Assembly: GCF_013283665.1 (NCBI RefSeq)
Contig: NZ_JABEKU010000002.1
Coordinates: 1 to 64,000, forward strand
Direction: 5' to 3'
Source of the DNA: Ensifer sesbaniae
GTDB taxonomy: Bacteria > Pseudomonadota > Alphaproteobacteria > Rhizobiales > Rhizobiaceae
DNA: 64,000 nucleotides
This document shows, piece by piece, positions 1-64,000 of the stretch (its first letter is position 1; each line of letters opens with the position of its first letter). Under the pieces are notes generated by a model. The model did no database searches. It was not told the origin of the DNA and saw only the letters and a program-made list of their open reading frames with translations. Made by a program: the position numbers and the translations under genes.

Positions 1-144
1 GACTGAGTGAAGATTTTGCTTGCATTCTAGGGAGCGTCCACACACGTCCGGTGAGCGGATTTTGCTGAACGAGCCAGTTAGGCGATGTTCTGGCATTAGA
101 ACCAGCATTAGTGCTGACACTAATTCCAGATCTGAGAGGTTGGC

Positions 145-327
145 ATGGCCCGCATGGAGATCATTTCCGGCGTCGAGCGTAGGCGGCGATGGTCGAAAGA
201 AGCTAAGCTGGAGATATTGGCAGAAGCCGACCAGCCTGGCGTCCGCATTGGTGATGTAGCTCGTCGCCATGACATCTATCCGGCTCAGATCCGTCTATGG
301 CGCAAGACACTTAGCCACTTCGAGGCG
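145..327 (+). pseudogene. IS66-family tnpA, 5' fragment
   Basis: The frame opens with an ATG preceded by a GAGAGG ribosome site and reads MARMEIISGVERRRRWSKEA, then a helix-turn-helix segment (IGDVARRHDIYPAQIRLWRK). This is the N-terminal DNA-binding part of the small TnpA accessory protein of IS66-type elements. Past about residue 58 the match stops and the frame runs antisense to the tnpB remnant that ends at 328, so the gene is cut at the junction of two IS66 fragments lying in opposite directions. No intact transposase gene (tnpC) is nearby, so the fragment is presumably inactive. Confidence 0.75.
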
Positions 328-564
328 TCACCCGGCGCTGGTCGGGCGCCAGGTCTGTTGCGGGTTTCGCCAATCAATCCCCTCCAGCAGATAGGACATC
401 TGACCGGCGGTCAGCGCGATCGCACCATCCTCCGTCGCCGGCCAAATGAAGCGGCCGCGCTCGAGCCGCTTCGGATACAGCGATAGGCCGATCCCATCAT
501 GCCAAAGGGCCTTTATCAGTCGGCCGCTGCGACCGCGAAAGACGAAGACGTCACCCTTAAACGG
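328..564 (-). pseudogene. IS66-family tnpB, 3' part interrupted by the RIT element
   Basis: On the minus strand this stretch encodes the C-terminal two thirds of an IS66 TnpB accessory protein: GDVFVFRGRSGRLIK, then LERGRFIWP, ending GIDWRNPQQTWRPTSAG and TGA at 328-330. The N-terminal part lies at 3991-4107 on the other side of the RIT element. Joining the two and dropping one copy of the 6-bp duplication gives the continuous reading RDPF-KGDVFVFRG, which is the normal TnpB sequence at this place. The gene was therefore intact when the RIT element entered it. Confidence 0.85.
559..564. repeat. Target-site duplication, left copy (AAACGG)
   Basis: AAACGG occurs here and again at 3991-3996, directly outside the RIT insertion. 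Deleting one copy together with the insert restores the tnpB reading frame, which supports a 6-bp duplication made on insertion. Confidence 0.75.
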
Positions 565-584
565 TTATGTGGCGCGCCACATAA
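565..584. repeat. 20-bp perfect palindrome at the left RIT boundary
   Basis: The sequence reads identically on both strands and begins and ends with the TTATGTGG/CCACATAA motif of the RIT inverted repeats. It has no counterpart at the right end, where the duplication at 3991 directly follows the inverted repeat. Confidence 0.8.
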
Positions 585-590
585 CCCTAT

Positions 591-674
591 TTATGTGCCG
601 GGCGAGATTATGTGGCGGAGCCGCCCCGGCGCCAGCCGAGGCCTGCCTAATCTGGAATTCTCCGCCACATAATA
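591..674 (+). repeat. RIT inverted repeat, left arm (84 bp)
   Basis: It is the exact reverse complement of 3907-3990. Within the arm the motif TTATGTGSCG occurs at 591 and 609 and inverted near 663-672, a likely set of recombinase binding sites. The arm ends about 60 bases before the ritA start. Confidence 0.9.
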
Positions 675-732
675 TTTCGTGCCTCTTGGATGGGTGCGGG
701 ATCCCCCCGCGCCGCTATTCCGGAGGGACAAC

Positions 733-1972
733 ATGCTCGAGTTCTATTTCTCGTATCGTGGGGTGCTCAAGCGCCTACGTGGCGGTGCGCTTGGTGGCGA
801 GATGGATCGCTTCGCCGAGCATTTTCTTACGCTCGGTTATAAGCGAGCGTCCGCCAAGATTTACCTGAGCCGGATTGCGCGTTTTAGCCAGTTTGCCGCG
901 ACGCGCTGTGGCTCGATGCCAATCCATCAAGATGTCATCGACAGCTATTTGGGCACGTTTACTACAGATACTCCGCGCATCGGGGCCGTATCGGCTCTGG
1001 CACACGCACGGCGAGTGGCTCCGGAGCGGTTCATTATTTTCCGTTCCAAGTGAAGAGGCTGACCCGGATGCTCTGCTTCTGGCCTCCTTTTCGGACTATC
1101 TGCGCACGGTGCGGGGCCTGGAGCCGAAGACCCGCGAAGGTATTCTTCTGGGCGGTCGCCGCTTTTTGGATTGGTTCCGCCATCGCCACTCCGGCCAAAA
1201 TCTTGATGCGTTGACAGCCGAGCACGTGCTCGATGCTGTCGAGCATCGGCTGTCGCTATCGGCGACCTCCGGCACCCGCACGGCAGTGACTTCTCACATT
1301 CGAACATTCCTTCGGTTCTTATGTTGGGCTGGCCACCATCGCCAAGATCTTGCCCGCCTCGTCCCGAGGACGCCTTATTGGCGTTTGGCGCATCTGCCGC
1401 CGCGCCTTGCATGGGGTGACGTTCGGCGCGCAATCGATGCGATCGGCGCAACGACGCCGGTCGCTATCCGCGATCGAGCCGTCCTGCTGCTGCTCGCCAC
1501 CACGGGCATTCGCAACGGCGAGTTACGCGCCATTCGGCTGCAGGATATCGACTGGCGTACTGGCGAGGTTTTTATCCGGCGCACCAAGGGCAAGCGTGAT
1601 CGGGTGGTGCCACTCCTCGAGGAGACCGGCGCCGCACTCGTCGACTACATCCTGCGCGCTCGACCGAAGGTGGACAGTCCGTATCTGTTCCTGTCGTTCA
1701 CGCCGCCGGTGGGAGCGTTCAAGTCTGCGGCGCCTGTTTCAAGGATTGTGAGGAAGCGGTTGCGACATGGCGGGGTCGAACTCGGGCGGGTCGCAGGTGC
1801 ACATCTCCTGCGCCACAGCCTCGCCACCCAGCTTGTCGGGCAGCGAAGGCCAATCAACGAGGTCGCCGATCTTCTTGGTCACCGGAGCATCAACACAACG
1901 GCGCTGTACGTAAAGGTTGCGGCCTCGCAACTCGCCGAGGTCGCACTCCCCTTTCCGGGAGGCGCTGCATGA
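733..1972 (+). pseudogene. ritA: ritA, tyrosine recombinase with a single-base frameshift
   Basis: The first gene of the trio starts at the ATG at 733, five bases after GGAGGG (722-727). Frame 1 encodes the N-terminal SAM-like DNA-binding domain up to HARRVAPERF, then hits TGA at 1051. The rest is in frame 2: core-binding domain (LLLASFSDYLRTVRGLEPKT) and catalytic domain with Arg (ATTGIRNGELRAIR), Lys in TKGKRDR, HLLRHSLAT, LLGHRSINTTALY and the tyrosine nucleophile. Removing one T from the run 1037-1040 joins the frames as ERFIISVPSEEADP and gives a 412-residue protein of normal RitA length. A real mutation, a sequencing error or programmed slippage could each explain it. Confidence 0.85.
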
Positions 1973-2901
1973 CCGCCTTTGCCCGATTCCTCGGCGAGAA
2001 GGTCGAGCGTTACATCGAACTGCGCCACTCGCTCGGCTATGCCTTCAGCAAACAAGCCGGCACGTTGCGGGCTTTCGTCCGCTACGTTGAACGGGCTCAA
2101 CTCGATGCGCCCGCCACCCGGACGATGGCGCTGGACTTCGTCCTGTCGTTCGGCGGCGCCGCCAACAGCCGCGCCACTCGTCACGGCGTGCTCCGCCGAT
2201 TCTACGAGTATCTCGCTGTCTATGACGCCCAAACCGAAGCCTTGGAGCGCAGAGCCTTTCCCAGATCCAGGGCGATTCCGCCTCCACGTATCCTCAGCGA
2301 GGCAGAGTTGGCGTCGCTCATCGACGCATGCGCCCGCATTTCGCCAGGCATCGCTCTCAGGGGGCGGACTCTGGCGACGCTGATCGGACTGTTAGCAAGC
2401 TCGGGACTGCGATCGGGCGAAGTGGTTAGGCTTGATCGTTCCGATGTCGATCTGACCAACGGGGTTCTTCTGGTTCGGAAGACGAAGTTCCGCAAGGATC
2501 GTCTCGTTCCCGTTCACACGACGACCCAAACAGCGCTTCGCCGCTATGCCCGTGAGCGCGATGCAGCTTTTCCCAGCCCCAAGGACCAGGCCTTCTTCCT
2601 CAGCTCTCGTGGCAACCGCCTCTCGGCGACTGGCTTGCAAAGCGGATTTGCTCAGGTCCGCAAGCTCGCCGGCCTTGATGACGGCAAGCCGTTGCGGCCG
2701 CACGATCTGCGGCATCGGTTTGCCGTGACCCGCATGAGCCTTTGGCATCAACAACGCGCCAACGTCCAGGCGCTACTCCCGGTACTCGCCACCTATCTCG
2801 GCCACGCCAACTACAGTGACACAGCCTACTACCTCACTGGCTCGGTGGATCTTCTCGCCATGGCGGCGGAGCGCGCCTTCCTCGATGGAGGCGCAGCATG
2901 A
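1969..2901 (+). CDS. ritB: RitB tyrosine recombinase
   Basis: The second recombinase of the RIT trio has 310 residues. The start codon overlaps the ritA stop as ATGA. The N-terminal core-binding region (residues 1-100) is followed by the catalytic domain with Arg in SSGLRSGEVVRL, Lys in RKTKFRKDRLVPV, the box II motif PHDLRHRFAV, then YLGHANYSDTAYYLTGS with the nucleophilic tyrosine. It should cut and rejoin DNA through a 3'-phosphotyrosine intermediate, acting with RitA and RitC at the element ends. The division of labour among the three is not known. The gene appears intact. Confidence 0.92.
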   Translation: MTAFARFLGEKVERYIELRHSLGYAFSKQAGTLRAFVRYVERAQLDAPATRTMALDFVLSFGGAANSRATRHGVLRRFYEYLAVYDAQTEALERRAFPRSRAIPPPRILSEAELASLIDACARISPGIALRGRTLATLIGLLASSGLRSGEVVRLDRSDVDLTNGVLLVRKTKFRKDRLVPVHTTTQTALRRYARERDAAFPSPKDQAFFLSSRGNRLSATGLQSGFAQVRKLAGLDDGKPLRPHDLRHRFAVTRMSLWHQQRANVQALLPVLATYLGHANYSDTAYYLTGSVDLLAMAAERAFLDGGAA

Positions 2902-3905
2902 GTGAACACTTACTCCTGGCGCCGCTCCTGGAGTCCTACTTTCGTCGGCGCTTGACCAAACAACGCAACGCGACTCCCGCGACCATGGCCAGCTATCGCG
3001 ACGCGTTGCGCATGCTCATCCTCTTTGCCGCCACCCGCTTGCGGAAGAAGCCGGCGGCGTTGGTGCTCGAGGAGCTCGATCGAGACCTCATTCTCGCCTT
3101 TCTCGACGAACTCGAGGAGAAGCGGAACAACACCATCGCCACGCGCAACGCCCGCCTAGCTGCGATCCGATCCTTCTTCCACCATGTCGCCGCCGCCGAT
3201 CCCGCGTCCTTCGGTGTCGCCCAACGCGTGCTGACGATTCCCTTAAAACGGGCGCACATCGAGGTGACGCATCACCTCACCAAGGCCGAAGTGGACGCCC
3301 TCATTGAGGCTCCTAATCCAAGGACGTCCCGTGGTCGGCGTGACCGCACGTTTCTACTGTTTCTGGCACGGACCGGCGCGCGGGTCTCCGAAGCTACCGG
3401 CGTCAACGCAAACGACCTTCAGTTGGAACGGTCGCACCCGCAAGTGCTGCTGCGCGGCAAAGGGCGCAGAGACCGCGTCATCCCCATTCCTCTGGATCTG
3501 GCGAGAGCGCTGACAGCCTTGTTGGCCGAGCACGGAATCGCGAACCACGAGCCGCGACCGATATTCGTCGGCGCCCGCAACGAGCGCCTGACGCGCTTCG
3601 GAGCAACCCACATCGTGCGGCGTGCGGTGGCCCAGGCCGTGACCATCAGACCGGCCTTGGCCCAAAAGCCTATATCGCCGCACATCTTCCGACACTCACT
3701 GGCCATGAAGCTTCTCCAGTCGGGCGTTGACCTGTTGACGATCCAAGCCTGGCTCGGGCACGCACAGGTCGCCACAACCCATCGCTATGCCGCCGCCGAT
3801 GTCGAGATGATGCGTAAAGGTCTCGAGAAGGCTGGAGTCGCCGGCGATCTTGGCGTCCGTTTCCGACCAAATGACGCCGTGCTGCAACTACTGAACAGTA
3901 TCTGA
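2898..3905 (+). CDS. ritC: RitC tyrosine recombinase
   Basis: The third recombinase of the trio has 335 residues and overlaps ritB by ATGA. It has an N-terminal SAM-like domain with ATMASYRDALRMLI, a catalytic Arg in RTGARVSEATGV, Lys in GKGRRDRVIPI, then SPHIFRHSLAMKLLQSG and WLGHAQVATTHRYAAAD with the nucleophile. It resembles XerC/XerD-type recombinases. The coding sequence ends two bases before the right inverted repeat begins, so the element carries no room for cargo. All catalytic residues are present. Confidence 0.92.
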   Translation: MSEHLLLAPLLESYFRRRLTKQRNATPATMASYRDALRMLILFAATRLRKKPAALVLEELDRDLILAFLDELEEKRNNTIATRNARLAAIRSFFHHVAAADPASFGVAQRVLTIPLKRAHIEVTHHLTKAEVDALIEAPNPRTSRGRRDRTFLLFLARTGARVSEATGVNANDLQLERSHPQVLLRGKGRRDRVIPIPLDLARALTALLAEHGIANHEPRPIFVGARNERLTRFGATHIVRRAVAQAVTIRPALAQKPISPHIFRHSLAMKLLQSGVDLLTIQAWLGHAQVATTHRYAAADVEMMRKGLEKAGVAGDLGVRFRPNDAVLQLLNSI

Positions 3906-3906
3906 C

Positions 3907-3990
3907 TATTATGTGGCGGAGAATTCCAGATTAGGCAGGCCTCGGCTGGCGCCGGGGCGGCTCCGCCACATAATCTCGCCCGGCACATAA
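3907..3990 (-). repeat. RIT inverted repeat, right arm (84 bp)
   Basis: It is the exact reverse complement of 591-674. It begins right after the ritC stop codon and ends with CACATAA next to the right AAACGG duplication. Confidence 0.9.
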
Positions 3991-4107
3991 AAACGGATCG
4001 CGGCCGAGGCCCTCCTGCACCAGCAGTGCCAGGCCCTGCATGCCCTTGCGCATGTCGCAGTGACCGCTCGCGATCCACACCCGCACCCCGGAACTGATCG
4101 GGATCAT
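3991..4107 (-). pseudogene. IS66-family tnpB, 5' part
   Basis: On the minus strand it starts MIPISSGVRVWIASG, continues HCDMRKGMQGLALLVQEGLG and stops matching at RDPF, where the RIT element enters. The start overlaps the stop of the upstream tnpA as ATGA (4104-4107), the usual IS66 arrangement. The first six bases (3991-3996) are the right copy of the AAACGG target duplication. The remainder of the gene is at 328-558. Confidence 0.85.
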
Positions 4108-4439
4108 TTGAGCGCTCGCATGACCGCGGCTGCCAGCTCGCATGGCGCTGCTGCGCCAATCCTCACCCTCACGCCACTCGGGAAGTCACACACACGGCCG
4201 GCTCGGCCGCATCGCTGCTGGCAGGGCCAACGAGCTTGGCCGGCAGAAAGGCGGGCTCGGCCTCCTGTGCCAAAGCTAACCGCCGCCAGGTATAGATCAG
4301 GCCAGTCGCAACATCGAAACGGCGTGCGACTTCGCAAACCACCGCACCCGGCGAAAACCTCGGCCAGTATCTGGGCGCGATCTTCCAACGACCATCGCCG
4401 ACGCCGCTCCGGCCCCGTCAGCAAAACTGCATGTCCCAT
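4104..4439 (-). pseudogene. IS66-family tnpA, frameshifted
   Basis: It opens MGHAVLLTGPERRRRWSLEDR and AQILAEV, the IS66 TnpA N-terminus. The expected HTH segment (EVARRFDV-type, then ATGLIYTWRR) is only found by changing frame inside the gene, and the last residues IGAAAP...MRALK are back in frame before the ATGA overlap with tnpB. At least two indels have accumulated, so this accessory gene is dead independently of the RIT insertion. A 9-bp inverted repeat (4454-4462 and 4469-4477) lies just upstream. Confidence 0.7.
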
Positions 4440-4627
4440 GAATTGCTCGATGTGCTCTTAAGTCCACTCTTAAGAGCGCAGACTCACGGGAGATGCGGAA
4501 CTTCGCAAGGCGGTTCACACCGGAGGGATACATTCCATTGCGGATAAGCGATGGAATGACCTTCGAGGCGAGAAGTTCGTCGCTTGCGGGATGCAGACGC
4601 GCGACGAGGCCGAGCGCGCGTTTGGGT

Positions 4628-5929
4628 TCAGGCTACCGCGGCGCTTCCGTGAACCGGCCGCTCCTCCTTGAGCAGCTTCCGGTAGAGCGCGACATGTTCG
4701 CGGCCGCAGTCGACATGGCTCATCGGGCGCCTGAGGGTTGCCCGAAGGTTGTCCCAGGATCGTGGTGTGCTCAGTACGTCAATAATCCGATCCGCAAGAT
4801 CTTGTGCGCTGCCGGCGCGGAAATGGTAGCCGTCCAGGCGGTCGCGAACCTTCTCCGCCATGCCGCCGATGTCCGAACACAGAATCGGTCGGCCATGGTG
4901 CAGCGCTTCCTGGATGACGACCGGAGAATTCTCCCACCAGACCGAGGGTATCACCACCCAGTCGACCGAACGCATCAGCCGCGGCATGTCCTGGTTCTGG
5001 TAGGCTCCGTAGAAGCGGACACGGCGGCCGGCGTCCTCGATCAGTTTCGCGACGCGGTCCTGATAGTCGGTCGGCTGGCGCTCGAGGTTGCCGCCGAAGA
5101 TCATAAGCGTGGAATCGTCACCCCAGATCTCCTCGGGCACGCGTGAAACGGCGTCGATCAGCACATGCACCCCCTTGAAGGGAGTCATCTGCCCGAAATA
5201 GGCAAAGCGGTTGCGTCGTGCCGTCGGCGTTGGCAGTTCGCGTGCGGGGGTCTTCTCACCCATGACGATGCCGTTTTCGATCACAAAGATCTTCTCGGCG
5301 GCGATACCCCACTCGACATAGCGATTGGCGAGAAAGGCGCTCGGGGCGATGAAGGCGTCGGCAAGGTTCAGCATGCCCCGGACGAATTGCTCGCGGCGTA
5401 CGAAGCGCGACACCGGCATTTCGGGGAAGCATGTGTGGCAGCTGATCGGCGAGGCGCCATTGCAAAGCTGACCCGAGGGTCGCTTCACCATTTGTCCGTG
5501 GTTGTGACAGATCGGCAGATACTCGTGGAAGGTCACGACGATGCGTGCTTTCGGCAGAGCGTCACGCACCGCATAAAGCGCTTCCAGCCCAAAACCCATG
5601 ACATGGTGGAAGTGGACGATGTCCGGCTTGATATCTCCCACGAAGCGCAAGAGGTCTCGGCGGATCGCGTCGGTATCCCCGTTGGACAGGAAGAAATGGT
5701 CAAAGTCCTCGGCATGGTAGAGCACCTCGTCCATCGCTAGGCGAAGGCTCATCAGCGCCGACGCGCCGTGGCGCGGCACGGGATTGCCGACGCGGGCGAG
5801 GTAAATCGATTCGATACCCGGCAGGCCGTTCAACGCCTTGTGCAAACCATGGGAGGCGATCTCGGCGCCGCCGAGCGAATGGGTCGGGTGGCCGTGCGAA
5901 ACGACCAGCGCGCGGAGTTTTTCACTCAT
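4628..5929 (-). CDS. wgeG: GT4-type glycosyltransferase, WgeG (ExpE7)-like
   Basis: A 433-residue GT-B fold protein. The N-terminal half has the acceptor-side glycine loop (HSLGGAEIASHGL, about residue 20) and the C-terminal half has the nucleotide-sugar site VIPSVWWENSPVVIQEALHHG (about 327-346) and SDIGGMAEKV. It should add a sugar in the cytosol to the lipid-linked galactoglucan repeat unit. Its start overlaps the wgeF stop by ATGA. It is a paralogue of wgeD in the same cluster (HCDG/CHTCF, PSVWWEN). It is the last gene of the wge series here: the IS66/RIT scar begins about 190 bases downstream, where S. meliloti has wgeH. Confidence 0.8.
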   Translation of the reverse strand: MSEKLRALVVSHGHPTHSLGGAEIASHGLHKALNGLPGIESIYLARVGNPVPRHGASALMSLRLAMDEVLYHAEDFDHFFLSNGDTDAIRRDLLRFVGDIKPDIVHFHHVMGFGLEALYAVRDALPKARIVVTFHEYLPICHNHGQMVKRPSGQLCNGASPISCHTCFPEMPVSRFVRREQFVRGMLNLADAFIAPSAFLANRYVEWGIAAEKIFVIENGIVMGEKTPARELPTPTARRNRFAYFGQMTPFKGVHVLIDAVSRVPEEIWGDDSTLMIFGGNLERQPTDYQDRVAKLIEDAGRRVRFYGAYQNQDMPRLMRSVDWVVIPSVWWENSPVVIQEALHHGRPILCSDIGGMAEKVRDRLDGYHFRAGSAQDLADRIIDVLSTPRSWDNLRATLRRPMSHVDCGREHVALYRKLLKEERPVHGSAAVA

Positions 5930-8145
5930 GTCGAAACCTCGTTGTGGGCCGTTCCTTCTGTTTCCACCGTCTGCATCCAGCGACCGCGGAACAGCGTCTG
6001 ATCGACACGCTCCACGTATCTGGCCGTGGCTGCCGAGACAGCACCGGATGCCTCATCCGATCCGAGCATTTGCAAGACGGGCAGCCAATAGGATTCGTAG
6101 CCCCTGCGGCTCAGAACCAAGGCAAGATCCAGCCCCTTGAGAGACGCGCCGAGATAGGTGGGCGAAACACCGGTATCGTCGAGAAGTGCTGCGCGCGGCA
6201 TGATGCAGCATTCAAGCGAGGCGGTCTGAACCCGCGTCAGCTTCAGGCGGTTCACGGCACCGACCGGATAACCGGCATAGCGGCTCGACTGAAGATGATC
6301 GGCACGGTCGAGCGAGGTGCTGCCTGCCCAACGGATCGAGTGATCTTCATAGGCAAGCGTCGGCGATATGATGCTTCCGCTCTTTGTCTCGTAGTTGGCA
6401 ACAAGTGTCTGATACCAACCCGGATTGGCGGGCGTAAGCGACGCTGACAGCAGGATGACAGTCTCATTGTCCATTGCCTGCGCCGCAGTCCGCGCCAGAT
6501 CGCTGGCATCGCCTGAACCTTCGACGGACACCAGACGTAGCGGCAAACGATAAAATTCCGCAAGCTGGCGAATACGGGCGGCGCGCCGGCGAAATTGTTC
6601 CGATTGCTGAACGAGCACGATCGGCGCTTGCCGCGTATACGGATCAAGCGCCAGAAGGCCCAACAGCGGGGCGAAATCCTCCTCGGCGTCTCCCACGGCG
6701 ACAAGGATTGCCGCCCCCACGGCCTCACCGAAACGGCCTACATCGATGACGGTTTCGATCGTTGGTGCGTTCGCGCGCGCAGCGGTGAGGAACGGGACGA
6801 TCTGCCGATCGACGATTTCAGGCAAGGCCCAACTGGTCGGGTCGATGGCGTTCAACAGTCGTAACGCCGCATGTCTTGCCGACAGCCGTGTCGGATGAAG
6901 CGGCATATAGGCGCGGCGGGAATCGCGAAGCGTCACTTCGAGGTAAAGCGGGGCCGCCGGATCGCCGACGAGGCCATCCGCGAAAGCGATGAAACCGTGC
7001 GAACGGCGATGTCCGGATATTGCGCTCTTGAATTCCGGCCGGTCCGCAAACGCATCTTCGACGTCCAGCCGTTCGGTGCGCGTCCAGGTTCCATCAAGAC
7101 GCGCCTCGGCGCGCCCGCGCCGCAGCCGAACGCTTTGTACGTGATCGTCAGGATCGAGCATCCAGCCGGAGATTAGAAAGGCGCCCTCGTCGCCCTGATA
7201 GAGCGAGTCGACGCCGAGCCGGACCGGAAGTGGGAGACTTGAGATCGTTTCTGTGCCGTCGAAGCCGTTGGCCGCTTCGCGCAGGCGTAACAACACTTGC
7301 GGCGAGCTTTGGCTTTGAAGCAGCATCGCGCGAATATGTCCCGGCGTCTCAAGCGGCCCGGCAACGAACTTGCGCTCGTGAACCGCCAAGTAGCGCCAGG
7401 CGGTGCGGCCGCGATAGAATATGCCCTGGATATCGCGGGCTCGCGGCAGGTCGTCCGCCGATAGCAGGCCCAAAAAGCCGACGGCATCTTCCGGTGCGTC
7501 GTTACGCGGGAAAACCGCAACGTTGCAATCGGCGAGCGACGTGTCCTCGGCCCTGACGACGGCTCGGCACACGCCGGCGGCCATGTCATGCGCCCAGCCC
7601 TTGAGCGCGATCGCATCGTCGTGGCTTTCGCCGAGCAGCTCGATATAGCCGTCTCTTGCGATTCCCGCCTTGAGCAGAGTTGTGACCGCGCCAAGCTTCC
7701 GCGGATCGAGCGGCGGCTTCATCAATACGTCCACCAAGCGGCCGAGCACGTGGACGACCTGTGGGCCGGCGAGCTCCTTCAGCATCGCGGCAACATCTCC
7801 GGTCGACACGGTGCGGGGCGCAACGATGTAGCGTTTACCGCCGCCGTCCTTTCCGAAGCGCAGCGTTGTCGGCATGCTGCTTTCGCGATCGACAGGGACA
7901 AGTGCTGCGAAACCGTGTGTGGCGGAACCTTGCGATGCGGCAAGTCGCCAGCCGATAATGGAGGCGATCGCCTGGATCGTCGCGTCTTCGTCGATCTCCA
8001 CCGGCAATTGATCTGCCAATGGGCCACCGGCGCCGATCACCAGCAACAGCGTTTCATCGATCGGGCACACCACGACCCGTCCGCTGCGCATGATCCGGGC
8101 AAGCGGTGCGGGGGTCGGCGAAAGGGAAAGCTCCGAATTGGGCAT
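5926..8145 (-). CDS. wgeF: Large GT2-related protein, WgeF (ExpE6)-like
   Basis: A 739-residue protein of the wge operon. The middle (about residues 310-400) holds a GW.LDP domain (FLISGWMLDPDDHVQSVRLR) related to one in WgeB and WgeE. The C-terminal third resembles a GT2 fold in length and layout (ILVAVGD, VILLSASLTPANPGWYQTLV, SRRGYESYWLP) but lacks a clear DxD metal motif; the expected D of the acceptor strand is replaced by LSASL. It may be a degenerate transferase with a scaffold or chain-length role. It starts 10 bases after wgeE and overlaps wgeG. The assignment comes from position and size relative to the S. meliloti cluster. Confidence 0.65.
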   Translation of the reverse strand: MPNSELSLSPTPAPLARIMRSGRVVVCPIDETLLLVIGAGGPLADQLPVEIDEDATIQAIASIIGWRLAASQGSATHGFAALVPVDRESSMPTTLRFGKDGGGKRYIVAPRTVSTGDVAAMLKELAGPQVVHVLGRLVDVLMKPPLDPRKLGAVTTLLKAGIARDGYIELLGESHDDAIALKGWAHDMAAGVCRAVVRAEDTSLADCNVAVFPRNDAPEDAVGFLGLLSADDLPRARDIQGIFYRGRTAWRYLAVHERKFVAGPLETPGHIRAMLLQSQSSPQVLLRLREAANGFDGTETISSLPLPVRLGVDSLYQGDEGAFLISGWMLDPDDHVQSVRLRRGRAEARLDGTWTRTERLDVEDAFADRPEFKSAISGHRRSHGFIAFADGLVGDPAAPLYLEVTLRDSRRAYMPLHPTRLSARHAALRLLNAIDPTSWALPEIVDRQIVPFLTAARANAPTIETVIDVGRFGEAVGAAILVAVGDAEEDFAPLLGLLALDPYTRQAPIVLVQQSEQFRRRAARIRQLAEFYRLPLRLVSVEGSGDASDLARTAAQAMDNETVILLSASLTPANPGWYQTLVANYETKSGSIISPTLAYEDHSIRWAGSTSLDRADHLQSSRYAGYPVGAVNRLKLTRVQTASLECCIMPRAALLDDTGVSPTYLGASLKGLDLALVLSRRGYESYWLPVLQMLGSDEASGAVSAATARYVERVDQTLFRGRWMQTVETEGTAHNEVST

Positions 8146-8155
8146 GAGGCGCCCC

Positions 8156-8887
8156 TTAAGTCCGTAGAAGAAGCGTCAGGATCGCACCTGCGGTAAAGCC
8201 CGCAAGTACGAAGAGCAGCAGGAATGCCGGTTTCAAGTCGCCGTTTGAGCGTTGCTTCAAGGCATGGAGGCTCTTTTCCATGCCGGCCACAACCCCGTCG
8301 AGACGCATCAGGTGCACATCGAGGTCGGTCAATCGTTGAGTGATCTCCGAGCGCAGGCTTGCGACATCTTCGCTGACTGCGGCGAGCCCGGCAGCTTCGC
8401 CTTCCTCGCCATCGTCGAGTTTCTGCCGGATGGCCGAGCGCTGAGAGACCTGGAGTTGACGTTGTGCCGCCATCAGCACATCGAGCTTGTCGAGCACCTT
8501 GGCGAGCGGAGCAGCAATCAAGGCCTCGGCCGCTTGTTCGTCGGGCTTTGGAACCCGAAGCGGCAGTTCACCACCCTTGTCCGTCGATGCCATGACGATC
8601 AGTTCGCCGGCGCGTGCACTTGCCAATTCGGGCAGAGCGATCTCGAAGGCGTGGTTGCCATCGCCGATCCCGTTTCGCTTGAGATCGGGTCGGTTGCGGT
8701 CAGCGAGCGCTTCTGCGATCACCTTGCCGTCCAAAAGCACGCGAATGGCAAGCCTTTTCTCGGGCGTCTCGGGATCGAATGCCCAGCCGAAAACACGGCC
8801 CTGGTCGATCGCATCCACGCGGCCCTTCAGGGGCTTGGCATTGTTTTGTTCCGGTGCGACATCCGGTTTGTCGGCTGCTACAGACAT
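8156..8887 (-). CDS. wgeE: Membrane-anchored GW-DP domain protein, WgeE (ExpE5)-like
   Basis: A 243-residue protein. An N-terminal domain (about residues 20-85) has GRVFGWAFDPETPEKRLAIR and an RPDLKRNGIGDGNHAFEIALP pattern, a beta-rich module often seen attached to rhizobial glycosyltransferases. A charged, probably helical region (about 130-215) follows, then one transmembrane helix at the extreme C-terminus (FLLLFVLAGFTAGAILTLLL). No catalytic motif is visible. It probably tethers or organises the galactoglucan assembly proteins at the inner membrane. A 113-base gap with a dispersed repeat separates it from wgeD. Confidence 0.65.
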   Translation of the reverse strand: MSVAADKPDVAPEQNNAKPLKGRVDAIDQGRVFGWAFDPETPEKRLAIRVLLDGKVIAEALADRNRPDLKRNGIGDGNHAFEIALPELASARAGELIVMASTDKGGELPLRVPKPDEQAAEALIAAPLAKVLDKLDVLMAAQRQLQVSQRSAIRQKLDDGEEGEAAGLAAVSEDVASLRSEITQRLTDLDVHLMRLDGVVAGMEKSLHALKQRSNGDLKPAFLLLFVLAGFTAGAILTLLLRT

Positions 8888-9000
8888 GGTCTTCCTCTAA
8901 AGCATTGCCAGCAAAAGTGCGTAGCGGTTTTGCGTCCGGAAATGCGTATAAACAAAGAGATGGAGCTGTTTTCTATTGTTCCATCTCAACTTGAACCGCT
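8888..9000. repeat. Candidate dispersed rhizobial intergenic repeat
   Basis: The gap between wgeD and wgeE contains TCTAAAGCATTGCCAGCAAA, a TGCGTAGCGGTTTTGCGTCC stretch and TTCCATCTCAACTTGAACCG. From memory such strings recur in intergenic regions of Rhizobiaceae. No ORF fits. Copy number could not be tested here. Confidence 0.35.
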
Positions 9001-10263
9001 CTATGCCGCGGCGATTCGTGCCGGCTCAATCGCGTCAATCAGCGCAAGATAGCGGCGTGCCGTGGCATCGATATCATCGGGTTTGCGGGCGTTCGCCGAA
9101 AGGCGGCGCCTGAGGTCAGGGTTCTCGGCAATACGGCGCATGGCAGCGGCGAGCGCACGCGGATCGTTGGGCGTAACGGTTAGGCCGCTCACGCCGTCCT
9201 GAACCATTTCGGCCATGCCGCCGATGTTGCTCGCGATCACGGGCTTGCGCTGGGATTGCGCTTCGCCGATCACGAGCGGCGCATTCTCCCACCAGATCGA
9301 AGGCACGATGGTGCAATCGACAGCGGCAATGAGGTCGGCAATATCCTCGCGCCTGTAGGCGCCGCGATGCTGGACGGTCGGCGCCGTCTTCTTGAAGAGA
9401 CGGGCGATCTCGTCCTTGAAACCATCGCTCTGGAACGGCGCGCCGCCGTGCACCCTGAGCTCGAAGCGGAGGCCCTCGTCGATCAGTTGCCGCGCAGCCT
9501 CGAGCAGGACGGTGGTGCCCTTCCAGGGATTGAGGTTGCCGAAGTAACCAAAGATTGGCCGGTCGTTTTCCTGCCGATCTTTCCGCGCCGGAACGTCCCG
9601 CCGTGGTAACCCATTCGCGATGACATCGATCTGTACCCCGTCGAGCCCCCAGTCGATAAATCGCTGCCTCAGGAACTGGCTCGGCGATACGAAACGATCC
9701 ACGGTGCGCAACAAGGCTTTCAGATGCTGCTCGCGAAGAACGAAGCGGTCGAGCGGGATATCCTTGAAACAGGCGTGACAGCGGTCGGGCGTCGACTTAT
9801 GGCAAAGCTCCTTGCCGGTGGTGCGCACCATCAGGCCGTCATGGTGGCATAGCGGATAGTAATCGTGCAGCGTCATCACGATGCGGCACTCGGGCAAGGT
9901 CCGGCGCACGATGTGCGGAAACTCGGCGCCGAGCAGCAGCAGGTGGTGGATGTGGACCACGTCCGGCTGGAAATCGCGCAGAAGTTCGGTGAGATCGGGC
10001 ACGACGCCGTAGAGGTCGATCTGGCTCATGAAGAAGCGGTCGAAATGACCGGACCACAACAGCACCTCGTCGCCCTCGGAGCCGATCGCCTGGAAGCTCG
10101 TGCCTGGGCGCACCTGCCGGTGGGTCTGGTTGGTGGCGCCGAGGAAGAGCACCTCATGGCCGGCGCGCTGATAGGCACGGAAGAGGTCGTGCGCGAAAAT
10201 CTCCGTGCCGCCCGGATGGAGTGCCGGATGATTGTGCGCTGCGACCAGAATGCGCTTCTTCAT
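9001..10263 (-). CDS. wgeD: GT4-type glycosyltransferase, WgeD (ExpE4)-like
   Basis: A 420-residue GT-B glycosyltransferase. The start is taken at MKKRILVAAHNHP because its ATG overlaps the wgeC stop as ATGA (10260-10263); a longer frame to 10329 lies inside wgeC. Motifs are PGGTEIFAHDLF near the N-terminus, a Cys/His cluster (LCHHDG...CHACF) in the middle, and VPSIWWENAPLVIGEAQSQ then SNIGGMAEMVQDG for the donor site. It is a close paralogue of wgeG. It presumably transfers glucose or galactose in building the EPS II repeat, but the exact linkage cannot be read from sequence. Confidence 0.8.
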   Translation of the reverse strand: MKKRILVAAHNHPALHPGGTEIFAHDLFRAYQRAGHEVLFLGATNQTHRQVRPGTSFQAIGSEGDEVLLWSGHFDRFFMSQIDLYGVVPDLTELLRDFQPDVVHIHHLLLLGAEFPHIVRRTLPECRIVMTLHDYYPLCHHDGLMVRTTGKELCHKSTPDRCHACFKDIPLDRFVLREQHLKALLRTVDRFVSPSQFLRQRFIDWGLDGVQIDVIANGLPRRDVPARKDRQENDRPIFGYFGNLNPWKGTTVLLEAARQLIDEGLRFELRVHGGAPFQSDGFKDEIARLFKKTAPTVQHRGAYRREDIADLIAAVDCTIVPSIWWENAPLVIGEAQSQRKPVIASNIGGMAEMVQDGVSGLTVTPNDPRALAAAMRRIAENPDLRRRLSANARKPDDIDATARRYLALIDAIEPARIAAA

Positions 10264-11105
10264 CCGTTTGCACCCCGGCGTTCGGCAATGAAGACATCCT
10301 GGTAGTGACCGGCATCCTGCCCGCGCCAATGGCCGAGTGATTTCAGGATGGTTGAAAAGCCCGCCCGTTCGAGCGCCCGATCGAGAAAACCGTCATCGAA
10401 ACCGACGGCGGCGAGCGGCAGCAGCCCCGGTACGAACCAGCAGGGGCCGTCGCCGCTACGATTGAAGCCGAGGCGCGGATCCCGCCTGCCATTTTCGTTC
10501 TTCGCGGCGACGCGATCGACCACAAATGCCGTCACGAAGAGCCGGCCGCCGGGCTTAAGCATCCGGCTGATCTCGCTGAAATAGACGAGCACTTCGTCCG
10601 GCGGTAGATGCGTGACGATCGACGTCATGATCGCGAAATCGAACGTTCGATCCGGATAGGGCAGCTTCAGCGCCTTGCCGTTGATCTTGCCCATGGGATT
10701 ATAGAGCTCGTGGGCAATGTCGACGTGCTCGAACGTGAAGTTCGGGTAGACCGGCGTGACGGACTTGCGACACCAGGCGACACCGCCTTCGACCGGATCG
10801 ACGCCGACGTAGCGGGCGCGATCAGGGTCGAGATACTGCGTCAATGGGACCGCCATCCGGCCAATGCCGCTGCCGATGTCGAGCACGTCGCTTTCCGGCT
10901 GCAAACCGCCCATGCGGATGAAATGACCGAGAAATTCGGCGCCAACCGCCCGGTAGTTGCCGTCTCCGACGAAGACGCTGTTGCTGTCGGGCTGCGGCAG
11001 GAAACGATTGGCGAGAACCGTTTGAAGCATCCCGTCAATACGGTCCTCGTTCGGCTGCCATGCCGTTTGCAGGCTGTCTGCGTGGCGAAGTGCAGGTTGG
11101 TTCAT
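10260..11105 (-). CDS. wgeC: SAM-dependent methyltransferase, WgeC (ExpE3)-like
   Basis: A 281-residue class I methyltransferase. The start is set at MNQPALRHADS, whose ATG overlaps the wgeB stop (ATGA, 11102-11105). The SAM-binding motif I is VLDIGSGIGRMAVPL (about residues 74-88), followed by YVGVDPVEGGVAWC with the acidic ribose-binding residue, then FDFAIMTSIVTHLP and MLKPGGRLFVTAF. It probably methylates a sugar or chain end of the EPS II glycan or a lipid-linked intermediate; methyl caps can end chain growth in other systems, but no substrate is evident here. Confidence 0.8.
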   Translation of the reverse strand: MNQPALRHADSLQTAWQPNEDRIDGMLQTVLANRFLPQPDSNSVFVGDGNYRAVGAEFLGHFIRMGGLQPESDVLDIGSGIGRMAVPLTQYLDPDRARYVGVDPVEGGVAWCRKSVTPVYPNFTFEHVDIAHELYNPMGKINGKALKLPYPDRTFDFAIMTSIVTHLPPDEVLVYFSEISRMLKPGGRLFVTAFVVDRVAAKNENGRRDPRLGFNRSGDGPCWFVPGLLPLAAVGFDDGFLDRALERAGFSTILKSLGHWRGQDAGHYQDVFIAERRGANG

Positions 11106-13354
11106 GCGGCGCTCCTGGCGGCAGACTTGAGACCGCTCGACGCTGCCGCCTCTTCGGCGCCGAGGTAGGCTGGCATCAGCGCACTGATGTCGTCGTTCCA
11201 GCGTTCGGTGTGCAGCCATGCATTGTACTGGCTCGCCACACCGCGCGTGTAATCTTGGCTGCGGCTGATCGATCGCCGCTCGAGATGGTAGAGACAGGCG
11301 GCCGGTTCGTAGACGATGTCAAAGCCGGCCTGCCGGATCTTGAGGCAGAGATCGCTGTCTTCGTAATCACCGATCACGAAATCCTCGCAGTAGCCGCCGA
11401 CGCGTTCCCATACTTCCCGGCGCATCACCTGGCAGGCGCCGGTGATGCCAGGCACGACGCGTGCTTGTTGCGCGGGCGCATAGGCACCGGGCATGCCCTT
11501 GTAGAAATGATGGTTCAGCCAGATGCCCTGCTTGTTGCGGCCGAAATAGAGACCCGCATGCTGCAGCGATCCGTCCTCGAAAAGGAGCTTCGGGCCGATG
11601 GCGCCGAGCGACTTCTGCTGGAGCACGGGAAGCGCGAGCGTCTCGAGCCAGCCCGGTCCGCAAGGCACGACATCCGAGTTCAGCATGACGACGACGGAAC
11701 CGCGGGCATGACGCGCGCCGGCATTGCATGCACGGGCATAGCCGCCGTTGCGGTTCATCACCACGAGCTTCATCGATAGCCCGTGCAACAGGTGAAAGCC
11801 ACCGAGCAGATGTTCCGTTTCGTCGTGGATCTCGGGCGAGTCCAGCACATAGATGATCTCGGCATTGGCGGCGACAAAGGGGTCGGTGGCCAGGCCAGAG
11901 AGCTGGAAACGCAGGAAATCGAGAACGCGGTAAAGTGGCACGACGATCGAGACCAGGGGCGCCTCCAGCATCGGACCGAAGTCCTTCGTCTGGTCGACCC
12001 TGATTGTCTTTCCGAGCCTTTCCTCGACGTCCTTGAGCGCGGGGGCAAGGATCGTGCGGAAAGCCGCATCGACGGCATGCTGCGGCGGGACCGCCCTTAA
12101 GATGCGGTTGCGTTGTGTAACTGGATCGAAGGGCTGCGGTTTCGGTATGAGCGGTTTGACGGCGCCGGAAGCAAGCCGCATCTGGAAGCGGGGCTGAAGC
12201 AGGGCGCCTGGCGGCTCGCGCATCGGCAGCCAGCTGACGAAGCCCGTTACATCGGTCTTGGAGCCTTCCTCCGCTCCGCGGGCCCAGCCCGGGAATTCAT
12301 ACCAGTTGCCGTCAAGCGGAAGCGCCGTGCCATCTTCCTGGAGATAGTCGATGCCGGCAAGCACGCCGGACGGGTCACGCGTCCAGCCGCCGACCAACAA
12401 CCCATCGGCAAGCGCAAGCGCCAGATCGATCTCTGCGCCGGGATGGAGCGGGGATTTGCCGGCCTGGCGCGCCTGCAAGGGCGAACGAAGCTGCAGGTCG
12501 GTTGCAAGTGCCGTTCCACTTTCTGGCAATGCCGAGAGACACCTGACGACGAACTCCCGTAGCCCTGGAGCGGCGCCGTGCTCGGGCCACCACTCCTGTA
12601 GGCTTGGGCAGCGTGCACCGCGATCCGTCACCTCACGGATGGCAATCCCGCGCTTGCCCATGATCATCAGGGAGAGCGCCTGCGGCGCACGCGGCGTTTC
12701 GATGACGAAGTGGCAGCGGCGCCAGCCGCGCTCCGCCCGGCCGGTGACGGCAAACTGTTGCGGCAAGGGTAGGACTGCGTCCGCACTCAACGCATAAATC
12801 GCGCTGATCTCGCCGAATTCGGCGCTTATGGTCGTTTCAGCCAGATATCGGCCGTCGGCGAGCCGGCACGCAATCGCCGCAGGGCGCTGTCCAAGGTTCA
12901 GGGCGTGGATTGCGTCGTCGACAAGGCCGGTAAAGAACTCATCGCGGGAGAGCCTAAATGCGCTCCTCCAGACGGTGAGCAGGGTGTTGAGAAACTTGAA
13001 GCGCCCCTCCGGCAGAAGGCCAGCGAACTGGGCTGCCATATCGAGGAACGGAAGCCTGCCTGCCGGCTCGAGGACGACGGTCTGAAGGACATCGTGGCCG
13101 ACGGCGATTTCCGCAAGTTCGCGTTCGCTTCCCGCACGCATTGCCCAGAAAACACGTTGCCCGCCATCGGCGCGCGGAAGGGTCATGCTGACGAGGGGAA
13201 CGAGAGACCGGGATGCAGTGAGCGCGTATTTCGTTTTCGCCGGCAGCTCTGCAGGTGCGTCCCAGATCAACACAGCAACATCGAGGCTGAGCCTGAACGC
13301 TACAGCCGTCGTGAATTCTGCACTGAGGCTCCTGATACGGTCGTCTGCCGCCAC
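11102..13354 (-). CDS. wgeB: GT2-type glycosyltransferase with N-terminal extension, WgeB (ExpE2)-like
   Basis: A 750-residue protein. The C-terminal GT2 domain starts at about residue 466 (PLVSIVVPLYRVLDFLRFQL) and has the GNxGYARACNAGA segment, the VMLNSDVV donor motif (about 558-565), CQVMRREVWERVGGY and the GDYEDSDLCLKI acceptor/base region. The N-terminal 460 residues include a GGWTRDPSGVLAGIDYLQ module (about 310-400) related to WgeE and WgeF. It is predicted to be a cytosolic processive or single-addition transferase in galactoglucan synthesis. A hairpin at 13383-13414 separates it from wgeA, and it is translationally coupled to wgeC. Confidence 0.82.
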   Translation of the reverse strand: MAADDRIRSLSAEFTTAVAFRLSLDVAVLIWDAPAELPAKTKYALTASRSLVPLVSMTLPRADGGQRVFWAMRAGSERELAEIAVGHDVLQTVVLEPAGRLPFLDMAAQFAGLLPEGRFKFLNTLLTVWRSAFRLSRDEFFTGLVDDAIHALNLGQRPAAIACRLADGRYLAETTISAEFGEISAIYALSADAVLPLPQQFAVTGRAERGWRRCHFVIETPRAPQALSLMIMGKRGIAIREVTDRGARCPSLQEWWPEHGAAPGLREFVVRCLSALPESGTALATDLQLRSPLQARQAGKSPLHPGAEIDLALALADGLLVGGWTRDPSGVLAGIDYLQEDGTALPLDGNWYEFPGWARGAEEGSKTDVTGFVSWLPMREPPGALLQPRFQMRLASGAVKPLIPKPQPFDPVTQRNRILRAVPPQHAVDAAFRTILAPALKDVEERLGKTIRVDQTKDFGPMLEAPLVSIVVPLYRVLDFLRFQLSGLATDPFVAANAEIIYVLDSPEIHDETEHLLGGFHLLHGLSMKLVVMNRNGGYARACNAGARHARGSVVVMLNSDVVPCGPGWLETLALPVLQQKSLGAIGPKLLFEDGSLQHAGLYFGRNKQGIWLNHHFYKGMPGAYAPAQQARVVPGITGACQVMRREVWERVGGYCEDFVIGDYEDSDLCLKIRQAGFDIVYEPAACLYHLERRSISRSQDYTRGVASQYNAWLHTERWNDDISALMPAYLGAEEAAASSGLKSAARSAA

Positions 13355-13382
13355 GCGCTACTCCTGAAAGCACAGAAGGGAG

Positions 13383-13414
13383 GGCGCGCCCCACGGGAGG
13401 AAGTGGGGCGCACC
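13383..13414 (-). terminator. Hairpin between wgeA and wgeB
   Basis: A 12-bp stem with one G-T wobble and an 8-base loop lies directly after the wgeA stop on the minus strand. There is no long T run after it. It may cut back read-through or stabilise the wgeA message, giving more WgeA than downstream enzymes. Confidence 0.55.
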
Positions 13415-13422
13415 GGTCAATC

Positions 13423-14082
13423 TCAATGGATCGTGAAGTAGTGGTTCGGGTTGGCCTGGATGTCTTCGGCATCCGCATTGACGAGCGTCAGCGTGTCGCC
13501 ATGGCCGAAATCGATCACCACGTTGCCGCCAACCTGGGTGACGCGCGAGGCCAGATCTTCCGGAGAAGAGATGTCGAGACCGTTGATGTCCTTCGAAACC
13601 TGCAGCAGGTCTTCGCCGGGCGTGAAGTCAAGGATGACGTCGTTGCCGCCACCGCCGTCAAAGACGAACACATCGCTGCCTTCGCCGCCGGTCATGACGT
13701 CGTCGCCCTGGCCGCCGTTGATGATGTCGTTGTCGGCACCACCGAACAGGATGTCGCTACCGCGGCCACCCATGAGCAGGTCGCTGCCGCCGCCGCCAAT
13801 GAGAATGTCGTTCCCATTGTCGCCGTAGAGCAGGTCGTCACCCTGGCCGCCAAACAGGACATCGTTCCCGTTTTCGCCATGGAGAACATCGCTGCCCCAG
13901 CCGCCGAACAGAGTATCGCTGCCGTTACCACCGAACAGCAGATCATCACCTTCGTCACCGAAGATGGTGTCGTCGCCATTGCCTCCGTTCACGAAGTCAT
14001 CGCCGCTACGTGCATGGATGAAGTCGTCGAAGCGCGAGCCAAAAAGGGCGTCGTCATACGCGCCGCCTTCCAACGTGGCCAT
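13423..14082 (-). CDS. wgeA: RTX calcium-binding protein, WgeA (ExpE1)-like
   Basis: A 219-residue acidic protein made mostly of about twelve glycine/aspartate nonapeptides (GGNGDDTIF, GGQGDDLLY, GGRGSDILF and so on, residues 33-145), which fold as a calcium-filled beta-roll. The C-terminal 70 residues (FTPGEDLLQVS...DFGHGDTLTLV) look like the uncleaved secretion domain of type I substrates. There is no N-terminal signal peptide, as expected. The T1SS genes wgdA/wgdB lie immediately upstream. In S. meliloti the equivalent protein is needed for galactoglucan secretion. Its own long upstream region (14083-14374) carries the candidate regulatory sites. Confidence 0.88.
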   Translation of the reverse strand: MATLEGGAYDDALFGSRFDDFIHARSGDDFVNGGNGDDTIFGDEGDDLLFGGNGSDTLFGGWGSDVLHGENGNDVLFGGQGDDLLYGDNGNDILIGGGGSDLLMGGRGSDILFGGADNDIINGGQGDDVMTGGEGSDVFVFDGGGGNDVILDFTPGEDLLQVSKDINGLDISSPEDLASRVTQVGGNVVIDFGHGDTLTLVNADAEDIQANPNHYFTIH

Positions 14083-14255
14083 ATGCTACTCCTCTTAGTT
14101 GTTGCTTACGCCCATCACTGGTCTCAAAACCTTGGATGAGCGCCGCGACATTGCACTGCAATAAAACAGAAGGCAACAGCAAAAACAAAAGAAATACAGC
14201 TGTACTGTATTATTGTTTTCTACCTAGGATGTATCTTGTGTGTCGTTTTGATGTT

Positions 14256-14277
14256 TATCCCCACGATATAAGGGGTA
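14256..14277. promoter_or_regulatory. CCCC-N9-GGGG dyad, candidate LuxR-type (ExpR) box
   Basis: The core is CCCC at 14259-14262 and GGGG at 14272-14275, with outer bases TAT/GTA partly symmetric. S. meliloti EPS II promoters are bound by the quorum-sensing regulator ExpR. Assignment of this dyad to ExpR is inference. Confidence 0.4.
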
Positions 14278-14304
14278 AGTATCTTTGGTATTACTTGGAA
14301 TTAA

Positions 14305-14325
14305 ATTCAAAATTAAAAGCAAATT
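14305..14325. promoter_or_regulatory. Degenerate WggR-type dyad upstream of wgeA
   Basis: ATTCAAAATTAAAAGC matches the core of the dyad at 17706-17732 in 13 of 16 positions, and the match continues into AAATT. It lies about 225-240 bases upstream of the wgeA start. Confidence 0.45.
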
Positions 14326-14374
14326 GCCGACGAAATTGAATTCCGCCGGCGTCAGCTTCTTTCGATTTCCTGGT

Positions 14375-15793
14375 TCAGTCTTCGCGAAATGCCCGGTTCA
14401 GGCTGTCCGCAATCGGTGAGACCATATAGTCGATCGCCGAACGTGGCTTGTGGACGATCAGAACCTCGGCGGGCATGCCCGGATAGAGCCGAATGTCGGG
14501 GTTGGCGCTCAGCGACGAGGGCGCAATGCGGGCACGCGCCACGTAGTAGGAGACATTCGATTTCTCATCCACCGACTGGTCGGCCGCCACATAGCTGATC
14601 TCGCCGTCAAGAGGCAGATGCGTGCGTTGGTTGTAGGCCGTCAGCCGGATCTGCGTCTTCGAACCGATACCGATGCTGTCGATGTCACGGGTGCCGACAT
14701 GCATCTCGACGAGGAGCGGTTCGTCCTCAGGCACGATATCGAGCAGCGGCTGGCCGGCCGAGACGGCGCTACCCGGCGTGCGTAGCTGAATATTGGTGAC
14801 GATCCCCGCCTGCGGCGAGCGGATATCGAGACGCGTCAGGACGTCCTTGGCGGCCACCAGTCGCTCTTCGACATCGGAAAGCTCAAGACGGGCCGTGGTG
14901 ATTTCCCCGGCAATCTCCGACTGGAATTCATTCTCGATCCCGGTCAAACCGAGCTCGGCGCCGGCTTCCGCCTTCTCGGCCTGGGCCTTGTTGCCCGCAA
15001 GCTCGCCGCGGGTTGCGGCCAGTTCGCTGAGCTTGGCGTCGATCTCGATCAGCTTCGAGCGCTGCGCGTATTCTTTCTCGACCAGCGTCGCGATTGATGT
15101 GCGCTGTTCGCTAATCAGTTCGATCTGGCGATCGGTCGCGCGGAGCTGCTCCGCAAGCGATTTCGCTTTTTCGGAAAACTCCTCGATCGTCTTGCTCTGA
15201 ACCTCCAGGCGGCCGGTTTTGGCTTCACGCCGCCGCTCGAAGAAGTTTGTCTCCGCTGTGATCGCATCCTCGGCCGTCGCATCAGATGTTGCGGTCAGGT
15301 CGTTCGGAAAGGCGATTGATTGCAGTCCGGTCTGCTCCGCGCGCAGACGCGCAAGTTTTGCAATCAGACCGATGCGGCGACTTTGCAGCGCCTGAAGATC
15401 AGATCGGGCGCGCGTGTCCTCCAGCTTGAGCAACGGTTGCCCGGCCGCAACTCGGTCCCCTTCCTGCACTAGGAGCCGGTTCAAGATCCCGCCTTCGAAA
15501 TGGCTGACGGTCTTGCGTTTCGAATCGACCACGATGGTGCCGCTTGCCACGGAAGCACTGCTGAGCTCCGTCGAGAAAGCCCAGCCGAAGAAGCCGCCAA
15601 AGGCGACGAGTATAGTCGTGAGCCCTGCAAGGACCACGCCGCGCAGCGGAGCGGTGGCGCTGCTTTCCGCATCAACCTCCAGCCCGTGCAGCGGATGAGG
15701 CCGGTCGACGATGGCAGGCAGGCTCTCCGGGCCACGCGTTGTCACCGCGTTCTTTGCATCGCGCGCGATCGGTAGTTTTGGCTTGTTCGTCAT
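14375..15793 (-). CDS. wgdB: HlyD-family membrane fusion protein of type I secretion, WgdB (ExpD2)-like
   Basis: A 472-residue periplasmic adaptor. One transmembrane helix near residues 50-70 (GVVLAGLTTILVAFGGFFGWAF) is followed by a biotinyl-lipoyl half-motif (VSHFEGGILNRLLVQEGDRV), a long coiled coil (about 130-310) and the second half (IRSPQAGIVTNIQLRTPGSA) leading to the C-terminal beta-barrel ending in PGMPAEVLI. It joins WgdA to an outer-membrane TolC protein encoded elsewhere and should export WgeA. The start overlaps the wgdA stop as ATGA. Confidence 0.9.
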   Translation of the reverse strand: MTNKPKLPIARDAKNAVTTRGPESLPAIVDRPHPLHGLEVDAESSATAPLRGVVLAGLTTILVAFGGFFGWAFSTELSSASVASGTIVVDSKRKTVSHFEGGILNRLLVQEGDRVAAGQPLLKLEDTRARSDLQALQSRRIGLIAKLARLRAEQTGLQSIAFPNDLTATSDATAEDAITAETNFFERRREAKTGRLEVQSKTIEEFSEKAKSLAEQLRATDRQIELISEQRTSIATLVEKEYAQRSKLIEIDAKLSELAATRGELAGNKAQAEKAEAGAELGLTGIENEFQSEIAGEITTARLELSDVEERLVAAKDVLTRLDIRSPQAGIVTNIQLRTPGSAVSAGQPLLDIVPEDEPLLVEMHVGTRDIDSIGIGSKTQIRLTAYNQRTHLPLDGEISYVAADQSVDEKSNVSYYVARARIAPSSLSANPDIRLYPGMPAEVLIVHKPRSAIDYMVSPIADSLNRAFRED

Positions 15794-17535
15794 GCAGAAG
15801 CGCCTTCCCGTCTCGGTTCGCCAGGAGTCATGGATGCGACCACGTCGGTGCGCGGTCCGAACTGGGTGATGCGGCCGTTTTCGAGGACGAGCAATTTGTC
15901 TGCCGCCTGCATGATGGTCGGCCGGTGGGCAATCATGATGACGATCGCGCCATCGTTGCGGGCCCGCTCGATGGCGCGAATCAGCGCTCGTTCGCCGATC
16001 GCGTCGAGGTTGGCGTTCGGTTCGTCGAGGACGATCAGGCGGGGGCGGTCATAAAGGCAGCGGGCAAGCGCTATTCGCTGCCGCTGACCGCCGGAGAGCG
16101 TCAGATGGCCGTCACCGACCGGTGTATCGTAGCCAAGCGGCAACCGACCGATCATGTCGTGCACGTCGGCAAGGCGCGCGGCATCGAGCACCTTTTGCGG
16201 CTCGCCTTCCTCCATGCGCGAAATGTTATCGCGGATAGTCCCTTCGAGCAGCGAGACCGATTGCGGCAGGTAGCCCGTCATCTGTCCGAACGATGAGCGC
16301 TCCCAGAGATAGACGTTGTTGCCGTCGAGGAAGACGCCACCGGTGGTCGGCTTCAAGATGCCGACCAGAAGCCGCGCGAGCGTCGATTTTCCCGCGGCCG
16401 ACGGGCCGACGATGCCAAGCACCTCGCCCGGAGAAAGCGTAAAACCGATGCCCTTGATGATCGGAACATCGAGGCCGGGAGCGGCATAAACCAGCTTGTC
16501 GACGACGAGATCTCCCTGAGAACGCGGCTGCGGCATCGTCTGGCGTACGGCCAGATCTTCCTTGAGGGCCGCCTCGATGCGGCGCCAGCTGGCAATGGCG
16601 AGCACCCATTGGCGCCAGTTTTCGATCATCGAATCAAATGGGGCGAGCAGGCGCCCCGTCAGAATGGTTGTCGCCATCATCGCGCCGGGAGAAATCTCCT
16701 GCTTCATCACGAGGATAGAGCCCGTCGCCAGCGCCGCCGCCTGGATCATGAACCGCAGCGAGCGGGTGATGGAGGCCATCGCCTTGCTTCGGCTGCCGCT
16801 GACCTCGAGCGCGTCCAGCGCATGCAGTTGCGCCGCGCGCCAGCGGCGGGCGAGGGCCGGAAGCATGCCCATCGCCTCGATGGCTTCGGCATGGCGCAAG
16901 CTCGCGCCAATTTTCGAGACGGCCTCGATATTGGCTTGATTGGCCTCTTTCATCAGCCGGCGAGTCAGCAAATCAGTCAGCAAACCGCAACATACGAGCA
17001 GGGCAATTGAAATGGCGCCAAGAAGGCCGAACATTGGATGCAGCGCGAAGAGCACGCCGAGAAAAATTGGCGACCAGGCGGCATCGAGCGGCGCACTGAC
17101 GGCTGAGGTCGTGAGAAAGCTGCGCAACTCAGCCAGGTCCCGTAGCGACTGGGTCGCGCGGGTCAGCCCTTGATCGGCGGCCGCCTGCACGGCAGCCGTC
17201 AGCACTGGCAGGTTCAGCCAGCGCACGACCGCACTGCCCATCGCCTGGAATGTCAGCGCCCGGATATATTCGAGCACGCCATAGATGATGAGCGCGCCGA
17301 TGACCAGAATCGTCAGCATGGTGAGCGTGTCCATGCTCTGACTGTTGAGAACCCGGTCGTGGACCTGCATCATGTAAAGCGGCGTCGACAGCTGCAAGAT
17401 GCCGATGCAGGCGCTCAGCACCGCTGCATAAATAAGTGCCAAAACGAACACGCGGCGCGCCTTCAAAATAAGCAGCCGTGGATCGTTTGCTCCATTTTGC
17501 GCCGTCTTTGGCCCAATTTGGTTCTTGCTAATCAT
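15790..17535 (-). CDS. wgdA: Type I secretion ABC transporter, WgdA (ExpD1)-like
   Basis: A 581-residue fused permease-ATPase of the PrtD/PrsD class. The membrane domain has about six helices (first LALIYAAVLSACIGILQL). The ATPase domain has Walker A GPSAAGKST (about residue 375), Q-loop GYLPQSVSL, signature LSGGQRQRIALARCL, Walker B LIVLDEPNANLD and the switch His in IMIAHRP. It powers export of the RTX protein WgeA through the inner membrane. It is divergent from wggR, and the 232-base gap between them carries a 27-bp dyad at 17706. Confidence 0.9.
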   Translation of the reverse strand: MISKNQIGPKTAQNGANDPRLLILKARRVFVLALIYAAVLSACIGILQLSTPLYMMQVHDRVLNSQSMDTLTMLTILVIGALIIYGVLEYIRALTFQAMGSAVVRWLNLPVLTAAVQAAADQGLTRATQSLRDLAELRSFLTTSAVSAPLDAAWSPIFLGVLFALHPMFGLLGAISIALLVCCGLLTDLLTRRLMKEANQANIEAVSKIGASLRHAEAIEAMGMLPALARRWRAAQLHALDALEVSGSRSKAMASITRSLRFMIQAAALATGSILVMKQEISPGAMMATTILTGRLLAPFDSMIENWRQWVLAIASWRRIEAALKEDLAVRQTMPQPRSQGDLVVDKLVYAAPGLDVPIIKGIGFTLSPGEVLGIVGPSAAGKSTLARLLVGILKPTTGGVFLDGNNVYLWERSSFGQMTGYLPQSVSLLEGTIRDNISRMEEGEPQKVLDAARLADVHDMIGRLPLGYDTPVGDGHLTLSGGQRQRIALARCLYDRPRLIVLDEPNANLDAIGERALIRAIERARNDGAIVIMIAHRPTIMQAADKLLVLENGRITQFGPRTDVVASMTPGEPRREGASA

Positions 17536-17705
17536 ATTGCCTCGTTTGCTGTCACGCGTGGCGATTTTCTGGATAAGTTCGTTGGGGTCTTGAGCAAGCT
17601 ATTTTGTTTGTTATCACTTAAATCACAGTGTTGCCGTGATAAGTGTGACACAATAATGGTGGAGTGCTCAAGATAATCGTATTCGGGGGGAGTAAAGGGG
17701 GCCGG

Positions 17706-17732
17706 AAATTGCTTCAAAATTTGAAGCAATTT
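17706..17732. promoter_or_regulatory. 27-bp dyad in the wgdA-wggR divergent promoter, candidate WggR box
   Basis: Two 13-base arms flank one central base (AAATTGCTTCAAA-A-TTTGAAGCAATTT), symmetric at every paired position. It lies 36-62 bases upstream of the wggR ATG and about 170-200 bases upstream of wgdA. The size and symmetry suit a MarR-family dimer. Related sites lie at 19636-19662 and 14305-14325. Confidence 0.65.
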
Positions 17733-17767
17733 TTGAATATTGTAGTAATGCTTAGTTGGAGAGAGGG

Positions 17768-18340
17768 ATGAATCAAAAGATTCTCTATCCGTTCGCAGAT
17801 TTTGGCGGCGCTGTTGCCATCCGCCCCGGGGATGACGCAGTTGGTAGTGCCTCTGAACACGAAAATATTGGCCAGGAGAGTGAAGCCTCCGTGGTCACGT
17901 ATTTCGAGCTGGCGCGGATGATGGAGCGAGCAAGCAGACGCTTTACCGGCCTGTTGCGCGCCGAACTGACAAAGCTCGGCGTCGACGACATTGGCCCGGC
18001 GCAAGCCATGGTTCTGCTCGCGATCGGCGATGCCGAAGTGTCCGTGGCTGAGCTTTTGGATCGCGGCCACTATGTCGGTTCCAACGTTTCCTACTATCTG
18101 AAGCAGCTCGGCGATGGGGAATATATCGATCGGGCCGCATCGCAGCGCGACCGGCGTTCGGCGCGCATCCGGCTTTCGGAGAAGGGCAGGCAGCTCTGCG
18201 ATTCGCTCCGTAAAGCTGCCGGCGCCTATGAGCGGGTGCTCAGTCATGGCGAGCAGGACCGGCGCAATCTCGAAACCGCATTTCAAACGCTGCACCGGCT
18301 TGAGCTGGTTTGGGGGAATGCAACGCGCTACGGCATCTAA
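17768..18340 (+). CDS. wggR: MarR-family regulator, WggR (ExpG)-like
   Basis: A 190-residue winged-helix protein. The ATG at 17768 follows GGAGAG by about five bases; a TTG four codons earlier is less likely. The MarR domain runs from about residue 45: dimer helix VTYFELARMMERASRRF, HTH around EVSVAELLDRGHYVGSNVSYYLKQL and the wing DRAASQRDRRSARIRLSEKG. In S. meliloti the equivalent protein activates the galactoglucan promoters together with phosphate and quorum-sensing inputs. It sits next to a large dyad and is followed 45 bases later by wgcA, with which it probably shares a transcript. Confidence 0.85.
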   Translation: MNQKILYPFADFGGAVAIRPGDDAVGSASEHENIGQESEASVVTYFELARMMERASRRFTGLLRAELTKLGVDDIGPAQAMVLLAIGDAEVSVAELLDRGHYVGSNVSYYLKQLGDGEYIDRAASQRDRRSARIRLSEKGRQLCDSLRKAAGAYERVLSHGEQDRRNLETAFQTLHRLELVWGNATRYGI

Positions 18341-18385
18341 GCCGCGGCGCGAACGCTGTCCTTTCATCGGCAAAAGGCTAGGAAC

Positions 18386-19639
18386 ATGCACGTAGCATTT
18401 GTACACCGGCGCGGCTTCTGCCAGTTCGCCGCTCTCGCGGCCCATTTGGCGCAGACGGGAAACGAGGTAACCCTCGTGACGGAAACCGTGGACCAGCGGA
18501 TTCCGTCCACCAGGGTCATCCGCCACAGGGCCGAGCCGGGCCCGCAGGCCAATGCGCAAATGGCAAGGCATCTGGGCGTCCCGGACCATCACGTCCGGAT
18601 AGGTCACCGGGTCGCAGAGACCTTCGAGGCGATGGCGAAGCAGGGCCAGGTGCCTGATGTTATCGTCGGGCACACCGGCTGGGGCAGCATGATGTTCGTC
18701 AAGGACGTGCTGCCGAACGTTCCAGCACTCGGTTATTGCGAATTCTTCTATCGCGCCGAGGGGGCGGACATCGGTTTTGCCCCCGGCGACCAGCCCGATT
18801 CGGACACGCGAAAGCGGCTGCGCCTGCGCAACATGGCGCAGCTTCTGTCGCTGGAAGCAATCGATGGTGGCATCAGCCCCACCCATTGGCAAAGAAGCCT
18901 CTATCCGGCCGAGCATCGCGGACGCATCGCCGTCTGCCATGAGGGAGTGGATACGCGCGTCTTCCGCCCGGATGCATCAGCCTCCCTCAAGCTTCCGGAT
19001 GGGCGGGTGCTGAAGGCCGGCGACCCGCCGATCGTCACCTTCGTCGCCCGTGATCTCGAACCTTATCGCGGTTTTCCACAGGCGCTTGCCGCGGCTGCGA
19101 AAGTCGCGCGGGAACACCCCGATGCGCTCTTCGTGTTCGTCGGGGGCGACGGCGTCAGCTACGGCGCTCCTCCACCGGGCGGAAGCTCCTGGAAGGATTA
19201 TCTCCTCCAGTCCCTGGATGTGCCGGCCGACAGGTTCCTGTTTCCTGGCACAGTACCGCATGCCGTGTTGCGGCAACTCTTCCAGATTTCTGCGGCTCAC
19301 ATCTACCTGACCTATCCCTTTGTCCTTTCCTGGTCGGTGCTGGAGGCCATGGCCTGCGGCGCACTGGTCATTGGGTCGGATACCGCCCCCATTAAGGAAG
19401 TGGTGAGTTCCGGTCGCAACGGCATGCTCGTGCCGTTCTTCGATACGGACGCGCTCGCGAGTGTCGTATCCGAAGCGTTGCGGCATCCGGAAAAGTATAC
19501 CGAGATGCGTGCGGCCGCCCGTCGGACGATCGAGCAGCGCTTCCGGCTGGGTGATTGCATCGCCCGACAGATGATGTTGCTGGATAAGGCAACGGGCAAT
19601 GCATCGCCCTCTAATATTTCACTGGTTTCATCTGCATAA
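18386..19639 (+). CDS. wgcA: GT4-type glycosyltransferase, WgcA (ExpC)-like
   Basis: A 417-residue GT-B enzyme. The N-terminus MHVAFVHRRGFCQFAALAAH begins the first Rossmann domain; the C-terminal domain has LTYPFVLSWSVLEAMACGAL (about residues 310-330) and GSDTAPIKEVVSSGRNG, the donor-binding Glu region. It should add one hexose to the EPS II repeat unit in the cytosol. It lies between wggR and wga, as in S. meliloti. Its stop codon is inside the dyad at 19636-19662. Confidence 0.82.
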   Translation: MHVAFVHRRGFCQFAALAAHLAQTGNEVTLVTETVDQRIPSTRVIRHRAEPGPQANAQMARHLGVPDHHVRIGHRVAETFEAMAKQGQVPDVIVGHTGWGSMMFVKDVLPNVPALGYCEFFYRAEGADIGFAPGDQPDSDTRKRLRLRNMAQLLSLEAIDGGISPTHWQRSLYPAEHRGRIAVCHEGVDTRVFRPDASASLKLPDGRVLKAGDPPIVTFVARDLEPYRGFPQALAAAAKVAREHPDALFVFVGGDGVSYGAPPPGGSSWKDYLLQSLDVPADRFLFPGTVPHAVLRQLFQISAAHIYLTYPFVLSWSVLEAMACGALVIGSDTAPIKEVVSSGRNGMLVPFFDTDALASVVSEALRHPEKYTEMRAAARRTIEQRFRLGDCIARQMMLLDKATGNASPSNISLVSSA

Positions 19640-19662
19640 TACTTCAAAATCCGAAGTATTAT
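19636..19662. promoter_or_regulatory. Dyad upstream of wgaA, candidate WggR box
   Basis: Ten-base arms ATAATACTTC and GAAGTATTAT are separated by seven bases. The core ACTTCAAAATCCGAAGT shares CTTCAAAAT..GAAG with the 17706 dyad. It is about 140-170 bases upstream of wgaA and overlaps the wgcA stop codon. No T tract follows, so a terminator role is less likely. Confidence 0.6.
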
Positions 19663-19729
19663 TTCATGAGAAACACAAATATCACTTATTGTGCACTGCA
19701 AATAACCTTGGTATGATTTTCGTAGAAGC

Positions 19730-19766
19730 TTGAATTCGCCGACTTATTTCGTCTCGGCGAATTCAA
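19730..19766. promoter_or_regulatory. Long inverted repeat upstream of wgaA
   Basis: Thirteen-base arms TTGAATTCGCCGA and TCGGCGAATTCAA enclose an 11-base spacer; with one unpaired C the pairing extends to GAAG...CTTC. It ends 36 bases before the wgaA start, so it would lie in the 5' leader or at the promoter. It could be an operator or an RNA hairpin. Confidence 0.6.
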
Positions 19767-19802
19767 CTTCAGAGGGAAGTTTCTCAATTTTGAAGGTGGC
19801 GC

Positions 19803-21287
19803 GTGCAAGAGTTGATGTCTTCTGGCGTGAGGTATTCGCAGGCGAAGCGAAAGCTGGTGGTGGCATCGGATCACGACAGGGCGAGTGTCGAGGGGAGCGG
19901 CATCGAGCATCTGGTCCATTTCCTTCCTGCGGGGGATCGGGGGAAAACCACTCTCGAAAACGTATTCCCGCTGATCGGGCTCGCCTTCTCGAAAGAGGGG
20001 GAGGAGGACCTTACGGAGCGGCTCGTCTCCTTGCGTGCGCTGGGCACCGTACCAGAATTCCCGGTCAAGCGGTTGAGTGCACACGCGGCGACGGAAAGCG
20101 CAGCCCTCATCCAGGCGCTCGTCGATGGCGGTGTCGGGCGTCTTGCGCGATTTTCGAGTGCAATTACCTCGGAACTCGCGCTGTTGCGCCGCGAGCGCGA
20201 AACGCTGCTCGAAAACTACCGTGCGCTCGAAGATGCCTTCCAGGCCCGCAACTGGGAGCCGGTCACCGAGGTCTTTGCGCACGATCCCTATGTCGATCCC
20301 AAGGATGAGGGGATCGGCCATCTGATTGCCAATGCCTTCGTCGAACAACTCTTGCCGGTTTCCAGCCATGGCGTGGCCGGCATTGCGCTTCATTTCAATT
20401 CGGTCCCACGTGACGGCGGCGAACTGGTCGTTGTCCTGAGCTATGTTGAAAGCGGCGAAGGTGTCGCCGAATGGTCCGTGCCGTTTTCGCAACTGGTGCC
20501 AACGTGGAATTTCTTCGCCCTGCCGCGCACCTGCGGGGGCGGTGCCAGAACGCTGCGGGTGAGGGTGTCGACTACCGGCTCGGAAATCATCGGCCTTTCA
20601 CTCGGCTATCCCATTGCCAGTGAGCATTACACGGCACGCTCTGAAACGCGCCATGCCGATCTCGATCTGCGTCCGCTCGCATTCCGCATCTATACGGGTC
20701 TTCCCGGCGTCAAGCCGGCACGCATGCCCAACATGATCGCGCCAACGGCGTTGCTCGACGGCCACTTCATCGAGGACTACCGGCTGTCGGTGGATCTCTT
20801 GAGCCAGATCGTCGATGTCTCCGTCACGCCGGTGGTTCCGGAGTTCCAGACGGTACGCTTCCTCGAGCACGAACACGCGGTGGTCTGCCATCCGCTGCCG
20901 AGTGGCGTGTCGGCGGGCGCCATTGGCCGCGCGGTGGAGCCCGGAACCATATCGTTTTCCGCAAGCGCCATCGTCGATCATCCAAAGGGCGCCCCTGCCG
21001 CCGTCAGCTTCCTGCTTGCGCCCGCCAATTCGAACGCGCGCTCGGAAGTGGCCGAACTCGCCCGCAAGGGTTCCGCCAAGCCTTCGGCCTTCTTCAGTGG
21101 CTGGCGCGAGGTGACGAACCAACAGCCGATCAACATCAATTTCCAACTGGACGAGCCGGTGCGCCAGCCCATGGATCTGATGATCCTCAGCCGTGCGGTC
21201 ACCGACTCCGTCGATTTTTCCTGGCTCAAGGTGTCGGGCTTCCGGATGGTGAAGCAATCGGGTGGTGCGTCTCATGTCCAGCAATAG
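19803..21287 (+). CDS. wgaA: Conserved EPS II protein of unknown function, WgaA (ExpA1)-like
   Basis: A 494-residue soluble protein starting at GTG (19803), five bases after AAGGTGG; an ATG at 19815 is an alternative. No signal peptide or membrane helix is visible. A short coiled-coil-like helix (ELALLRRERETLLENYRAL, about residues 125-143) separates an N-terminal part from a large region that looks beta-rich, with sequences such as GIALHFNSVPRDGGELVVVL. No catalytic signature is recognised. The assignment rests on position as first gene of the wga series. It overlaps the start of wgaB, so the two are probably co-translated. Confidence 0.6.
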   Translation: MQELMSSGVRYSQAKRKLVVASDHDRASVEGSGIEHLVHFLPAGDRGKTTLENVFPLIGLAFSKEGEEDLTERLVSLRALGTVPEFPVKRLSAHAATESAALIQALVDGGVGRLARFSSAITSELALLRRERETLLENYRALEDAFQARNWEPVTEVFAHDPYVDPKDEGIGHLIANAFVEQLLPVSSHGVAGIALHFNSVPRDGGELVVVLSYVESGEGVAEWSVPFSQLVPTWNFFALPRTCGGGARTLRVRVSTTGSEIIGLSLGYPIASEHYTARSETRHADLDLRPLAFRIYTGLPGVKPARMPNMIAPTALLDGHFIEDYRLSVDLLSQIVDVSVTPVVPEFQTVRFLEHEHAVVCHPLPSGVSAGAIGRAVEPGTISFSASAIVDHPKGAPAAVSFLLAPANSNARSEVAELARKGSAKPSAFFSGWREVTNQQPININFQLDEPVRQPMDLMILSRAVTDSVDFSWLKVSGFRMVKQSGGASHVQQ

Positions 21288-23955
21288 CGATCCCCGCGAC
21301 CTTATCGCGATTGCCATGCCGCTTTACGGGCACGCGGCACTGGCGCTCGAGGCAATCGAATCCGCATTGGCTTCGGTGCTTTCAGATTGCCGGATCGCCA
21401 TCGTCGTCTCCGTCGACGGCGATCCGCGGCACGAAACCTTCGATCAGTTGCTGTTGTTTTCTGCAGCTCATCCCGACATCCATGTGGTCTTTGGCCGCAA
21501 TGCGGGGCCGGGTGGCGCGCGCAATCGGGCCATCGACTATGTGCTCGAAAACCTGTCCGAAGCGAAGGCTGTCTATTTTCTCGATGCCGACAACCGGATT
21601 TTGCCGGGCACGATCGAAACCCTTTACCGGCAACTGCGTGAGAGCGGCGCCGGCTGGGTCTACACCAACATCGATACCTTCTCGGTTAGCTGGCGAGCGC
21701 ACTACGGCAACCACTATTCCAGACTGGTTCACTGCATCACCGACAACATCTGTGACACCGGCTCGATGATCTCCATCGATGTCTTCCGGGAGGGTGTTCG
21801 TTTCAACGACGACCGGCAGAACGGTTTCGAAGACTGGGAATTCTGGCTTTCCTGTGTCGAGCACGGATTCGTTGGTACGCCCTGCCACGAGACGACCTTC
21901 GAATACCGGCTGCGCGCGGAAAGCCGCTTCAAGGAAGCCAACCGCGACCGTGCGATGTCCGTCAGCTTCCTCAGAAAGCGTCACAGGGCGCTCTTCCAGC
22001 GGCCGATGCTCGTCGACTTCGAACACGAGGAATGCCCGCGCTATCTCTTCGCCCGCACCGAAGACGCGGCAATCTCATTCTTCACCGACCCGACCAAGCA
22101 GCCGAAGCGGCTGCGCCTCGATGACATCATTCCGGCCTTCTGGGCAAACACAGGCGAACCGGACAACGTGCACTTTCCGCCCTTCGTGATGGCTGGCAGC
22201 GGCGCGACGATCGATCTGCTCCTGCGCTCGCGCATGTTGCCGAACGTGCTGTGCCATCTCGAGCGCCTGAGCGAAAAGGCCAACGTCGTCTTCGTCCATC
22301 TCGGCAACGACGCAACTCAGCGCAAGATCGAGCCGACCTTCCGCGATGCCGGAACCGAGCATGTCGGCCAGCCGGATCTCATCTTCATTTCGACGGCGCT
22401 TCTGCGCGACGTCATCCGCAACAACGCGCTCGACTGGTTCGCCTCGATCGGCAGCCAGCAGGTCTGGCCGACGTCGGCGGTTCTCAATGTGCGGTTCCCG
22501 TTCCCGCGGGCTCTGCCGCGCCGGACGCTGATCACGCCGCAACAGGTGATGATCAACTGCGTCAACGCAATCGCCACGAGCCCGCTGCGTCGCACGGCCG
22601 GCCGCCGCTGGACCTGGCGGCCGCCACGCCTCATGCCCTATTCCGATCTGCACAAGGCCTTGCGCACCGAAATCGGCGGTTCGCCGGTGCTGCCGCTCGG
22701 GCACAGCGAAGCCGGAAAGAAGACGGCGGCTCTGCTCGTGCCGAACGCCTCCTTCGGCGGTGCTGAGAAAGTGATCTATGCTGCCTCCCGCGAACTGCGC
22801 GCCGCCGGCTACGAGACGCATCTGTTCGTGCTCGGCACCAGCCGAATGGACGTGATCGACGAATTCGATGCGAGCTTCGACTACGTTCATTTCTGGGATC
22901 AGGGCATTCCGGCCTGGGGCGGCTCCGGTTCCTTCCTTGGACAGGACTTCATTGCTGAACATCATGAGGTCGACTGGGGCGCACTGAAGGGCCAGCTTTC
23001 GGGCTTCGACCTCGTCATCAACAACCACGTCATGGCGATGCACCCGCTGATCGCCCGCCTGCGTTCCGAAGGCACGCGCACGGCCTGCTATCTGCACGTC
23101 GTCGACAACACGCCGTTCAAGCGCCCGGCCGGGCAGCCTTTCGCAGCGATCGCGCATGAGCATTGCTATGACGCGTTCCTGACCTGCTCGGAACAGCTGA
23201 AGTTCTATCTGCATAGCTTCGGCGTGCCGCTTGAGAAGATCTTTGCGGTTCCGAACGGCGCGAGCTTCTCGGTCCCGCCCAAGGTGCTTGCGGAGGTGCT
23301 GCAGGTGCGGCGGATCGAACGCAAGGACGATCGGTTGCGGCTGCTTTACATGGGCCGCCTCGACCAGCAGAAGGGCATCGACCGGCTTGCCGCGACGATT
23401 GCGGAACTGCGCGCAGCTCATGTGCCGTTCGACGCGCGCGCAATCGGCGGCGAGATCCTGGCCGACGCCAGCTTCTCTTGGACGGACCGGCTCAAGGAGC
23501 TTGGCGTTGACGTCCGTCCGCCGGTCTTTGCCAGCCGGGATCTCATCAAGGCGCTCGGCTGGGCCGACGTGCTGGTCATGCCGTCGCGCTGGGAAGGTGC
23601 GCCCTTGATGATCGCGGAAGCACAGCAGCTTGGCTGCGTTCCGATCGCGACCGCCGTCGGTGCGGTGGACGAGCTCATCGTCGATCGCGAGGACGGTATC
23701 CTGATCGACGCTCCTTCCGATCCGCAGGTGGTCCGAGACATGGTCAAGGCAATCACCGAGGTTGCCCGCGACCGCAACCTGCTTGCCCCCATCATGGAAG
23801 GCTGCCTCAGAACGGCGGCGCGACGCGCCTGGCCCAATTCCTTCGCGGAATTCCTTAGCTGGTGCGACGGCGCCGTGAGCAATTCATCTCTTTCGCGCGC
23901 CAAGGTCATCCGTGCGCGTGAGACAACCAATACCGGCGTCGCAGCAGCAGTTTGA
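21274..23955 (+). CDS. wgaB: GT2-GT4 fusion glycosyltransferase, WgaB (ExpA23)-like
   Basis: An 893-residue bifunctional enzyme; the ATG at 21274 is preferred over an in-frame GTG at 21262. The N-terminal GT2 domain (about residues 8-230) has LIAIAMPLYGHAALALEAIE, the AGPGGARNRAIDY segment, YFLDADNRIL with the DxD motif and QNGFEDWEFWLS. The C-terminal GT4 domain (about 480-880) has NASFGGAEKVIYAASREL, LYMGRLDQQKGIDRL and MPSRWEGAPLMIAEAQQLGC. The two sites could add the alternating glucose and galactose residues of galactoglucan, an attractive but untested idea. Confidence 0.82.
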   Translation: MSSNSDPRDLIAIAMPLYGHAALALEAIESALASVLSDCRIAIVVSVDGDPRHETFDQLLLFSAAHPDIHVVFGRNAGPGGARNRAIDYVLENLSEAKAVYFLDADNRILPGTIETLYRQLRESGAGWVYTNIDTFSVSWRAHYGNHYSRLVHCITDNICDTGSMISIDVFREGVRFNDDRQNGFEDWEFWLSCVEHGFVGTPCHETTFEYRLRAESRFKEANRDRAMSVSFLRKRHRALFQRPMLVDFEHEECPRYLFARTEDAAISFFTDPTKQPKRLRLDDIIPAFWANTGEPDNVHFPPFVMAGSGATIDLLLRSRMLPNVLCHLERLSEKANVVFVHLGNDATQRKIEPTFRDAGTEHVGQPDLIFISTALLRDVIRNNALDWFASIGSQQVWPTSAVLNVRFPFPRALPRRTLITPQQVMINCVNAIATSPLRRTAGRRWTWRPPRLMPYSDLHKALRTEIGGSPVLPLGHSEAGKKTAALLVPNASFGGAEKVIYAASRELRAAGYETHLFVLGTSRMDVIDEFDASFDYVHFWDQGIPAWGGSGSFLGQDFIAEHHEVDWGALKGQLSGFDLVINNHVMAMHPLIARLRSEGTRTACYLHVVDNTPFKRPAGQPFAAIAHEHCYDAFLTCSEQLKFYLHSFGVPLEKIFAVPNGASFSVPPKVLAEVLQVRRIERKDDRLRLLYMGRLDQQKGIDRLAATIAELRAAHVPFDARAIGGEILADASFSWTDRLKELGVDVRPPVFASRDLIKALGWADVLVMPSRWEGAPLMIAEAQQLGCVPIATAVGAVDELIVDREDGILIDAPSDPQVVRDMVKAITEVARDRNLLAPIMEGCLRTAARRAWPNSFAEFLSWCDGAVSNSSLSRAKVIRARETTNTGVAAAV

Positions 23956-23993
23956 GCGCGCCGGGCGACTATTCAACTAGAAGGGACATACGC

Positions 23994-25172
23994 ATGCGTC
24001 CAAGAATCCTCCTGACGGGAATTCCTGGTCATTACACGCGCCTCGCCAATGGCGCGAATGGCCTGTCGGTTTCCTATTCGGAACGGCAAAAGCAGCCCGA
24101 ATCCAAGGACGAGTTTCTTCAGGAGCTTCGCAACATCAGCAACACCGGTAACTATCTGATCGGTGAGGGGGCCTTGCGCGCCATCGCACCGCACGCCAAG
24201 CAGATTCCGTTCTGGCACCTCTATAATTGCCACAAGAACGGCACCGGTTTCGAAGAGTTCAACAACAACTTCGATATTTGCGTCTTCACCTGCGCGAACC
24301 TCTTGCGCAAGGGACTTTCCGCGGATGCGGAGGCTGATGTTCTGAGCAAGCTCAAAATGCCGATCGTCATGCTCGGCATCGGCCACCAGAACCGCAAGGA
24401 TCTCGAAACCGGCCTGCCGGAAGGAACGAGGCGGCTGCTCGAGGTCCTGAAGGACCGTGAACATTATTTCCTGACGCGCGGCTATGAAACGGCCGGCTAC
24501 CTGAAGGACCAGGGCTTCAAGTTCGTTCGGCCGACTGGTTGCCCCTCGGTCTACTTCGCGCCGAACAACATGCGCGCGTCGATGCGTAAGCTGCCGAACG
24601 TCAAGATCGGCCAGGCAAAGACCATCTTCTCGGGCTATCTCGGCGCCAATCACGATTGCATTGTCGATGCCCTTGCATTGAACCCCGAGGGCGCGAAGCC
24701 GCAATATGTCATTCAGGACGAGTTCCTGCACTTCGACATGAAGGTCGAGCCGGATGCCGATGGCAGGGTTTTCGACTCCTGCTCGGGCAAGATGCTCGGC
24801 GATCTCACTTTTCCGGGCGCCGACCGCCAGAAGGTGCCGTTCGACGTGCGCACCTTCTTCGACACCAACCAGTGGCGCGCCTGGGCCTCACACATGGACT
24901 TCAACTTCGGCCGGCGGTTCCACGGCTCGATCATCGCCATGCAGGCGGGCGTTCCCAGCCTGATGGTAGCGGTCGACGACCGCATGCGCGAAATGCTGGG
25001 CTTTACCGGTCTGCCGGCGGTCGAAGTCCAAGACCTCGAAAAGGCGGAAAACCGCGCGCAGTTCGTTGCCGACCATCTGGCCGGTCTGAACGCGTCGGAA
25101 CTGGTTGACCGCTACTCCGACCGCGAACGCAACTTCCGCACGGTGCTGCGCGAGATCGGCATCGGCCAGTAA
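23994..25172 (+). CDS. wgaD: Polysaccharide pyruvyltransferase-family protein, WgaD (ExpA4)-like
   Basis: A 392-residue protein starting MRPRILLTGIPG after an AGAAGGGA ribosome site. It has the family pattern: N-terminal TGNYLIGEGAL, LGIGHQN in the centre, and the C-terminal FGRRFHGSIIAMQAGVPSLM with the conserved Arg and His. Such enzymes move pyruvate from phosphoenolpyruvate to a hexose as a 4,6-ketal; galactoglucan carries pyruvylated galactose. It is a tandem paralogue of wgaE, with almost identical TNQWRAW and RRFHG blocks. Confidence 0.8.
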   Translation: MRPRILLTGIPGHYTRLANGANGLSVSYSERQKQPESKDEFLQELRNISNTGNYLIGEGALRAIAPHAKQIPFWHLYNCHKNGTGFEEFNNNFDICVFTCANLLRKGLSADAEADVLSKLKMPIVMLGIGHQNRKDLETGLPEGTRRLLEVLKDREHYFLTRGYETAGYLKDQGFKFVRPTGCPSVYFAPNNMRASMRKLPNVKIGQAKTIFSGYLGANHDCIVDALALNPEGAKPQYVIQDEFLHFDMKVEPDADGRVFDSCSGKMLGDLTFPGADRQKVPFDVRTFFDTNQWRAWASHMDFNFGRRFHGSIIAMQAGVPSLMVAVDDRMREMLGFTGLPAVEVQDLEKAENRAQFVADHLAGLNASELVDRYSDRERNFRTVLREIGIGQ

Positions 25173-25180
25173 ATCGCAGC

Positions 25181-25206
25181 GCCTCGGGTGCGTTCGCACC
25201 CGAGGC
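25181..25206 (+). terminator. GC-rich hairpin after wgaD
   Basis: A perfect 12-bp stem with a 2-base loop (GCCTCGGGTGCG-TT-CGCACCCGAGGC) starts 8 bases after the wgaD stop. There is no T tract, so partial attenuation or mRNA 3'-end protection between wgaD and wgaE is more likely than full termination. Confidence 0.6.
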
Positions 25207-25324
25207 ATGAATGCGATCGATTTAATAATGTTCGGGCGGAAAGAGGAAGATCGCGCATACGTCTCCTCATTCCGCCCGCGCTCTTCGTCAACTCTGTCGG
25301 TCAGTCCACAACTCAGGTGTATCG

Positions 25325-26497
25325 ATGCGTATCCTGCTCACCGGAATTCCTTCTTATCTCCAGCGTACCGTCTCGCGCGTTTCCGGTGCGACGGTTCATC
25401 ACAAGCCCTACTTCGACGACATCCGAAGCAAGAAGGAACTGATCGACCAGGTTAAAAAGATCGCCAACACCGGCAACTACCTGATCGGCGAGGGGGCAGC
25501 TTACGCCCTGCGCGGCCATGATGTGACCTATGTGCCCTTTTGGCACCTGGCCAACAGCCGCGGAGCCAACGATGTCTATGAGGCGCTGAACAAGGAATTC
25601 GACATGTGCGTGTTCGCCTCGGCGAACCTCTTGCGTCCGGGATATTCAGCCGATCTCGAAGCCGATGTCTTTGAGAAACTGAAGATGCCTGTGCTGGTGA
25701 TGGGCATCGGCATCCAGAAGCGTGAGGGGCTCAAGGAGAACCTGCCGGCCGGCACATTGCGTTTCCTCGAGGTGTTGAAGCAGAAGGAAAGCTTCTTTCT
25801 GACTCGCGGCTATTTCACCGCGGAGTTCCTCAGGGCCGAAGGTATGAAGTTCGTCAAGCCGACTGGCTGCCCGTCGCTCTTCTTCGCGCCGAACGAGATG
25901 CGGCGCTCGCTGACGTCTCTTGCCAATGCGGACCTGGCATCGGCACAGAAACTCGCTCTCGGCGGCTATCTCGGCAGCGTCGCCGACACGATCGTCGATG
26001 CCCATGCGCTCCTAAAGCCGGACAGTGTCGCAAGCTACGTCGTCCAGGACGAGGTTGTCGCCTATAACCTGACCCTTCCCGTCGACGACAACGCCCCGGT
26101 CTACGACCGCTCAAGCGGACGCATCACCGGCAAGACCGAGTACAAGCATCAGGAAAAATGGCAGAGGCAGAACGAGCTCCTGGTGTTCTTCGACACCAAC
26201 CAGTGGCGCGCCTGGTCGTCGTCCCGCGACCTCTGCATCGGCCGGCGGTTCCACGGTTGCGTCATCGGCATGCAGGCGGGCACGCCGTCGCTGATGATCG
26301 CCGTCGACGACCGCATGCGGGAGATGCTCGAATTCATCGGCTTCCCCTACATCGAAGCCGGCGTGTGGAACCGTGAAGGTGACAAGCGCACCCATCTTGC
26401 CAACTTCCTGTCCAAGATCGACGCGCAGGCCGTCACCGAGCGGTACTCGGCTTGCGAAGCGAACTTCCAAAGTGCGCTTAAACAGGTTGGGATCTGA
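25325..26497 (+). CDS. wgaE: Polysaccharide pyruvyltransferase-family protein, WgaE (ExpA5)-like
   Basis: A 390-residue paralogue of wgaD, starting MRILLTGIPSYLQRTVSR with AGGTG just upstream. The same blocks recur: NTGNYLIGEGAAYALRG, VLVMGIGIQKREGLKENLPA, PTGCPSLFFAPNEMRRSL, FDTNQWRAWSS and IGRRFHGCVIGMQAGTPSLM. Two tandem copies suggest either two pyruvyl positions, a heteromer, or one diverged copy with another transfer activity. The genes are separated by 152 bases holding a hairpin, so their expression may differ. Confidence 0.8.
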   Translation: MRILLTGIPSYLQRTVSRVSGATVHHKPYFDDIRSKKELIDQVKKIANTGNYLIGEGAAYALRGHDVTYVPFWHLANSRGANDVYEALNKEFDMCVFASANLLRPGYSADLEADVFEKLKMPVLVMGIGIQKREGLKENLPAGTLRFLEVLKQKESFFLTRGYFTAEFLRAEGMKFVKPTGCPSLFFAPNEMRRSLTSLANADLASAQKLALGGYLGSVADTIVDAHALLKPDSVASYVVQDEVVAYNLTLPVDDNAPVYDRSSGRITGKTEYKHQEKWQRQNELLVFFDTNQWRAWSSSRDLCIGRRFHGCVIGMQAGTPSLMIAVDDRMREMLEFIGFPYIEAGVWNREGDKRTHLANFLSKIDAQAVTERYSACEANFQSALKQVGI

Positions 26498-26504
26498 TCG
26501 CCAT

Positions 26505-27626
26505 ATGACGAGGGCAGCGCCATGGGCGCTGCTCCTTGCCGCCCAGATTTCCTTGGCGGCGATCGTCTGCGCGCCTGTGGCGTTGGCCGACGACGCGGCG
26601 TTTGCGCACTACGGGGTCAATCGCCTCAACCTCGCCTGGCTCGATCCCCGCGAACAGGAGCGCGTGCTCAAGGAGATCGCCGAAAGCGGCGCCACGCATG
26701 TGCGTCTTTCCCTGTCTCGGCCAGTCGACAGAAGCATCGAGGCCGTCGCCATAGCCAGCCGGCTGGGCCTGCGCATCCTGCTCGAAATCCAGCTTTCGAA
26801 CACAAGCTATTATGGGGATGCGGTTCGACCCCGCAGCGGTCAGCGGCGGATCTGGGACATCAACCGCCTGTCCGATCTGGATCTCGATCGATATCGCGTA
26901 GGCCTTCGCGAAGCGCTCATGCGCCTCGATGCTCTCGGTGTTCGCCTCGACGCGGTGGAGCCTGGAAACGAGATCAACCTTGCCGGCTACAACGGCGACC
27001 TTGCCGTCTATCCAAAACCCGGTCAGCCAACGCCGCGAACCCTCGCCGATCTCAAGGATCGCGCAGCGTTTGAAGAAGGTCTGGACCGCTATATTGAGGT
27101 GCTAAAGATCACGCGGGACGAGGTGCGCAAAAGTGAAAAGAGCAGCGCCGCCGCCATCGTCTCGGCCGGTCTTTCCGACATGGGTGCCAGGGAAGCCGAC
27201 CGACAAGGCATGGAGCGGCTCGATCCGGCTGAGGTGATAACACTTCTGCGGGCCCGGGGAATGGACCAGCTTGTCGATGCTTATGGCATCCACATCTACC
27301 CCGCCCGCAAGGATCCGAGCGCGATCAGATCCGTCGTCACCAGGCTCCTCGATTTCTGCAAGCCATCCGAGAGCAGCCGGCCATGCTGGGTGACGGAATG
27401 GGGAATCGCCAACACGGCGCGTACCTGTCCCGTCGATGATCGTGAGCGTATGGGCGCGATGGCCGCCATGCGCATGGTCTTTTCCGACTTCGCGAAGGCA
27501 AAGCGACTGGATGCGGCCTATTACTACGACTGGGACACGCAGCAATCCTATCGTCTGTGGCGCTGTGGTTCGCTAAGTCCGGCGGGTGCCATGGCGATCG
27601 CGCCGGAAACAGTCGATCCTCGTTAG
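26505..27626 (+). CDS. wgaF: Secreted glycoside hydrolase-like protein, WgaF (ExpA6)-like
   Basis: A 373-residue protein with an N-terminal signal peptide (MTRAAPWALLLAAQISLAAI ending near ALADD). The mature part looks like a (beta/alpha)8 glycosidase: VEPGNEINLAGYNGD would carry the catalytic acid Glu after an Asn, and RPCWVTEWGIANTA the nucleophile Glu, the clan A spacing. It could trim or set the length of galactoglucan in the periplasm or outside. It starts 7 bases after wgaE. In S. meliloti wgaG-J follow, but here the cluster ends. Confidence 0.68.
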   Translation: MTRAAPWALLLAAQISLAAIVCAPVALADDAAFAHYGVNRLNLAWLDPREQERVLKEIAESGATHVRLSLSRPVDRSIEAVAIASRLGLRILLEIQLSNTSYYGDAVRPRSGQRRIWDINRLSDLDLDRYRVGLREALMRLDALGVRLDAVEPGNEINLAGYNGDLAVYPKPGQPTPRTLADLKDRAAFEEGLDRYIEVLKITRDEVRKSEKSSAAAIVSAGLSDMGAREADRQGMERLDPAEVITLLRARGMDQLVDAYGIHIYPARKDPSAIRSVVTRLLDFCKPSESSRPCWVTEWGIANTARTCPVDDRERMGAMAAMRMVFSDFAKAKRLDAAYYYDWDTQQSYRLWRCGSLSPAGAMAIAPETVDPR

Positions 27627-27664
27627 CTGGAGGGTGCCCCCACGGCAGGCGCCAACCTTGTCAG

Positions 27665-27907
27665 TCAGCGGCGTGCCGCACGGCTCGATGCGGGCTCCAG
27701 GCCCTTGCCGCGATAGGTGACCGGGATGCCGAGCTCCTCATGGGTCCGTGCCAGTGTCTCGAGCCAGCTCGCCAGCTCTTCCGGCACCTTCTCCTCTCCG
27801 GTCTCCATCGCCTCTATCCATGCCAGGTTGCAATGGAGGGCGCTCGCCAGATTGATCGGCGTCCAACGAAGAACAAGAAGGCATTGGGTGAAACGGGCGG
27901 GGGTCAT
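27665..27907 (-). CDS. Small helix-turn-helix-like protein
   Basis: An 80-residue protein. The segment ARFTQCLLVLRWTPINLASA followed by LHCNLAWIEAMETGEEKVP has the helix-turn-helix spacing of XRE-type domains, with ELASWLETLARTHEEL as the next helix. No partner is adjacent. It is convergent with wgaF and may belong to the spacer between the two EPS clusters. Coding status is inferred from composition and domain shape only. Confidence 0.5.
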   Translation of the reverse strand: MTPARFTQCLLVLRWTPINLASALHCNLAWIEAMETGEEKVPEELASWLETLARTHEELGIPVTYRGKGLEPASSRAARR

Positions 27908-28442
27908 CGGTCGTGCTCAAGGTTGCGTTGTGGAATGGATGAAGCAGGCTTTACACGCAGAAATAAGTCAAGGTGATGACTTGTCGCGCCCAAAAGCCCT
28001 GATCTTTTCGTGAGTTAGAATTGATTGATAAATATCGAGGCGAAATGCATCAATCTGCGGAATTTCCCGCTGAGCCTCGCTGAGTCGAATTGACGAAAAT
28101 CGCTCTTGCTTGAGGTGCGGGGTCGTAGACTACGGTTACGACCAGCATGTAACGCCTGACGGAAGGCTCTTCGAGATTCCGCTTCACGTCCCCTTTGCAA
28201 ACTATCTCCTGGTTTGACGATGACCCACTGATCCGGCGGCCGGAAGCTGTCGTCGCCGGCAACCCCACCCAATCGCCGCCACCTCGCCAGACCCAATTTG
28301 CGACCTCCGGAGGTAGTTGGTGTAGGACTGCTCCATTGGATGGCTTTCCCGCACATGGAATTTCGCGAACGGTCGAATTTTCTCTTTAAATTGGTCACCC
28401 TATCACTTTAAATTGGACGAAAAATGAACTAAAAATAGTCGG
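27908..28442. other. Gene-free stretch before the AAA ATPase
   Basis: About 535 bases. A minus-strand frame of 127 codons (28015-28398) has no recognisable domain and is Arg/Ser-rich, as expected of an antisense or decayed frame. Bases just before 28443 are AT-rich and could hold the promoter of the next gene. Confidence 0.5.
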
Positions 28443-29696
28443 ATGAAGACCGGCCTCCTAGCAAAATCTTACGTCGATCGAAAAGCACGATCCGTTGTAG
28501 AAACGGCACTGGCGGACACGCGTGTGGTCCTCATATCAGGCCCGCGTCAGGCGGGCAAAACAACGCTTGCGCGTCAGTTCTCGGATGCCAATCGTCCCTA
28601 CATCACGCTCGACGACGCGGGCACACTGAACGCCGCGAGGTCCGATCCGACGGGGTTCATTCGTGGCATCGACCGTGCTGTTATCGACGAGGTGCAGCGT
28701 GCGCCCGACCTGATGCTTGCCATCAAAGAGAGTGTCGACCGTTACGAAGATCCCGGCCGTTTCCTGCTGACTGGATCTGCCAACCTTGCAACTGTGCCAG
28801 CCATCGCCGATTCCCTCGCCGGGCGAATGGCCGTGGTTTCACTGCTTCCATTTGCACAATCCGAACTCCACTCTACGCCCGGTCAAATGCTCGATGCCCT
28901 CTTCGCTGGCGATGAGCCGACGACCCGCAGCGAGGTCGTGTTCGGCGAAGAATTGATGAACGTCGTCTTGAAGGGTGGGTACCCGGAAGTTCTACGTCGA
29001 TCGACACCTGCCCGCCGAACTGCATGGCTCGAGGACTATGTGTCTCTCATTCTCGATCGTGACGTGCGGGATATCGCCAACATAGACCAGCTCGACCGTT
29101 TGCCAAGATTGCTTAACGTTCTTGCCGAACATTCCGGGCAATTGGTCAACCACAGCAGCTTTGGGGCGGCGCTCGGATTATCTAGTGTTACAGCGCAGAA
29201 ATATGTGGCAATACTTGAGCGCCTCTTTCTGGTGCGCACTATCGCCCCTTGGTCGAATAATCGCCTCAGCCGGCTCGTGAAGACCCCCAAGCTCCACTTC
29301 GTTGATACCGGTCTTCTCGCAAGTTTGCGAGACGACGACCTGGAAACGCTGCGGCGGGACAAAACCAGGTTTGGTGCACTTTTGGAGAGCTTTGTGGTTT
29401 CCGAACTTCTGAAACTCGCTTCCTGGTCGGATCGTCGCTTCTCCTTCTCGCATTACCGGACCAAGGACCAGGATGAGGTGGATGTGGTGATCGAGGACAG
29501 ACGAGGGCGTATCATTGGAATTGAAGTGAAGGCGTCGGCGACGGTCAAATCGGAGGACTTCAAAGGATTGAGGCAACTGCAGGAGGCGGTCGGAGATCGT
29601 TTTGTCCGTGGTCTAGTGCTTCACGACCATGATCGTGTAACTGCGTTTGGAGAGAAGTTGCACGCCGCTCCGCTATCGATCCTCTGGTCGATGTAG
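28443..29696 (+). CDS. AAA ATPase with DUF4143 domain
   Basis: A 417-residue protein. The N-terminal P-loop ATPase has Walker A SGPRQAGKTTLARQF (about residues 34-48), Walker B AVIDEVQRAPDL and sensor LLTGSANL. The C-terminal half has the DUF4143 pattern: SLILDRDVRDI, a winged-helix-like LGLSSVTAQKYVAILERLFL, LVKTPKLHFVDTGLLASL and an endonuclease-like end (HYRTKDQDEVDVVIEDRRGR and GIEVKASATV, a PD-(D/E)XK-type arrangement). Such proteins are widespread accessory genes, suspected to have toxin, defence or mobile-element roles. It is unrelated to EPS synthesis and probably arrived by transfer. Confidence 0.85.
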   Translation: MKTGLLAKSYVDRKARSVVETALADTRVVLISGPRQAGKTTLARQFSDANRPYITLDDAGTLNAARSDPTGFIRGIDRAVIDEVQRAPDLMLAIKESVDRYEDPGRFLLTGSANLATVPAIADSLAGRMAVVSLLPFAQSELHSTPGQMLDALFAGDEPTTRSEVVFGEELMNVVLKGGYPEVLRRSTPARRTAWLEDYVSLILDRDVRDIANIDQLDRLPRLLNVLAEHSGQLVNHSSFGAALGLSSVTAQKYVAILERLFLVRTIAPWSNNRLSRLVKTPKLHFVDTGLLASLRDDDLETLRRDKTRFGALLESFVVSELLKLASWSDRRFSFSHYRTKDQDEVDVVIEDRRGRIIGIEVKASATVKSEDFKGLRQLQEAVGDRFVRGLVLHDHDRVTAFGEKLHAAPLSILWSM

Positions 29697-30124
29697 AATG
29701 ACAAAACCGTCGGGCGGCGCGATGACGCCACGGCGCGGTCCGGTTCAGGAGACGGGGAGGCGACGAAAGTCTTCCTCACAGGGCGTGAGAAGTTTAACCA
29801 TTAAGCTGGCACGCGGTTCTCGGCGCTCCGAGGCCATCAAAGCACGTAGTAACGCTTCGCCCCGATGCGATCCGCGCATTTTTCCGGTGTGTCCGTGGAG
29901 CCACGGTCATCCTCGCCCACACGCCGGCGGGCTTGACGACGGCGATAGCCGCGCTGGCGCAAACCGCTTCCATCCTCGGCGGCATCGTCTTCAGGCAAGG
30001 CGAGGGAAGTCCCGCCCGGCTTAGACAATCTAAATCAAGCGGCCTCGCGCGCAGCCTGCGAAATTGTCTCATGAATGAAATAGCTCCGACGTCGCCGAGC
30101 TGCCGCCTTTTCCTATCCGCAATT
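29697..30124. other. Gene-free, possibly decayed stretch
   Basis: About 430 bases with short frames on both strands and no coherent domain. It precedes two gene remnants and probably consists of decayed coding DNA. Confidence 0.4.
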
Positions 30125-30129
30125 GACTC

Positions 30130-30290
30130 AGCGCTGAATTGCGCAATGCGGCAATCGAGCAGGGGCGCAGCGAACTCATCTCGATACAGGCCGGACAGGG
30201 CGCGTCGCTGATCCACCGGCGTGGCGCACCGGAGCTTATGGGCGACTTGACCGGTGAGATGGCCGGTTACTGGGGCGGATGGCCTCCAAT
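30130..30290 (+). pseudogene. 3' remnant resembling a nitronate monooxygenase-type flavoprotein
   Basis: The frame reads ELRNAAIEQGRSELISIQAG then QGASLIHRRGAPELMGDLT and GEMAGYW, resembling the C-terminal end of nitronate monooxygenase-like oxidoreductases (an SxxAGQxxxL block followed by a short helix). A stop codon lies just upstream in frame, so the rest of the gene is gone. The frame continues into the trkH remnant without a stop. Confidence 0.35.
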
Positions 30291-30329
30291 AAAGAGGCGC
30301 ATGAGGCGCCGGCCGAGGTCTAGAACCGC

Positions 30330-30585
30330 CTACATGTTCGTCTGGGCGTTCGGCAGCCTGGCGATGGGCGCAATGGGCTATGATCTCGTCACGGCCGCAT
30401 CCGCCGTTGCCACCGCACTCTCGAATGTCGGCGCCGGGCTTGGGCCGATCATCGGACCGGCCGGCAATTTTTCGGCCTTGTCGGATCCGACACTTTATCT
30501 GCTGTCGGTCATGATGCTGCTCGGCCGTCTGGAAATCCTGACGGTGCTCGTCGTCCTGACGCCGCTGTTCTGGAAGGATTGAGCT
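30330..30585 (+). pseudogene. trkH, 3' remnant (K+ uptake permease)
   Basis: The last about 80 residues, FVWAFGSLAMGAMGYDLVTA, then ALSNVGAGLGPIIGPAGNFS and MMLLGRLEILTVLVVLTPLF, match the C-terminal membrane segments of TrkH/KtrB potassium transporters, including the fourth pore loop. The N-terminal about 400 residues are missing, and the frame is fused to unrelated sequence. The native terminator seems preserved just after it. Confidence 0.75.
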
Positions 30586-30625
30586 CAGCGCCTATCGGTC
30601 GCACACCGCGGGATTCTTCATCCCA

Positions 30626-30665
30626 AAAAGAAACCTCGGACCGTCTCCAATCCGAGGTTTCTTTT
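30626..30665. terminator. Bidirectional terminator between trkH remnant and exoP
   Basis: A 15-bp perfect stem (AAAAGAAACCTCGGA and its complement) with a 10-base loop, T-rich on one side and A-rich on the other, so it can work in both directions. It separates the convergent trkH remnant and exoP. Confidence 0.85.
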
Positions 30666-30686
30666 ACTGCCAGGCGAGGGAGGTCG

Positions 30687-33050
30687 TCAGGCCGCCTCGG
30701 TCCTGCGATAGGTTCCGGCGTTTTCGACGTAATATTTCTCGAAACGATGGCGATAGTGCTCGGGCCCACCGAAGTCGCTGTACTTCGCCAACTCGTTCAT
30801 ATCCGTCTTGTTGAGGATCACGCCAAGGATCTTGCCATTGATCTGCGGTTCGGAGTTGAGCAGGTCACGCACCAGACGCGACGGCGTGCGCCCCCATTCG
30901 GCGACGTAGATGAAGCCATCGGCGAGCGGTGAAAATGCCTTGGCATCGACCACCGGAGCGAGCGCCGCGAGGTCGACAACCACGTAGTCGAACGATTTGC
31001 GGGCATTGTCGATGAGTTCGGCCATCGCCGGGGACGCGAGCAGTTCGTGACTGTCATAGGGCTCGCTCTTTGCGCCTGCTTGCCCGCCAACCGGGAAGAT
31101 CGCCAGTTTTGTCTTCTGGTCGATCTTGATGCCGGCGGGCCAGGTGGATTCGCCGATCAACGCCTCGACGAGGCCGGTCTTCGGCGGCGGGTTGATCATC
31201 TGGCTGAGACCCGGCTTGCGGATGTCGGCGTCGATCAACAAGGTCTTCTTGCCGCTCGCCGCGAGCAGTGCGGCAAAGTTCGCCGCGATGATCGACTTGC
31301 CCTCGTCCGGAACGGCCGAAACGATACCGATCACGCGCGAGCCGTTGCCATGCAGCATCCGGTCGCAGGCGAGCTTGGCGTTGCGGAAGGTCTCGGCGAA
31401 AGAGGAGCGCGGGGCGTCGAGCACGATGCGACTGACGCGCTCGAATGGCACTGCCGCCTGTGTGGTCGGCAGGGGCGTCTTGCCCTTCATCAAGTGCGCA
31501 CGAACCCGGTCCGTCGTGGTCGGTTGACGCGGGCCGATCAGCGGAACGTAGCCGAAAGACCTGTGTCCGAGGATGGAGCGCACGTCGCTTTCCAGCCGGA
31601 AGGTCCGCTCGCGGAACTCCTGGAACGCGGCAAAGGCACCGCCGGCCATCATGCCGAGCACAGCCGAAAGCGCCAGAACCAGTGTCTTCTTCGGGCTTGA
31701 GGGCGCGGTCGGAACGCCAGCCGCGGAGATGACCCGAGCCTTGGCGATCGGGAAGGAGCGCTGCTGCGAGGCCTGTTCATAGCGATTGAGATAGGTCTCG
31801 TAGAGGGTCTTCAACGCTGCAGCCTTCTGCTCAAGCTCGCGCAGATGCACGAGCGACAGGTTCGCATCCGAATTGCGACCGGTAGTGCCTTCGATGTTCT
31901 CTCGCAAGGAAGCCTCGCGCGAGCGCGCAACCTCGTATTCGTTGCGGTAACTTGCGGTCAGTTGCTGCAGCTCTTGGAAGATCTGACGGCCGATATCGGA
32001 CCTTTCCTTGCGCAGCGATACCGCCTGGGGATGATCGGCGCCGAAGCTCTGCGTCACTTCCTGTTCGCGTTTGCTGACGGCGAGGTAGCGCGTGCGCAGC
32101 TCCCGGATGACGGAGTTGTCGCCCTCCTTGGCGGAAATCGTCGCATTCTTGACCGCGGTTTCCGGTCCCTGGTCGACGATTGCCTGGAACTGCTTGAAGC
32201 GCGCGGAAGCGCTTGCCGTGTCGGCTTGAGCGATGATGAGCTGGCTGTTGAGATCTGCCAGCTGCTGTTCGGACATGAGTTCGCCGCGAGCGAGCGTCAG
32301 ACCATTCTCGCTGCGATATTTCTCGACCTCGAGCGAAGCGGCCTGGGAGCGTTGCCTCAGATCTGCAAGGCGCTCCTGCAGCCACACGGAGGCGCGTTCC
32401 GTCGCTTCGAAATTGGCGTTCAGCTGATCGTTAAGATAAGCGTCCGCATAGCCGCGCACGATTGCCGCGGCGAGTTGTGGATCGCTGGAGCCGTAGGCGA
32501 GCGAAATGACGGAGCTTCTGTTGACGCGTTCGACGGCCAGTCCCTGCTGGATGAGCGCGGCCGCCTTCTGTCGCCGGCCATTGCGCGCTGCTTCTTCCGA
32601 GATCTCGGACCCAAAAAACGAAAAGATGCCGGTTACGGATCTCAGCCAGTCCTTGACGACGCCAAAGGGCGAGCGTGGCGGATTGAGAACCGTATCGTTG
32701 TCGTCGAGGTTCATCTTGTCGACGACCCGCAAGGCGAGTTCGCCGGATTTCAGGATCTCGACGGCGCTCGCCATCTGCGTGTCGAGCAACTGGCTGTTCT
32801 GCGGTGTTGCCTCCTCCTCGGCGTATTTCGACAGGTTCTCGTCGAGCAGGATCTGCGTCATCGACGTATAGAACGGTGTCGTGAAAACGAGATAGACCGC
32901 GCCAAGTGCCAGGAAAAGCACGACGAACGCGCCAACCAGCCTGGCACGGCGGACGATGACCGAGAAGAGCCGGTCAAGGTCGATGAACCTGTCGGGTTCC
33001 TCCATTTCCCGCGGCACAACGCTGTTGAAGGGGAGACTTCTTTGGTTCAT
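30687..33050 (-). CDS. exoP: Succinoglycan chain-length regulator and tyrosine autokinase ExoP
   Basis: A 787-residue Wzz/BY-kinase. Transmembrane helix 1 is near residues 35-57 (RRARLVGAFVVLFLALGAVY), followed by a large periplasmic coiled-coil domain and a second helix (TLVLALSAVLGMMAGGAFAA, about 480). The cytosolic kinase has Walker A SAVPDEGKSIIAANFA, Walker A' TLLIDADIRKPG and a tyrosine-rich tail (HYRHRFEKYYVENAGTY) for autophosphorylation. In S. meliloti it sets the ratio of high to low molecular weight succinoglycan with ExoQ and ExoT. It is the last gene of the exoHKLAMONP series. Confidence 0.93.
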   Translation of the reverse strand: MNQRSLPFNSVVPREMEEPDRFIDLDRLFSVIVRRARLVGAFVVLFLALGAVYLVFTTPFYTSMTQILLDENLSKYAEEEATPQNSQLLDTQMASAVEILKSGELALRVVDKMNLDDNDTVLNPPRSPFGVVKDWLRSVTGIFSFFGSEISEEAARNGRRQKAAALIQQGLAVERVNRSSVISLAYGSSDPQLAAAIVRGYADAYLNDQLNANFEATERASVWLQERLADLRQRSQAASLEVEKYRSENGLTLARGELMSEQQLADLNSQLIIAQADTASASARFKQFQAIVDQGPETAVKNATISAKEGDNSVIRELRTRYLAVSKREQEVTQSFGADHPQAVSLRKERSDIGRQIFQELQQLTASYRNEYEVARSREASLRENIEGTTGRNSDANLSLVHLRELEQKAAALKTLYETYLNRYEQASQQRSFPIAKARVISAAGVPTAPSSPKKTLVLALSAVLGMMAGGAFAAFQEFRERTFRLESDVRSILGHRSFGYVPLIGPRQPTTTDRVRAHLMKGKTPLPTTQAAVPFERVSRIVLDAPRSSFAETFRNAKLACDRMLHGNGSRVIGIVSAVPDEGKSIIAANFAALLAASGKKTLLIDADIRKPGLSQMINPPPKTGLVEALIGESTWPAGIKIDQKTKLAIFPVGGQAGAKSEPYDSHELLASPAMAELIDNARKSFDYVVVDLAALAPVVDAKAFSPLADGFIYVAEWGRTPSRLVRDLLNSEPQINGKILGVILNKTDMNELAKYSDFGGPEHYRHRFEKYYVENAGTYRRTEAA

Positions 33051-33121
33051 TGGGTCGCTCTGTCCGTTTCCCTTTTGGTCCGACGATCTGGCGCCCCTTC
33101 TGAAAGAGGCGCCAAACAGCT

Positions 33122-34027
33122 TTATGCCGCGCGGATGCGGCCTTCGTGAGACAGGACCATGTCCTTGACCGAGGCATAGACCAAGTCGCCGAGGTCCGAA
33201 CGCGCGAGCGCGAAGGCAACATTGGCGGCGATGAAGCCTTCCTTGGAACCGCAGTCGAAGGTGCGCCCCTCATAGGGATGGGCGTGAAAGGCTTGATTTT
33301 GCGAGAGTTTCAGCATCCCGTCGGTCAACTGGATTTCGTTGCCGGCACCGCGCTGCTGGTGCGCGAGAATGTCGAAGATCTCGGGCTGAAGAATGTAGCG
33401 GCCGTTCAGATAAAAATTCGACGGTGCTTCGCCGGCACGCGGTTTTTCGACCATTTTCGTGACTTCGAAGCCGTAGGGAACCGCAGCGCCCTTGCCGACA
33501 ATGCCATATTTCGACGCCTCTTCCGGGGCGCATTGTTCGACGCCAACGACGTTGCCCCCGGTCTGGCGATAGAGATCGATGAGACCAGCCATGCAGCCGC
33601 GCGCGCCGTGACACAGCATATCCGGCAGAAGCAGCGCGAAGGGCTCATCGCCGATCAAGTCACGCGCACACCAGACGGCATGGCCGAGACCGAGCGGTGC
33701 CTGCTGGCGTGTGAAGCTGACGGAGCCAGCCCGTGGCAGCATCTCTTCCAGCTCGGAAATCTGGGCATTCTTGCCGGAACGGGTCAGCGACGAGATGAGC
33801 TCCGGCGTATCGTCGAAGTGGTCCTCGATTGCCTGCTTGTTGCGGCTGGTAACGAAAACGATGTGCTCTATTCCCGCCTGGCGGGCTTCATCGACCGCAT
33901 ATTGCACGACCGGACGATCGACGATCGTCAGCATCTCCTTGGGGATCGCCTTTGTCGCGGGGAGGAACCGCGTTCCATTGCCGGCGACCGGAATCACAGC
34001 TTTCCTGACGGTCCTGATACGGTCCAT
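33122..34027 (-). CDS. exoN: UTP-glucose-1-phosphate uridylyltransferase ExoN
   Basis: A 301-residue GalU-type enzyme. The nucleotide-binding signature [20 protein letters not shown] is at the N-terminus, with the conserved Lys in [24 protein letters not shown] binds the sugar phosphate and [12 protein letters not shown] is the usual C-terminal block. It makes UDP-glucose, the glucosyl donor for seven of the eight succinoglycan sugars. It lies between exoO and exoP with short gaps, as in S. meliloti. Confidence 0.93.
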
Positions 34028-34031
34028 AGCT

Positions 34032-35048
34032 TTATCCTTTGCGTACGTGGGGGCTATTGCCCGAGGTGGATCGTTCAGCCGCCACCGTCGGTGTGGCGGA
34101 CTTCAATCGCGCGAGCGGCGCAAGCAAGCGGCGCAGCCGCACGGCGATCGGCATCCTGAGATGCCGAAGCGCGCGGGGGTCGGAGAAGGCCACCTGTGCG
34201 GCCCCCACCAACGATCTGGATTTCAGATGATCGACGAGGCGCAGGAAAGCGTGCGCCTCGCGCAGGCTCCTGTCGCGGCGACGCTGCATTGTCATCGCTC
34301 TAGGATCGATCGCGTGTTTTGCCAGGAAGTCCCTGTCGGCCGCAATCATCGCCTCGATATGGCGAAGTTCGAGGACGCGAGAGATCGAACCCTCGCGAAT
34401 ATGGTAGCAATAGCCGGCCGAGGGATCGACGACGCAGCGCCCACCGCAAGCAAGTGCGGACGCCAGCAGGATGTAGTCTTCTCCGATCCGGATGGATTCC
34501 TCGAAGCGCAGACCATGCTCGTTCAGAAAACGCCGCTCGAAGATCGGCTTCATATAGCCAAAATTATAGGTGGAGCGGAAAAGCACATTGGATTGAATGA
34601 AGGCCGCAAGCGTCAGCACCCGGTGGTGTTCGAGCAAGGCTTCGGGAAACATGCGCTCGACGCGCCCATCGAGGTTTGCAACATCGATGTTGTCGACAGC
34701 AATCTCAGCGCCGGTGGTCGACGCCAAATCGATCATGCGGGACAGCCGATTGGCGGTGATGGTGTCGTCCGCATCGAGAATGGCGATCCAGTTGCCGCGT
34801 GCGGCGTCAAGCCCGGCATTGCGCGCTCCCCCCGGCCCACGGTTTTTTGAAAGCCGCAGCAGTCTTACGCGGGGATCTGCGATCTCTTCGACCACGGCTG
34901 AGGTGTCGTCGGTGGAGCAATCGTCGACGACGATTACTTCCAGGTCGACGTCTTCCTGGGCGAGCGCGCTCAAAATGGCGCGGCGGATCGTGTCAGCGGC
35001 GTTATAGGCCGCGACGACAAAACTGACCTCTGGTGGGGAAAGCGTCAT
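34032..35048 (-). CDS. exoO: Succinoglycan glucosyltransferase ExoO
   Basis: A 338-residue GT2 enzyme. The N-terminal donor domain has [51 protein letters not shown] and [10 protein letters not shown] (DxD). [18 protein letters not shown] holds the catalytic base region. In S. meliloti ExoO adds the fifth glucose of the octasaccharide (beta-1,6). The start shares one base with the exoM stop (TGATG), so translation is coupled. The C-terminal 90 residues are basic and probably membrane-associated. Confidence 0.9.
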
Positions 35049-35974
35049 CAGGCGGTCGCGGCCCCGTATTGCTGGAGTTCACGTACGCCGAGAAGGCCGC
35101 TGACGACACCCGCATGCATGATGGCGCGCAAGGCGTAGCGCGAACGGGCGACCGGCGATCCGAGAAGGAGGAGGCTTGCTGCAGCGCAATAGCCGGATTT
35201 GGCCATCGCCCGGGCGATTTCCACCACCTGCCTTGCGGGTTGGCCCGGCTCACTCAACAGGCGCCCGTGGGTCTGGCCGGAGCGGAAGCGGCGCTTGGCA
35301 AGCCAGGCAAGGCGTGCCCGCTTTTCCGGAACCGGCTCGAAAACCAGCGCTTCCGGGGCATAGGCGAGACGCCCGCCTGCCGCATGCATATGGCGGAAGA
35401 ACTCCGTGTCCTCGCCGCCGGTCCGCCCGAGCGCCAGGTTGAACCGCCTTCCGGAAAGGACCGGCCGGGTGAGATCGAGCAGGACATTGCAGGTGTAGCC
35501 CGTGCGGATTTCGCCATTGACCCATACGGGGCGGGTCGAATGAAAGTCGCCCCGGCGCATCCAGTTCGGCGCGGACAACGCGTATTCGGCGTGAACCGGG
35601 CCGAGCACGACATCGGCGCCGGTCGCAAACGCCGTGTCGAGCAATTGCACGAGCCACGTTCTCGACACCGTCTCGTCGTCGTCGACGAAGGCGAGATAGT
35701 GGCCGGTGCTGTTGTCGAGGCAGGCATTGCGGGCGATCGAAATGTTCGACGCCGGGCAATGTACGTAGAGTATCTCGAAAGGCATGGTCGGGCGCATCTG
35801 GTTGACCAATGCCTCGGCACTCGGCGTCGTGTCGTTGTCGGCGACGATGACGCGGATGTCGAAATCGGCCGGCACCGTGATGAGTGCCAGCGAATGCAGC
35901 GTTTCCGCAAGCTCCGGACGGCGGAAGGTGCAGACCGCAATATCGATCCGCTTTCTGGCGATCGTTCCGGTCAT
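35048..35974 (-). CDS. exoM: Succinoglycan glucosyltransferase ExoM
   Basis: A 308-residue GT2 enzyme. The start is MTGTIARKRIDIAVCTFRRP because it overlaps the exoA stop as ATGA; a longer GTG frame lies inside exoA. Motifs are VIVADNDTTPSAEAL, NISIARNACLDNSTGHYLAF, VDDDETVSRTW (DxD) and ALGRTGGEDTEFF. ExoM adds the fourth sugar (glucose, beta-1,4) in S. meliloti. The C-terminus has two weak hydrophobic segments. Confidence 0.9.
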   Translation of the reverse strand: MTGTIARKRIDIAVCTFRRPELAETLHSLALITVPADFDIRVIVADNDTTPSAEALVNQMRPTMPFEILYVHCPASNISIARNACLDNSTGHYLAFVDDDETVSRTWLVQLLDTAFATGADVVLGPVHAEYALSAPNWMRRGDFHSTRPVWVNGEIRTGYTCNVLLDLTRPVLSGRRFNLALGRTGGEDTEFFRHMHAAGGRLAYAPEALVFEPVPEKRARLAWLAKRRFRSGQTHGRLLSEPGQPARQVVEIARAMAKSGYCAAASLLLLGSPVARSRYALRAIMHAGVVSGLLGVRELQQYGAATA

Positions 35975-36969
35975 GGCACCATCTTTCGGTTTCGGGAGGT
36001 GAGCAGTTCGCGCCAGAAGCCGGCCGACCAGGCGAAATGCATGACCATGGCCGAAAGGGCCGCAAGCGGGCCGTAGGGGTTCCTTTGGCCAAGTGCCATC
36101 CACATGCCGTAGCCGATGCAGGCGGCAGCCCAGAGCCCGACCGGCACGACGGCGAGCCAGTTGATGACGGCGAGCAGAGCGCCGATCGCTACCGGCGCTA
36201 CAGCAAGCGGTAGGAGCTGCCGCAGGCTCGGCCAGGCGCGGTGCTTCAGGACATTGCGCGCGCGCCCGCGTCCATAGGCGAAGTATTGGCGAAAGAGCGG
36301 GCCGACCTTGGCACGCGGATAGTAGACCATGTTCGTCCGGTCGGTCATCCAGATGCGGTAGCCCGCCTGACGGAAGCGGTAGTCGAACTCCGCATCTTCG
36401 TTGTGGCTGAAGATTTCGTCATAGCCGCCGATCGCCTGGAAGGCGCAGATCCGCATCAATGCGTGGTGCCCGTGATCGGCCCAGTGGCTCGTCGCCCCAA
36501 GTCGATGCTTGGCGCCGCCATTGCCGAGCTTGGAATTCTGCGCGTAGGCCGTCGCCTTCTGGAAGGGCGTGAAGCCGACCGTCTGCATCGCGACGACAAC
36601 CGAGTCCGCACCGGTCTCAAGCGCCTCTTCGACAAGGCGCTCGCAGTAGTCCTCAGGATAGGTCCCGTGCGCATCGATCCGGATCAGATAACCGAAGGAC
36701 GCTCCATATTCGGCGACGGCCAGATTGATCGCCGCACTCTGAATGCGCTTGGGATTGTCGAGGGCAAGGACCGATGCGTCCGCCGCAGCGAGGCGGGCAG
36801 CAATCTCGCGCGTGCCATCCGTGCTGCCGCCGTCGACGATCAGAATGGCGCCGTTGAGACGTGCCGCCGACGGTCGCAACGCCTCAACCAGGCCCTCGAT
36901 GTGCTCGGCCTCGTTGAGGCAGGGAATGACGATAAGGGTTCGTGTCGAAGCCAGCGTGTTGTTGCTCAT
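35971..36969 (-). CDS. exoA: Succinoglycan glucosyltransferase ExoA
   Basis: A 332-residue GT2 enzyme whose ATG overlaps the exoL stop. The N-terminus has LIVIPCLNEAEHIEGLVEAL and AILIVDGGSTDGTREIAARL; the donor motif is IRIDAHGTYP, and the acceptor region GGYDEIFSHNEDAEFDYRFR. Two to three C-terminal membrane helices (LLPLAVAPVAIGALLAVINW and following) anchor it. It adds the second sugar of the repeat (first glucose, beta-1,3 to galactose) in S. meliloti. Gene order and length agree with exoA. Confidence 0.92.
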   Translation of the reverse strand: MSNNTLASTRTLIVIPCLNEAEHIEGLVEALRPSAARLNGAILIVDGGSTDGTREIAARLAAADASVLALDNPKRIQSAAINLAVAEYGASFGYLIRIDAHGTYPEDYCERLVEEALETGADSVVVAMQTVGFTPFQKATAYAQNSKLGNGGAKHRLGATSHWADHGHHALMRICAFQAIGGYDEIFSHNEDAEFDYRFRQAGYRIWMTDRTNMVYYPRAKVGPLFRQYFAYGRGRARNVLKHRAWPSLRQLLPLAVAPVAIGALLAVINWLAVVPVGLWAAACIGYGMWMALGQRNPYGPLAALSAMVMHFAWSAGFWRELLTSRNRKMVP

Positions 36970-38171
36970 GACAATCCGCCTTCGTTCTGGGGCGTTGGGG
37001 CGAGTTTCGGTGCAATCCGCGGCGGAGCCGCCGATGTCGCCGCCGAAAGGCAACGGACCAGGTTTTCACAGTCGCTGCGATTGAAGATCCAGGTGTCGGC
37101 CGCACAAGCCGCGATCCGGTCGGATGCCTCGGCGTAACGTTCGGGGTCGACCGAGCCGAGGAGGGCGGCGAGAGCGTCGGGCTCGGCTTCATCGAGCAGC
37201 ACGCCGAGGCCGCGGATCGCAAGGAACCTTGCCGTCTCGGTACCACGCAGCGCAATCGGCACACGGCCGAAGCGGCAGCCCTCGTAGAGCCGGTTCGGCA
37301 ACAGCCATTTCGAGTTCTGGCCTTCCTCGAAGAAATCGATCGCCCAGGTGAAGTGCACGTCGGAATAGATTGCGCCCAGTTCTTCCGGGCTGCGGTAGGG
37401 CCCGTGGAACTTAATGAACGGCTCATTTCGGACGAAGCCGTCGAAGTCGTCGAACTCCGAATGGGCGGGCCGACCACGCAGAACGATCTCGAAGCGGCCT
37501 TCCATCCTGCGGGAAAAGGCCGACAGCAGTGCCAACGACTTGCGGCAGCGCAATGCTCCAAACCAGCCGATCCGCCACGGTCCGTCCCGTGGCGGCGTTG
37601 CTGCCGGAACGAGCGGCCGCGCCATGGTTTCGTCGAGCTCGAGCACCTTGTTTTCCAGCATCATGGTTGGCGCCGAGATGCCGGAAAGCGGGCGGAAATA
37701 GTGCTCGATGAAGGCCGGAGAACTGGTGATCAGCAGTCGTGCATCCCGACCGAGAAACGCCTCGCTCGCCCGCAACGTCTTGCCGGCGATGTCGCGGCGC
37801 AAAAGCAGCCGGTGAATATCGAGACATTCGTAGACGATCGGCACGTCGCCGCCAAAAACACTGACAGCCTTCCTGGCGATCGCCAACATGTCGAGATTGC
37901 GCGCAATTATCAAATCCGGGCGTTCGACAGTGTGTAGTGCCTGCCTGAGCGTAAGGCAGCTCCTGGCAATCGCACCGATCCTTTGGACGAAACGGCCGTC
38001 ATGCGTTGTCCCGAGCTCAATGGGCTCGATGCCCTCGATCGCCGCCAGTGGGTTGGCGTCACGCCGGAACCCGGCAAGCTTGACCTTTGCGCCCCCGGCA
38101 AGAAGCATCAGGACGCGCCGGCGGACGGCGGGATCGGCAAGATCCTGTGCGAAATAAAGTACCTGCAGCAT
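36966..38171 (-). CDS. exoL: Succinoglycan glucosyltransferase ExoL
   Basis: A 401-residue protein starting MLQVLYFAQDLADPAVRRRV. It has a GT-B-like layout without strong generic motifs: IVYECLDIHRLLLRRDIAGK in the middle and RIGWFGALRCRKSLALLSAF, HFTWAIDFFEEGQNSKWLLP, NRLYEGCRFGRVPIALRGTE in the second half. ExoL adds the third sugar (glucose) in S. meliloti. It is coupled to exoA by ATGA. Longer frames start within a poorly conserved leader. Confidence 0.9.
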   Translation of the reverse strand: MLQVLYFAQDLADPAVRRRVLMLLAGGAKVKLAGFRRDANPLAAIEGIEPIELGTTHDGRFVQRIGAIARSCLTLRQALHTVERPDLIIARNLDMLAIARKAVSVFGGDVPIVYECLDIHRLLLRRDIAGKTLRASEAFLGRDARLLITSSPAFIEHYFRPLSGISAPTMMLENKVLELDETMARPLVPAATPPRDGPWRIGWFGALRCRKSLALLSAFSRRMEGRFEIVLRGRPAHSEFDDFDGFVRNEPFIKFHGPYRSPEELGAIYSDVHFTWAIDFFEEGQNSKWLLPNRLYEGCRFGRVPIALRGTETARFLAIRGLGVLLDEAEPDALAALLGSVDPERYAEASDRIAACAADTWIFNRSDCENLVRCLSAATSAAPPRIAPKLAPTPQNEGGLS

Positions 38172-38271
38172 TTGCACCCGGTTTTCTGCTCGGCTGTCGC
38201 CGAGCATGGTTTAGAACGTTGCACGTCGCGGTTTGAACGCGTCGCCTATGAATGCTGTTCCTCGCCTCCGC

Positions 38272-39054
38272 CTAGTTCGTTCGGCAGACGACAGACTCGG
38301 CAAACTGGCATTTGTCTCCCGGTGCGGTGAACGCGATCCGATCGATCTGCATTGTCGTAGGCCCCTTGTAGGAGAAGATGCCCATCCAATCCGAAAGCGT
38401 GTCGCTTCCCCAGAGGCTGAAGAAAATCTTCTGCGGGTTGGTGGGGATCTTCGCGGGGTCGGTGACTTCGTGGACCAGTTCGCCATTGACGTAGTAGCGG
38501 ATCCGCTCCTTTTCCCAGACAAAGGCGTAATCGTTGAAACCCTGGTTGGCGCCGCCGGGCACGTCGACAAGCTTTTCGTTGCCGCCCTTGGCGGAGACAT
38601 ATTGGTTGATCTGAACCTTTGCGGAGTTCTTGCCGAGGACTTCGAAATCGATCTCGTCATGCGGCTTCTTGTCGGCCGGGCCGATATACGTGAAGAAAGC
38701 CGAGTTCAGCCCGGAACCATCGGCCGTCTTGATGCGGGCCTCGTAGGTGCCGTAGCCGAAGCGCTTGCGTGTCTGGATTTCGCCGCAGACGTAGTTGCGC
38801 TTGCTAAGCTTTCCTTCGGCAAAGGAGAGTTCCGCAATGCCGTTCTCAACCTTCACCTGCTTCTTGGACCAGGTGCAGTTCTGGTGTGCCCCGTTGTTCC
38901 AGCCGTCTGAGACGTACCAGATGCCGGTGTCGAGCGTATCGAAGTTGTCGATGAAGGACGTTGCCTCTCCAATGCCTGCGGCGCTTGCCGGGCCGGCAAG
39001 GCCAATGGCGACAAGGCTCAAAAGGGCAAGGCGGTGAGGTCCGGAAGATCTCAT
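38272..39054 (-). CDS. exoK: Endo-beta-glycanase ExoK (GH16)
   Basis: A 260-residue secreted enzyme with a signal peptide (MRSSGPHRLALLSLVAIGLA, cut near GPASA-AGI). The GH16 active site DEIDFEVLG (about residues 135-143) carries the two catalytic Glu residues; WYVSDGWNNGAHQNCTWSK and YGTYEARIK are the usual jelly-roll blocks. In S. meliloti ExoK cleaves nascent succinoglycan to low molecular weight forms and is exported by the PrsDE type I system despite a signal-like N-terminus. It lies two bases after exoH. Confidence 0.93.
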   Translation of the reverse strand: MRSSGPHRLALLSLVAIGLAGPASAAGIGEATSFIDNFDTLDTGIWYVSDGWNNGAHQNCTWSKKQVKVENGIAELSFAEGKLSKRNYVCGEIQTRKRFGYGTYEARIKTADGSGLNSAFFTYIGPADKKPHDEIDFEVLGKNSAKVQINQYVSAKGGNEKLVDVPGGANQGFNDYAFVWEKERIRYYVNGELVHEVTDPAKIPTNPQKIFFSLWGSDTLSDWMGIFSYKGPTTMQIDRIAFTAPGDKCQFAESVVCRTN

Positions 39055-39056
39055 GG

Positions 39057-40250
39057 TCAGGTCCTTTGCTGTGGTGAGAGTTCGGCGTGCGCTTCCGCCG
39101 GCCGCGCCCTCGCGCCTCGCGTCGCTCCCGCTCGACTGCCGGTCAGGATTGCGGTCAGGTTCGGAAGCCAAAGCCCGGCGAGGCCGTAGGCGGCGACAAG
39201 GATGGCGATCGTGATGAACGGAACCGTGTAGTAGAAGGCCGGGTAATATCCGAAACCGGTGCGGTTCCAGATCATCCAGAAGAGAACCAGCAGCGGATAG
39301 TGCGCACAGAAGATCCAGAAGCTGAGCCCGCCGCCGCGCGCCAGCGACGCCCCGCAGCCCGTGCGGACCAGGAACGCGGAAACCGCCCAGGAACCGAGGA
39401 TGCCGGACAAGGCCGTCAGGCTGCGCAGCATGTCGACCCAGACAGGGAAGTCCGGTCCGTAAGGGTAGAGCAGGAGCGAAAGCAGCACAGAGGCGCCAAG
39501 AACGGTGATGGCGATTGGCCAGGCAAAGCGATCGAGACTGCGAACGTCGACGCGATGCAGGCTCATGTAGATGCCGGCGCTGAAACCAAAGAGGATCGAC
39601 TTCTTCAGGAAGATCCCGTTTGGCAATGGCAGCACGACATAGGCGAACAGCAGGGCGAGCGTTTGCATCGGATAGCGTTTGATCAGCCACGCCAGGACCG
39701 GCGAAAGCACGATGCAAAGCAGCAGATCCCTGAGGAAGTAGAGTGGCACGTTGATCGGCAGACCCTGGAGGGCCACGGCGAGGTTCACCCATTCCCGTGC
39801 GCTTGCACCCACGACATCCGGCAGGTAGCCGAAGCTGATACCCTTGCTTTGCGCAACGAAGGCGAGCGCAAGAAAAGCTATGTTCCAAAGCAGGAAGGGC
39901 AACAGAACGGTTCTTGCCTTTGTCTTCAGCGTCTTGCCGTAATCGAAATTGTCGAGGCCACGCCGGAACAGGAGATAGCCGGAGATCGCGCTGAGGCACG
40001 GGACACCGACACGAAAAAGGCTGTCGCCGAGGAAGACGCGCAGCCAATCGAGCACACCATAGGTGCCAACATACGGGCTCGTCGCCGGATCATGCGGCAC
40101 GTGCACGAAGACGATGCCGGAGATCAGTACGATGCGCATCAGATTGATCCGCGACGAGATGTTCGCGTTCACATCCACGATGTCCGTCACCCCTATCTGC
40201 CAGCGCCATTTGCAGGCGACCGTTTCAACAGAGCAGACCAGAGCCCGCAT
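39057..40250 (-). CDS. exoH: Succinoglycan succinyltransferase ExoH (acyltransferase 3)
   Basis: A 397-residue (longest start) integral membrane acyltransferase with about ten helices. INLMRIVLISGIVFVHVPHD carries the conserved His of the acyltransferase-3 family, and FRVGVPCLSAISGYLLFRRG the second motif. It transfers succinyl groups to the polymer; succinylation is needed for ExoK cleavage and for symbiosis in S. meliloti. The N-terminal about 24 residues look non-native, so translation may begin at a GTG near 40178. It is the first gene of the exoHKLAMONP run. Confidence 0.9.
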   Translation of the reverse strand: MRALVCSVETVACKWRWQIGVTDIVDVNANISSRINLMRIVLISGIVFVHVPHDPATSPYVGTYGVLDWLRVFLGDSLFRVGVPCLSAISGYLLFRRGLDNFDYGKTLKTKARTVLLPFLLWNIAFLALAFVAQSKGISFGYLPDVVGASAREWVNLAVALQGLPINVPLYFLRDLLLCIVLSPVLAWLIKRYPMQTLALLFAYVVLPLPNGIFLKKSILFGFSAGIYMSLHRVDVRSLDRFAWPIAITVLGASVLLSLLLYPYGPDFPVWVDMLRSLTALSGILGSWAVSAFLVRTGCGASLARGGGLSFWIFCAHYPLLVLFWMIWNRTGFGYYPAFYYTVPFITIAILVAAYGLAGLWLPNLTAILTGSRAGATRGARARPAEAHAELSPQQRT

Positions 40251-40587
40251 TTCACTGTGCTAAAGGTAGGCTTGGGCGCGGATCAAAATATGGCGCCGCA
40301 GCAAACGAATCGGTCGCAGTTTGTTGCAATGCAGCATGGCGCGCTCCCCGGTTTCTAGGAAAATGTGCCTATCGGAGCGGCGGTGACGAGGAAAAAAGCC
40401 TATGCCCTCGGCGTTTACAGAATATTATCAGATGCTTATTTGGTCGATACTTTCACTTGCATAATTCGTGCTGAGACGCGGTAAAATTGTGCATTTTTTC
40501 TCTTCTGTCAGGCGAAAAAGGACCTGTGTGAGCGTGCGCCAAACCGAAATGCGGCGAGGGTGAGGCAGTTTCCAGCCCTTCAATCGG
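40251..40587. promoter_or_regulatory. exoH-exoT intergenic region; exoI absent
   Basis: This 337-base gap holds no gene. S. meliloti has exoI here. The middle (about 40415-40510) is AT-rich with T tracts and should include the exoH operon promoter. No dyad was recognised with confidence. Confidence 0.5.
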
Positions 40588-42072
40588 TTATTCCGCCGCC
40601 GCGGGCGCGGTCGGCTCGACATCGCGTTTGCGGATCATGCCGTAGAGTTTCAGCAACAATGGACGCTCTACCAGGAACATCAGCACGAGATAGATCAGTC
40701 CGCCGACCGCGGCTCCGATAACCACCTGCACGACCGCGTTCTGGACCATCGCACCATAGAAATCCAGCAACAGCCTGACGGCAACCGCCATCACGAAAGC
40801 GGCGATCATCGGCCTGATCGAGACCAGGAAGCTGCGCAGGAAGGGTAGGCGGTCGGCCCGGAATACCACCCAGGAATAGCCGACCAGCGTTGCCAGGTTG
40901 ACGACGCAGAGCGCAATCATCGCGTCCACGAGCGAGCCGCCGATCGCCCCATACGCGACCGCCGCCGTCGTCACGACGGCGCGGATCACCGCCCACCAGA
41001 AGAGGACGGTCCCCTGGCCGATCCCTTTCAGGTAGGGAATGTAGGTGCTGCAGGGCGTCAAAAGTCCCTTTGACAGCGCAAGCAATCCAAGGGCCGGCCA
41101 GGCTGCCGCCCATTGCTGGCCAAAAAGGACCAGCATTGCGGGTTCGGCGAGCGCCCAAAGGCCAAACATCATCGGCGCGAGCAGTATGGTGGTGACCTGC
41201 GTGCTCAGCATCAGCGCTTGTGACCGCCGTTGACGATCTTCGCCCATATGGCTGAAGGCTGGAAAGAGCACGCCCATGACCGCCGAAAGCACGATCTGGT
41301 TGGGAATGCTGGAGAAACGGTTTGCCGCCGAATAGGCTCCGGCGTCCGAAAGGCCGAGGTACCGGCTGACCACCACCATCGGCGATTGGAAAGTGACGAA
41401 ATTGGCCATTTCCGACCCCATCATGCCGAAACTGAATCGGCTGAGCGTAAGAACGCGGCGCGGGGAGAAGACCAATCGGGGCACATAGCCGGATACGGTA
41501 TAAAGGCCGGCAAGGCGGATGAATGCGGAGACGAAAAGCTGCGCCAGCAGGGACCAGACGCCGAAGCCAAGAAGGGCTGCTCCGACGGCAACAAGCGCCC
41601 CGACGGTTTCGGAGATCATGGTCCAGACCGCGTCCTTGCTGAAATTCATCCTGCGGGCAAGGAGCGAATAGGCGACGTCTCCGCCAAGCTGCAGCGGGAT
41701 TAGCAGGCTCATGATCCGGAGCAGGTGACCCGCCTCGGGCGCCCCGAGCAGGCCTGCGAGCGGATCGGCGAAGGCGAAAAGCGCAAGCGCCATCAGAAGC
41801 GCGACCGCGAGATTGGCCCAGAAAGCGGAGTGGATGAGCTCCATGTCTTCATCGCGCTGAATGATCAGCGCGGAGGCGAGACCAGCACCGCCGATCATCG
41901 CCAGAAACTGCACGACAGTGAGCGCAACAGCCACCGTTCCGAACTCTTCCGGAGTGAGGATCCGCGCCAGAATCGGCACCGTGACAAACTTCAGCCCGAA
42001 AGTACCTGTCTTTGAAAGGACGCTCCAGCCGACATTCCGTGTCACGGACTTGGCATTTACGGTTGAGGGCAT
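40588..42072 (-). CDS. exoT: Succinoglycan flippase-like protein ExoT
   Basis: A 494-residue polytopic membrane protein of the PST/Wzx family with 12-14 helices (for example GGAGLASALIIQRDEDMELI to FWANLAVALLMALALFAFAD). The start is taken at MPSTVNAKSVTRNVGWSVLS, five bases after AGGATG, giving the same length as S. meliloti ExoT; a longer frame to 42162 is unlikely. It moves lipid-linked octasaccharide, or in S. meliloti low molecular weight succinoglycan, across the inner membrane. It is divergent from exoW across 122 bases. Confidence 0.9.
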   Translation of the reverse strand: MPSTVNAKSVTRNVGWSVLSKTGTFGLKFVTVPILARILTPEEFGTVAVALTVVQFLAMIGGAGLASALIIQRDEDMELIHSAFWANLAVALLMALALFAFADPLAGLLGAPEAGHLLRIMSLLIPLQLGGDVAYSLLARRMNFSKDAVWTMISETVGALVAVGAALLGFGVWSLLAQLFVSAFIRLAGLYTVSGYVPRLVFSPRRVLTLSRFSFGMMGSEMANFVTFQSPMVVVSRYLGLSDAGAYSAANRFSSIPNQIVLSAVMGVLFPAFSHMGEDRQRRSQALMLSTQVTTILLAPMMFGLWALAEPAMLVLFGQQWAAAWPALGLLALSKGLLTPCSTYIPYLKGIGQGTVLFWWAVIRAVVTTAAVAYGAIGGSLVDAMIALCVVNLATLVGYSWVVFRADRLPFLRSFLVSIRPMIAAFVMAVAVRLLLDFYGAMVQNAVVQVVIGAAVGGLIYLVLMFLVERPLLLKLYGMIRKRDVEPTAPAAAE

Positions 42073-42194
42073 AGCGAGCATCCTATGATGCCTTTGAAGG
42101 ATTCCCGACAAAGGACTAGGGCTAAATATAAGGCCGCGACCCGGTGGGAGGAGACCACGCAAGACTCTTTTAGAGAAACCGCAGGGGCGAAAAG

Positions 42195-43160
42195 ATGGCG
42201 AAGCTGACTGTTATTATTCCATACTATCAGAAGGAACCGGGTATTCTTCGGCGGGCGCTCGGCTCCGTCTTTGCCCAGACGTTCCAGGACTTCCACGTTC
42301 TGGTGATAGACGATCGCTCACCCTATTCGATAGATGAGGAGTTGAAACCGTTAACCGAGGAGGAACGAGCGCGGCTGACCGTGATTCGCCAACCCAACAA
42401 GGGGCCCGGCGGCGCACGCAACACCGGACTGGACCATGTTCCTGACGATGCCGAGTTCGTGGCATTCCTCGATTCCGATGATGAATGGACCCCGGACCAT
42501 CTGAAAAATGCCTATGAAAGCATGAGCCGCTTTGGCGCCGACTGCTATTGGGCCTCGATCACTGGCGGCGAGGCGTTCTACTACCATTTCGATGTTGCCG
42601 AACTGACGGAAAGCCACAGCGTCGTCAGGCTGCAGGAAGCGCCGCTGGTCGTCGAAATTCCTGACCTTACCAATGTGATGCTCAGAAACTGGAGCTTCCT
42701 GCATCTTTCCTGCATGGTGATCGGGCGCAGCCTTTTCGAGAGGATCCGCTTCGATGCGGCGCTGAGACTGGCAGCGGAGGACGTCTTGTTCTTCTGCGAC
42801 TGCATTCTCGCCGCAAGACGCGTCGTGCTTTGCGACGAAGCCGGCGCCGAGCGGGGCGAGGGCATCAACATCTTTCACTCGATCGACAACGATTCGCCAC
42901 AGTTCCTGCAGCAGCAGTTCAACACCTTCGTTGCCCTGGAAACGCTCGAGGGCCGCTTCTCACGCAAGCCCACGGCAATCGCCTCGATCCGCTCCTATCA
43001 ACATACGGCCCGGCGTCAGGCGCTGTGGAGCCAGGCGCGCCGGCTCAAGCGACGCAAGTCGCCGCAATTCCGCTTGCTGGCGCGTTGGGTCCTGCGTGAT
43101 CCCAGACTCCTGCGAAGCGCGCTGGAACTCGCTCTCGGCAAGTTTTCCCGTTCGCATTGA
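42195..43160 (+). CDS. exoW: Succinoglycan glucosyltransferase ExoW
   Basis: A 321-residue GT2 enzyme. LTVIIPYYQKEPGILRRALG begins the donor fold, then VLVIDDRSPYSIDEEL, KGPGGARNTGLDHVPDD and AFLDSDDEWTPDHL (DxD); LAAEDVLFFCDCI is the acceptor-side motif. In S. meliloti ExoW adds the last glucose (beta-1,3) that receives pyruvate from ExoV. An 87-base gap separates it from exoV on the same strand. Confidence 0.92.
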   Translation: MAKLTVIIPYYQKEPGILRRALGSVFAQTFQDFHVLVIDDRSPYSIDEELKPLTEEERARLTVIRQPNKGPGGARNTGLDHVPDDAEFVAFLDSDDEWTPDHLKNAYESMSRFGADCYWASITGGEAFYYHFDVAELTESHSVVRLQEAPLVVEIPDLTNVMLRNWSFLHLSCMVIGRSLFERIRFDAALRLAAEDVLFFCDCILAARRVVLCDEAGAERGEGINIFHSIDNDSPQFLQQQFNTFVALETLEGRFSRKPTAIASIRSYQHTARRQALWSQARRLKRRKSPQFRLLARWVLRDPRLLRSALELALGKFSRSH

Positions 43161-43247
43161 GCAACCGAAACGCTCCTTCGAGAAGGAAGAACAGACCGCC
43201 TGTCGGTACCCGGACGTACCCGGCATTTTGAAAGAAGGGACTACCCC

Positions 43248-44195
43248 ATGAACCCCTATTATTGGGAATCTCAGCACGGCAATTTCGGCGACGACCTCAA
43301 TCTTTGGCTCTGGGATTTCCTGCTGCCGGGGTTGCGCGACGTTCATGAGGGAATCCTGCTGGTGGGCGTCGGCACGGTGCTCAACCGGGCGCTTCTGCCT
43401 GATGGCATCAGAAAGCTCGTTATCGGCAGCGGCTTCGGCTACGGCACCCTGCCAGACATGCATGACCCGAAGGAATGGGACATTCGTTGTGTTCGGGGCC
43501 CGCTGACCGCCGGGAAAATCGGCATCGCGCCCGAACTGGGCATCATCGATCCCGCCGTGATGGTCGCCGAGATGCCGGAGTTCCAAAACCTGCCGAAGCG
43601 CCATAAACGCAGCTTCGTTCCGCACTGGGAAAGTGCGGTTGCCGGCATGTGGCCGGTGACCTGCGGTACGGTCGGCCTGCACTATATCGATCCGCGTGGC
43701 GAAGCGAAAAGCGTGATCCGTGAGATTGCCCAGTCCGAGCTCATCATCGCCGAATCGATGCATGGGGCCATTCTCGCGGATGCTTTCCGCGTGCCGTGGG
43801 TGGCCGTGACGACGTCCGACAGCATCAATAGCTTCAAGTGGAACGATTGGGCAAGCACCGTCGGCGTCCGCTATCAGCCTCGCCACGTACCGGTATCGAG
43901 CCGCGCCGAAGCCATGCTCAAGGGGGAGCGTTTCTGGGGGATGGACTTCGAGGCACAGGCGCTGGCCGAAGCCCCGAACCTGCGCCCCGTCGGTCACGGT
44001 GTGATCGCGGCAGCAACAGAGCCGAGACAGACCTTCCTGCGCAGCGCCGCCAAGCAGGTTCTTGCCGCACCTTCGACGCTCGCACTCTGGCAGGCAATGC
44101 GGGCAACACCGCAATTGAGCGCAGACGACCGACTTGCCGAGCGCAAGGACCGCTTTCAGGAAGCACTGGCGGCCGTACGGCGCGCGTACTTCTGA
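43248..44195 (+). CDS. exoV: Succinoglycan pyruvyltransferase ExoV
   Basis: A 315-residue polysaccharide pyruvyltransferase. It starts MNPYYWESQHGNFGDDLNLW; the NFGDDLN motif and IAESMHGAILADAFRVPWVA with conserved His are diagnostic. It adds the 4,6-ketal pyruvate to the terminal glucose from phosphoenolpyruvate, without which the octasaccharide is not polymerised in S. meliloti. It is only distantly related to the two pyruvyltransferase-family genes wgaD and wgaE in the EPS II cluster. Confidence 0.93.
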   Translation: MNPYYWESQHGNFGDDLNLWLWDFLLPGLRDVHEGILLVGVGTVLNRALLPDGIRKLVIGSGFGYGTLPDMHDPKEWDIRCVRGPLTAGKIGIAPELGIIDPAVMVAEMPEFQNLPKRHKRSFVPHWESAVAGMWPVTCGTVGLHYIDPRGEAKSVIREIAQSELIIAESMHGAILADAFRVPWVAVTTSDSINSFKWNDWASTVGVRYQPRHVPVSSRAEAMLKGERFWGMDFEAQALAEAPNLRPVGHGVIAAATEPRQTFLRSAAKQVLAAPSTLALWQAMRATPQLSADDRLAERKDRFQEALAAVRRAYF

Positions 44196-44603
44196 TGATC
44201 CGGCCACGGCCTTGGCGCGTCAGCGCTGATGCGCCGAACCTGATCGCCCATTCGACCAGGATCGAACGTCGACTGCCGCCGGCCCCCGTCCGGATGGGCA
44301 CGCCATGATGAGGATCCGAGGGCCGTCTTGTTGCCAAGCCGCGATGGCATAAGCCCTTGGTTTCGATCGTAAAAATGAAACTGGCCAAAGATCGGCACTC
44401 GGGCTCGGTCGTATCCATCCGTTCAGGGATCGGATGCCGCAGGCACACTCAACAGAAGCGACCTGTTATGAGGGGCCAGCCCCGTCGAAAATCAGTTACG
44501 GGCGCGGAACTAATGTCCGGCCGGGCTGTTCAGTTGTAACTTTGATACGACGCTGACGTATCCGGCCCGCCGGGTCCGCGGCGACAAGTGAGGAGCTCTC
44601 ATC
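44196..44603. promoter_or_regulatory. Gap between exoV and the small secreted protein gene
   Basis: 408 bases without a supported gene. Near the right end GGAAC (44506-44510) is followed after 16 bases by TGTT (44527-44530), close to the GGAAC-N16/17-CGTT promoter of alphaproteobacterial RpoE2-type general stress sigma factors. A good ribosome site (GTGAGGAG) precedes the next gene. Confidence 0.4.
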
Positions 44604-45044
44604 ATGAAAATCTCGTCCAGCTTCCGTGCAGTCGCGGTCACCGTTATCGCCGCGGCGGGAATCAGCATTGCCAGTGTTGCGCACGCCGATACCGGCCAGA
44701 TCCGCTTCGCCATCTACAAGGCCGCTTTCTTCGTGGGTGGCGCCGGAGGCGAGGGCACGCTAACCTTCCATGGTCGCCGTTATCCGATCACGGTTGGCGG
44801 CATCTCGGGCGGCCTCGCCTTTGGGGCTTCTAAGACCTATTTCCAAGGTACCGTGCGCCACATTCGCCGCGCCCAAGATGTGACGGGAGTTTACGCTGCG
44901 GCGGGCGGTGGCGGTGCGGTCGGCAAAGGGGCCCAGGTGATCGTCATGACCAACGACAAGGGCGCCGAACTTGAACTCTCAGGCAAGCAGGTCGGCCTTC
45001 AAGTCAACGCCGATGTCAGCGGGATGACCATCACCATGAAGTAG
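44604..45044 (+). CDS. Small secreted protein, possible DUF1134 (EipA)-like
   Basis: A 146-residue protein with a clear signal peptide (MKISSSFRAVAVTVIAAAGI, cut after ASVAHA). The mature part is glycine-rich with repeated beta-strand patterns: GGEGTLTFHGRRYPITVGGI, SGGLAFGASKTYFQG, GVYAAAGGGGAVGKGAQVIV, GAELELSGKQVGLQV. The pattern recalls the SYLF/DUF1134 lipid-binding-like envelope proteins of Rhizobiales, but I am not sure of the family. It is inserted among exo genes, is not part of the canonical cluster, and may have its own stress promoter. Confidence 0.6.
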   Translation: MKISSSFRAVAVTVIAAAGISIASVAHADTGQIRFAIYKAAFFVGGAGGEGTLTFHGRRYPITVGGISGGLAFGASKTYFQGTVRHIRRAQDVTGVYAAAGGGGAVGKGAQVIVMTNDKGAELELSGKQVGLQVNADVSGMTITMK

Positions 45045-45090
45045 GGGGCGTCACCCGTTCGCCAGTCGCTGGATAGGCAGGAGTGAAAAC

Positions 45091-46110
45091 TCAGCGATTG
45101 GACGCTTGACCGTCCGCAGTTGCGGGAAGGAGATAACGCAGCCCTCCGGCGCCACCGAGAGCGGCCGGAGCATCCGAGCGAGGTTGTCTGAAGCGTTCGG
45201 TTTTGTCGGCAAGAATGCCGGCCGTGACGGCGGGAACGGCATCGGGTTGCCGTAGAAGATAGCCTATTGCGGCAACCGCGCCGCGTTCTCTCTTCAAATC
45301 GAGAAAGTGCCGGTGCTGATAACGGCTCCTGACGTGCCGCTCGTGTCTTCGGATCGCGGCCTCAGCCGCACTCTCCAGCCTGTTCGCCGCGAGGATAATC
45401 CGGTCGGCCTCGTAGAGCCGTTTGAGATCCTCGGTACGGTGGCTACCGCTCAAGGAATTGCTGCGCACGATTGCCGCGTAGCCGCAACTGCGAATGACCT
45501 TGTAGCGCGCGCCCTTGGCCAAAGCGCTAAGATAGAGATCGTAATCTTCGCCCAGCCGAAGCGTTTCCTGGTAGCGGATGGAGTGACGATCCAGGAAGTC
45601 GCGGCGCATCAACGGCTTCAAGAACCCGACCTCCCCGCGCTTCACGCCGCGCCGGGAGATGTTGCCGTCAACGAAGTCGATAAGGCCAAGCAGGCGGGGC
45701 TGCGGTTGAAAATTGTCGATCTTCCGGGCGACGTCGGTCGCTGCGGCCTCGTCGATGAAAGCGATGTTGTCGGCAATAAAGTCCCAATCATCCTCCGCGA
45801 GCAACCGGCCGAGGCGACCCGGCAGGAAGAAATCGTCGGCGTCGAGGATGGCAAGCACCGGTGAACGACTGATCGAAATGGCATGGTTGCGGGCGGCTGA
45901 CGGTCCACGATTGCTTTCGAAGCGCACGATCGTCAGGCGCCCGCTCAGGTCGTCGGCCAAGCGGGCAGCCGCCTCGGTTTCATCCGACGATCCGTCGTCG
46001 ATAACCACCACTTCGGCGCTTTCCGGCTCGGCCAAGGCCGATGCAACGGCTCGGGCGATGGTCGCCTCGGCATTCTTTGCGGCGATGATGACGCAGACGT
46101 CCGTGGTCAT
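45091..46110 (-). CDS. exoU: Succinoglycan glucosyltransferase ExoU
   Basis: A 339-residue GT2 enzyme. The start is the ATG at 46110 because GGAGG lies eight bases before it; an ATG five codons upstream would place that site inside the gene. Motifs are VCVIIAAKNAEATIARAVAS, VVVIDDGSSDETEAAAR, RGPSAARNHAISISRS, LAILDADDFF (DxD) and QETLRLGEDYDLYLSALA. It adds the sixth glucose in S. meliloti. It is convergent with the small secreted protein gene, 46 bases apart. Confidence 0.9.
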   Translation of the reverse strand: MTTDVCVIIAAKNAEATIARAVASALAEPESAEVVVIDDGSSDETEAAARLADDLSGRLTIVRFESNRGPSAARNHAISISRSPVLAILDADDFFLPGRLGRLLAEDDWDFIADNIAFIDEAAATDVARKIDNFQPQPRLLGLIDFVDGNISRRGVKRGEVGFLKPLMRRDFLDRHSIRYQETLRLGEDYDLYLSALAKGARYKVIRSCGYAAIVRSNSLSGSHRTEDLKRLYEADRIILAANRLESAAEAAIRRHERHVRSRYQHRHFLDLKRERGAVAAIGYLLRQPDAVPAVTAGILADKTERFRQPRSDAPAALGGAGGLRYLLPATADGQASNR

Positions 46111-46329
46111 GAGGGCCTCCAGCATCGTGTCTTACAGGCAGCGCACTGGTCTTTGCGTTCGCTGCGGCACTTCCGTTCGGCGTGGCCCGCTTTCTGGGTC
46201 AAGTCGGCCACGTGACGTCGCCGACGATGGCGACGGCCGAACCATGCAGGGCGATCGTGTCGCAAACGCGTCAAAGATATGATTTTCTGGTGGATCGTTG
46301 CCGTCAGCCGACCGCAAGCCCGGCCGGGG

Positions 46330-46614
46330 TCACCGATTGAAATGCCCGGGGCGATCAAGGCCGCTCGGCGGCGCCTTGGCGGCTGACTTCTCGTCGCCAG
46401 CCAATTGCGTCAACGCGGCGGCCTGTCTTTCCTTTTCCCGCGCCTTCTTCCACACGAGGTAAAGCACGGCCAGGAAATAGCCGACCTGCATCAGAACGGC
46501 GCATATGACGGTCTGGAGAAGTGTCGACGCCAATGAACCGTTTAGGAAATAGGTAACGATCGCAAATACGGCGAGGGCGCCGAGCATGCTCGCAAGAACG
46601 CGCGGTGCGTACAT
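46330..46614 (-). CDS. exoX: Exopolysaccharide production repressor ExoX
   Basis: A small inner-membrane protein (94 residues from the ATG at 46614, which follows GAGGTAG). Two hydrophobic helices, APRVLASMLGALAVFAIVTY and LQTVICAVLMQVGYFLAVLY, are followed by a basic-acidic cytosolic tail (KKAREKERQAAALTQ). In rhizobia ExoX/PsiA-type proteins inhibit succinoglycan production after translation, depending on the dosage of exoX relative to exoY. It is divergent from exoY, the typical arrangement. Confidence 0.9.
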   Translation of the reverse strand: MYAPRVLASMLGALAVFAIVTYFLNGSLASTLLQTVICAVLMQVGYFLAVLYLVWKKAREKERQAAALTQLAGDEKSAAKAPPSGLDRPGHFNR

Positions 46615-47355
46615 AGCGCTACCTCGCACTCGGTAATGTCGACGATGTGGTCATCGGAGTTCGGCCTTTCCTCCTCAGAGTTCCAATATATTGGCAGCGC
46701 CCTTTCGCTTCAACCGCCAAAAGCCCGCGTCCTGCCGCCACTCTGCCTCCAAAGTCTTTATGTCGCGTTTAGAACACCAGGCATACGAATCAAATTGGCC
46801 GTTTTTCGATCCCGCGTCGGTCCGGCCTTTGTGACTCCATGGCAATCCTAAGGCAATTCCTCCACCATCCGGCGTTTTGTCAGGCCCGCACCGCCCCCTG
46901 GTTGCTGTTTGCGTAACGATTGACATCACCTTTTGTTACAAAATTAACTTTTGGTGTCCCGCTGCGCGTGCGGTGCAAAACCCTGTTGCAACGCAGCATT
47001 CGGTCGGAAAGACTGACGCCTGTCAATTTTCATCGAGGCTAAAACACGTGATTGCAGATGAAAGCAAACATAACAGATACCAAGATATATTGGCTTTATC
47101 GCAACACAATTGCGCGCCTTGAATACAATACACGAAAGCGCCGAACGTAAGACTTCATCGTCTGACAATATATCGCCTTGCCGGATGGAAATATTATATA
47201 TTCGAAATCAGTGATATTCGTCGTTTGGGCGCCTTTCGGGTACCCGCCATTATTTTGCCTTCAAAAGACAAATTCTCACCACACACTCTTCCTTGAATAA
47301 TGAGTGCTCCCTTTCGGGGGACCGACCATTCGCCAACGTAAATGGAGTCATCTCT
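46615..47355. promoter_or_regulatory. Long exoX-exoY divergent regulatory region
   Basis: 741 bases without a supported gene. Its centre and right half (about 46910-47260) are much richer in A+T than the surroundings, with tracts such as TTTTGTTACAAAATTAACTT and ATTATATATTCG. This fits binding of H-NS-like/MucR-type and response regulators that control exoY in S. meliloti. No single operator is assigned. Confidence 0.6.
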
Positions 47356-48036
47356 ATGAAGTCTGCGACTCGATCGGCCAATTCGCCGTTTTTCAGTGCC
47401 GCAGAGACTGCGGCGCTCAAGCCCGTGGGTGGTATTTCGAAGCGTGGCTTCGATATTTTTGCCGCTTCACTGGCGCTCGTCTTTCTGAGCCCGCTCTTTT
47501 TGATGCTGGTTGCGCTCGTCAAGTTCTCTGACGGCGGCAGCGTCTTCTATGGCCATCGCCGTATCGGTCACAACGGGAAGCCTTTCCGTTGTCTGAAGTT
47601 CCGCACGATGCGGGCGGACGGCGACCGGATTCTGCAAGAGTATCTTAGAAACAATCCAGCCGCTTACGAGGAGTGGCGTGCGACACGCAAACTGCAGGAT
47701 GACCCCCGGGTCACCGTCGTCGGCAGCGTGCTGCGCAAGCTGAGCCTCGACGAACTGCCACAGCTCATCAACATCCTGCGCGGTGAAATGAGCATCGTCG
47801 GCCCCCGGCCGGTGGTGCAGGATGAGCTGGAGCTCTATGACAGTGCTGCCGTCTACTACCTGCAATCGCGTCCCGGTCTGACCGGCCTGTGGCAGATCAG
47901 CGGGCGCAACGACGTATCCTACGCGGCTCGCGTCGCGTTCGATACCCACTATGTCCAGAACTGGTCCTTGCTCAGCGACTTCTCCATCGTCGTGAAGACC
48001 ATTCCAGCCGTTTGCTTCTCGCGCGGCAGCTACTGA
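47356..48036 (+). CDS. exoY: Undecaprenyl-phosphate galactose-1-phosphate transferase ExoY
   Basis: A 226-residue monotopic membrane enzyme. The ATG at 47356 ([14 protein letters not shown]) follows GGAG by 8 bases. The hydrophobic anchor is [20 protein letters not shown] (about residues 32-52). The catalytic blocks are [41 protein letters not shown] and [13 protein letters not shown]. It starts succinoglycan synthesis by moving Gal-1-P from UDP-galactose to the lipid carrier and is the target of ExoX. Confidence 0.95.
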
Positions 48037-48109
48037 CGATCAGCGCTTTGACTCCCGCCCGACCAACACGGTCGGCCGCGGGATCGGCGTCTTTTAACGG
48101 GAAGCTCAT

Positions 48110-49381
48110 ATGAACAAGCATGCTCCGTCAGGGAAGTCTCGGATTTCCCGCAAGGTGTCTCGTTTCCTTCACCACACCGTCCTGGCCGGCGCTTTGGTCC
48201 TCGGGGCCGCTCAGGTCCGAGCCGAGGACTATCAACTTGGTACCATGGACAAGCTCAAAATCCGCGTAGCCGAGTGGCAGACCGCTGAAGGCGCTGTGCG
48301 CGATTGGTCGGTCATCACCGGTGAATATACCGTCGGGCCGTCCGGTGCACTGTCGTTGCCGTTCATCGGCGATCTGCCGGCGGCCGGCAAGACGACCGCC
48401 GAGGTCGGTGAAGCGATCGGCGAGAAAATGCAGACCCTGTTTGGTCTGCGCGATCGCCCGTCCGCCTCCGTCGAACTCGCACAATACCGCCCGCTCTATC
48501 TATCGGGCGAAGTCGAAAAGCCAGGCGAATATCCCTACGCACCCAATCTGACGGTGCTGAAAGCGATAAGCCTCGGCGGCGGATTGCGTCGCTCCGAAAG
48601 CGGCCAACGTTTCGCCCGCGACTACATCAACGCTCATGGCGAATCGAGCGTGCAGACAGCGGAACGCAACAGGCTGCTGATCCGCCGCGCCCGGCTTCAG
48701 GCGGAGATTGCCGACAAGCAGGACATCGAGTTGCCGAAGGACCTCCAGGGCGTACCGGGCATCGACAAGCTTCTTGCGAACGAGACGGCTCTGATGGCCT
48801 CGCGCGACCGGAAGCAGAAGCTGCAATTGAAATCACTCGCCGACCTGAAGTCATTGCTGGAAAGCGAAATCCAGTCGCTGACAAAGAAGTCGGAAACTCA
48901 AAACCGCCAGATGGAGCTGGTGGTGGAAGATCGCGAGAAGGTCGAGAGCCTGGCCGAAAAGGGGCTGGCGCTCAGCCAGCGCAAGCTGTCGCTGGAGCAG
49001 CGGGTGGCAGAACTGCAGGCGGCCCTGCTCGACATCGACACGGCCTCGCTCAAGGCGAAGCAGGATGCCAGCAAGGCGGCACAGGACGAGACCAATCTTC
49101 GCAACGACTGGGACGCGCAGTTGGCGCAGGATCTCCAGAATACCGAAGCCGAGCTCGAAACGCTGCAGCTCAAGCTCGGCACCAGCCGCGACCTGATGGC
49201 CGAAGCACTGTTGCAGTCGGCAGAAGCGGCCCGATCGAAGGACAATACGGAAGATGCCGTCATCGGCTATTCGATCATCCGCGAGCGTGACGGCAAGCCG
49301 ACCGAGATCCCTGCCGATGAAAACACCGCGGTGTTGCCCGGTGACGTGATCAAGGTTCAAGCAAACCTCGCGACACAGTAG
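48110..49381 (+). CDS. exoF: Outer-membrane polysaccharide export protein ExoF
   Basis: A 423-residue secreted protein with a signal peptide (HHTVLAGALVLGAAQVRA). The polysaccharide export domain begins DYQLGTMDKLKIRVAEWQ; YLSGEVEKPGEYPYAPNLTV (about residues 128-150) is the SLBB domain. A long coiled coil (about 185-380) follows, and the protein ends with a second export-type strand near DVIKVQANL. It probably forms the periplasmic/outer-membrane exit for succinoglycan. S. meliloti exoF mutants make no polymer. It lies 73 bases after exoY. Confidence 0.92.
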   Translation: MNKHAPSGKSRISRKVSRFLHHTVLAGALVLGAAQVRAEDYQLGTMDKLKIRVAEWQTAEGAVRDWSVITGEYTVGPSGALSLPFIGDLPAAGKTTAEVGEAIGEKMQTLFGLRDRPSASVELAQYRPLYLSGEVEKPGEYPYAPNLTVLKAISLGGGLRRSESGQRFARDYINAHGESSVQTAERNRLLIRRARLQAEIADKQDIELPKDLQGVPGIDKLLANETALMASRDRKQKLQLKSLADLKSLLESEIQSLTKKSETQNRQMELVVEDREKVESLAEKGLALSQRKLSLEQRVAELQAALLDIDTASLKAKQDASKAAQDETNLRNDWDAQLAQDLQNTEAELETLQLKLGTSRDLMAEALLQSAEAARSKDNTEDAVIGYSIIRERDGKPTEIPADENTAVLPGDVIKVQANLATQ

Positions 49382-49389
49382 GATCGGCC

Positions 49390-50673
49390 GTGAGAATTGC
49401 GAAGTCGAGCTTGATATCGCCTGACCGCAACGGCGCCTATGGCACCGTTGCGGTCGCGCTGTCGTTTTTCGTCTTCGCCTATTCGTCACGCTTCGGGCAG
49501 GCGTCGATCCTGCTCTATTACGGGCTTTGGCTGCCGCTGGTGCTTGTCGATTACCGTCGCGTGCTCGGCAACTACGGCAGGCGTCTCTGGATCCTCGGCT
49601 TTGCCGTCTTTGCCTGCCTGTCGGTCTTCTGGTCGGCAGCTCCTGCGATGACGGCACGCACAGGCATCCAATATCTCTCGCATGTCGTCTGCGCGCTGAT
49701 CGCCATGCGGCTCATCGACATCAGAACGCTGACGCGCGGCGCGATTGCGGGGACGGGGATCGTACTCGTCTATTCGCTGCTTTTTGGCGTCTACCACCTG
49801 GACCCGCTCGACGGCACATACAGCTTCGTCGGCGCTTTCGCTTCGAAGAACCAGTTGGGCTTCTACGCCTCGCTCGGCATCTATTTCGCTTTCATTGCGC
49901 CTGTCGCCCTTGGGGAGCGACGCCTGTGGCTCTTCGCATCCGCCGCAGTCGGACTGCTCGCGGCCTATTCGTTGCTCGCTTCGCAATCGGCCACGTCCGT
50001 CTTGACCACCGCCGTGATTATCGGGCTCTGGCTTGGCATGCGCGTCGTCGGGTTGCTCTCGCCCGGCCACCGCAAGGGTCTGTTTCTTGCGGCCGTCATC
50101 TGCAGCGCGCTGGTTGCTGTCGCGGGCATCTACGGCGGCGGCGTCGATCTGGTGCTCGGCCTCTTCGGCAAGGATTCGACGCTGACCGGGCGCACCTATC
50201 TGTGGCAGCAGGGCATTGCAGCAGCCATGGCCTCGCCTTTGGTGGGCGTTGGCTACCAGGCCTATTGGGTACAGGGCTTCTCGGAGGCAGAGCGCCTTTG
50301 GGAGGAGTTCTACATCGCGACGCGCGCGGGCTTCCACTTCCACAACACCTTCATCGAGGCGATCGTGGAAACCGGTGCCATCGGGCTTGTCCTCTTGTCG
50401 GGCATTCTGCTGACGACTGTCTTCGGCCACATCAAGCGCCTCTTGACGCTAGACCAGGATACCCAGTCCTCGGTGCTCTTCGGCGTCGCCATGTTGCTGC
50501 TGGTTCGCTCGTTCGTCGAGATCGACATCATGAACCCCTATCACGTCGGCTCGTTCCTGCTCTATTTCGCCGCCGGCAAACTGACCCTGCCGCTCACCCG
50601 GCCCGAATTGCGCCCGGCTGAGATCCGCAGCGCGCGGATCGCACCGCATGGCATGCCGCAGTTGAGGTACTGA
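49390..50673 (+). CDS. exoQ: Succinoglycan polymerase ExoQ (Wzy-like)
   Basis: A 427-residue membrane protein with about ten to twelve helices, starting at GTG eight bases after the exoF stop. The large periplasmic loop and O-antigen ligase/polymerase pattern include LTGRTYLWQQGIAAAMASPL and GFHFHNTFIEAIVETGAIGL with conserved Arg and His. It joins octasaccharide units into high molecular weight succinoglycan. Its stop codon overlaps the exoZ start (TGATG). Confidence 0.92.
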   Translation: MRIAKSSLISPDRNGAYGTVAVALSFFVFAYSSRFGQASILLYYGLWLPLVLVDYRRVLGNYGRRLWILGFAVFACLSVFWSAAPAMTARTGIQYLSHVVCALIAMRLIDIRTLTRGAIAGTGIVLVYSLLFGVYHLDPLDGTYSFVGAFASKNQLGFYASLGIYFAFIAPVALGERRLWLFASAAVGLLAAYSLLASQSATSVLTTAVIIGLWLGMRVVGLLSPGHRKGLFLAAVICSALVAVAGIYGGGVDLVLGLFGKDSTLTGRTYLWQQGIAAAMASPLVGVGYQAYWVQGFSEAERLWEEFYIATRAGFHFHNTFIEAIVETGAIGLVLLSGILLTTVFGHIKRLLTLDQDTQSSVLFGVAMLLLVRSFVEIDIMNPYHVGSFLLYFAAGKLTLPLTRPELRPAEIRSARIAPHGMPQLRY

Positions 50674-51698
50674 TGGATCGGACCACGGGGGGCGTGAAGG
50701 CCACAATCTACGGCATCCAGTATCTGCGCGCTTTTGCGGCGCTCGGCGTCGTCGTCTTTCATGCGGCCGAGCGCACGGGGCATCATTTCGCGATCGGCGC
50801 TGCCGGCGTCGATATCTTCTTCGTCATCAGCGGCTTCATCATGTGGGTGATCAGCGAGCGCCGGCCGATGTCGCCGTTCTCCTTCCTGCGAGACCGCGTG
50901 CAAAGGATCGCGCCGGTCTATTGGCTGGCGACGATGGTGATGGTCCTTGGCGGCCTTGCCGGACTTTTTCCCAATCTGGTGCTCAGCCCCGCTCACGTGA
51001 TGGCGTCGCTGCTGTTCGTCCCGATGCCATCCCCAAGCACCGGCGAGGTCTGGCCAGTTCTCGTCCAGGGGTGGACGCTGAACTACGAGATGTTCTTCTA
51101 CGCCCTCTTCGCCCTGACCCTGCTTGTGCCGCGGTCGCGGCGACTGCTGGCGATCACCGCCTGCTTCCTGCTGCTGGTGGGCCTGGGCTATGCCATCGAC
51201 AGCGACAACGCGTTGTTCGTCGCCTACACGCGGCCGATCATTCTCGAATTCGTGGCCGGCATGATCATAGCCGAGCTTTGGCTGCGGGGTAGGGTACGGG
51301 GAAGCAATGTCGGATGGGCTTTCGTCGCAACCGCTATTTCGGGTTTTTCGGCGCTAGCCGTGTTTCGTCTGCCCTTCGACGAATTCGTCCTTGGCCCCTT
51401 GGCCGTCATGCTCGTCGTCGGCACATTGGCGCTTGAGGACCGTGGCTGGTTTCGCGGGCGCGGGATGCCGATGCTTCTCGGCGACGCGTCCTATTCCATC
51501 TATCTCTGGCATACCTTCGCCATATCGGTTGTGGTGAAGGTCTGTGCCCGGGCAGGTGTGGACCTGCCGCTATCGGCGTTCCTCGCCGTCCTGGCGGGAA
51601 CGGCATTGGGCGCCGCTGCCTATATTCTCTTCGAAAAACCGCTGACGCGGCGTTTGCGCTCGCGGATCGTGTCGAAGCCATCGCAGCAGGTGGTGTAG
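50673..51698 (+). CDS. exoZ: Succinoglycan acetyltransferase ExoZ (acyltransferase 3)
   Basis: A 341-residue integral membrane acyltransferase. YLRAFAALGVVVFHAAERTG carries the conserved R...H catalytic pattern and GAAGVDIFFVISGFIMW the second motif; ten or so helices follow. It acetylates the third sugar of the repeat in S. meliloti. Translation is coupled to exoQ. It is paralogous in fold to exoH. Confidence 0.92.
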   Translation: MDRTTGGVKATIYGIQYLRAFAALGVVVFHAAERTGHHFAIGAAGVDIFFVISGFIMWVISERRPMSPFSFLRDRVQRIAPVYWLATMVMVLGGLAGLFPNLVLSPAHVMASLLFVPMPSPSTGEVWPVLVQGWTLNYEMFFYALFALTLLVPRSRRLLAITACFLLLVGLGYAIDSDNALFVAYTRPIILEFVAGMIIAELWLRGRVRGSNVGWAFVATAISGFSALAVFRLPFDEFVLGPLAVMLVVGTLALEDRGWFRGRGMPMLLGDASYSIYLWHTFAISVVVKVCARAGVDLPLSAFLAVLAGTALGAAAYILFEKPLTRRLRSRIVSKPSQQVV

Positions 51699-51710
51699 CT
51701 TACGGTTCTC

Positions 51711-51741
51711 GTCGGCGCGGCGCACGAATCGCCGCACCGAC
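51711..51741. terminator. Hairpin between convergent exoZ and exoB
   Basis: A 12-bp GC-rich stem with one G-T pair and a 7-base loop lies 13 bases after exoZ and 13 before the exoB stop. There is no T tract. It is the only hairpin in this 55-base convergent gap. Confidence 0.5.
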
Positions 51742-51753
51742 GTCAGCACGTCA

Positions 51754-52740
51754 TCAGGCGCCCTGGTTGCGACGCGAATGCCAGTTCCATGCGGTGCGGG
51801 TGATGTCCGACAGATCGTATCGCGGGACCCAGCCGAGAATGTCGCGTGCCTTGTCGTTGTTGGCGACCAGTGTCGTGGAATCGCCTTCGCGACGCTCGAC
51901 CAGATCGATATTGAACGCGCGGCCGGAGACGTCGGCGATCGCCGTCAAAAGCTCCTTGACGGTCGTGCCCGTACCCGTGCCGAGATTGAGTTCGACGCTG
52001 TCGCCGCCGGAAAGCAGGTACTCGACGGCGCGCACATGCGCGTCGGCCAGATCGAGCACATGGATATAGTCGCGGACACAGGTGCCATCGCGGGTGTCGT
52101 AGTCCGTGCCGAAGATCTTGAAGCTTTGGCGGCGGCCAAGGGCAGCGTCGATCGCAAGCGGGATCGCATGCGTCTCAGGCTCGTGCCACTCGCCGATGCG
52201 ACCTTCCGGATCGGCGCCGGCGGCGTTGAAGTAGCGCAGGATCACCGAACGAAGGCCCTTGTACTGGCCATAGTCCTTCAGCGCCTGCTCGCACACCCAC
52301 TTTGTCCGGCCATAGGGGTTGATCGGCGCCTGCCGGTGCTGCTCGTCGATCGGAACGCTTTCCGGCAGGCCATAGGTTGCGCAGGTCGATGAGAAGACGA
52401 AGGCTTCGACGCCGGCGGCGAGCGCGGCCGAAAGCAGCGTCAAGGTGCCAATGACGTTGTTGTCGTAGAAGGAGACCGGGTCCTTGACCGATTCACCAAC
52501 CTCGATCATCGCGGCGAAATGCAGGATCGCGCGCGGCTTGTGACGGGCAAGCACCTCGTCGAGCCGCTGGCGATCGCGGATATCACCCTTTTCGAGAACG
52601 CCCCATTTGACGAATTCCTCGTGACCATTCGACAGGTTGTCGTAGACGACCGGTTCGAATCCCTTGTTGGCAAGTTCGAGGCAGGTGTGCGAGCCGATAT
52701 AGCCGGCACCGCCGACGACGAGGACTTTGTTGCTTTCCAT
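51754..52740 (-). CDS. exoB: UDP-glucose 4-epimerase ExoB
   Basis: A 328-residue short-chain dehydrogenase-type epimerase. VLVVGGAGYIGSHTCLELAN binds NAD, Ser/Thr in FSSTCATYG and the YxxxK motif in NPYGRTKW form the active site, and GDSTTLVANNDKARDILGW is the usual C-terminal block. It supplies UDP-galactose for ExoY and also for galactoglucan and lipopolysaccharide, which ties the two EPS clusters metabolically. It faces exoZ and ends the succinoglycan cluster. Confidence 0.95.
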   Translation of the reverse strand: MESNKVLVVGGAGYIGSHTCLELANKGFEPVVYDNLSNGHEEFVKWGVLEKGDIRDRQRLDEVLARHKPRAILHFAAMIEVGESVKDPVSFYDNNVIGTLTLLSAALAAGVEAFVFSSTCATYGLPESVPIDEQHRQAPINPYGRTKWVCEQALKDYGQYKGLRSVILRYFNAAGADPEGRIGEWHEPETHAIPLAIDAALGRRQSFKIFGTDYDTRDGTCVRDYIHVLDLADAHVRAVEYLLSGGDSVELNLGTGTGTTVKELLTAIADVSGRAFNIDLVERREGDSTTLVANNDKARDILGWVPRYDLSDITRTAWNWHSRRNQGA

Positions 52741-53075
52741 GATGCTTTTCGATCCCTGGGAGGTTCAAAGGAATTGCCGAGATTTTTCAACGGATAATGA
52801 CAGGCTTGTCAATGCCGGCTGCAATCAAGCACGCGTCCATGTCGCGTGTGTGGCGGGCAGGCTGAGCGGCGGCTTTTCCACAAGGACAAGCCACTCAATG
52901 CCATGTCGAGGTCGGCGCGAAAATCCGCTCCGGGGACAATTATCTCAGCCTGGCCCATGAGCGAGATGCTTCTTTCCCATCCGCCAAAACATATAGCATA
53001 TTAATTTACTAGATTTAATTGATAATGACGCCGACAGTCGTACCATTGCCTTCGGATTTTTGAAGGAAGGCTCTC
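52741..53075. promoter_or_regulatory. Divergent promoter region of exoB and the ABC transporter operon
   Basis: 335 bases without a gene. The segment 52985-53025 is AT-rich (ATATAGCATATTAATTTACT), suitable for a promoter of the rightward operon. AAGGAAGG at 53062-53069 is the ribosome site of the next gene. Confidence 0.5.
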
Positions 53076-54716
53076 ATGACGACGAAACTGAAACGGCTAG
53101 CGCTTACCCTGGCGATGCTTGCAGCAACCAGCCTGGCCCACCCGGGTGCCCGGGCCGAAGGCACGGCGGAGCCGGCCAAGGGCGGAACACTGATCTATCT
53201 GGAGCAGCAGGCCCATACCAATCTCTATCCCCCCGCAGGCGGCTTCTATCCGAACGGCGGTATCCTCAATCAGATCACCGACAAGCTGACCTATCAGAAC
53301 CCGAAGACGCTCGAGATCGAGCCGTGGATTGCCGAATCCTGGACGGTCAACGCGGATGCAACCGAATACACGTTCAAGATCCGCCCCGGCGTCACCTTCT
53401 CTGACGGCACGCCGCTTGACGCTGCAGCCGTCGCCAAGAACTACGACGTTTTCGGCCTCGGCAACAGAGCGCTGAAGCACCCGGTTTCCGAGGTCATCAA
53501 CAACTATGAACGCAGCGAAGTCGTCGACCCGCTGACGGTGAAATTCTACTTCAAGAAGCCGTCACCCGGTTTCCTGCAGGGAACATCGGTGATCGGCTCC
53601 GGTCTCGTGGCGGCAAGCACTCTCGCATTGCCCTTCGAAGAACTCGGCGATGCGACCAAGATAATCGGCTCCGGTCCCTTCGTGGTCGAGAGCGAGACGA
53701 TCGGCAAGGAACTGAAACTCAAGGCCCGCGAGGAGTACAATTGGGGGCCGGTGAAGCTCGAGCACCAGGGGCGAGCCTATCTCGATGGCATCACCTATAT
53801 CATCACCGGCGAGGACAGTGTCCGCATCGGTGCGCTGCTTGCGGGCCAGGCCGACTTCATCCGCCAGGTCCAGGCCTATGACGAGGGTCAGGTCGAGGCA
53901 CAGGACTACCAGATCTACGCACCATCGACACGCGGCGTGAACAACAGCGTCGTTTTCCGGCCGGACAATCCACTGGTGGCCGACGTCAAGGTGCGCCAGG
54001 CACTGTTGCATGCGACCGACACCAAGGAAATCGTCACGACGCTGTTTTCGGCCAACTATCCGCAGGCGACATCGATCATCGCGTCCTCCGCACTCGGCTA
54101 CAAGGATATCTCGGCAAAGCTTGCTTTTGATCCCGAGAAAGCCAAGGCGCTGCTTGACGAGGCCGGTTGGTTGGTCGGTTCCAATGGCCTGCGCCAGAAG
54201 GACGGCAAGGAACTGGTTCTGACGGCCTATGAATCTCTGCCGCAGCCGCAGAACAAGGAAACGCTGCAACTGGTTGCCCAGCAATGGGGCAAGGTGGGCG
54301 TGAAGCTCAACGTGCTTGCCGGCGACAGCGGCAGCAAGACGGTCGACGATCTCGATCCCCTGAAGACGCCGGTCTCGCCGGCCATGGTCGGCCGCGCCGA
54401 CCCGGATGTGATCAAGAGCCAATACTATCCAAAGAACCGTGACGTGCTGCGCCAGAAGGGCGGTCTCAGCGACAAGGTCCAGAGCTTCGTCGACGACAAG
54501 CTGAACGGCCTGCTCGAGGCCCTGGCCTCCGAACCGAACCGCGAAAAGCGCCTGGCGATTGCTGGCGAGATCCAGGACTACGTCGTTGACCAGGCCTATG
54601 CGATCCCGATCTTCGAGGAGCCGCAGGCCTATGCCGGTGCACGATATGTCCAGGGCGTCGCCTTCGAGGCCGTCGGTCGCCCAAGCTTCTACAGCACCTG
54701 GCTCGCCGAGCACTGA
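53076..54716 (+). CDS. ABC transporter substrate-binding protein (SBP_bac_5 type)
   Basis: A 546-residue periplasmic binding protein. A signal peptide (LALTLAMLAATSLAHPGARA) is followed by the family 5 pattern: GGTLIYLEQQAHTNLYPPAG, EPWIAESWTVNADATEYTFK, IRPGVTFSDGTPLDAAAVA and VRQALLHATDTKEIVTTLF. Such proteins bind oligopeptides, nickel, opines or similar ligands. From memory it belongs to a subfamily that travels with the luciferase-like and AhpD-like proteins found downstream, which suggests a small-molecule ligand that is then degraded. The cognate permeases and ATPase follow on the same strand. Confidence 0.9.
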   Translation: MTTKLKRLALTLAMLAATSLAHPGARAEGTAEPAKGGTLIYLEQQAHTNLYPPAGGFYPNGGILNQITDKLTYQNPKTLEIEPWIAESWTVNADATEYTFKIRPGVTFSDGTPLDAAAVAKNYDVFGLGNRALKHPVSEVINNYERSEVVDPLTVKFYFKKPSPGFLQGTSVIGSGLVAASTLALPFEELGDATKIIGSGPFVVESETIGKELKLKAREEYNWGPVKLEHQGRAYLDGITYIITGEDSVRIGALLAGQADFIRQVQAYDEGQVEAQDYQIYAPSTRGVNNSVVFRPDNPLVADVKVRQALLHATDTKEIVTTLFSANYPQATSIIASSALGYKDISAKLAFDPEKAKALLDEAGWLVGSNGLRQKDGKELVLTAYESLPQPQNKETLQLVAQQWGKVGVKLNVLAGDSGSKTVDDLDPLKTPVSPAMVGRADPDVIKSQYYPKNRDVLRQKGGLSDKVQSFVDDKLNGLLEALASEPNREKRLAIAGEIQDYVVDQAYAIPIFEEPQAYAGARYVQGVAFEAVGRPSFYSTWLAEH

Positions 54717-54723
54717 TCGAGCC

Positions 54724-54749
54724 GCGGCCACCGCGCTCGCGGTGGCCGC
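54724..54749 (+). terminator. Hairpin after the binding-protein gene
   Basis: A perfect 12-bp GC stem with a 2-base loop lies in the 66-base gap before the first permease. Such hairpins often protect the upstream message and lower downstream transcription, giving an excess of binding protein over permease. Confidence 0.65.
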
Positions 54750-54782
54750 CACTCCTGAAATCTGCGTGCAGAGGAACGGATC

Positions 54783-55727
54783 ATGTCCGCCTATTTGCTC
54801 AATCGTGTTGGCCAGGCGCTGTTCGTCCTGTGGGCCGCCTTCACGATTTCCTTCGTGTTGCTGCAGGCGATGCCCGGCGACGCAATCCTCATCAAGTTCC
54901 AGAACCCCGATCTCGGGCTGACCGCTCAACAGGTTGCCGAGATCCGGGCATCCTATGCTGCCGATAGCCCCGTTTTCGTCCAGTACGCACACACGATCGG
55001 CAAATTCCTGACCGGCAACTTCGGCTACTCCGTTCAGGCCGGTGTCCCGGTGAGCAGTCTTCTTGCAGCTCATCTGCCGGCGACGTTGAAGCTCGCCACG
55101 CTTGGCTTCCTCCTTGCCTCAGTGCTGGCGATCCTCATCGCCTTCCTTTCCAGCCTGACGCCGTTCGCCTCGCTGCGCGGCGCGCTGCAATCGGTTCCTT
55201 CACTCTTCATTTCGATCCCCACTTTCTGGCTGGGGATCATGCTGATCCAGATCTTTTCCTTTCGTCTGAAGCTCGTTCCGGTCATCAACCCGGGCCCATG
55301 GCAGGAATTGATCCTGCCAGTCATCACGCTGGCGGTGCCCATCTCCGCACCGCTCGCCCAGGTGCTCGTGCGCCACATCGACGACGTGATGACGCGACCC
55401 TTCGTCGGCGTTGCGCGCGCCAAAGGCGCCAACCGCCAGTGGATACTCTGGCGGCACGTCGCGAAGAATGCACTCCTCCCGACACTGACCATCGCCGGCG
55501 TGCTCTTCGGCGAACTGATCGCCGGAGCCGTCGTGACGGAAACCGTCTTCGGGCTCAACGGCATCGGTGGTTTGACCGAACGCGCCGTCGGCAGCCAGGA
55601 CGCCGCCGTTCTTCAGGCCATCGTCGTGCTCTCGGCGCTCGCCTTCGTGATCATCAATCTCATCGTGGACCTGCTTTTCCCTGTGCTCGACCCGCGCCTG
55701 AGAACAAAAATCGGAGCCGCCGCATGA
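54783..55727 (+). CDS. ABC transporter permease, DppB type
   Basis: A 314-residue inner-membrane protein with six helices, starting MSAYLLNRVGQALFVLWAAF. The EAA-type loop VARAKGANRQWILWRHVAKN (about residues 210-230) contacts the ATPase. The N-terminal YLLNR signature and the GGLTERAVGSQDAAVLQ block are typical of the DppB/OppB/NikB family. The stop overlaps the next permease start as ATGA. Confidence 0.92.
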   Translation: MSAYLLNRVGQALFVLWAAFTISFVLLQAMPGDAILIKFQNPDLGLTAQQVAEIRASYAADSPVFVQYAHTIGKFLTGNFGYSVQAGVPVSSLLAAHLPATLKLATLGFLLASVLAILIAFLSSLTPFASLRGALQSVPSLFISIPTFWLGIMLIQIFSFRLKLVPVINPGPWQELILPVITLAVPISAPLAQVLVRHIDDVMTRPFVGVARAKGANRQWILWRHVAKNALLPTLTIAGVLFGELIAGAVVTETVFGLNGIGGLTERAVGSQDAAVLQAIVVLSALAFVIINLIVDLLFPVLDPRLRTKIGAAA

Positions 55728-56608
55728 CCACCTTCGATACACTTCACGAGGAGACCGCCGCGGATGCGAGGCGGCAGCGCCAAGGACAGCGCTCTCGCGC
55801 GGCCTCGACGCTGCGGCGCGTGCCTCCGGGACTGGCCTTGTCCTGGCTTATCCTGGCGACGGTTTTCCTCTGGGCGGTCGCCCCCTCGCTGTTCACAGGC
55901 TACGATCCGCTCGAGGGCGTGGGTGGCGCGCAGTTGAAGCGCCCGACCGCAGAGCATCTGCTGGGGACCGATGCACTTGGGCGCGACCTGTACGCCCGCA
56001 TCATCCATGGTGCCGTGCATTCGCTGACCGGCGCCTTCGTTGCGGTTGGCCTCGGCCTTATCGTCGGCACCGGGCTCGGCGTCGTCGCCGGCTCCGTCCG
56101 GCGTCGTTTTGACGATGCGATCATGCGCCTCGTCGACGTTTTCCTGTCCATTCCGCCACTGCTGCTTTCACTCAGCATCATCATCCTGCTTGGCTTCGGC
56201 ACGGTGAATGCGGCCATTGCCGTCGGCGTTACCTCGGTCGCCGGTTTCGCCAGATTGGCGCGCGCCGAAGTCGTACGTGTTCGCCGCAGCGACTATGTCG
56301 AAGCTGCCTTCGGCAGCGGCGGTACCTTTGTATCGGTGCTTTGGCGGCACATTCTGCCGAACTCGCTGACATCGGTTCTTGCCTTCGCATCGCTGCAATT
56401 CGGCTCGGCGGTCCTGCAAATCTCGACCCTCGGCTTTCTCGGCTATGGCGCGCCACCGCCGACGCCCGAATGGGGGCTGCTGATCGCAGAAGGACGCAAT
56501 TACATCTCGACGGCCTGGTGGCTGACGACGGCTCCCGGCGTCGTGGTCGTTCTCGTCGTATTGGCCGCCAACCGGGTCAGCCAATCCTTTGGAAGGGCCG
56601 CAGCATGA
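55724..56608 (+). CDS. ABC transporter permease, DppC type
   Basis: A 294-residue inner-membrane protein with an N-terminal cytosolic segment (about residues 1-35, Arg-rich) and six helices. HLLGTDALGRDLYARIIHGA is the DppC signature and ARAEVVRVRRSDYVEAAFGS the EAA loop. It pairs with the DppB-type permease. The ATG overlaps the upstream stop and its own stop overlaps the ATPase start (ATGA at 56605). Confidence 0.92.
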   Translation: MTTFDTLHEETAADARRQRQGQRSRAASTLRRVPPGLALSWLILATVFLWAVAPSLFTGYDPLEGVGGAQLKRPTAEHLLGTDALGRDLYARIIHGAVHSLTGAFVAVGLGLIVGTGLGVVAGSVRRRFDDAIMRLVDVFLSIPPLLLSLSIIILLGFGTVNAAIAVGVTSVAGFARLARAEVVRVRRSDYVEAAFGSGGTFVSVLWRHILPNSLTSVLAFASLQFGSAVLQISTLGFLGYGAPPPTPEWGLLIAEGRNYISTAWWLTTAPGVVVVLVVLAANRVSQSFGRAAA

Positions 56609-58248
56609 CCGTAATTCCCAAACAAGTGCCGCCCGTTCTCGAAGTCGAGGGGCTCTGCCTCGCCTATGATGATGGGACTGCGCCGCGCCGCGTCGTCCAA
56701 GATGTTTCCTTCCGCATCAATCCTGGCGAAGTCGTTGCTCTTGTCGGTGAATCCGGCTCGGGCAAGACGACCACGGCGCAGTCGATCATCGGTCTGCTCG
56801 CCGCCAACGGCCGCGTGGAGCGCGGCAGCATCAAGCTCAACGGGACCGACATTGCCCGGTGGACCGACCGGCAACTGCAGACGGTACGGGGCGCCAGGAT
56901 CAGCCTGGTGCCGCAGGACCCGGGAAACTCTCTCAATCCGGTCAAGAACATCGGGGCGCAGATCGGCGAGATCTTCCGGATTCACGGGGCGTTGCGCCCG
57001 GACGAAATCGACCGCCGCGTCATCTCGCTGCTCGAGCGCGTAGGGCTGAGCGAGCCGGAACTGAGAGCACGGCAGTACCCGCACGAGCTATCGGGCGGCA
57101 TGCGTCAGCGCGTACTGATCGCGATCGCCATCGCCCTGAAACCGCAATTGATCATCGCCGACGAGCCGACGAGTGCGCTCGACGTCACGGTGCAGAAACG
57201 CATTCTCGATCTCATCGATGAATTGCGAGCCGAGTACGGCACCGCCGTGCTCCTCGTGACCCACGATCTCGGCGTGGCGGCCGACCGCGCCGACCGGATC
57301 GTCGTCCTCCAGAACGGCCGAATTCAAGAACAGGGCGCGGCCAGCGCCGTTCTTGCGGCTCCGCGCAGCCCTTACACACGAGAACTGCTTGCGGCTGCAC
57401 CGTCCTTTGCGCGGCCGGTGTCCAGGCCGCAATCGGAAGTGCGTTCAAGCCCACCAGGCGTTGAGGACGATATTGTCGTCGTGGACGGTCTTGTTCGCGA
57501 ATTTGCCGGCGCGGGCAGCAGCCGGTTTCGCGCAGTCGACGAGCTGAGCTTTCGCGTCCGCCGCGGGTCGACCCATGCGATCGTCGGAGAATCCGGCTCG
57601 GGAAAGACGACGACCATCCGCAGTATCGTTGGCTTCGACAAACCGACTGCGGGCCGGATCGTTATCGACGGGACAGATCTCTCGTGCCTTGCTGGAGAGG
57701 ATCTCCGGCAGTTTCGACGCAGGATCCAGCTCGTCTACCAGAACCCCTACGGATCGCTGGATCCGCGCCAGAGCATCCTGCAAATCGTAACGGAGCCACT
57801 GCTCAATTTCGGCAGGCTCAAGCGCGTCGATCGCGAGGCGAAGGCGTGGGCGATCCTCACCCGGGTCGGGTTGCCCGAAGACGTGTTTGCACGGCGACCG
57901 CACGCGCTTTCCGGCGGTCAACGTCAGCGGGTCGCGATCGCCAGGGCGCTTGTGCTCGATCCTCAGGTGCTGGTGCTGGACGAGGCCGTGTCCGCACTGG
58001 ATGTGAGCGTCCAGGCGCGTATTCTCGCGCTGCTCCAGGAACTGCAGAGCGATCTCGGCCTCACCTACGTTTTCGTCTCCCACGACCTCGCCGTCGTGCG
58101 CCAGATATCCGACACCGTTTCCGTCCTGAGGGATGGCCGCCTCGTCGACGGTGGCACGGTTTCGGAAGTCTTCGAACACCCCAGAAGCGCGTACACGCGC
58201 GAACTGATCAACGCCATTCCCGGGCAAAGCCGCCGGGCCGCTGCCTGA
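56605..58248 (+). CDS. Fused double ABC ATPase (DppD-DppF type)
   Basis: A 547-residue cytosolic protein with two complete ATPase domains. Domain 1 has Walker A VGESGSGKTTTAQSI (about residues 47-60), signature HELSGGMRQRVLIAIAIAL and Walker B LIIADEPTSALD. Domain 2 has Walker A VGESGSGKTTTIRSI (about 330), signature HALSGGQRQRVAIARALVLD and Walker B VLVLDEAVSALD; the usual Pro of DEPTS is Ala here. It powers the importer as a single chain instead of separate D and F subunits. Confidence 0.93.
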   Translation: MTVIPKQVPPVLEVEGLCLAYDDGTAPRRVVQDVSFRINPGEVVALVGESGSGKTTTAQSIIGLLAANGRVERGSIKLNGTDIARWTDRQLQTVRGARISLVPQDPGNSLNPVKNIGAQIGEIFRIHGALRPDEIDRRVISLLERVGLSEPELRARQYPHELSGGMRQRVLIAIAIALKPQLIIADEPTSALDVTVQKRILDLIDELRAEYGTAVLLVTHDLGVAADRADRIVVLQNGRIQEQGAASAVLAAPRSPYTRELLAAAPSFARPVSRPQSEVRSSPPGVEDDIVVVDGLVREFAGAGSSRFRAVDELSFRVRRGSTHAIVGESGSGKTTTIRSIVGFDKPTAGRIVIDGTDLSCLAGEDLRQFRRRIQLVYQNPYGSLDPRQSILQIVTEPLLNFGRLKRVDREAKAWAILTRVGLPEDVFARRPHALSGGQRQRVAIARALVLDPQVLVLDEAVSALDVSVQARILALLQELQSDLGLTYVFVSHDLAVVRQISDTVSVLRDGRLVDGGTVSEVFEHPRSAYTRELINAIPGQSRRAAA

Positions 58249-58277
58249 GGCAGCGGGAACGACAGACAGGACAGATC

Positions 58278-59324
58278 ATGACAGAGACGACCCCACGCAA
58301 GCGCCTTGGCTTTTTCACGCGCCTGCTCGACGATGTTCCCGCCGGCACACGCTATTATTACGCCAAGGAGCAGATCGTCGCGGCCGAGCGCTTTGGCTTC
58401 GATACGGCCTGGGTGGCGCAGCATCACTTTCATGCTGATGAGGGCGGCCTGCCCGCGCCCCTTGTTTTCCTCGCTCATGTGGCTGCCGAGACGACGCGCA
58501 TCCGCCTTGGCACGGGCGTCATCACCTTGCCGCTCGAAAACCCGATCCGGGTGGCGGAAGACGCAGCGGTTTTCGATCTGCTCTCCGGCGGCCGGCTGGA
58601 GGTCGGCTTCGGCACAGGCGGAACGCCATCATCCTTCACTCCCTTCGGCCTTGAAAGCGCGGAGCGTGGTGTGGTCTTTGGCCGGCATCTGCAAACCGTG
58701 CTCGATGCCTGGGCCGGCCGAGCGCTCGCCGGCGGCGATCGTCTCTATCCCGCGGCACCGCAACTGCTCGATCGTATCTGGCAGGCAAGCTTCTCGGTCG
58801 CCGGCGGTGAGCGCGCCGGTCGCGCTGGCGACGGCCTGATGCTTTCACGCACGCAGCCGCGACCGCACGACAACCCGAGTGCCACATTGGCGGAACTGCA
58901 GAACCCGATCATTGACGCCTATCTGCATGCGCTTCCCGCCGGTCGCGCGCCGCGCATTCTCGGTTCCCGCAGCCTTTTTGTCGCCGATAGCCGCGCCGAA
59001 GCACTGCGGCTGGCGGAGATCGGACTGAACCGCGGTGCAGAACGCCTGATTGCCGCCGGCCACAAGGTTGCCGGCAACTCCCTTGCCGATCTGATCGCCG
59101 CCTTCGACGTACATGTCGGATCGGTGGACGATGTCATCGAAAGCCTCAGCCGCGACGAAACCCTGGAGCGCGTGACCGACCTCGTGTTCCAGGTTCACTC
59201 GGTCGATCCACCGCACCCGTTGATCCTGCGCTCGATCGAACTGATCGCGACGAAGGTTGCACCGGCGCTCGGGTGGTCGCCGCAGGAGAAGTTCCATGCG
59301 CGCCGTTTCGGGGCCGTCGGTTGA
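58278..59324 (+). CDS. Luciferase-like flavin-dependent monooxygenase
   Basis: A 348-residue LLM-class (beta/alpha)8 protein. FDTAWVAQHHFHADEGGLPA and RLGTGVITLPLENPIRVAED are the flavin-site blocks; FDLLSGGRLEVGFGTGG is the usual loop. It would use reduced FMN from a separate reductase and oxygen to oxidise an imported compound. It starts 29 bases after the ATPase, within the same probable operon. From memory this subfamily regularly occurs with the adjacent SBP and AhpD-like genes. Confidence 0.88.
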   Translation: MTETTPRKRLGFFTRLLDDVPAGTRYYYAKEQIVAAERFGFDTAWVAQHHFHADEGGLPAPLVFLAHVAAETTRIRLGTGVITLPLENPIRVAEDAAVFDLLSGGRLEVGFGTGGTPSSFTPFGLESAERGVVFGRHLQTVLDAWAGRALAGGDRLYPAAPQLLDRIWQASFSVAGGERAGRAGDGLMLSRTQPRPHDNPSATLAELQNPIIDAYLHALPAGRAPRILGSRSLFVADSRAEALRLAEIGLNRGAERLIAAGHKVAGNSLADLIAAFDVHVGSVDDVIESLSRDETLERVTDLVFQVHSVDPPHPLILRSIELIATKVAPALGWSPQEKFHARRFGAVG

Positions 59325-59361
59325 GACCAAACGCCGATTTCACCCTTAGAGGAGACCAAGC

Positions 59362-59979
59362 ATGACCCAAGTGTCACCAGACGTCATCGATCTGCTCGCC
59401 GGCATCACGCCGGGATCGAGCCTCGACCGCATCCGCGCCCAACGGCCAGAAACGCGAGAACAGGCGCAGCAAAGCTATCTCGCGCTGTTTCGACCCAAGG
59501 CATTTGGCGAGGTCTCCCTGGCGGAGCGGCAGGTGATTGCGAGCTTCATCGCCGGACTTCACCGTCAGCCGGATATCTATGAATTCTACGTCAATCCGCT
59601 CGAGGAAAGCGGTATCGACCGCTGGCTTGTCGAGGTCTTGAAGGCAGAGATCGGGGCGGGGCGGGCGATAGGCCCCTACGGCGATTATCCCGCGGGTCCG
59701 TTGAGCGTCGAAAACAGGGCTGGGCTGCTTTACCGCGTCACGGACACAAACCGCGACGTGCTCGGCGAAAGGCTCTCAGCCGCGTTGGAGCATGCCCATC
59801 TGCTCGTCTTCCGCCCACGCGAGGCCAGCCCGCAAGCGTTGCAGGCGCTGCTCGATGCCGGCTGGACGACGGATGGCATCGTCACGTTGTCGCAACTCAT
59901 CTCGTTCGTCGCGTTCCAGATTCGCGTGATCGTCGGGCTCAGCCTGCTCTCTGCCGCTTCGAAGCGTGCCGCCGCATAA
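59362..59979 (+). CDS. CMD (carboxymuconolactone decarboxylase)-like protein
   Basis: A 205-residue, mostly helical protein related to the AhpD/CMD fold: LAERQVIASFIAGLHRQPDI and LLDAGWTTDGIVTLSQLISF with VAFQIRVIVGLSLL match the helical core. The CxxC redox pair of AhpD is not visible, so it may be a binding or non-redox member. It lies between the monooxygenase and a second AhpD-like gene that does have the cysteines, so the two may form a heteromer. Confidence 0.8.
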   Translation: MTQVSPDVIDLLAGITPGSSLDRIRAQRPETREQAQQSYLALFRPKAFGEVSLAERQVIASFIAGLHRQPDIYEFYVNPLEESGIDRWLVEVLKAEIGAGRAIGPYGDYPAGPLSVENRAGLLYRVTDTNRDVLGERLSAALEHAHLLVFRPREASPQALQALLDAGWTTDGIVTLSQLISFVAFQIRVIVGLSLLSAASKRAAA

Positions 59980-60001
59980 GTCATCGAGAGGAACCGCAAC
60001 A

Positions 60002-60604
60002 ATGACGGAACGTGCCATCATCCCAGACGTAGCAAATCCTCCTGTAACCTTCACTCAAGCCGAGATCGGCTGGACACCCTGGCTCCAGCCTTTGGCGGAA
60101 GACGATCTGACCGAACGACATCTCCTTGGGCTCGTCGAAGCGGCGCGCGCAAAGTCTCCCTATTTTCGGCTGCTGGTGCGCGATCCGGAGGCGCTGGAGG
60201 CACGCACGAAGACGGACAAGGACATCTTCTACAACACCCGCACAGGCCTGCCGCGTGCCGAGCGCGAACTCGCGGCCACGGCTGCCTCGCGCTCGAATGG
60301 CTGCATCTTCTGCGCATCCGTCCATTCACGCTTCGCATCTCACCATTCGAAACGAGGCGAGGACGTGCAAAAGCTGCTGGATGAGGGCGTCGGTGCCGAA
60401 CTTGGCGAACGCTGGAATGCGATCGTTGCCGCCTCAGTCGCGCTGACTGCGACACCGCCGGCCTTCGGCGACGAGCATGTCGCACGACTGACTGCGGCGG
60501 GCCTTGATGAGTTGGAAATCGCCGATGTGATCCACGGCGCTGCCTTCTTCAACTGGGCGAACCGTCTGATGCTTTCGCTGGGCGAGCCAACTCCTGCGAA
60601 CTGA
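60002..60604 (+). CDS. Alkylhydroperoxidase AhpD-like protein
   Basis: A 200-residue protein of the AhpD/CMD fold. The redox motif SNGCIFCASVHSRFASHHSK (about residues 98-117) has the CxxC pair and downstream His typical of active AhpD-type peroxidases. LTAAGLDELEIADVIHGAAF FNWANRLM is the C-terminal helix pair. It starts 22 bases after the previous gene. It may reduce a hydroperoxide made by the upstream flavin enzyme or carry out a step in degrading the imported ligand. Confidence 0.85.
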   Translation: MTERAIIPDVANPPVTFTQAEIGWTPWLQPLAEDDLTERHLLGLVEAARAKSPYFRLLVRDPEALEARTKTDKDIFYNTRTGLPRAERELAATAASRSNGCIFCASVHSRFASHHSKRGEDVQKLLDEGVGAELGERWNAIVAASVALTATPPAFGDEHVARLTAAGLDELEIADVIHGAAFFNWANRLMLSLGEPTPAN

Positions 60605-60713
60605 TTAGCGTCTGGTCTGCGGGCTCTAGGCTGAGAATAGCTGCCCAGAGGTTAACCCTAACCGACGGCCCTACGCTGGCGAAGTTTTGCAGGGTCAGAT
60701 CAGACCTGATAGG

Positions 60714-60750
60714 GCGGCCGCCCAACCATGTAGAGATGGTGGGCGGCCGC
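60714..60750 (+). terminator. Hairpin after the AhpD-like gene
   Basis: GCGGCCGCCC pairs with GGGCGGCCGC across an 17-base interval that itself pairs in part (ACCAT/ATGGT). It stands between two convergent genes and can serve both. Confidence 0.6.
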
Positions 60751-60762
60751 GACATGAGGACT

Positions 60763-61062
60763 TTATTGAGCGGGTGTCGTGGTAGAAGGCTGGGTAGTAG
60801 AGGGTTGTGTGGTTGAAGGCGCCGTTGTCGACGGCTCGGTCGTGGAAGGCGTCGCCGTAGACGGCTGGGTCGTGGACGGTTCGGTGGTCGACGGGGCCGT
60901 TGTCGAGGGGGTGCCTGTCGACGGTTGAGAGGTCGTCGGCTCAGTCGTGGTCGCCGGCGGTGTCGCAGTCTCCGTGGTCGTTTCCTTCTTCGGCACTAGA
61001 AGGACGACGAGGATGATAACCACTACGGCAAGAATTATTCCGAGGACAGTATTTCGGCTCAT
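60763..61062 (-). CDS. Membrane-anchored Thr/Ser/Pro-repeat protein
   Basis: A 99-residue protein. An N-terminal hydrophobic helix (VLGIILAVVVIILVVLLVP, residues 6-24) is followed by KKE and about 70 residues built almost only from Pro, Ser, Thr, with repeats of PSTT.PS (x being A, E, Q or G) near seven-residue spacing. The tail would be unstructured, in the periplasm if the helix is uncleaved. The role is unknown; a wall-spanning or glycosylated stalk is possible. The repeats make length variation between strains likely. Confidence 0.65.
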   Translation of the reverse strand: MSRNTVLGIILAVVVIILVVLLVPKKETTTETATPPATTTEPTTSQPSTGTPSTTAPSTTEPSTTQPSTATPSTTEPSTTAPSTTQPSTTQPSTTTPAQ

Positions 61063-61168
61063 GCTTCACTCCTCTTGGATGCATCGACTCGGAAATTGTA
61101 CCACGGCATCCCGAACCGGAGATGAACAGGCTATCAAGGCTTGGGGCTATCGCCGCGACCGGCCACCT

Positions 61169-61393
61169 TCATTGTGTAATGGAGAAATTTGGCGCATCAC
61201 CACCTTCGCCGTGCGCTAGGAATTGCACCAGAGCGGAGAGGAGCCGTTCCGCTGTTGCGCGATCGAGCATGACTTCAACGACTTCCTCTTGCTCGGCCAC
61301 TAACTGAAGACGACCGAGCAGCGGGTCAGTAGAAATCACGCCGATGTCATCACCTTGGTATTCCGCCTCCAATGTCGACCAGTTGCTTTCCAT
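61169..61393 (-). CDS. Small acidic hypothetical protein
   Basis: A 74-residue acidic protein (STLEAEYQGDDIGVISTDPL, then EQEEVVEVMLDRATAERLLS ALVQFLAHGEG). It has a strand-rich first half and one amphipathic helix, and no known domain is recognised. Coding is supported by composition and the absence of a better frame on the other strand. Confidence 0.5.
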   Translation of the reverse strand: MESNWSTLEAEYQGDDIGVISTDPLLGRLQLVAEQEEVVEVMLDRATAERLLSALVQFLAHGEGGDAPNFSITQ

Positions 61394-61711
61394 CGCCCCG
61401 TCCTCGTTTGTGCATTAGCAGAAGACGATAAACGAGTCCGGTTCGCAAAGCGAAGGAAACCAGCATGCAGGTCCAATCATGCAAGCCCAAGGCGCGAACT
61501 CTTTACTTCGTCAAAGCGGTTAGGAAGTCGCGATACATGGGCAGGCCAACCATATCACCAAAGTCGAGGCTGACGCGATTTGCGATCGCATGCCGCGTCG
61601 CCTCCGAGGCAACTTTCACATCTGACGCCTGAAAAGGCGTGCCATAACTGAGTCGCCGCGCTATCGGCGACCGGTCGCATGTCTCCGCGGAACGGCGCAG
61701 TTCAGCCAGAT
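61394..61711. other. Stretch with a possible 3' gene remnant on the minus strand
   Basis: No complete gene fits. A minus-strand frame ending at the TAA at 61503 reads SYGTPFQASDVKVASEATRH then AIANRVSLDFGDMVGLPMYR and DFLTALTK, which looks coding, but it has no upstream ATG or GTG in frame. It may be the tail of a lost gene. Confidence 0.35.
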
Positions 61712-62122
61712 CTACCGCGTCGTCGGGACGCGCGAATCTGCACTGCGCCTGACGACCTTGCCCTCCTCAGCCTTGTAGAAGAACTGACTTGAGACGAGCC
61801 AGCCCTTCAAGGGCCGAAGCGGTGGAATACATGTCAGCAGCATGAACGGGCCGGTGACCAGCAAGTGAACCCAGAGCGGCGCGCTGTACTGAACTTCGAG
61901 CCAGACGCCAAGAAGCACGCTTGGCACGCAGGCAAAGCAGATGACGAAGAAGGCAGGCCCGTCGGCTGGGTCGGCGAAGGAATAGTCGAGGCCGCAGACT
62001 TCGCATTCCTTGCGCATCTTAAGGAAACCCTCGAAGAGGTGCCCCTGTCCGCAGCGCGGGCAACGGCCGCGCAGGCCGGTCTGCATGGGCGGGATAGGCG
62101 GCCAATCGTGATCCGAAGACAT
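61712..62122 (-). CDS. DUF983 family zinc-ribbon membrane protein
   Basis: A 136-residue protein starting MSSDHDWPPIPPMQTGLRGR. Two CxxC pairs (CPRCGQGHLF and CEVCGLDY) form a zinc ribbon, followed by two membrane helices (FFVICFACVPSVLLGVWLEV and WVHLLVTGPFMLLTCIPPLR), the DUF983 layout. The family is common in Alphaproteobacteria near cytochrome oxidase genes, but no such gene is here. The function is unknown. Confidence 0.85.
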   Translation of the reverse strand: MSSDHDWPPIPPMQTGLRGRCPRCGQGHLFEGFLKMRKECEVCGLDYSFADPADGPAFFVICFACVPSVLLGVWLEVQYSAPLWVHLLVTGPFMLLTCIPPLRPLKGWLVSSQFFYKAEEGKVVRRSADSRVPTTR

Positions 62123-62240
62123 CGTCGATCCTTTCAGACGTCTTGTCCGGCGCATTCCTAATGTTGCGCCGATGTTGCCTGGGTATGCGGCCCGCCATTC
62201 CAGGCGCCGCCTCAGGTCCAGGGGATTAAGCGCCTGAAAG

Positions 62241-62273
62241 CATACATTGTCAATTTATTGTATGCATACATTG
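62241..62273. promoter_or_regulatory. GntR-type operator-like palindrome
   Basis: A 12-bp palindrome TGTATGCATACA (62259-62270) lies within ATTGTATGCATACATT, with a second CATACATTG copy at 62241-62249. It is upstream of the DUF983 gene and just downstream of the MocR-type regulator. ATTGTATG also occurs in the promoter of that regulator (63728-63735). Confidence 0.45.
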
Positions 62274-62306
62274 CTGCGACAATTCCGCCCGCCATTAGGA
62301 CTCTCG

Positions 62307-63713
62307 TTAGACCACGAGGCTGGATGCCGCCGGGGATTGGCCGAGGAGATCGGCGATGATCAGCAGACTGCGACGCAGTTCCTCCTGCGTTGCCGGTGCG
62401 CCAAGCCCCAGGCGTACGGCCTCCGGGAGCGGTCCGAGGGAAAAGGCGTCGCTCGGTACGACTGCAATTCCCGCAGCCTGCAGCCGCCCGCTGAACTCAC
62501 CGCGTGTCCACGGTTGCGGCAGGCGCAACCAGACGTGAAAAGCACTTGGATCGGTGACGGCCGTGCCCTTGGGGAGGACGTTTTCGACGATCTGTTGCCG
62601 AGCGGCCGTTTCGCGACGGATCGCGGCGAGGACGGCTTCGGCCGTTCCATCCTCAATCCAGCGGGTCGCGATCGCTGCCGTGAGCGGTGAAGCGAGACCG
62701 GCAGTCGCCCTGATCGCGCCCTCGATTCGGACCGAGCTGCGGCTGTCCGGAACGGCGAGATAGGCAACGCGGAGCGCTGGCGAAAGGCATTTCGCGAGAC
62801 CTCCGATGTAGTAGACGAAATCGGGTGCCAGAGCGGCAAGTGCGGGCGGCGGCGCGACGGGCAGGGGGCCGTAGGCATCATCCTCAATGATCGGCACCCC
62901 ATGCCGTCTGGCGATGGCAACGATCGCTTCACGACGCTCCAGCGGGAGCGTGGCGGTTGTCGGATTGTGAAGTGTCGGATTGCAATAGAGTGCCTTTAAT
63001 GTTCGCGTTGAACATAGCTCATCAAAGGCTTCTGGTATAAGGCCTTTCTCGTCGATGGCGATCCCCAGCAGCGTTAGGCCGAGATGGGCGGCCAAGGCCC
63101 GGAGGCCGGGGTAGGCAATGGCCTCGGCACATATGGTGTCGCCTGGCTTTGCCAAGCTGGTGAGCGTTGCAGGCAGCGCGCCTTGTGCACCGGGGCAGAT
63201 CAGCACGCGCTCGACCGGCACGTCGCCGAGGCGCGGCCTCAGCCAGGCGGCGCCGGCGGCTCTGTTGTGCGCAGTGCCGGCCGGCGCCTGGTAGCGCATC
63301 AGGAGGTCGAGTCCGTGCTCGGCCTGAAGTGAGGCCATGTCGTCCCAGAGCTTTGCAGCAAGCGCTTGATCGTCAAACAACGGCGGCAGGTTCATGCTCA
63401 TGTCGACGATACCGCTCGTCGCCGGACGGGCGTTCGTGGCGCGCCGTGCCTTGACATAGGTGCCCTGGCCCACGCGACCTTCCACCAGGCCACGATGCCT
63501 CGCTTCGTTGTAGGCGCGGCTGACGGTGGTAAAATCGATCCCAAGGGCCTCGGCGAGCACGCGTTGCGGCGGCAGGCGGATGCCGTCGACAAGGCGGCCA
63601 TCAGCGATATCCGCCGCAATTGCATCCGCGATCGCGAGGTAGAGAGGTCCGTCTGCCTTACGAATGGTGGGGCGCCACGAGATCTGCAGGCGTTCGTCGT
63701 TCATCACTACCAT
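62307..63713 (-). CDS. MocR-type regulator (GntR HTH plus aminotransferase domain)
   Basis: A 468-residue protein (start 63713; an ATG three codons later is possible). The N-terminal GntR winged helix has LYLAIADAIAADIADGRLVD, RLPPQRVLAEALGIDFTTVS RAY and VGQGTYV. The C-terminal fold-type I aminotransferase domain has YCNPTLHNPTTATLPLERRE, IIEDDAYGPL and the PLP lysine in YYIGGLAKCLSPALRVAYLA. Such proteins sense PLP or amino-compound ligands and often control transporters of the LysE type or vitamin B6 genes. No intact target gene lies in the window. Confidence 0.9.
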   Translation of the reverse strand: MVVMNDERLQISWRPTIRKADGPLYLAIADAIAADIADGRLVDGIRLPPQRVLAEALGIDFTTVSRAYNEARHRGLVEGRVGQGTYVKARRATNARPATSGIVDMSMNLPPLFDDQALAAKLWDDMASLQAEHGLDLLMRYQAPAGTAHNRAAGAAWLRPRLGDVPVERVLICPGAQGALPATLTSLAKPGDTICAEAIAYPGLRALAAHLGLTLLGIAIDEKGLIPEAFDELCSTRTLKALYCNPTLHNPTTATLPLERREAIVAIARRHGVPIIEDDAYGPLPVAPPPALAALAPDFVYYIGGLAKCLSPALRVAYLAVPDSRSSVRIEGAIRATAGLASPLTAAIATRWIEDGTAEAVLAAIRRETAARQQIVENVLPKGTAVTDPSAFHVWLRLPQPWTRGEFSGRLQAAGIAVVPSDAFSLGPLPEAVRLGLGAPATQEELRRSLLIIADLLGQSPAASSLVV

Positions 63714-64000
63714 ATCCGGCTACTATTATTGTATGGATATTGCATGTTTTTGCGTGGTGGGCAAGTCTCCCGACCGGCTGCTGAACGAGATAACACGCCA
63801 AAGCCCGCCAGCAGGACGCCGAGGACGCGATCCAGAGCCGCAGTCGAAACAGGCGGACACGCAGCCGGCCAGACAACGCTACATTTCTGGGTAGCACGTA
63901 GCGCTGGTGCGGTTGCAAAAGTAGTAGCTCGTTAACCAAATTTGTGGTTGAGTGAAGACATCGACTCGCCCATGAAGGGCAAAAATCTCTAATCGACGGC
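63714..64000. other. MocR-type promoter region and possible LysE remnant
   Basis: The left end (63714-63745) is AT-rich and holds the promoter of the MocR-type gene with ATTGTATGGATATTGCATG. On the minus strand about 63795-63890 a frame reads AALDRVLGVLLAGFGVLS, like the last helix of LysE/RhtB exporters, but nothing upstream continues it. The remaining bases to the window end show no gene. Confidence 0.35.

Follow-up and report, generated by a model that had tools for sequence, protein, structure and literature searches.

How did a three-gene mobile element come to lie within an IS66 tnpB gene, flanked on both sides by the same six bases? The window analysed here, a stretch of 64,000 nucleotides from Ensifer sesbaniae, carries AAACGG at either edge of the insert (Table 1). 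When positions 1-564 are joined to 3997 onward, a single open IS66 TnpB frame, ...GRDPFKGDVFVFRG..., is obtained, i.e. deleting 565-3996 brings the gene back in frame. The preliminary description of this locus had read the repeat and the restored tnpB in just this way, and both the repeat coordinates and the joined frame bear it out. The start codon of the tnpB 5' part was read from the sequence by eye.

Table 1. Coordinates of the insertion and its surroundings in the window, and flank-match pairs of the plasmid empty sites
Feature	Position	Strand	Remarks
IS66 tnpB, 3' part	358..558	-	PF05717 (TnpB_IS66) match 358-573, profile 28-100; joined frame
Outer spacer c, AAACGG (CCGTTT in tnpB sense)	559..564	.	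between palindrome and tnpB 3' part
20-bp perfect palindrome TTATGTGGCGCGCCACATAA	565..584	.	taken as part of the mobile unit
Inner spacer b, CCCTAT	585..590	.	between palindrome and RIT body
RIT body, 3400 bp tip to tip	591..3990	+	both tips read TTATGTGCCG
Left terminal inverted repeat; contains TTATGTGGCGGAG and the inverse of it	591..674	.	84 bp
ritA, split over two frames (679-1053, 875-1972), not intact	679..1972	+	PF00589 in second frame
ritB, tyrosine recombinase, 310 aa	1969..2901	+	PF00589; 4-bp overlap with ritA (1969-1972)
ritC, tyrosine recombinase, 335 aa	2898..3905	+	PF00589; 4-bp overlap with ritB (2898-2901)
Right terminal inverted repeat	3907..3990	.	84 bp
Outer spacer a, AAACGG (CCGTTT in tnpB sense)	3991..3996	.	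same as the target's native six bases
IS66 tnpB, 5' part, last codon GAT (Asp)	3997..4107	-	PF05717 match 3991-4083, profile 2-32; joined frame
Plasmid empty sites, flank-match pairs	H61/H91, H62/H92, H64/H99, H67/H98, H70/H97, H71/H95, H72/H96		judged from coordinates only

The insert is a RIT element, in which inverted repeats enclose three genes for tyrosine recombinases. A RIT is expected to span about 3.5 kb and to carry inverted repeats at its ends, as body and repeats do here, and the three genes are adjacent and co-directional, with short overlaps and a PF00589 match in each. In the parts of the literature at hand, RITs of Cupriavidus metallidurans and others consist of overlapping A-B-C tyrosine recombinase genes on about 3.5 kb, and an IS66 gene of strain CH34 is reported to be interrupted by a RIT; the window copy shares the three overlapping genes, the size and the IS66 interruption (PMC2864759, PMC3414803). 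RIT ends are described there as a 28-9 bp inverted repeat with an overlapping palindromic sequence (PMC3414803), and an excerpt of a further report names as RIT traits a pair of core-binding domains in RitA and, at the C-terminus of RitC, an additional helix (PMC8138268). The preliminary description had treated 565-3990 as one element. A RIT is indeed present, but the segment is not uniform, as it comprises a palindrome, a 6-bp spacer and the body. Palindrome, inner spacer and site specificity had no place in that description. A reading of the leftmost 26 bp as a variable element end was dropped, because the palindrome and both 6-mers recur in other copies.

The RitA fragment, RitB and RitC have R213, K238, H310, R313, H336 and Y345 (numbering of the RitA fragment) in common. 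This shared pattern of R, K, H-x-x-R, H and Y corresponds to the residues with established catalytic roles in tyrosine recombinases. The window copy does not have three intact genes, since ritA is split and its longest open frame falls under the length rule for intact genes; this bears on the activity of the copy, not on its membership in the RIT family. With ritA split, the copy is probably unable to move alone. By a rough length rule, all three genes are open in 17 of 42 distinct related bodies, and the L046 and L341 types have all three open; many copies are therefore dead and may have drifted.

For uninterrupted tnpB genes, which the preliminary description had proposed to seek in related strains, one genome of the same genus provides three identical copies (L124, L128 and L130) reading GATCCGTTTAAGGG. 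As that description anticipated, they contain AAACGG once, and their 60-bp flanks are identical to those of the window at 0.98 and 1.00. In seven of the 12 plasmid records with a 3' flank match, the 5' and 3' flank matches overlap by exactly 6 bp; CP118611 is apparently the genome of L124, judged by coordinates. The remaining five comprise two S. numidicum records and CP141215, in which the flanks lie far apart, CP021807, which is itself a RIT copy (L115), and CP101520, a partial match.

The target site recurs in related copies. Among 100 distinct 60-bp tip contexts (shorter ones at contig ends are excluded), tnpB adjoins the RIT tip in 85, 54 of them leading directly to the 5' part and 31 via the palindrome to the 3' part, and for 80 of the 85 the break in the profile falls precisely between the Asp and the Pro-Phe/Tyr codons. 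The palindrome contexts number 33: besides the 31 that lead to the 3' part, two are without a tnpB match and none leads to the 5' part. No direct context, i.e. one without palindrome, leads to the 3' part among the 100. These counts concern loci from the best matches of the genome searches, 27 records in or near the family out of 62 matching plasmid records, and tips aligned over 126 bases or more, which leaves short remnants uncounted. We regarded 24 copies as complete, in which a single side has the palindrome and a single side starts [AG]TC after the spacer. Left out were copies with tnpB 5' on both sides (e.g. L065, L098, L354), with a palindrome on both sides (L060/L211), with another element at one tip (L038, L100, L105, L109, L113, L356) or with a 5-bp spacer on one side (L101-L104, L106, L107). 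The 24 copies are distinct by flank and spacer, yet some do not count as separate insertion events: L315 and L341 stem from the duplication of a single locus. Their bodies lie in the two orientations at 12:12. L092 is degraded.

The layout, the site, the empty sites, the unequal spacers in relatives and one precise inversion can be read directly from the sequences. We propose that a RIT unit composed of body, 6-bp spacer and 20-bp palindrome probably moves by tyrosine recombination, with the 6-bp spacer as crossover region. The core site would have the form [5' arm]-CCNNNN-[3' arm], in which the 5' arm may be supplied by the palindrome, from either of its sides, or by tnpB as far as the Asp codon, and the 3' arm by either body tip or the downstream tnpB. 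Read away from the 5' arm, all 72 spacers of the 24 complete copies start with CC, as do the tip-side spacers in 94 of the 100 tip contexts; this start may just be the target's Pro codon. Since spacers a (beside tnpB 5') and c (beyond the palindrome) are directly oriented, recombination between them would release body and palindrome as a circle and restore tnpB; a and b are inverted, so that an exchange between these would flip the body. On integration, tnpB 5' would become linked to one body tip and tnpB 3' to the palindrome, whichever way the body points, and equal outer 6-mers would arise when circle and target share six bases, as in the window. If the palindrome were absent, excision and re-insertion would lack their second 5' arm. 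The circle, the roles of the arms and the enzyme chemistry are the parts of this model that we infer.

The preliminary description had left a choice between a staggered 6-bp cut-and-insert and a crossover region of 6 bp of the kind used by tyrosine recombinases. Taken alone, the window, in which a and c are both native, is explained equally well by a true target duplication, whereby a 6-bp stagger was filled in, both AAACGG copies derive from the target, and unequal pairs elsewhere reflect later changes; the inner spacer of the window, which differs, accords with this. It had also suggested comparing the flanking 6-mers of other RIT copies, and had named different repeats there as evidence against its reading. 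Such repeats are what we found, to the detriment of the duplication: the outer 6-mers are equal in 10 and different in 14 of the 24 complete copies. Because a filled-in duplication must start with equal outer 6-mers in every insertion, the 14 unequal pairs speak against it. Eight of them differ by a single base, explicable by later mutation, which slightly lowers the weight of the crossover model and raises that of the duplication, and six differ by two or three bases. In L046, L096, L112 and L355, however, c differs from a by three bases although the 60-bp flanks on either side correspond to a single native IS66 type, the changes being confined within 6 bp by the native flank and the palindrome; in L281, c and a are two bases apart. 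Outer equality exceeds its shuffled expectation (10 observed, 4.5 expected), but equality with the inner spacer is just as enriched (a = b in 9 copies versus 3.4 expected, b = c in 8 versus 3.1), and on this control outer equality was dropped as proof of duplication. Moreover, the family-matched genes between the tips are tyrosine recombinases, and no such enzyme is known to leave filled-in duplications. A target duplication therefore seems unlikely. The 6-bp repeat is genuine in the window copy, yet no constant of the RIT family, and of the two mechanisms the crossover region is supported and the staggered cut is not.

If the palindrome were a resident mini-element or scar, the body alone could move into sites already holding it. 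This is consistent with a body-only inversion between L315 and L341, by which body-only recombination exists, and with L265, where a palindrome lies beside another element and the RIT body was not found. Yet a scan of 394 family genomes for a strict 20-bp palindrome pattern, which variant forms would escape, gave matches in 2 genomes, each time next to a RIT, and the idea of a common scar was dropped on this count. The intact tnpB sites examined do not contain the palindrome, and since a and b are inverted, a lone body could flip but not excise. Furthermore, the palindrome sequence varies largely with the clade of the element and not with the type of target. Its TTAGG form is found in L007, L110, L112 and L115, spread over three target types, and L357 pairs an ATATG tip with an ATATG palindrome; the R. 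tropici/freirei group has a TTATG palindrome although it falls inside the TTAGG clade. We thus consider a resident palindrome quite improbable. The palindromes at L215, L218 and L224 lie inside RIT copies with another element between body and palindrome; L224 is taken as the L109 locus, judged by coordinates.

A distant RIT (L359; 39% RitB identity) sits in IS66 tnpC; its tip is followed by 6 bp, a 20-bp palindrome and another 6 bp, and its outer spacers differ at three bases. No clear tip-spacer-palindrome layout was found in the betaproteobacterial trios L358 (Aromatoleum) and L360 (C. taiwanensis). The L358 trio is broken by an ISAzo6 copy, and a 20-bp palindrome lies at 6081 in L360. The generality of the layout would so far be limited to the Alphaproteobacteria.

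The inversion comes from two duplicated loci of one genome, L315 and L341, which carry the body in opposite orientations, exactly from tip to tip. The bodies are identical over 3405 bp (100%), with all three genes open by the rough length rule, and the flanks agree as well: beyond the palindrome end 1499 of 1500 bp are the same, and at the opposite end the first 581 bp are. The single differing base makes b equal to a. As the crossover model predicts a = b after an inversion, the pair fits, although the base change in L341 could be an independent mutation; a crossover inside the 6-bp spacer by tyrosine recombinases would account for this pair. That RecA acted on the 84-87 bp terminal repeats to produce the inversions, and that the spacers diverged by ordinary mutation or recombination among IS66 copies, is in keeping with the long, nearly perfect repeats, the numerous IS66 copies and the one-base difference in most unequal outer pairs, but is hardly likely, because the L315 and L341 bodies are identical to the last base and the first repeat mismatch lies 38 bp from the tip, placing such a crossover within the outer 37 bp, because a crossover in the repeats would not turn b into a, and because the three-base changes in c are bounded on both sides within 6 bp.

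Returning to spacer-based tyrosine recombination, unequal 6-bp flanks carried by the circle are a feature of the coupling sequences of Tn916-type elements. The flanks are the likeness to RITs; a single integrase with Xis and low site specificity set the Tn916 type apart. Further parallels are found in the strand-biased circularizing integrative elements (SE) and Tn554, for which the consulted part of the source describes 6 bp per junction; of their outer 6-mers, the target supplies one and the element brings the other (PMC10214605). Tyrosine recombinases, 6 bp at the junctions and preferred target sites are common to both. Judged by family matches, the gene sets IntA-Tfp-IntB-Srap or TnpA-TnpB-TnpC are replaced here by three recombinases in RIT order, and that part of the source mentions neither a palindromic module nor in-place inversion (PMC10214605). 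GInt islands, compared by description only, likewise have three recombinase-type genes in a row, but they are genomic islands with four conserved genes (PMC10214605, in part). In eight unequal copies the native site is known (accepted at a mean flank identity of at least 0.85): seven have a native a and thus fit the SE/Tn554-type footprint, and L050 is the opposite, with c native and a one base off. This bias toward a native a is weak (P = 0.035, one-sided), with three of the eight copies (L050, L094, L115) resting on a one-base difference, and L050 would count against a strict polarity; an SE/Tn554-like bias is only suggestive. Tentatively, and with slightly more doubt than conviction, we picture a transposon of two bodies, the RIT body with two equivalent 3' arms and the palindrome with two equivalent 5' arms. 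Their circle would have two interchangeable attachment sites, which could allow insertion in either orientation, inversion in place and the retention of six bases of every earlier site as a legible record of its travels; the exchange would be strand-biased, as in SE/Tn554.

In a 2023 table, target specificity, empty site and movement of RITs are given as not tested (PMC10214605). Among the matches listed from the open-licence PMC literature, none described this arrangement of palindrome and spacers or the codon site in tnpB. Relative to the portions of the published RIT reports at hand, the present copies add defined tips, a separate 20-bp palindrome between 6-bp spacers, a fixed tnpB codon site, empty sites and an in-place inversion; Ricker et al. 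2013 may hold part of this. The RIT family here thereby has defined ends, defined empty sites and one fixed target, which lies in a transposon gene of wide occurrence. Natural products, namely the unequal spacers and one exact inversion, point to the position of strand crossing, and the possible role of the palindrome as a second 5' arm offers a reason for its presence in complete copies. With the fixed site and the crossover-spacer reading, the movement of RIT elements becomes testable.

The recombinase-in-trio (RIT) element that interrupts the IS66 tnpB gene of the window is the sole full copy found in its genome. Neighbouring rit genes overlap by 4 bp in the window ORFs, a profile match to PF00589 was found in all three Rit proteins, and an alignment of the three revealed the invariant residues R, K, H, R, H and Y. 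Inside each terminal repeat lies an inverted pair of TTATGTGGCGGAG sites, at 607-620 and 660-673 in the left repeat and, in mirror image, at 3961-3974 and 3908-3921 in the right one. In each pair the outer site is about 17 bp inward of the tip; from their sequence, the sites are possible accessory recombinase binding sites. By eye, a TTATGTG or TTTTGTG motif recurs in the terminal repeats, at one end at least, of 33 listed bodies. IS66 TnpA-like frames, matched below curated cut-offs, flank the interrupted tnpB on both outer sides in opposite orientation (145-360 and 4104-4439). Since the left frame (+ strand) adjoins the tnpB 3' end, the host IS66 looks rearranged or truncated.

Features of the RIT element in the window and of a nested relative
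Feature	Location	Strand	Length	Remark
RIT element	window	+		three tyrosine recombinase genes
ritA	679-1053 and 875-1972	+		split across two frames
ritB	1969-2901	+		open frame
ritC	2898-3905	+		open frame
RIT body	591-3990		3400 bp	gene-bearing part, bounded by 84-bp terminal inverted repeats
Palindrome	565-584		20 bp	perfect; between left AAACGG and body
Inner spacer b	585-590			CCCTAT; between palindrome and body
L108/L218 (RIT with a nested trio)	S. fredii NGR234 pNGR234a, about 229921-236750			host RIT belongs to the family of the window RIT

A preliminary description had proposed that the element is flanked by a 6-bp target duplication, AAACGG. The repeat itself is real: AAACGG is present at 559-564 and 3991-3996, and joining 1-564 to 3997 onward yields an open TnpB frame with GRDPFKGDVFVFRG. 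Among relatives, the empty sites have a single copy of the six bases: three identical intact tnpB copies from one same-genus genome contain AAACGG once, and of the 12 plasmid records with a match to the 3' flank, 7 show, by coordinates, a 6-bp overlap between their two flank hits. What did not stand is a family-wide duplication, as the outer 6-mers are equal in 10 of 24 copies and unequal in 14. Beyond the earlier account, the left AAACGG is followed by the palindrome, the second 6-mer CCCTAT and the body, an order that recurs in relatives.

These relatives came from plasmids (a match in 62 records, covering at least 80% of the element in 39 of them; 27 regions fetched, in or near the family of the window RIT) and from genomes (56 loci, many partial, plus best-match loci from further genome searches). 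When comparing 100 distinct tip contexts of 60 bp, we found the tnpB 5' half directly at the tip in 54, and a 6-mer plus palindrome followed by the tnpB 3' half in 31. The others have an IS91/integrase element (7), a TGCAGA-ended sequence (2), the palindrome followed by sequence without tnpB match (2), or other sequences (4). Measured against a profile made from 46 windows of intact tnpB, the gene breaks at position 36-37 in 51/54 contexts on the 5' side and starts at 35-37 in 29/31 on the 3' side. The six bases at matched intact sites mostly encode Pro-Phe or Pro-Tyr, but also Pro-His and Pro-Met. In tnpB sense, the order is the 5' part ending in Asp, outer spacer a, the body in either orientation (12:12 among the 24 complete copies), inner spacer b, the palindrome, outer spacer c and the 3' part. 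This layout is constant; the palindrome is on the tnpB 3' side in 31 of 33 palindrome contexts and on the 5' side in none.

At the spacer edge, between body and palindrome, there also appears to lie another element of about 2.5 kb with the ends TTGGACTAACC... and ...CGCTCTGCA. In L218 (5747-8303) it comprises a recombinase-like gene and then an IS91-like transposase gene, named from annotations of similar loci; it recurs at the tips of L038, L100, L105, L109, L113 and L356, as well as L040 and L285. It looks as if this element targets the RIT junction itself.

Sequence comparison argues that the palindrome belongs to the RIT element. Its variants largely track the element tree, not the target type: the TTAGG form is shared by L007, L110, L112 and L115 across three IS66 types, the R. 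tropici/freirei group being the exception within the TTAGG clade. In the Methylovirgula relative L357, ATATG begins both tip and palindrome. The palindrome pattern is present in 2/394 family genomes, each time beside a RIT. Even an R. leguminosarum RIT with a RitB identity of 39% (L359) reads tip TTATGCCG, 6 bp, 20-bp palindrome TTATGCCGCGCGCGGCATAA, 6 bp. When its flanks are joined, the frame reads through as what we take to be the IS66 TnpC C-terminus, whichever outer spacer is kept (ACGGCA or ACCTGC), and in the record an annotated IS66 family transposase spans this end. The outer 6-mers of this locus differ at three bases.

In the 24 copies, which have distinct flanks and readable a, b and c, the unequal outer spacers differ at one base in eight (L050, L054, L094, L115, L312, L315, L316, L341), at two in L281 and at three in five (L046, L092, L096, L112, L355). 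Both outer repeats could have been copied from the target and altered by later mutation; the one-base differences are explicable in this way, and for the window copy duplication explains the repeat equally well. However, duplication predicts that a = c is special, and a column shuffle, which ignores host and target kinship and thereby inflates all three equalities, gave 10 observed versus 4.5 expected for a = c, 9 versus 3.4 for a = b and 8 versus 3.1 for b = c. Since a = c is no more special than the other pairs, this speaks against a duplication mechanism. The a-b-c patterns (equal letters for equal spacers) are tyt 6, tyx 5, tty 5, tyy 4 and ttt 4. Eight of the 14 unequal copies could be compared with an intact site whose flanks reached a mean identity of at least 0.85: a is native in seven (L046, L094, L096, L112, L115, L281, L355) and c in one (L050). 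The single best flank match to L096 has CCGTAT, and the two ranked after it have CCTTAT, which is spacer a. Spacer a of L316 fits a native site at an identity of 0.82; the remaining unequal copies, beyond the resolved eight, are L054, L092, L312, L315 and L341. The three-base differences beside native flanks in L046, L096, L112 and L355 carry the case against duplication.

L315 and L341, two loci about 23 kb apart in one genome, have bodies that are identical over 3405 bp and inverted tip to tip. On the palindrome side 1499/1500 bases agree, and the one mismatch is the spacer base adjoining the tip; on the opposite side agreement is complete for the first 581 bases, and similarity stops at about 584. 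Spacer b is CCGCAT in L315 and CCGCAC in L341, with either direction of change possible, and CCGCAC is also spacer a of both. Strand crossing at both ends of the 6-bp spacers a and b would generate heteroduplexes at both sites, and their replication would give a = b in each daughter, the state seen in L341. An independent point mutation is a possible source of the base change. A homologous crossover between the terminal repeats would be confined to the outermost 37 bp, as the first mismatch between them is at position 38, and would leave spacer b unaltered.

Other copies are rearranged as well. Inverted tnpB 5' halves occupy both body sides in L065, L098 and L354 (also L058), and palindrome plus tnpB 3' both sides in L060/L211; these match the reciprocal products expected of recombination between oppositely oriented copies. 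L108/L218 is a RIT within a RIT: the ritC region of the outer element contains another recombinase trio, which is oppositely oriented.

Earlier publications (PMC3414803, PMC2864759) describe RIT elements together with the IS66 genes next to them and the uncertainty about their ends, and a 2023 table (PMC10214605) marks three RIT properties as not tested: target specificity, empty site and movement. In the literature searched, covered in part and with the main 2013 RIT paper outside its scope, neither the spacer-palindrome layout nor the tnpB codon site was found described.

When the reading direction is away from the palindrome or from the Asp side of tnpB, CC starts 72/72 spacers of the 24 complete copies, and 94/100 tip-side spacers in all contexts. 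This suggests from sequence that the tnpB Asp side and both palindrome sides share one role, the other falling to the tips of the body and the 3' side of tnpB, albeit the target Pro codon alone could also account for the CC start. In the most likely mechanism, recombination between the directly oriented a and c would excise body and palindrome, whereas the inverted a and b would allow the body to flip. Re-insertion would place the palindrome on the tnpB 3' side, with the body facing either way. We infer the circle, the roles of the arms and the steps of the enzymes. In the window, where a and c both read CCGTTT, circle and target would have had identical six bases, a likely situation if RITs move among copies of a single IS66 type. 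The inner CCCTAT, which occurs among native sites of the L110 type, would then be a remnant from a tnpB gene of a different type.
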